From positions 1 to 12,638 of the forward strand of contig JAEEQI010000061.1 of the NCBI GenBank assembly GCA_016285215.1: 12,638 bases of DNA, given 5' to 3'. A program made the position numbers and the translations under genes. This document shows positions 1-12,638 of this stretch, in pieces. The DNA is from Bacteroidales bacterium. GTDB lineage: Bacteria; Bacteroidota; Bacteroidia; Bacteroidales; UBA932. How positions within the stretch are numbered: the stretch's first letter is position 1; each line of letters opens with the position of its first letter. The notes below the pieces were generated by a model that was not told the origin of the DNA, did no database searches, and saw nothing but the letters and a program-made list of their open reading frames with translations.

Positions 1-163
1 GTTCCGGGGGCGTAGCCGCCCGCGGCTCGTGAGCGGGAGGGGCCCGCCGGCAGTTGTGCTGGCGGGAAAGCTTGCTTTCCTGTCAGTGCAACTGTTGGTG
101 GGAGGGATAGGACCGAAGGTCCGTACCTTCCGGAGGCTCTCCCTGGAGGGCACGTCTTTTTAA
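1..163 (+). ncRNA. Candidate structured RNA, unassigned, with a 28-bp hairpin
   Basis: This GC-rich block has no convincing gene. On the plus strand positions 43-70 pair with 75-102 without interruption (28 bp), closed by the loop CTTG at 71-74, a known stable tetraloop. Seven of the pairs are G-U, so the fold works for plus-strand RNA but not for the complementary strand, which suggests a transcribed RNA. A competing 10-bp hairpin (43-52 with 57-66, loop GTTG) uses the same left arm. Further small stems are 8-12 with 17-21, 115-120 with 125-130, and 136-141 with 146-151. I do not recognise an RNA family. It could be a small RNA, the 3' tail of an upstream transcript, or one copy of a dispersed GC-rich intergenic repeat. 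The left boundary is the window edge, so the element may be truncated. Confidence 0.35.
136..161 (+). terminator. Probable intrinsic terminator
   Basis: A 6-bp stem (GCTCTC at 136-141 with GAGGGC at 146-151, one G-U pair, loop CCTG) is followed three bases later by the T-rich run TCTTTTT at 155-161. It would end transcription arriving from the left, either from the structured RNA block or from a gene outside the window. The stem is short, so efficiency is uncertain. It lies upstream of the dipeptidase promoter and so would insulate that gene. Confidence 0.45.
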
Positions 164-183
164 AAATAGTATTCGAAGGATGG

Positions 184-210
184 TTGTGTAATTAATAATC
201 TATATATTTG
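184..210 (+). promoter_or_regulatory. Bacteroidota-type promoter for the C69 dipeptidase gene
   Basis: TATATTTG at 203-210 is an exact match to the Bacteroidota -7 consensus TAnnTTTG. A TTG at 184-186 could be the -33 element, but the 16-nt spacing is shorter than the usual 19-21, so the upstream half is doubtful. Transcription would start near 215-218, giving a leader of about 20 nt before the ATG at 238. The leader is A-rich and has no Shine-Dalgarno sequence, which is usual for this phylum. Confidence 0.55.
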
Positions 211-237
211 TAAGTAGGAAAACAATACACACTAGAT

Positions 238-1899
238 ATGAAACGACTTATTCTTGTTGCTCTGAGTGCCGCTCTTGTGGCACTGTCCACCCCTTCTAAT
301 GCCTGCACCAACCTGGTTGTGGGTAAGAAAGCTTCTGCAGACGGAAGCGTTATCTGCACGTACAACTGTGACGGTTTTGGCTATGCCACCGGCATGTCGT
401 ATTCGGCCCCTGGTAAGCACGAACCCGGCGAGATGATTGCCATCCGCGGATTCTTCCCCGGTTCCGAGACCCATTACATTGCCCAGGCACCCTATACTTA
501 TAAGGTGGTGGGCCTGATGAACGAGAAGCAGGTTTCCATCGTGGAAACCACCTGGACGGGTCGCCGTGAGCTTCGCAACCCGGAGGGCTGGCTGGATTAC
601 TTCACCCTGATGGATCTGGCACTGCAGCGCTCTGCTTCGGCCCGTGAGGCCATTGCCGTTATGCATCAGCTGGTGCAGGAATATGGCTATAACGAGACCG
701 GCGAATCCTTTGCGGTTTGCGACAAGGATGAGGCCTGGATTATGGAACTCATTGGTAAGGGCAAGGGCAACAAGGGCGCCGTGTGGGTGGCCCTCCGCGT
801 GCCGGACGACTGCATCAGCGCCTACGCCAACACCAGCCGCATCCGCCAGTTCCCGCAGGCCAAGAAAGTGGACAAGAAGCTGGGCTTCTATGTGGCCGAT
901 AACGGCAACTGTATGTACAGCGCCGACGTCATCACCTTTGCCCGTGAGCAGGGTTATTTTGACGGCGCCGACAAGGACTTCAGCTTCCGCGAGGCCTACG
1001 GAAACGTGAGCAAGAGCTCCATCCGTTCCTGCGACGCCCGCGTATGGAGCTTCTTCCGCCATCACTACAACAAGGAAGAGATGGACAGCTATCTGCCGTA
1101 CCTGAACGGAGACTTCTCGGAGCACGATTCCCTGCCCCTGTGGATCAAACCCGATGCTCCCCTCACCTACCGCGACATCCAGAACGATATGCGTGACCAC
1201 TATGAGGGTACCGCCTTGGATATGACGGCCGATATGAGCGCCGGTCCCTGGGCCTCCCCCTACCGCAACCAGCCCGTGAGCTTCAAGAGCGCCGACGGCA
1301 CGGATATGTTCCGTGAGCGTCCCATTGGCTGCCAGCAGAGCGCTATGACCCTGGTTTGCCGTATGCGCAGCTGGCTGCCCGACGCCGTGGGCGGCATCAC
1401 CTATTTCAATATGGACGATGCAACCACTTCGGCTTACGTGCCCGTTTACTGCGGCATTGACCGCATCCCCGAAGCATTCCGGGCCGAGAATACCAGCATC
1501 TCTGAATTCAACGAGAAGAGCGCCTTCTGGATGAACAACTGGGTAGCCAATATGGTGTATCCCCGCTGGAGCGCTATGATTGGAGACCTCCGCGACGCCC
1601 AGAAGGAACTGGAAGACTTCTACGAGGCCGACCAGGCCGAGGTAGAGGCCAAGGTAGCCACGCTCACCGCCGGCGAAACCACCAGCTTCTTAACCAGCAA
1701 GGCTATGGCCTACACCGACAAGATGATGAAACGCTGGGACAAACTGGCCAAGTTCCTCATTGTGAAGCATAACGACCAGATTATGCGTCCTTCCAAGGAC
1801 GGAGAGATTGTCCCCGGCCGCCACACTTCCCCCGCCTACTCCCCCGAGTTCATTGAAGCGGAGAAGGCCGTTACCGGAAACCGCTACGTAAGACCGTAA
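238..1899 (+). CDS. Secreted C69-family dipeptidase (PepD-like Ntn hydrolase)
   Basis: The 553-residue product has a signal peptide (residues 1-22, ending SNA) followed directly by Cys23. Peptidase family C69 uses an N-terminal cysteine nucleophile exposed by removal of the preceding residues, and the start ACTNLVVGKKASADGSV fits the family's conserved opening. The C-terminal half (around residues 430-490, including MVYPRW and an acidic helical stretch) also fits full-length Bacteroidota C69 proteins, so the gene looks complete. The likely role is hydrolysis of dipeptides in the periplasm or outside the cell, feeding amino acid uptake. The substrate cannot be read from sequence. ATG at 238 is chosen because it gives the signal peptide and sits about 20 nt past the promoter start point. 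It appears monocistronic: its TAA abuts the stop codon of the convergent kinase gene. No functional link to the neighbouring fimbrial genes is evident. Confidence 0.93.
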   Translation: MKRLILVALSAALVALSTPSNACTNLVVGKKASADGSVICTYNCDGFGYATGMSYSAPGKHEPGEMIAIRGFFPGSETHYIAQAPYTYKVVGLMNEKQVSIVETTWTGRRELRNPEGWLDYFTLMDLALQRSASAREAIAVMHQLVQEYGYNETGESFAVCDKDEAWIMELIGKGKGNKGAVWVALRVPDDCISAYANTSRIRQFPQAKKVDKKLGFYVADNGNCMYSADVITFAREQGYFDGADKDFSFREAYGNVSKSSIRSCDARVWSFFRHHYNKEEMDSYLPYLNGDFSEHDSLPLWIKPDAPLTYRDIQNDMRDHYEGTALDMTADMSAGPWASPYRNQPVSFKSADGTDMFRERPIGCQQSAMTLVCRMRSWLPDAVGGITYFNMDDATTSAYVPVYCGIDRIPEAFRAENTSISEFNEKSAFWMNNWVANMVYPRWSAMIGDLRDAQKELEDFYEADQAEVEAKVATLTAGETTSFLTSKAMAYTDKMMKRWDKLAKFLIVKHNDQIMRPSKDGEIVPGRHTSPAYSPEFIEAEKAVTGNRYVRP

Positions 1900-3798
1900 T
1901 CAGGATTCTTTTCTGGGAATGATAAGCACAAAGCGGGCACCTTCTGTATAGGAGGTGTCCAGCCAGACTTTGCCGCCCAGGCTCTTGGCCATCATCCGGC
2001 AGATACTGAGGCCCAGACCGGCTCCCTGCTTGTTGCTGTCCAGTTTCACAAAGCGGTCAAAGATGCTTTCGGCCTTGTCGGCCGGAATGCCGGGACCCTT
2101 ATCGGACACCGAGAAGGTGATGTAGCCGGGATTCTCCACCAGCGAACTGGCCAGGATAATGTCTCCTCCTGTGGAGTTCTTGCAGGCGTTGGTCAGGAAA
2201 TTGATGAGAATCTGCTGCACGCGCATACCGTCCGTGATATAGCGGGAATCTTCATCGATGCCGGGTTGGAGAACAATGCGTGAGCCATCCGGGAAACGGT
2301 TCTCTACGGCTTTGATGGACTGCAGGCTCATTTCATTCAGGTCCGTAGGGGCCAGTTCCACCGCATATCGGCCATTCTCCATATCCGAGAGGCTGATCAT
2401 ATCGTTGATCATCATCGTGAGCAGGAGCGAGTTGTTTAGCACGTAGCCCATATATTCCTCCTTCTCTTCCGGCTGCAAGGTACCATCGGGCAATCCCAGC
2501 AGCTGCGAGAAGCCAATGATGGAGTTGAGGGGCGTACGGATCTCGTGACTCATATTCTGGATAAAGGCCGATTTCATCTGGTTGGCGTTTTCGGCCAGGT
2601 CACGGGCCTTCTGCATCCGGTGCATACTGCGAACCAGCGTGAGGATGATAAAGCCCATCAGGATCAGGAAGAACACAATGCCAAACCACATAATCTGCCG
2701 CTTGTACATCTGCCAGAAGCTGGTGGGACGGTTGAGCACCTCTGCATTCTTGGGAATCAAAGAAGTGGCCAGGCCGAAGAACCGCATAGCCCGGTAGTTC
2801 AGCGTGGGATGACCGGTCTGCAGATACAGGAAGGGCTGCGATGCGGGCCGAATGCCCATATCCAGCACGTCCAGAATGTACTGATTCAGGGCCTGGTTAT
2901 ACTCATCTATGGGATAGCTGTAGTAACCCATCAGGTTGGGGTGCTTCTCCATATTGCTGGCAAACATAGTGTACACGGGCGCCTCGGACTCAATGAGCGA
3001 AACCGTATTGTGACGGGTGGACACCGTTTCCAGATAGCCTTCCCTTACCAGCCAGGAGCTGTAGTACACCGCCATCTCCGGACCCGACTCCGTTTCCAGA
3101 ATAGTTAGCAGACGGTCTGTAGAGGTGGTGGAAGACCTGAGGACATGGTACTCAATCTCCGGATACTGCAGCCGCATATACTCTTCTACGCGCCACTCCT
3201 GCTCCTTGGACATATAGTTTTCTCCGGCAATGAAATAGAGCTTCTTGAGATTGGGCTGTACCTGGTGAATCATCTCCAGGGTATGCCGGATCATAGGCGG
3301 CGCCACAATGAGCGACAGGTTGTATCCCCGGGGCCGCAGCGAAGAAACAAAGATGCGGCGGGCATTGGGGTCACCGGGACCGTTCAGGGTATAGTCAATA
3401 TCGCAGTAATAGTCTTGTTCGCCCACCAGGAGCATAGGAATGCCCGGCCATTTCTTCTGAACCGTTTCGGCAAAATTGAATGCACTGCCGCCCAGAATCA
3501 TCACCATACGGGGAGGAAGCGGACGCGAGGCCAGGATACTGTCTACCGAATGCTGCAGATCCTTAACATTCTTATGAGCCAGCAGCTGCAGATGCTCCAG
3601 GGCAATGGTAAGATCCGGGCGCAGGCTCCGCAGCTGCACAACGGGATACAGCATCTGCTGCTCCCATTCGCTGGAAGCCGTATGGGAAGACAGGATAAAC
3701 AAGTCTTCGGGTTCTTCCTTAGTCTGGGACATCAGGAAACCGGGCACCAGCAGGAGCGCCCCCAGCAGCCATATTCTCAAACGATTCATACGCAGCAT
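1900..3798 (-). CDS. Membrane sensor histidine kinase with substrate-binding-protein-like periplasmic domain
   Basis: The 632-residue kinase has a signal peptide or signal anchor (about 5-24), then a periplasmic region (about 30-365) resembling the ABC substrate-binding-like sensor fold found in many Bacteroidota kinases. Hallmarks are the strand-turn ILGGSAFNF (101-109), IPMLLVGE (120-127) and the repeated Rossmann-like alternation. One transmembrane helix follows (about 370-389). The cytoplasmic part has a HisKA H-box SHEIRTPL with phosphoacceptor His418, an N-box [12 protein letters not shown] (531-542), a G1 box DKGPGIP (566-572) and a G2 box GAGLGLS (592-598). All catalytic motifs are intact. 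It carries no receiver or DNA-binding domain, so it needs a separate partner; the single-domain response regulator in the same operon is the obvious candidate. It is the last of six co-directional genes. The TAG of the upstream AraC gene is separated by one base from this ATG, implying translational coupling. Met4 is an alternative start. The ligand is unknown. Confidence 0.93.
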
Positions 3799-3799
3799 T

Positions 3800-5110
3800 C
3801 TATTTGCGGGAGGCCCAGACCTTGGGCGTATACCCCGTTATCCGTTTAAAGGTGGAATTGAAGGAAGAGGCGCTCTGGAAGCCGGAAGCCTTGGCAATGT
3901 CCTCCTGGGCTGCATCGGCGTGCGTACTCATATACTGCTGGGCATAGTCCACGCGCATAATATTGAGCACTTCCGGGAAACCGATTCCGTAGGTCTGGTT
4001 CACCATCTTGGAGATATAGGTCTTGTTGCTGTCCAGTCTTTCGGCCACATCCTGGAGCGTGAGACCCTGGCGCAGGAACAGCAGTTCGTCCTGCATCAGG
4101 TGCTGGAAGCGGTAGACCAGGGTACCTTCGTCCCAGCTCTGGTTATTTCCAAACAGGGCCGAAGTAAGAGAAGGAGAGCTGGCCGAAGGAGCATCTTCCC
4201 CTTCCGTCTGCATCACCATATGGGAAATCACGTGCGTAAGGGACTGTCCCTGCAGATTGTCCACCATATCCAATACCACCTCTTCGGACACCCGGGACTG
4301 GCTTTCCCTGGAATAATTGAACCGGAGGGCCGATCTTACATCGTCCATTGAAATGGACTCCTTGGAGCCAAAGAGGGCAAACAGGCCGAATAAGAAAATG
4401 AAGCCGGACATCACCAGCACGATGAGCACGGTAGCTACGGGATGAAGCCTGTAAAAGGGAACGTTCAGGAACACTTTGACGGAAAAGCCCACCATAATGA
4501 GAAGGCTGAGCGTCATCTGAATTTCCAAAACGCGCATCTTGTGTCCTTTCTTGAGGAAGCCCACCCAGTCGGACAGTTTGTAATGCTTCTTCCGGATGAT
4601 ATGGATACAATACAGAATCAGAAGGACGCTTTCAAACACCATCACACATCTGTAGATTAGTATCGTCCATATGTAATAGGTCTTCTCCAGTCCCACATAG
4701 GAATCGTCGGGGAACAGCGAGATGCGGGAATGGATTCTATCCAGCAGCATATCCGTATTGGAGAGGCCATTCATTCCCACCAGGGTAATACCCGCCGTAA
4801 GGAGAGCAACCGGGAAGAGCAACCAGACATAATGGAAGGGACCGGGCTTGAAGGGCCTTTCCAACTTGGTAAAGTAAAGCCAGGCGAGCGGGATAATGCA
4901 CGGGGAACAAGACAGATCCACCAGGTGGCTGACGGTGTCCGATCCGGTCAGGGAGCCCAGCAGAACGTCTCCTGCAGCCGCCAGGAACACGGAACCCATC
5001 AAGGACATTAGCAGTTTATACGCATCCAGACGGGACGCCAGAAAGTGATGCACCAACATCCAGAAGGCGCATACCAGTCCGCAGATAACAAAATAAGGCG
5101 TTAAACTCAT
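3800..5110 (-). CDS. Membrane-embedded AraC-family transcriptional regulator (seven predicted TM helices)
   Basis: The 436-residue protein has a hydrophobic N-terminal half with about seven transmembrane helices (near 5-24, 32-52, 68-82, 92-113, 144-172, 197-216, 225-248), a cytoplasmic linker (250-345), and a C-terminal AraC/XylS DNA-binding domain. The first helix-turn-helix is [19 protein letters not shown] (350-368). The second includes [20 protein letters not shown] (403-422), ending in the family's GYTPKVW signature. Membrane-bound AraC regulators with a multi-TM sensor half are known in Bacteroidota; they are thought to sense a membrane or periplasmic cue and act on DNA from the membrane. 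There is no receiver domain, so any input from the operon's kinase and response regulator must be by protein contact. Its ATG overlaps the preceding stop as ATGA. The likely target is the divergent fimbrial promoter region at 8319-8631, which holds inverted repeats; this is inference from context. Confidence 0.9.
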
Positions 5111-5529
5111 ATCCGGCCTCCTCCCTGAGCACTCAGCTCTTCATCCACCTTCTTCTTCTCATCCATGAGCAGGGTCAGGAGCCAGTCGCTCTGCTCCTGC
5201 GAAAGGCCCAGGTCCCGGCAGGCGCTGTCGTAACGGTTGAGCACGGCCTCCTGGTAACGGTGAGACACCATAGATTTGCGAATCTCTTCCTCAATGGTCT
5301 CGTGCTCAATTTCGTAGCTTTCCTTGTAGTACTTCTTGTACACCAGTTCCGAAGTAAACCGGATGCTGTAATAAAACAGCCCGGCAGAGAGTACGAATAC
5401 GCCCAGCATACCCCAAAGCGGGGAAATGCGCTGGATCAGCGCCAGCAAAGCCAGCACGGACCCTAAAACAAACAGGAACAGGGCGTGTATCTCGTGCTTA
5501 TGATATTGGTATAGGGAGGAAAGGGTCAT
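5107..5529 (-). CDS. Small two-TM membrane protein of unknown function
   Basis: I do not recognise a family for this 140-residue protein. It has two hydrophobic helices (about 14-33 and 37-55), joined by a tight turn around QRISPLWG. A soluble charged tail of about 85 residues follows, helical in character, with an acidic segment (EIEHETIEEEIR, 73-84) and a Lys/Glu-rich end. No metal-binding or catalytic motif is visible. The hairpin topology would put both ends in the cytoplasm. Both boundaries are ATGA overlaps, with the TPR gene upstream and the AraC gene downstream, so it is translationally coupled to both and is almost certainly a real gene. The position suggests a bridging or stabilising role between the TPR membrane protein and the membrane-bound AraC protein, but that is only inference from context. 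Confidence 0.8.
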   Translation of the reverse strand: MTLSSLYQYHKHEIHALFLFVLGSVLALLALIQRISPLWGMLGVFVLSAGLFYYSIRFTSELVYKKYYKESYEIEHETIEEEIRKSMVSHRYQEAVLNRYDSACRDLGLSQEQSDWLLTLLMDEKKKVDEELSAQGGGRI

Positions 5530-6794
5530 AATGTATTGTACGGTTTATTCTGAAGCAACTTGATTTTTACGGCATTTTCGGCCTCCTTGGCGTCCAGGGC
5601 CTGCCTGTATGCCCGCCGGGCCATAAGGATGGAATTCTGCTGGGCCCTCATCTGGTCCAGGTTGTCCCTTACCCGCCACTGATGAATGAGCACGGATAAG
5701 AAACCCAGGAAGAACATCAGGAGAAAACCAGCCAGCAAAAGGAACTGGTTGCGGTTTTTCTGGCGCTCGGCCTCTTCCCTCAGACGGGCGTTATCCATCT
5801 CGGCCTCCAGGATGGCCAGGTCTTCGTTCTGTAAGCGGATATGGGCCTCTTCTTTCTGGGCCATTAACTCCAGCAGGCTGCCATAGGCCTCATCGTACTT
5901 TCCTAGATGGGCTTGGATGGCGTGCTGCTGTTCCAGACGCTCCATTCCGGAATCGATGGCTTTCGTTCTCTCCAGCGCTTCTTTGAGAAGGCCGCGGGAG
6001 CGAAGATACACCACATCCAGAATGGCCGGAGTATCTTTAAGCTGGTCGTAGCACGCCCAGAAAGAGTCCATATCTCCCTGTGCGTGATACAGAAGGGCCT
6101 GGTTCATAAGGACCTTGTCCCGCATAGCGGGGAAGAAATCCTGGTATTTGGCCGCCTCATTACAAGACTGATGGGCCTCCTGAAACTCTCCCAGCTTCAT
6201 CTGTTCCTGCGCCAGCAGGAGATACAGATTGGGAAGTTCCTGCTCGGCCCGGGCTTCCCGGCAGAAATGAATAGCCAGCAGCAGATTTTCAACAGCCAGA
6301 CCCGCATTGTTTCTGTAGCTCTGGATTAGGCCGAGGATGCGATAGGAATACATCTCTCCCAACGGATTCCTCTCCTTCACGGCCAGGCGAGACATTGCAC
6401 GGGCCTCCAGAACGGACTCCGAGATGCGGTTGGACCTCAGGAGAAACTCTGCATACTCGTGAAGGGTTACAAAATAGAATTCCCGGAGGTCTTTCCGGTT
6501 GGCCAGCAAACCTTTGAGCTCTGCTGCAATCACATCCATCCTCTCGTATTCTCCCTGGGCAAAGCGCACGGGCATCTCCACGGAAAGCGCCAGGCACTTA
6601 TAGCGAAGATTTCCGTGTCGAACGCCCTCCTGGTATAAGGAATCGGCCCATTCCAGGTTGGCGGGATTGTACTCCTGCATTCTGGCCTGGGCATACCGAA
6701 GGAAGGTGGGCTGGTCCACCCGCAGCCTGTTCACAATCTGAGCCTGGGCGCCTACGCACAGGAACAGGCACGCGATGAGGAGGAGGTGGCGCAC
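5526..6794 (-). CDS. TPR-repeat periplasmic sensor-like protein with one TM helix and short cytoplasmic tail
   Basis: The 422-residue product has a signal peptide (cleavage predicted after AQA, residue 18), then an alpha-helical periplasmic region with TPR-like repeats. The clearest lie at about 149-182, 189-219, 228-256 and 287-316, with the small-residue and aromatic pattern of TPRs. A charged coiled-coil segment (about 313-348) leads into a single transmembrane helix (350-370) and a cytoplasmic helical tail of about 50 residues. In Bacteroidota this TPR, coiled coil, TM arrangement normally continues into a histidine kinase or a LuxR-type DNA-binding domain. Here the protein simply ends, with no kinase motifs. 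The start is GTG at 6794-6792; no in-frame ATG precedes the signal peptide. It lies 4 nt after the response regulator stop, and its TGA overlaps the next ATG. It probably relays a periplasmic signal by protein contact within the operon's signalling assembly. Confidence 0.88.
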   Translation of the reverse strand: MRHLLLIACLFLCVGAQAQIVNRLRVDQPTFLRYAQARMQEYNPANLEWADSLYQEGVRHGNLRYKCLALSVEMPVRFAQGEYERMDVIAAELKGLLANRKDLREFYFVTLHEYAEFLLRSNRISESVLEARAMSRLAVKERNPLGEMYSYRILGLIQSYRNNAGLAVENLLLAIHFCREARAEQELPNLYLLLAQEQMKLGEFQEAHQSCNEAAKYQDFFPAMRDKVLMNQALLYHAQGDMDSFWACYDQLKDTPAILDVVYLRSRGLLKEALERTKAIDSGMERLEQQHAIQAHLGKYDEAYGSLLELMAQKEEAHIRLQNEDLAILEAEMDNARLREEAERQKNRNQFLLLAGFLLMFFLGFLSVLIHQWRVRDNLDQMRAQQNSILMARRAYRQALDAKEAENAVKIKLLQNKPYNTL

Positions 6795-6798
6795 GGCT

Positions 6799-7221
6799 CT
6801 ACTGATTCTTGTCGGTCTGGGACATGGTTAGCTGCGTAACCACACTGGTGAGCAGCCTTTCCATGATGATGGGCTTCATGATATAGTCATTGGCCCCCAT
6901 ATTGAAGCCCTTGGAGACATCTTCTCCGGAAGTAAGGGCCGTAAGGATGATTATGCGGATATTGGCCGTTTCGGGATTGGATTTGAGACGCCGAATCACT
7001 TCGTAGCCGTCTATTCCGGGCATCATCAGATCCAGCAGAATGAGATCCGGCTTGTTGCGGACCACGGAATCCAGGGCCTCCTGACCGCCGGAAGCGGTTT
7101 CCAGCTTGAAATTGAAACGGGCCAGCATCTTCTTGACCAGGAGAAGATTGAGAGGTATATCGTCCACTGCCAGTACCCGGCAGGCGGAAAAATCATATTC
7201 CTGTGCGTAGATGGGGATCAT
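6799..7221 (-). CDS. Single-domain (receiver-only) response regulator
   Basis: The 140-residue protein is a CheY-like receiver with all key residues. There is an acidic pair in VLAVDD (Asp20, Asp21), the phosphoacceptor Asp64 in LILLDLMMPG, the conserved Thr94 in ILTA and Lys116 in MKP. A 14-residue N-terminal extension precedes the first strand, and only about 15 residues follow the last helix, so there is no output domain. It must act by binding another protein or by passing phosphate on. The histidine kinase at the end of the same operon is the likely phosphodonor. The membrane AraC protein and the TPR protein are candidate partners, by inference. The ATG is 11 nt after the fimbrillin-like gene stop, with no terminator between, so the two are co-transcribed. 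Confidence 0.94.
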   Translation of the reverse strand: MIPIYAQEYDFSACRVLAVDDIPLNLLLVKKMLARFNFKLETASGGQEALDSVVRNKPDLILLDLMMPGIDGYEVIRRLKSNPETANIRIIILTALTSGEDVSKGFNMGANDYIMKPIIMERLLTSVVTQLTMSQTDKNQ

Positions 7222-7232
7222 AAATGGAGCAA

Positions 7233-8318
7233 TCAGAAATCTTGGTTACTTTCATATATCTTGGTTTCCCACCCGCTCACACTGGCAGAAAATTCGATGG
7301 GATGATAGATGGAACTCAGATCCAGGCCGATATGGAAGGTATACTGCTTGCCGGGCATCATTGTATTGCCGGGCAGAAGGCCATAGATCATATATTTGAG
7401 AACCTGATCTTTCATAGGAGCGTATTCTTCTCCGGAAATGGAGAAACCGTCCACGTCAAAATGGACTTCTACATACTGGACGCCCATTTCAATCTGGTCC
7501 GGTATGGCATAGAAACGGTGGCTGGCTTCCTTGGTTTCTACCAGGGAGTTTTTACCAACATAAAGCTTTCCTTCATTGCCTACGCCCACCGGAGCATCCC
7601 CTTCAAAGACCGTGACATCTCTGTAATAGCCTTGGTAATTCCAGTTACCACGGCTGAGAATGATGTCATTGACATAGACTCCGGCCGATGCCACATTGGT
7701 AGCAACCAGTTTACGAAGATGGATGAGGCCCTGCAACTGGGAAATGGGAGTAACGTCGCAGATGCGGAAGCCAATATCGTTGGTAATATGGCAGAATTCA
7801 AGAGGCAGGGTGTTGAGCAGGTTGAATGAACGCTCTACCGTTTTAGAAACAAGCGGTCCAGCCTCGGTTTCCGTTAATTCGTAAGGAATGGAATAGGACT
7901 GATGCGAATTCTCGTAAGAAACCGTTTTGACGTGCGGATAATATGCGCTGAAAAGGAGAGGATCCTGGATTTCGAGCAGCCCGCCATCCAGAAATGCCTC
8001 ATACTTACCGTTATTGCCAGTACTAACAAGAATGTTATCCAGCACAAGAGAACTTGATTGAGGCTCAATACCAATCAAGGAGAACGGTTTTGAAACATCC
8101 ATTGTGGCCAGCATATTGGAAACCGACGCAGAAGACTCTTCAGCGGCGCGGGTAACAGCATTGTTATCCTCCAATTTTACGCCATCTCGCAGCACGGATA
8201 TATCAAACCCAAGTTTAAGGCCTTTAGGAGCCACCTCTACAGGATCACTGTCTAAAGTGCTGCAGGATAGCGCCAAAAGCCCAAATACTGAAAATAAACC
8301 GGCCGCAATACGTTTCAT
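7233..8318 (-). CDS. Fimbrillin-family (Mfa-like) lipoprotein heading the signalling operon
   Basis: The 361-residue protein starts at ATG 8318. A longer reading frame begins at a TTG at 8366-8364, but that TTG is the promoter -33 element, upstream of the predicted transcription start, so it cannot be used. Residues 1-18 are a lipoprotein signal peptide ending LALS, with lipidated Cys19 and acidic residues soon after, a pattern linked to surface display in this phylum. The fold signs are those of fimbrillins: an N-terminal segment with an Arg after a variable stretch (AVTRA, Arg57), the SAYYP motif (124-128), many beta-strand stretches, and the C-terminal IEFSASVSGW (341-350). That last motif matches INFSATISDW in the structural fimbrillin at 11107-12204. 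It is the first gene of an operon otherwise made of signalling proteins, so it may be a minor or tip subunit or a sensor of pilus state. Its structural role is inferred. Confidence 0.85.
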   Translation of the reverse strand: MKRIAAGLFSVFGLLALSCSTLDSDPVEVAPKGLKLGFDISVLRDGVKLEDNNAVTRAAEESSASVSNMLATMDVSKPFSLIGIEPQSSSLVLDNILVSTGNNGKYEAFLDGGLLEIQDPLLFSAYYPHVKTVSYENSHQSYSIPYELTETEAGPLVSKTVERSFNLLNTLPLEFCHITNDIGFRICDVTPISQLQGLIHLRKLVATNVASAGVYVNDIILSRGNWNYQGYYRDVTVFEGDAPVGVGNEGKLYVGKNSLVETKEASHRFYAIPDQIEMGVQYVEVHFDVDGFSISGEEYAPMKDQVLKYMIYGLLPGNTMMPGKQYTFHIGLDLSSIYHPIEFSASVSGWETKIYESNQDF

Positions 8319-8335
8319 AATCCAAATTCTTTCTA

Positions 8336-8366
8336 CAAATATAAACAATTCTTTCTTATTCTGCAA
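8336..8366 (-). promoter_or_regulatory. Promoter of the fimbrillin-like/signalling operon
   Basis: Read on the minus strand, TATATTTG (8343-8336) matches the -7 consensus TAnnTTTG exactly. TTG (8366-8364) lies 20 nt upstream of it, which is the canonical Bacteroidota -33/-7 spacing. Transcription would begin around 8330-8328, leaving a leader of about 10 nt before the ATG at 8318. This is the best promoter match in the window and would drive all six minus-strand genes. Confidence 0.75.
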
Positions 8367-8600
8367 TACTTAATTTAAAATATTACTAATTATTTTTTAA
8401 TATTAAATTCTTTTACAAACTGAAAGATACTTAATAATTCAATTTTTTGAAAATTGCCAAAAATTAGCCCGCTTGAGGTCTCAGACGCCGAAAATAGGTT
8501 CAAGGAATAGCAAAACTTATTTTGAAATCAAAAATCAAGAATCAAAAATTCTTGCTAAAAATATTTTTAAATAAAATTTTTTATTTACGAGAATAATACA
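8367..8600. other. AT-rich divergent intergenic control region
   Basis: No gene is visible here. The region is mostly A/T tracts that would be bent or easily melted. It holds several symmetric sites: the palindrome TTAATATTAA at 8397-8406, the inverted repeat CAAAA-CTTA-TTTTG at 8511-8524, and the pair described separately at 8536-8569. A direct repeat AATCAAAAAT occurs at 8526-8535 and again at 8540-8549, a 14-nt period. A short GC-rich island (about 8467-8490, containing TGAG-GT-CTCA at 8474-8483) stands out against the AT background. It separates the signalling operon from the fimbrial operon and probably serves both promoters. Confidence 0.6.
8536..8569. promoter_or_regulatory. Candidate operator: inverted repeat plus 14-bp palindrome upstream of the fimbrial promoter
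   Basis: CAAGAAT (8536-8542) and ATTCTTG (8548-8554) form a perfect 7-bp inverted repeat with a 5-nt spacer. Immediately downstream, TAAAAATATTTTTA (8556-8569) is a perfect 14-bp palindrome. Together they end about 31 bp before the -7 element at 8601, a position suited to an activator. AT-rich DNA produces chance palindromes, so the evidence is moderate. The regulator would most plausibly be the membrane AraC protein of the divergent operon, by inference. Confidence 0.4.
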
Positions 8601-8608
8601 TAATTTTG
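8601..8608 (+). promoter_or_regulatory. Promoter -7 element of the fimbrial operon
   Basis: TAATTTTG matches TAnnTTTG exactly. The place where a -33 TTG would be expected (about 8577-8582) is only a T-run, so the promoter looks weak without help and may depend on an activator. Transcription would start near 8613-8616, about 17 nt before the TTG start codon. Confidence 0.6.
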
Positions 8609-8620
8609 CCTTCGGAAAAC

Positions 8621-8634
8621 GGAGAAATCAATTG
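8621..8634 (+). promoter_or_regulatory. Shine-Dalgarno-like site deciding a TTG start
   Basis: GGAGA at 8621-8625 lies 6 nt before the TTG at 8632. No in-frame ATG occurs between the promoter and the signal peptide, and the next Met codon lies deep in the mature protein. This supports TTG as the start, although a second TTG at 8647 is possible. A purine-rich site of this kind is unusual among the genes in this window. Confidence 0.5.
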
Positions 8635-9939
8635 TATTATAGTTCGTTGGAACTGAAAAAGCACATTCTCTGGGCCCTGTTGCCCGCTTTAAGTTTGTTC
8701 TTCTGCACGCACGCATACGCGCAGGAACGCTTTAGACTCCACTTCGCCAGAAATGAGAGCGAGTTCTTCTACACGCTCCTGGACAACGAACAAACCCTCC
8801 AGTCTCTCAAGAAGACCGTAGATGCCATCGGCCCCGAAAATATCCAGTCTGTAGACGTTACGGTATTCGCTTCTCCGGAAGGCCCCTATCAGTTTAACCA
8901 GGATCTTTGCCGCCGCAGAGCCAATGAATTCTCTACTGCCGTTCTCCCCTATCTCAGAGGCGCCGAAGACAAAATCCACATCACCATTGGCGGAGAAGCC
9001 TGGGAAGAACTTCGTAAACGCGTAGCAGCAGACAAAAAGCTCCGTCCTGAGTACATTGAGCAGATTCTCGCCATTCTGGACGACGAAACCATTGACAACG
9101 AAACCCGCAAGGAGTACATTGCCACCAGAATCAGCGAGCACAATTACCGCTTCCTCCTGTGGGAACATTATCGTCTGCTCCGTTACTACGACATCGTCAT
9201 TACCGTAAAACCGGAAGAAACGGAGAAACAAATCCCTGAGAAGGATGTTCTTCCACAGGAAGCTGCACAGGACACCACTGTGAAGAGCGTACCTGAGGTT
9301 GCTTTACCGCTCACCCAACGCGAAGAAGAGACTCAGAAGGAAGAGAAGCGGGTCTTTATGGCCATTAGCACCAACCTCCCCTACGACATTACCTACATTC
9401 CCGGCTACGGACTCACCAGCATCCCCAGCTTTACCCTGGAAATTATGCCCAGAAACAGCCGCTGGACGCTGGGAGCAGACGTAGAGTGGCCTATGTGGCA
9501 GCATCCGGAAAGCCACAGATACTTCCAAGTCAACAACATTACCCTCTGGACGCGCCGTTACTTCCGTTCTCCGTCTGAACCGCGCCGCAGGGGCTGGTAT
9601 CTGATGGGCAACGTGAATGCCGCCCGCTACGGCATTGGCTTCAACGCCAACAAGGGTTGGGAAGGTGAAGGCTTGGGTGCCTCCCTGGGCTTTGGTTACC
9701 GCGTTCCCCTGGGCCGCTACTGCTTCCTGGATATGGGTCTGGCCGCCGGCGCTTTCTACAGCGCCTACGATCCCTATGTATGGGGCAATGACGGCACGCA
9801 GCGGTATTATTACGACTACAATGGAGATCCTTCCGAATTTGTCAGACGCAACCAGAGGCTCTTCTGGGCTGGTCCTACCCGCGTCTGGCTGTCATTCGGC
9901 TTTGATTTCTGGAAAAAAGACAGGAGGAAGACGAAGTAA
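8632..9939 (+). CDS. OmpA-like/DUF3575 protein of the fimbrial locus
   Basis: The 435-residue protein has a signal peptide (cleavage after AYA, residue 30). An OmpA-like domain follows (about 33-192), with the VFASPEGP strand-turn (78-85) and an NQDLCRRRA helix (89-97) that parallels the NxxLSxxRA motif of OmpA domains. Then comes a charged, proline-containing linker (193-240) and a C-terminal DUF3575 region (241-428) rich in aromatic, alternating strands, consistent with an outer-membrane beta structure. Proteins of this family commonly open fimbrillin loci in Bacteroidota, followed by a DUF5119 gene and fimbrillins, exactly as here. The probable role is at the outer membrane in fimbria assembly or anchoring; the precise activity is not established by sequence. 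The Asp that binds peptidoglycan in classical OmpA domains is not seen at the expected turn. The stop TAA shares its last A with the next ATG, so the two genes are translationally coupled. Confidence 0.82.
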   Translation: MYYSSLELKKHILWALLPALSLFFCTHAYAQERFRLHFARNESEFFYTLLDNEQTLQSLKKTVDAIGPENIQSVDVTVFASPEGPYQFNQDLCRRRANEFSTAVLPYLRGAEDKIHITIGGEAWEELRKRVAADKKLRPEYIEQILAILDDETIDNETRKEYIATRISEHNYRFLLWEHYRLLRYYDIVITVKPEETEKQIPEKDVLPQEAAQDTTVKSVPEVALPLTQREEETQKEEKRVFMAISTNLPYDITYIPGYGLTSIPSFTLEIMPRNSRWTLGADVEWPMWQHPESHRYFQVNNITLWTRRYFRSPSEPRRRGWYLMGNVNAARYGIGFNANKGWEGEGLGASLGFGYRVPLGRYCFLDMGLAAGAFYSAYDPYVWGNDGTQRYYYDYNGDPSEFVRRNQRLFWAGPTRVWLSFGFDFWKKDRRKTK

Positions 9940-11069
9940 TGCAGAAGTTTAAGCATATCCTCGTTCTTCTGGTCCTGTGTGCCCAGGCCAGCGGCTGCAG
10001 CATCCGTCCCGAATTGCACCTGCGCGAGCCTATGCAAGCCCAGATTGTCCTGGAAACCGAGGTAAACCTCAATCTGATGTGGCAGGTGGAGTGGGAAACC
10101 GAGTGGGAATTCCCCTGGAACGCCAACGTCCTGGGCCCTCTGGGCTACAAGGAACCCGCCAGCATCAGCGCTCACGTGTATTCCCTGGACCAAAACGGTA
10201 ATCACAGATCTCACTATACTAAGAATTTCTACGGTACCACGGCCAATATGCCCATTACCGTAGGCGATTACGATCTCCTTTTCCACAACAACGACTCCGA
10301 GACGCTGCTTTTCAGCGCCGAGGACGAGCTGGGAACCATTTACTGCAACACCCGCATCATCTCCAGCGGCCTCAAGGAATCCAGCCCCGTTCTCACCGCT
10401 ATGCAGAAGTTTGACGGAGACACCAAGGCCGATGAGTCCCTCATTCAGGATCCCATTGCCCTGATGCCCGACGGCCTCTTTGTCCTGTATGACCAGGGAG
10501 AGACCATCAGCGGAAACCTGGAAGATTACGAATACATTGACGGAAAGTACATCCTCCGCATCCAGGGCATTATGAATCCCGCCACCTACATCCACCTGTT
10601 CCAGTTGCATCTGGCCAACAACGAAGGCCGTGTAGTGGGCAGCAACGGCGGCGGCGTGCTCACCGGAGTGGCTGCCGGCGTTAATCTGGATACGCGCGTA
10701 TCCGCGCGCACGCCCGTGGGCATACCTACAGATGTATATTACGACAAAACCAAGGAGCTGATGGCCGCCCGCTTTATGAGCTATGGCATTCCCGGATGCA
10801 ATCCGTACAGCCACGAGAGCGTGGAGCAGGCTCCAGAAGGAAAAAATTTCCTGGTCATCAACATCAGCTACGCCAACGGCAACTGGAAGAATATCCGCAT
10901 AGATGTTACCAAGGCTTTACGGGCACTGCCCCTGGGAGGCTTGATAGATATCACGCTGGACGTGAACGACTTCCCTCCGGAAGACGGATCCACCGGCGGC
11001 GGTGGCGGCTTTGACGCCCTCATCAACGACTGGGACGAAGAGCACGGAGAAACAACGATTGTTTTTTAA
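9939..11069 (+). CDS. DUF5119 lipoprotein, probable FimB/Mfa2-like fimbrial anchor or assembly component
   Basis: The 376-residue protein has a lipoprotein signal peptide ending ASG with lipidated Cys20, followed by the RPELHLREP segment. The NLNLMWQVEW segment (43-52) and the following strands, with the PITVGDYDLLFHNND stretch, match the DUF5119 family of fimbrial-locus proteins. That family sits at the position of the FimB/Mfa2 anchor subunits in Porphyromonas. A Gly run (353-357) precedes a short acidic C-terminal segment ending TTIVF. The role inferred from family and position is an outer-membrane anchor that starts or ends fimbria polymerisation. It overlaps the upstream gene by one base (TAATG) and is followed after 37 nt by the structural fimbrillin gene. 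Confidence 0.82.
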   Translation: MQKFKHILVLLVLCAQASGCSIRPELHLREPMQAQIVLETEVNLNLMWQVEWETEWEFPWNANVLGPLGYKEPASISAHVYSLDQNGNHRSHYTKNFYGTTANMPITVGDYDLLFHNNDSETLLFSAEDELGTIYCNTRIISSGLKESSPVLTAMQKFDGDTKADESLIQDPIALMPDGLFVLYDQGETISGNLEDYEYIDGKYILRIQGIMNPATYIHLFQLHLANNEGRVVGSNGGGVLTGVAAGVNLDTRVSARTPVGIPTDVYYDKTKELMAARFMSYGIPGCNPYSHESVEQAPEGKNFLVINISYANGNWKNIRIDVTKALRALPLGGLIDITLDVNDFPPEDGSTGGGGGFDALINDWDEEHGETTIVF

Positions 11070-11106
11070 TGTTAAACCAAAATAAATTATTAATCACTAA
11101 ATCTTT
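11070..11106 (+). other. Short AT-rich leader before the main fimbrillin gene
   Basis: These 37 nt are almost entirely A/T and carry no TAnnTTTG match, no hairpin terminator and no Shine-Dalgarno sequence. The gene downstream is therefore probably co-transcribed with the assembly genes. An unstructured A/T-rich leader is what efficient initiation in Bacteroidota usually shows, consistent with high expression of the fimbrillin. Confidence 0.45.
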
Positions 11107-12204
11107 ATGAGTATGAAAAAAGTAGTAATCCTGGCCGCAGCGGCCCTCACCCTCGTCGCCTGCGCAAAAACCTACGAACTCCAGGAAACCGCCCAGCCCA
11201 AGATTGGCTTCGACACCTGGGCCAACAACCTTACCAAAGCCCGCACTCAGGGCACCAACACCTTCGTCGCTGGCGACGACTTTGCCGTGTATGGCTACAA
11301 AGAAAAGTCTTCCAGCAAAGTTACCGTATTTGACGACGACGTTGTTAGCACCACCGACGGCACCACTTGGACCTACACCAATCCTCGTTTCTGGGATTTT
11401 GGCTACGATAAGTATGTCTTCTACGCCGTCTCTCCCGCTTCTGTAGGCACTTCTGGCACGGTTAACCCCCAATCCGGCGAAATCACCAGCGCCGCTATCA
11501 CCTTTGCCGGCAATGACAACGACATCCTGGTTGCCAACGAGCATGTAGTGAACAAGACTGACGGTGCCCAATATTTCAACGGGTATGGTACCGTTGAGAT
11601 GGATTTCCACCACGTTGCTTCCCTGGTAGACATCAAAGTCAAGAAAGCACCCGCATGGCACGATGCCACCGTTTCCATTACGGCATTCCAACTCTCCAAC
11701 ATTGAAAATGAAGGTGTGCTTACCGTTAACTCTTACTCTACCACCCCGGCAGCCAATTGGTCTAATGCTGGAACTGGCTCCTATGGTCCCGCCAATGGTG
11801 TAACTCCCGTTAGCATCGCCAGCCCCATTGCTATTGCTGAAGACACTACTTTCGACCCTGCAAATCCTACCACCCCGGGCGAGACAGCTTCTACGTTTGT
11901 TATCAACAGTCTCGTAGTAAAGCCCCAGACCTTTGTCGCTTCCAGCGAAGCCAATCCTCAGAAGATAACCCTTAGCTACAAGATCTCCAGCAATGGTGAA
12001 GAAGTAACTTATACTGATAAAGTGCTTTACCTCGCTGATTTTGATATCACAAATGATGATAAACAGAACGGCACAAAGATTGGTTCCTGGGATGCTGGAA
12101 AGCACTATACTTTCTATATTACCATCGGTGCTAACGCCATCAACTTCAGCGCTACCATCTCTGACTGGGACACCGTTAGCGGTTACAACTACCTCGTTTA
12201 CTAA
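11107..12204 (+). CDS. Fimbrillin-family lipoprotein, probable major structural subunit
   Basis: The 365-residue protein has a lipoprotein signal peptide ending TLVA with Cys19. Met3 is an alternative start. An N-terminal segment (20-46) ends at TKART with Arg46; in Porphyromonas fimbrillins a propeptide is cut after an Arg in this area, exposing a groove for the next subunit's strand, and Arg46 is the candidate site here. Fimbrillin hallmarks are WTYTNPRFWDFGYDKYVFYA (88-107), the DFHHVASLVDIKV core (166-178), and the C-terminal INFSATISDW (345-354) followed by an aromatic tail ending YLVY, suitable as a donor strand. The codons are more T-rich than in the upstream genes, particularly in the second half. 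It lies 37 nt after the DUF5119 gene and 3 nt before another fimbrillin. It is probably the main fibre subunit, as the first complete fimbrillin after the anchor gene. Assignment as major subunit rests on position. Confidence 0.87.
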   Translation: MSMKKVVILAAAALTLVACAKTYELQETAQPKIGFDTWANNLTKARTQGTNTFVAGDDFAVYGYKEKSSSKVTVFDDDVVSTTDGTTWTYTNPRFWDFGYDKYVFYAVSPASVGTSGTVNPQSGEITSAAITFAGNDNDILVANEHVVNKTDGAQYFNGYGTVEMDFHHVASLVDIKVKKAPAWHDATVSITAFQLSNIENEGVLTVNSYSTTPAANWSNAGTGSYGPANGVTPVSIASPIAIAEDTTFDPANPTTPGETASTFVINSLVVKPQTFVASSEANPQKITLSYKISSNGEEVTYTDKVLYLADFDITNDDKQNGTKIGSWDAGKHYTFYITIGANAINFSATISDWDTVSGYNYLVY

Positions 12205-12207
12205 TCT

Positions 12208-12638
12208 ATGCGTCAGCGCATCATACTCATAGCAGCACTTGCTTCCGTCACCCTGCTTGTTGCAGGGTGCGGGAAGCAGGACAATCCGGCCCAGGAGCAG
12301 AATTCCATCAGCTTCCAGGCCGGATGTTCCCTGCTGCGGGATGATGCCACCAAAGAGTCGGCAGCTCCTATGAGCGCCGGGGATCAAATCCCCGAATTCC
12401 GCGTATACGGAACCAAAACCGTTGGCGGAACGCGCTACGAGGTCTTCTCCGGCGATCTGGTAGAGAGCATTCTCACCGGATGGACATACAGTCCCATCCG
12501 CTTCTGGGATTCCAACGCCAGCAGCTATGAATTCCTGGGAGTATCCGGCCCCCAAACCATTATTTTTGAAAACAATACCCCTCTTACGGCCAAGGTAACC
12601 TACAACCCCACGGTATCGCAGTACGACCTTATGGCCGC
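12208..12638 (+). CDS. Second fimbrillin-family lipoprotein, 3' end outside window
   Basis: The ATG at 12208 is 3 nt after the preceding fimbrillin stop, and the frame stays open to the window edge (143 codons visible). The protein begins with a lipoprotein signal peptide ending LLVAG with Cys21. It contains WTYSPIRFWD (about 91-100), which aligns with WTYTNPRFWD of the upstream fimbrillin, then an EFLGVSGP segment matching the upstream VFYAVSP. It is therefore a related but diverged fimbrillin, likely an accessory or tip subunit, since such genes usually follow the major subunit. No Arg in an obvious TRA-type context is conserved; Arg44 (LLRDD) is one option. It is probably co-transcribed with the genes before it. 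Confidence 0.82.
   Translation, partial: MRQRIILIAALASVTLLVAGCGKQDNPAQEQNSISFQAGCSLLRDDATKESAAPMSAGDQIPEFRVYGTKTVGGTRYEVFSGDLVESILTGWTYSPIRFWDSNASSYEFLGVSGPQTIIFENNTPLTAKVTYNPTVSQYDLMA

Follow-up and report, generated by a model that had tools for sequence, protein, structure and literature searches.

A six-gene operon found in a group of gut Bacteroidales probably controls the adhesive-fimbriae genes that adjoin it. We analyzed this operon in a 12,638-nucleotide stretch of a Bacteroidales contig (hereafter the window) and consider it likely that it is a compact, conserved signalling module controlling the divergent fimbrial operon, similar in kind to FimS/FimR but with its parts distributed over several proteins. 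Sequence comparison establishes what these parts are, that they are inherited together and lie near one another, that the TPR protein is truncated, that the kinase and receiver have their active-site residues, and that a conserved element precedes the fimbrial promoter at an almost constant distance; the module was present once per genome in the 20 genomes examined.

Operon layout and the fimbrillin-like lipoprotein

The six genes have the anatomy that the sequence-only reading had described (gaps of 11 and 4 nt, two ATGA overlaps, and 1 nt), which was confirmed by open reading frames, domain matches, and hydropathy (Table 1). They diverge from what we take to be a type V (FimA/Mfa1-type) fimbrial operon with DUF3575 and DUF5119 genes, and this DUF3575-led operon is their presumed target. 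The fimbrial operon is of the same kind as other type V operons; the adjoining regulatory module is the unusual part. The gene cut by the window end is probably a fimbrillin as well, with Mfa-like matches at the equivalent position in four related loci (L001, L002, L017, and L044, the last by Pfam). No RNA elements or tRNAs were detected in the window at curated thresholds. A plasmid origin of the window was rejected (matches on four plasmids only, each covering 1–2% of the query), as was a defence origin, for which PADLOC gave only two weak matches, to the receiver.

Table 1. Features of the window, with positions counted from its first nucleotide
Feature	Position	Strand	Description
HK	1900..3798	-	Histidine kinase with substrate-binding-protein-like periplasmic sensor
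AraC	3800..5110	-	Seven-TM (hydropathy) with C-terminal AraC-type HTH, HTH_18 E 4.3e-13
p140	5107..5529	-	TM hairpin, then long cytoplasmic helical hairpin; unnamed family
TPR	5526..6794	-	422 aa: periplasmic TPR sensor, TM, and signalling helix, kinase-less
RR	6799..7221	-	140 aa receiver-only response regulator; Response_reg E 1.8e-27
fimL	7233..8318	-	361 aa fimbrillin-like lipoprotein; first operon gene; ORF, Mfa_like_1 below threshold
-7-like box TATATTTG	8336..8343	-	fimL operon; by sequence likeness
Conserved footprint	8524..8565	+	Divergent intergenic region; ungapped identity to four relatives
Candidate operator TCAAGAAT-N3-AAATTCTT	8535..8553	+	Core of the conserved element
-7-like box TAATTTTG	8601..8608	+	Fimbrial operon; 66 nt from operator start
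DUF3575 protein	8632..9939	+	First gene of divergent fimbrial operon; 38.2 bits, cut-off 21.1
DUF5119 protein	9939..11069	+	Fimbrial operon; 34.9 bits, cut-off 27
Fimbrillin (Mfa_like_1)	11107..12204	+	Fimbrial operon; 72.8 bits, cut-off 27
Further fimbrial-operon gene	12208..12636	+	Open ORF, cut by window end

The leading gene, fimL, matches Mfa_like_1 (PF13149) at 16.2 bits against a gathering score of 27, and the relative L031 reaches 31.8 bits. Across 27 aligned members (alignment A3, 54% mean column identity), the lipobox Cys19 is nearly invariant, the C-terminus carries a conserved E-x2-IYE-x-N, and a T with K or R next after it is also conserved, presumably resembling the cleavage region of fimbrillins. 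The fimbrillin-like sequence, lipobox, and T-(K/R) all favor fimL being merely a structural or anchor pilus subunit co-transcribed with regulators, in an operon that does not sense pilus state, and we give this explanation serious weight without preferring it. Copies of fimL in distant loci are 41–61% to the window copy and thus better conserved than the other fimbrillins there (22–42% to the window Mfa1, with L001 and L017 left out), and fimL is linked to regulators even without a nearby fimbrial operon. Both observations point away from a purely structural subunit, though both are compatible with a structural role.

Conservation and co-location of the parts

We surveyed 80 related loci and, from these, 20 genomes, all reached via p140, so the presence of p140 in them is by construction, while its copy number and distances are not. 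Counts were made by tblastn, since greedy ORF clustering overlooked several genes for p140, RR, and AraC where antisense ORFs masked them. The sequence-only reading had named a gene order confined to this genome as grounds for giving up its proposal, but the exact six-gene order recurs in four further loci (4/80), all close relatives with the same flanks. Rare as this order is, sequence comparison indicates that the parts form a conserved unit in which RR, TPR, and p140 stay together, and in 72 of the 80 loci the TPR and p140 genes share 4 or 23 nt at their junction. Exactly one p140 copy was found in each of the 20 genomes, with a single fimL in 18 and two in the other 2. The distance between p140 and fimL was 1.7–26 kb on the same contig in 19 of the 20 genomes, with the two genes on different contigs in the remaining one, and exceeded 5 kb in 9. 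AraC adjoins fimL in 14 genomes and shares an operon with it in 4 more, and in 14 a DUF5119 gene is no more than 5 kb from fimL (G011 and G014–G018 have none within that distance). This co-location of p140 with fimL, of AraC with fimL, and of DUF5119 near fimL supports the earlier suggestion of a conserved unit tied to fimbriae.

Among 299 genomes of the family, p140 was present in 14; all of these also had TPR, as did one further genome in the form of a TPR–kinase fusion (best 5 candidates per genome scored). We detected fimL in 13 of the 14 p140-positive genomes and in 0 of the 285 without p140 (best 6 candidates per genome scored), a co-occurrence that is not phylogenetically independent because the p140-positive genomes may be one clade.

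Most loci place RR-TPR-p140 beside a different kinase, with no DUF3575 or DUF5119 matches in the fetched flank, and fimL-AraC-RR has a receiver of its own in L031, L034, L036, L074–L080, and L094. These arrangements favor a rival reading of two functionally separate units that are neighbors by chance, with fimL-AraC(-RR) running the fimbriae and HK-RR-TPR-p140 being another signalling system that was fused to it in the window lineage. The first of them also lends some substance to the scattering of homologues at unrelated loci that the sequence-only reading had held would count against it. We find such chance adjacency unlikely, since the two units lie at most 26 kb apart on one contig in 19/20 genomes, their presence is shared across the 299 family genomes, and an intermediate locus, L069, joins fimL-AraC-RR-TPR-p140 beside a fimbrial operon.

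Truncated sensor, receiver, kinase, and p140

A new point from this analysis is that the TPR protein, by alignment, is a sensor kinase truncated immediately ahead of the H-box. A relative carries the corresponding TPR–kinase fusion (L093, 5437–7470), to which the C-terminus of the TPR protein aligns gaplessly through the TM segment and helix. The window HK gives a weak profile match in the same register. The TPR protein is kin of this TPR–kinase and not of the sensor of the window HK. It scores 21.9 bits against the FimS family NF053520 (NCBIfam), below the 600-bit cut-off, with E 4.7e-5; 5 of 23 TPR family members match FimS (best E 4.6e-5), and the TPR half of the L093 fusion had no FimS match at E 0.01. 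No solved structural relatives of the TPR sensor were found by sequence at E up to 1.

The receiver has the residues expected of an active receiver (acidic pair, phospho-Asp, T/S, and K): D20, D21, and D64 occur in 78/78 aligned sequences, and K116 and an S or T at position 94 in 79/79. The HK likewise has the H-box His and the N and G boxes of a predicted active kinase, with N537, D566, G568, G570, G592, G594, and G596 invariant across 44 sequences (alignment A5) and H418 at 90% or more, and its sensor fits the two-lobed substrate-binding-protein fold. AraC, whose relatives we compared in alignment A4, is the sole recognized DNA-binding protein of the operon.

The sequence-only reading had seen in these proteins a "split" version of the hybrid two-component system (HTCS), with genes of their own for sensor, kinase, receiver, and AraC domain. 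As a rival to our reading, such a system would work by the same inhibition between receiver and DNA-binding domain as an HTCS. The domain list (kinase, receiver, and AraC-type HTH_18 DNA-binding domains) does match that of Bacteroides HTCSs (PMC11253607), and in several relatives the AraC gene lies next to that of the receiver. The window's sensor, HK, receiver, and AraC are nevertheless separate ORFs and not one chain, accompanied by the extra TPR and p140. According to the same paper, S/C-H-I-P marks HTCS receivers, a small proportion of HTCSs likewise depart from it, and a change there from C-H to A-D gives phosphorylation-independent DNA binding (PMC11253607). We found this motif, located in the α3–β4 loop, in 0 of 78 aligned receivers; the site reads A-D-I-Q or A-D-I-R in 58 of the 78 and A-N-I-R in the window. 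Because the receiver lacks the motif, AraC carries its own membrane-embedded seven-TM domain, and the TPR part is itself a truncated sensor kinase akin to the TPR–kinase and not to the HK sensor, what stands of this claim is the shared domain list in separate proteins, while equivalence to an HTCS is unsupported and appears improbable.

With 797 homologues among 889 candidates, the 140-aa p140 represents a conserved, unannotated family whose cytoplasmic half is near-invariant (201 sequences). Its link to the receiver and the truncated sensor suggests that it is a signalling adaptor of a new type. To our knowledge it has no counterpart in FimS/FimR. A relationship to the TPR protein was considered and rejected, as the two did not match one another. 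We think it very improbable that p140 is an HPt/DHp-like phosphotransfer protein relaying phosphate via His76: this residue occurs in 200/201 sequences, on a long helix with a second helix after it, but many other residues are equally conserved, hhalign found no similarity to the kinase DHp (with a shallow, low-diversity profile), and the AlphaFold model (pLDDT 76, pTM 0.35), whose arrangement is of low confidence, matched no fold in the PDB at E 0.001.

Divergent promoter and proposed circuit

The footprint in the divergent intergenic region has best ungapped identities of 39, 36, 32, and 33 of 42 positions to four relatives, against shuffled maxima of 28–29. By consensus, we take the two boxes of Table 1 to be Bacteroidetes -7-like boxes. 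The operator start lies 63–67 nt upstream of the fimbrial -7 box in 8 of 11 fimbrial-side sites and 74 nt in one, with no box in two. The conserved footprint and this near-fixed spacing place a candidate operator at the divergent fimbrial promoter, in keeping with the link to that promoter proposed earlier; on the window's fimL side, no strict operator was detected.

To define the operator pattern, we used the window, L001, L044, and the best-match strings of L031, L034, and L085. In the 20 genomes, 8 of its 10 matches were on target, compared with 0 for a reversed-pattern control and about 0.0007 per region expected by shuffling. The sites independent of this design are those of G005, G013, G710, and G789, four genomes in which the operator is on target, together with a second site on the opposite strand in each of G006 and G007. 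The strict operator was on target in only 6/20 genomes, and in 6 of the 27 credible p140-positive genomes of a genus sample that keeps G741 (a partial p140 match at a contig start) and leaves out G778 (E 3e-4) as unsupported. In the genus sample, 7 of 26 operator matches were on target and 19 elsewhere, on target meaning a tblastn match to this system's fimL, AraC, DUF3575, or DUF5119 within about 1.5 kb, which could miss other fimbrial genes. A wider, 34-column footprint model was also tried and fails in the majority of 10 upstream regions that are more distant, with p of 0.01 for L034, 0.03 for L081, and 0.055 for L031 (the latter two being one genome) and 0.1–0.85 in the other 7; only the shorter core carries over.

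We propose that HK may sense a small ligand via its substrate-binding-like domain and phosphorylate the receiver at D64. A polypeptide in the periplasm, perhaps fimL or fimbrillin not yet assembled, would be read by the kinase-less TPR sensor, which, together with p140 as membrane adaptor, could bias the kinase or dock the receiver. The phosphorylated receiver would then release or recruit the membrane-held AraC, which would bind the candidate operator and activate the DUF3575-DUF5119-fimbrillin operon; in some relatives AraC may also act on fimL. More tentatively, this may be a new architecture in which a dedicated kinase-less TPR co-sensor, intact as far as the H-box, and the new p140 membrane-adaptor family are obligate partners in a complex gating the receiver-only regulator, which acts on membrane AraC, the circuit reading periplasmic pilus-subunit state (fimL or free fimbrillin) and setting fimbrial transcription via the TCAAGAAT element.

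In Bacteroidota, what is known of type V pilus control comes mainly from FimS/FimR of Porphyromonas gingivalis. Two studies describe a TPR periplasmic sensor, TM segment, and kinase with a regulator that activates fimbrial genes (PMC11053733, PMC1974823), in which FimR binds DNA (PMC1974823) and the signal is still unknown (PMC11053733). The window TPR protein with its TM segment resembles this system through a weak but repeated FimS match, although the TPR region of the L093 fusion gave none. The window differs in that TPR sensor and kinase are split (fused in L093), its kinase has a substrate-binding-like sensor, and its regulator is receiver-only (140 aa), with the DNA-binding domain in the seven-TM AraC. 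Receiver-only response regulators of the CheY/Spo0F type act in flagellar control and sporulation. The window RR is similar in being a single receiver domain with a conserved acidic pocket, D64, and K116, but is tied to the membrane TPR/p140 pair and AraC. We found no description of this gene set among the top matches listed in the open-licence PMC literature. The module would represent a second, genetically separable design for type V pilus control: TPR sensing, the kinase, the receiver, and DNA binding belong to distinct proteins, which opens each step to separate testing, and the operator supplies a specific DNA element for testing.

Range and make-up of the module

Homologues of the 140-residue, two-TM protein (p140) were detectable in 797 of 889 candidates, and those of the periplasmic TPR sensor (TPR) in 330 of the 7,997 candidates scored. 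A genome scan with p140 provided the best 80 loci of 85 relatives, most of them labelled as uncultured Bacteroidales or Bacteroidia; the rest include a few Bacteroidaceae, one Candidatus Colenecus and a Fibrobacter-labelled MAG. Ruminants were the source of many p140-bearing relatives (we take RUG isolate names to mean rumen origin). TPR adjoins p140, itself present by construction, in 80/80 loci (tblastn), with a gene overlap of 4 nt (43 loci) or 23 nt (29 loci). The receiver-only regulator (RR) was detected by tblastn in 78/80 loci: upstream on the same strand in 61 (within 10 nt of TPR in 51 of these), downstream and convergent in 16, and elsewhere in one (L033); it was missed in L009 and L070, where no more than about 420 bases separate TPR from the end of the locus. 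The fimbrillin-like lipoprotein (fimL) had a homologue within the fetched flanks of 37/80 loci, one of them weak (L024, 27%). The complete window order, which adds the seven-TM AraC protein and the histidine kinase (HK), with the same flanking DUF3575 operon and C69 peptidase, recurs in only 4/80 loci (L001, L002, L017 and L044). In most other loci the kinase beside RR-TPR-p140 is a different one (about 650 aa), and L069 is intermediate, with fimL-AraC-RR-TPR-p140 and a fimbrial operon alongside.

Twenty genomes were reached via chosen p140 loci, which fixes p140 presence by construction, not copy number; each carried exactly one p140, with one fimL copy in 18 and two in 2. Both genes lie 1.7-26 kb apart on one contig in 19/20 genomes and on separate contigs in G018. 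An AraC match adjoins fimL in 14/20 genomes and shares its operon in 4 more; it consists of two partial matches in one frame in G015 and G016, lies on a different contig from fimL in G014, and was not found at full length in G011. In 14/20 genomes a DUF5119 match is no more than 5 kb from fimL; G011 and G014-G018 have none at that distance. Among 299 genomes drawn from the family, p140 occurred in 14, TPR in the same 14 plus G688 (among the best 5 candidates per genome), and fimL, among the best 6 candidates per genome, in 13 of the 14 (missing in G632) and in no p140-less genome. Across the order, p140 was absent from all but the query genome among 393 genomes drawn, and 28 of 151 genomes in a genus sample had a p140 match, one unsupported and one partial. 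Given these distributions, the module has a narrow range and its parts move as a group. Common descent might account for the genes being present jointly, but alone it does not explain their staying within 26 kb despite changing order and orientation. The comparisons point to what is very probably one conserved module tied to fimbriae.

We detected several further features around the module (see the table). A prolipoprotein diacylglyceryl transferase gene, Pfam-confirmed in L013 and assigned by the same cluster in L005, L016 and L030, is inserted between RR and TPR and adjoins a system having a lipoprotein member. L074-L080, three of them titled Bacteroidaceae and one Candidatus Colenecus, make up a second lineage. 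It has two receivers, in the arrangement fimL-AraC-RR-RR convergent with TPR-p140, and its two kinases are larger, at about 760-810 aa. The OmpA domain on one DUF3575 protein suggests a possible peptidoglycan-anchored fimbrial base. Strong Shine-Dalgarno-like runs, one of which precedes AraC in the window, are unusual for Bacteroidota.

Coordinates of the features discussed, in the window, relatives' loci (L) and genomes (G)
Feature	Coordinates	Remark
Conserved promoter footprint	window 8524-8565	
Candidate operator	window 8535-8553	inside the footprint
C69 dipeptidase	window 238-1899	stop abuts HK stop (1899/1900); same neighbour in 4 relatives
Shine-Dalgarno-like run	window 5111-5132, minus strand	GGGAGGAGG; just upstream of AraC, within p140 end
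Prolipoprotein diacylglyceryl transferase gene	L013:7791-8678	
TPR-region homologue fused to full kinase	L093:5437-7470	HisKA + HATPase; in G688
Kinase-less sensor-half copy, about 400-430 aa	L050:7070-8275	adjoins main kinase; comparison covered L050 and L060
DUF3575 protein, N-terminal OmpA domain	L034:13793-15634	
Second fimL-like genes, away from module	G015:C12:25341-26390	
	G016:C1:109288-110361	
	G664:C76:53898-54947	

The TPR protein and p140

The TPR protein is, judged by alignment, a truncated sensor kinase. Its counterpart in G688, a same-family genome in which no p140 was found, is a TPR-kinase fusion, possibly the ancestral layout. BLAST of this fusion against the TPR of relative L031 spanned 436 of the latter's 444 residues (437 columns at 29% identity), and in a multiple alignment TPR and fusion are gapless across the TM and signalling helix, the C-terminus of the window TPR, IKLLQNKPYNTL, aligning to QRFVQNMSHEVRTPL in the fusion. 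Profile comparison with the window HK, weak alone (E 0.015, probability 3%), chose the same register, and together these results indicate that the TPR family retains its sensor plus the membrane and signalling helices but has neither the phospho-accepting His nor the ATPase. A second kinase-less case was seen in L050 and L060, where a 400-aa protein adjoining the other kinase copies a kinase's sensor half at 31-34% identity; proteins of the same cluster and size occur in L004, L021, L045, L049, L056, L059-L062, L066-L068 and L072. L010 has two full-length kinases side by side instead. TPR also weakly matches Porphyromonas gingivalis FimS (E 4.7e-5; 5/23 members match), with no FimS match at E 0.01 for the TPR part of the fusion. 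FimS, according to PMC11053733, carries a periplasmic TPR sensor and controls fimbriae in response to a still unknown signal.

The cytoplasmic half of p140 is near-fixed in 201 sequences (the window, 80 loci and the best 120 homologues, with many close relatives among them): S86, R91, E112, Q113 and I140 in 201/201, and H76, C104 and D106 in 200/201. Being so conserved beside a receiver-only regulator, p140 may be a docking adaptor. Its predicted model, of low overall confidence (pTM 0.35), is a TM hairpin with a helix at 37-107 and a returning helix at 111-134, and had no fold match at E 0.001.

Receivers and the putative circuit

The operon had been read from sequence as the component set of a hybrid two-component system (HTCS) encoded separately, and the receivers argue against this. 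According to PMC11253607, the alpha3-beta4 loop of HTCS receivers bears an S/C-H-I-P motif, in which a C-H to A-D change makes DNA binding independent of phosphorylation. Here the motif occurs in 0/78 aligned receivers; 58/78 have A-D-I-Q or A-D-I-R at that position. The circuit may be wired unlike an HTCS, e.g., via p140 or the membrane part of AraC. By our judgement rather than computation, HK plausibly phosphorylates RR, RR working through p140 or AraC is speculative and somewhat less likely, and a TPR sensor reading pilus subunits is speculative and doubtful.

A candidate operator at the fimbrial promoter

The 42-nt footprint, located in the intergenic region between the divergent operons, shares 39, 36, 32 and 33 identities with four same-order relatives (best ungapped match), against at most 28-29 for shuffled sequence. 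An operator pattern was built on a core shared by the footprint and the best-match strings of L031, L034 and L085. Its looser form matched 13 times in the loci plus window (1,486,897 bases), each time with a fimL or DUF3575 match 56-242 nt away; two of the loci are duplicates (L081 of L031, L088 of L001). The stricter form gave 10 matches in the 20 genomes, of which 8, from 6 genomes, were on target and the other 2 off target, with 0 for the reversed control. In the 151-genome genus sample it gave 26 (reversed control 3), 7 of them within about 1.5 kb of a tblastn match to fimL, AraC, DUF3575 or DUF5119 and 19 elsewhere; shuffles of nine such regions put the chance expectation at about 0.0007 matches per region. 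These seven lie in G001, G005, G006 (twice), G013, G710 and G789, with none in any genome lacking a p140 match, and G005, G013, G710 and G789 took no part in pattern design.

Among fimbrial-side sites, the interval between site start and a TAnnTTTG box (the Bacteroidetes -7 consensus) was 63-67 nt in 8/11 and 74 nt in one, two sites having no box; the fimL-side intervals were 60, 60 and 42 nt. Such near-constant spacing from a promoter would be expected of an activator site, and AraC likely uses the candidate element to act on the fimbrial promoter. The strict site is missing from many p140-positive genomes, where the operator is either degenerate or replaced. In L118, whose fetched stretch contains no fimL match, AraC is directly divergent from DUF3575 with the operator in between.
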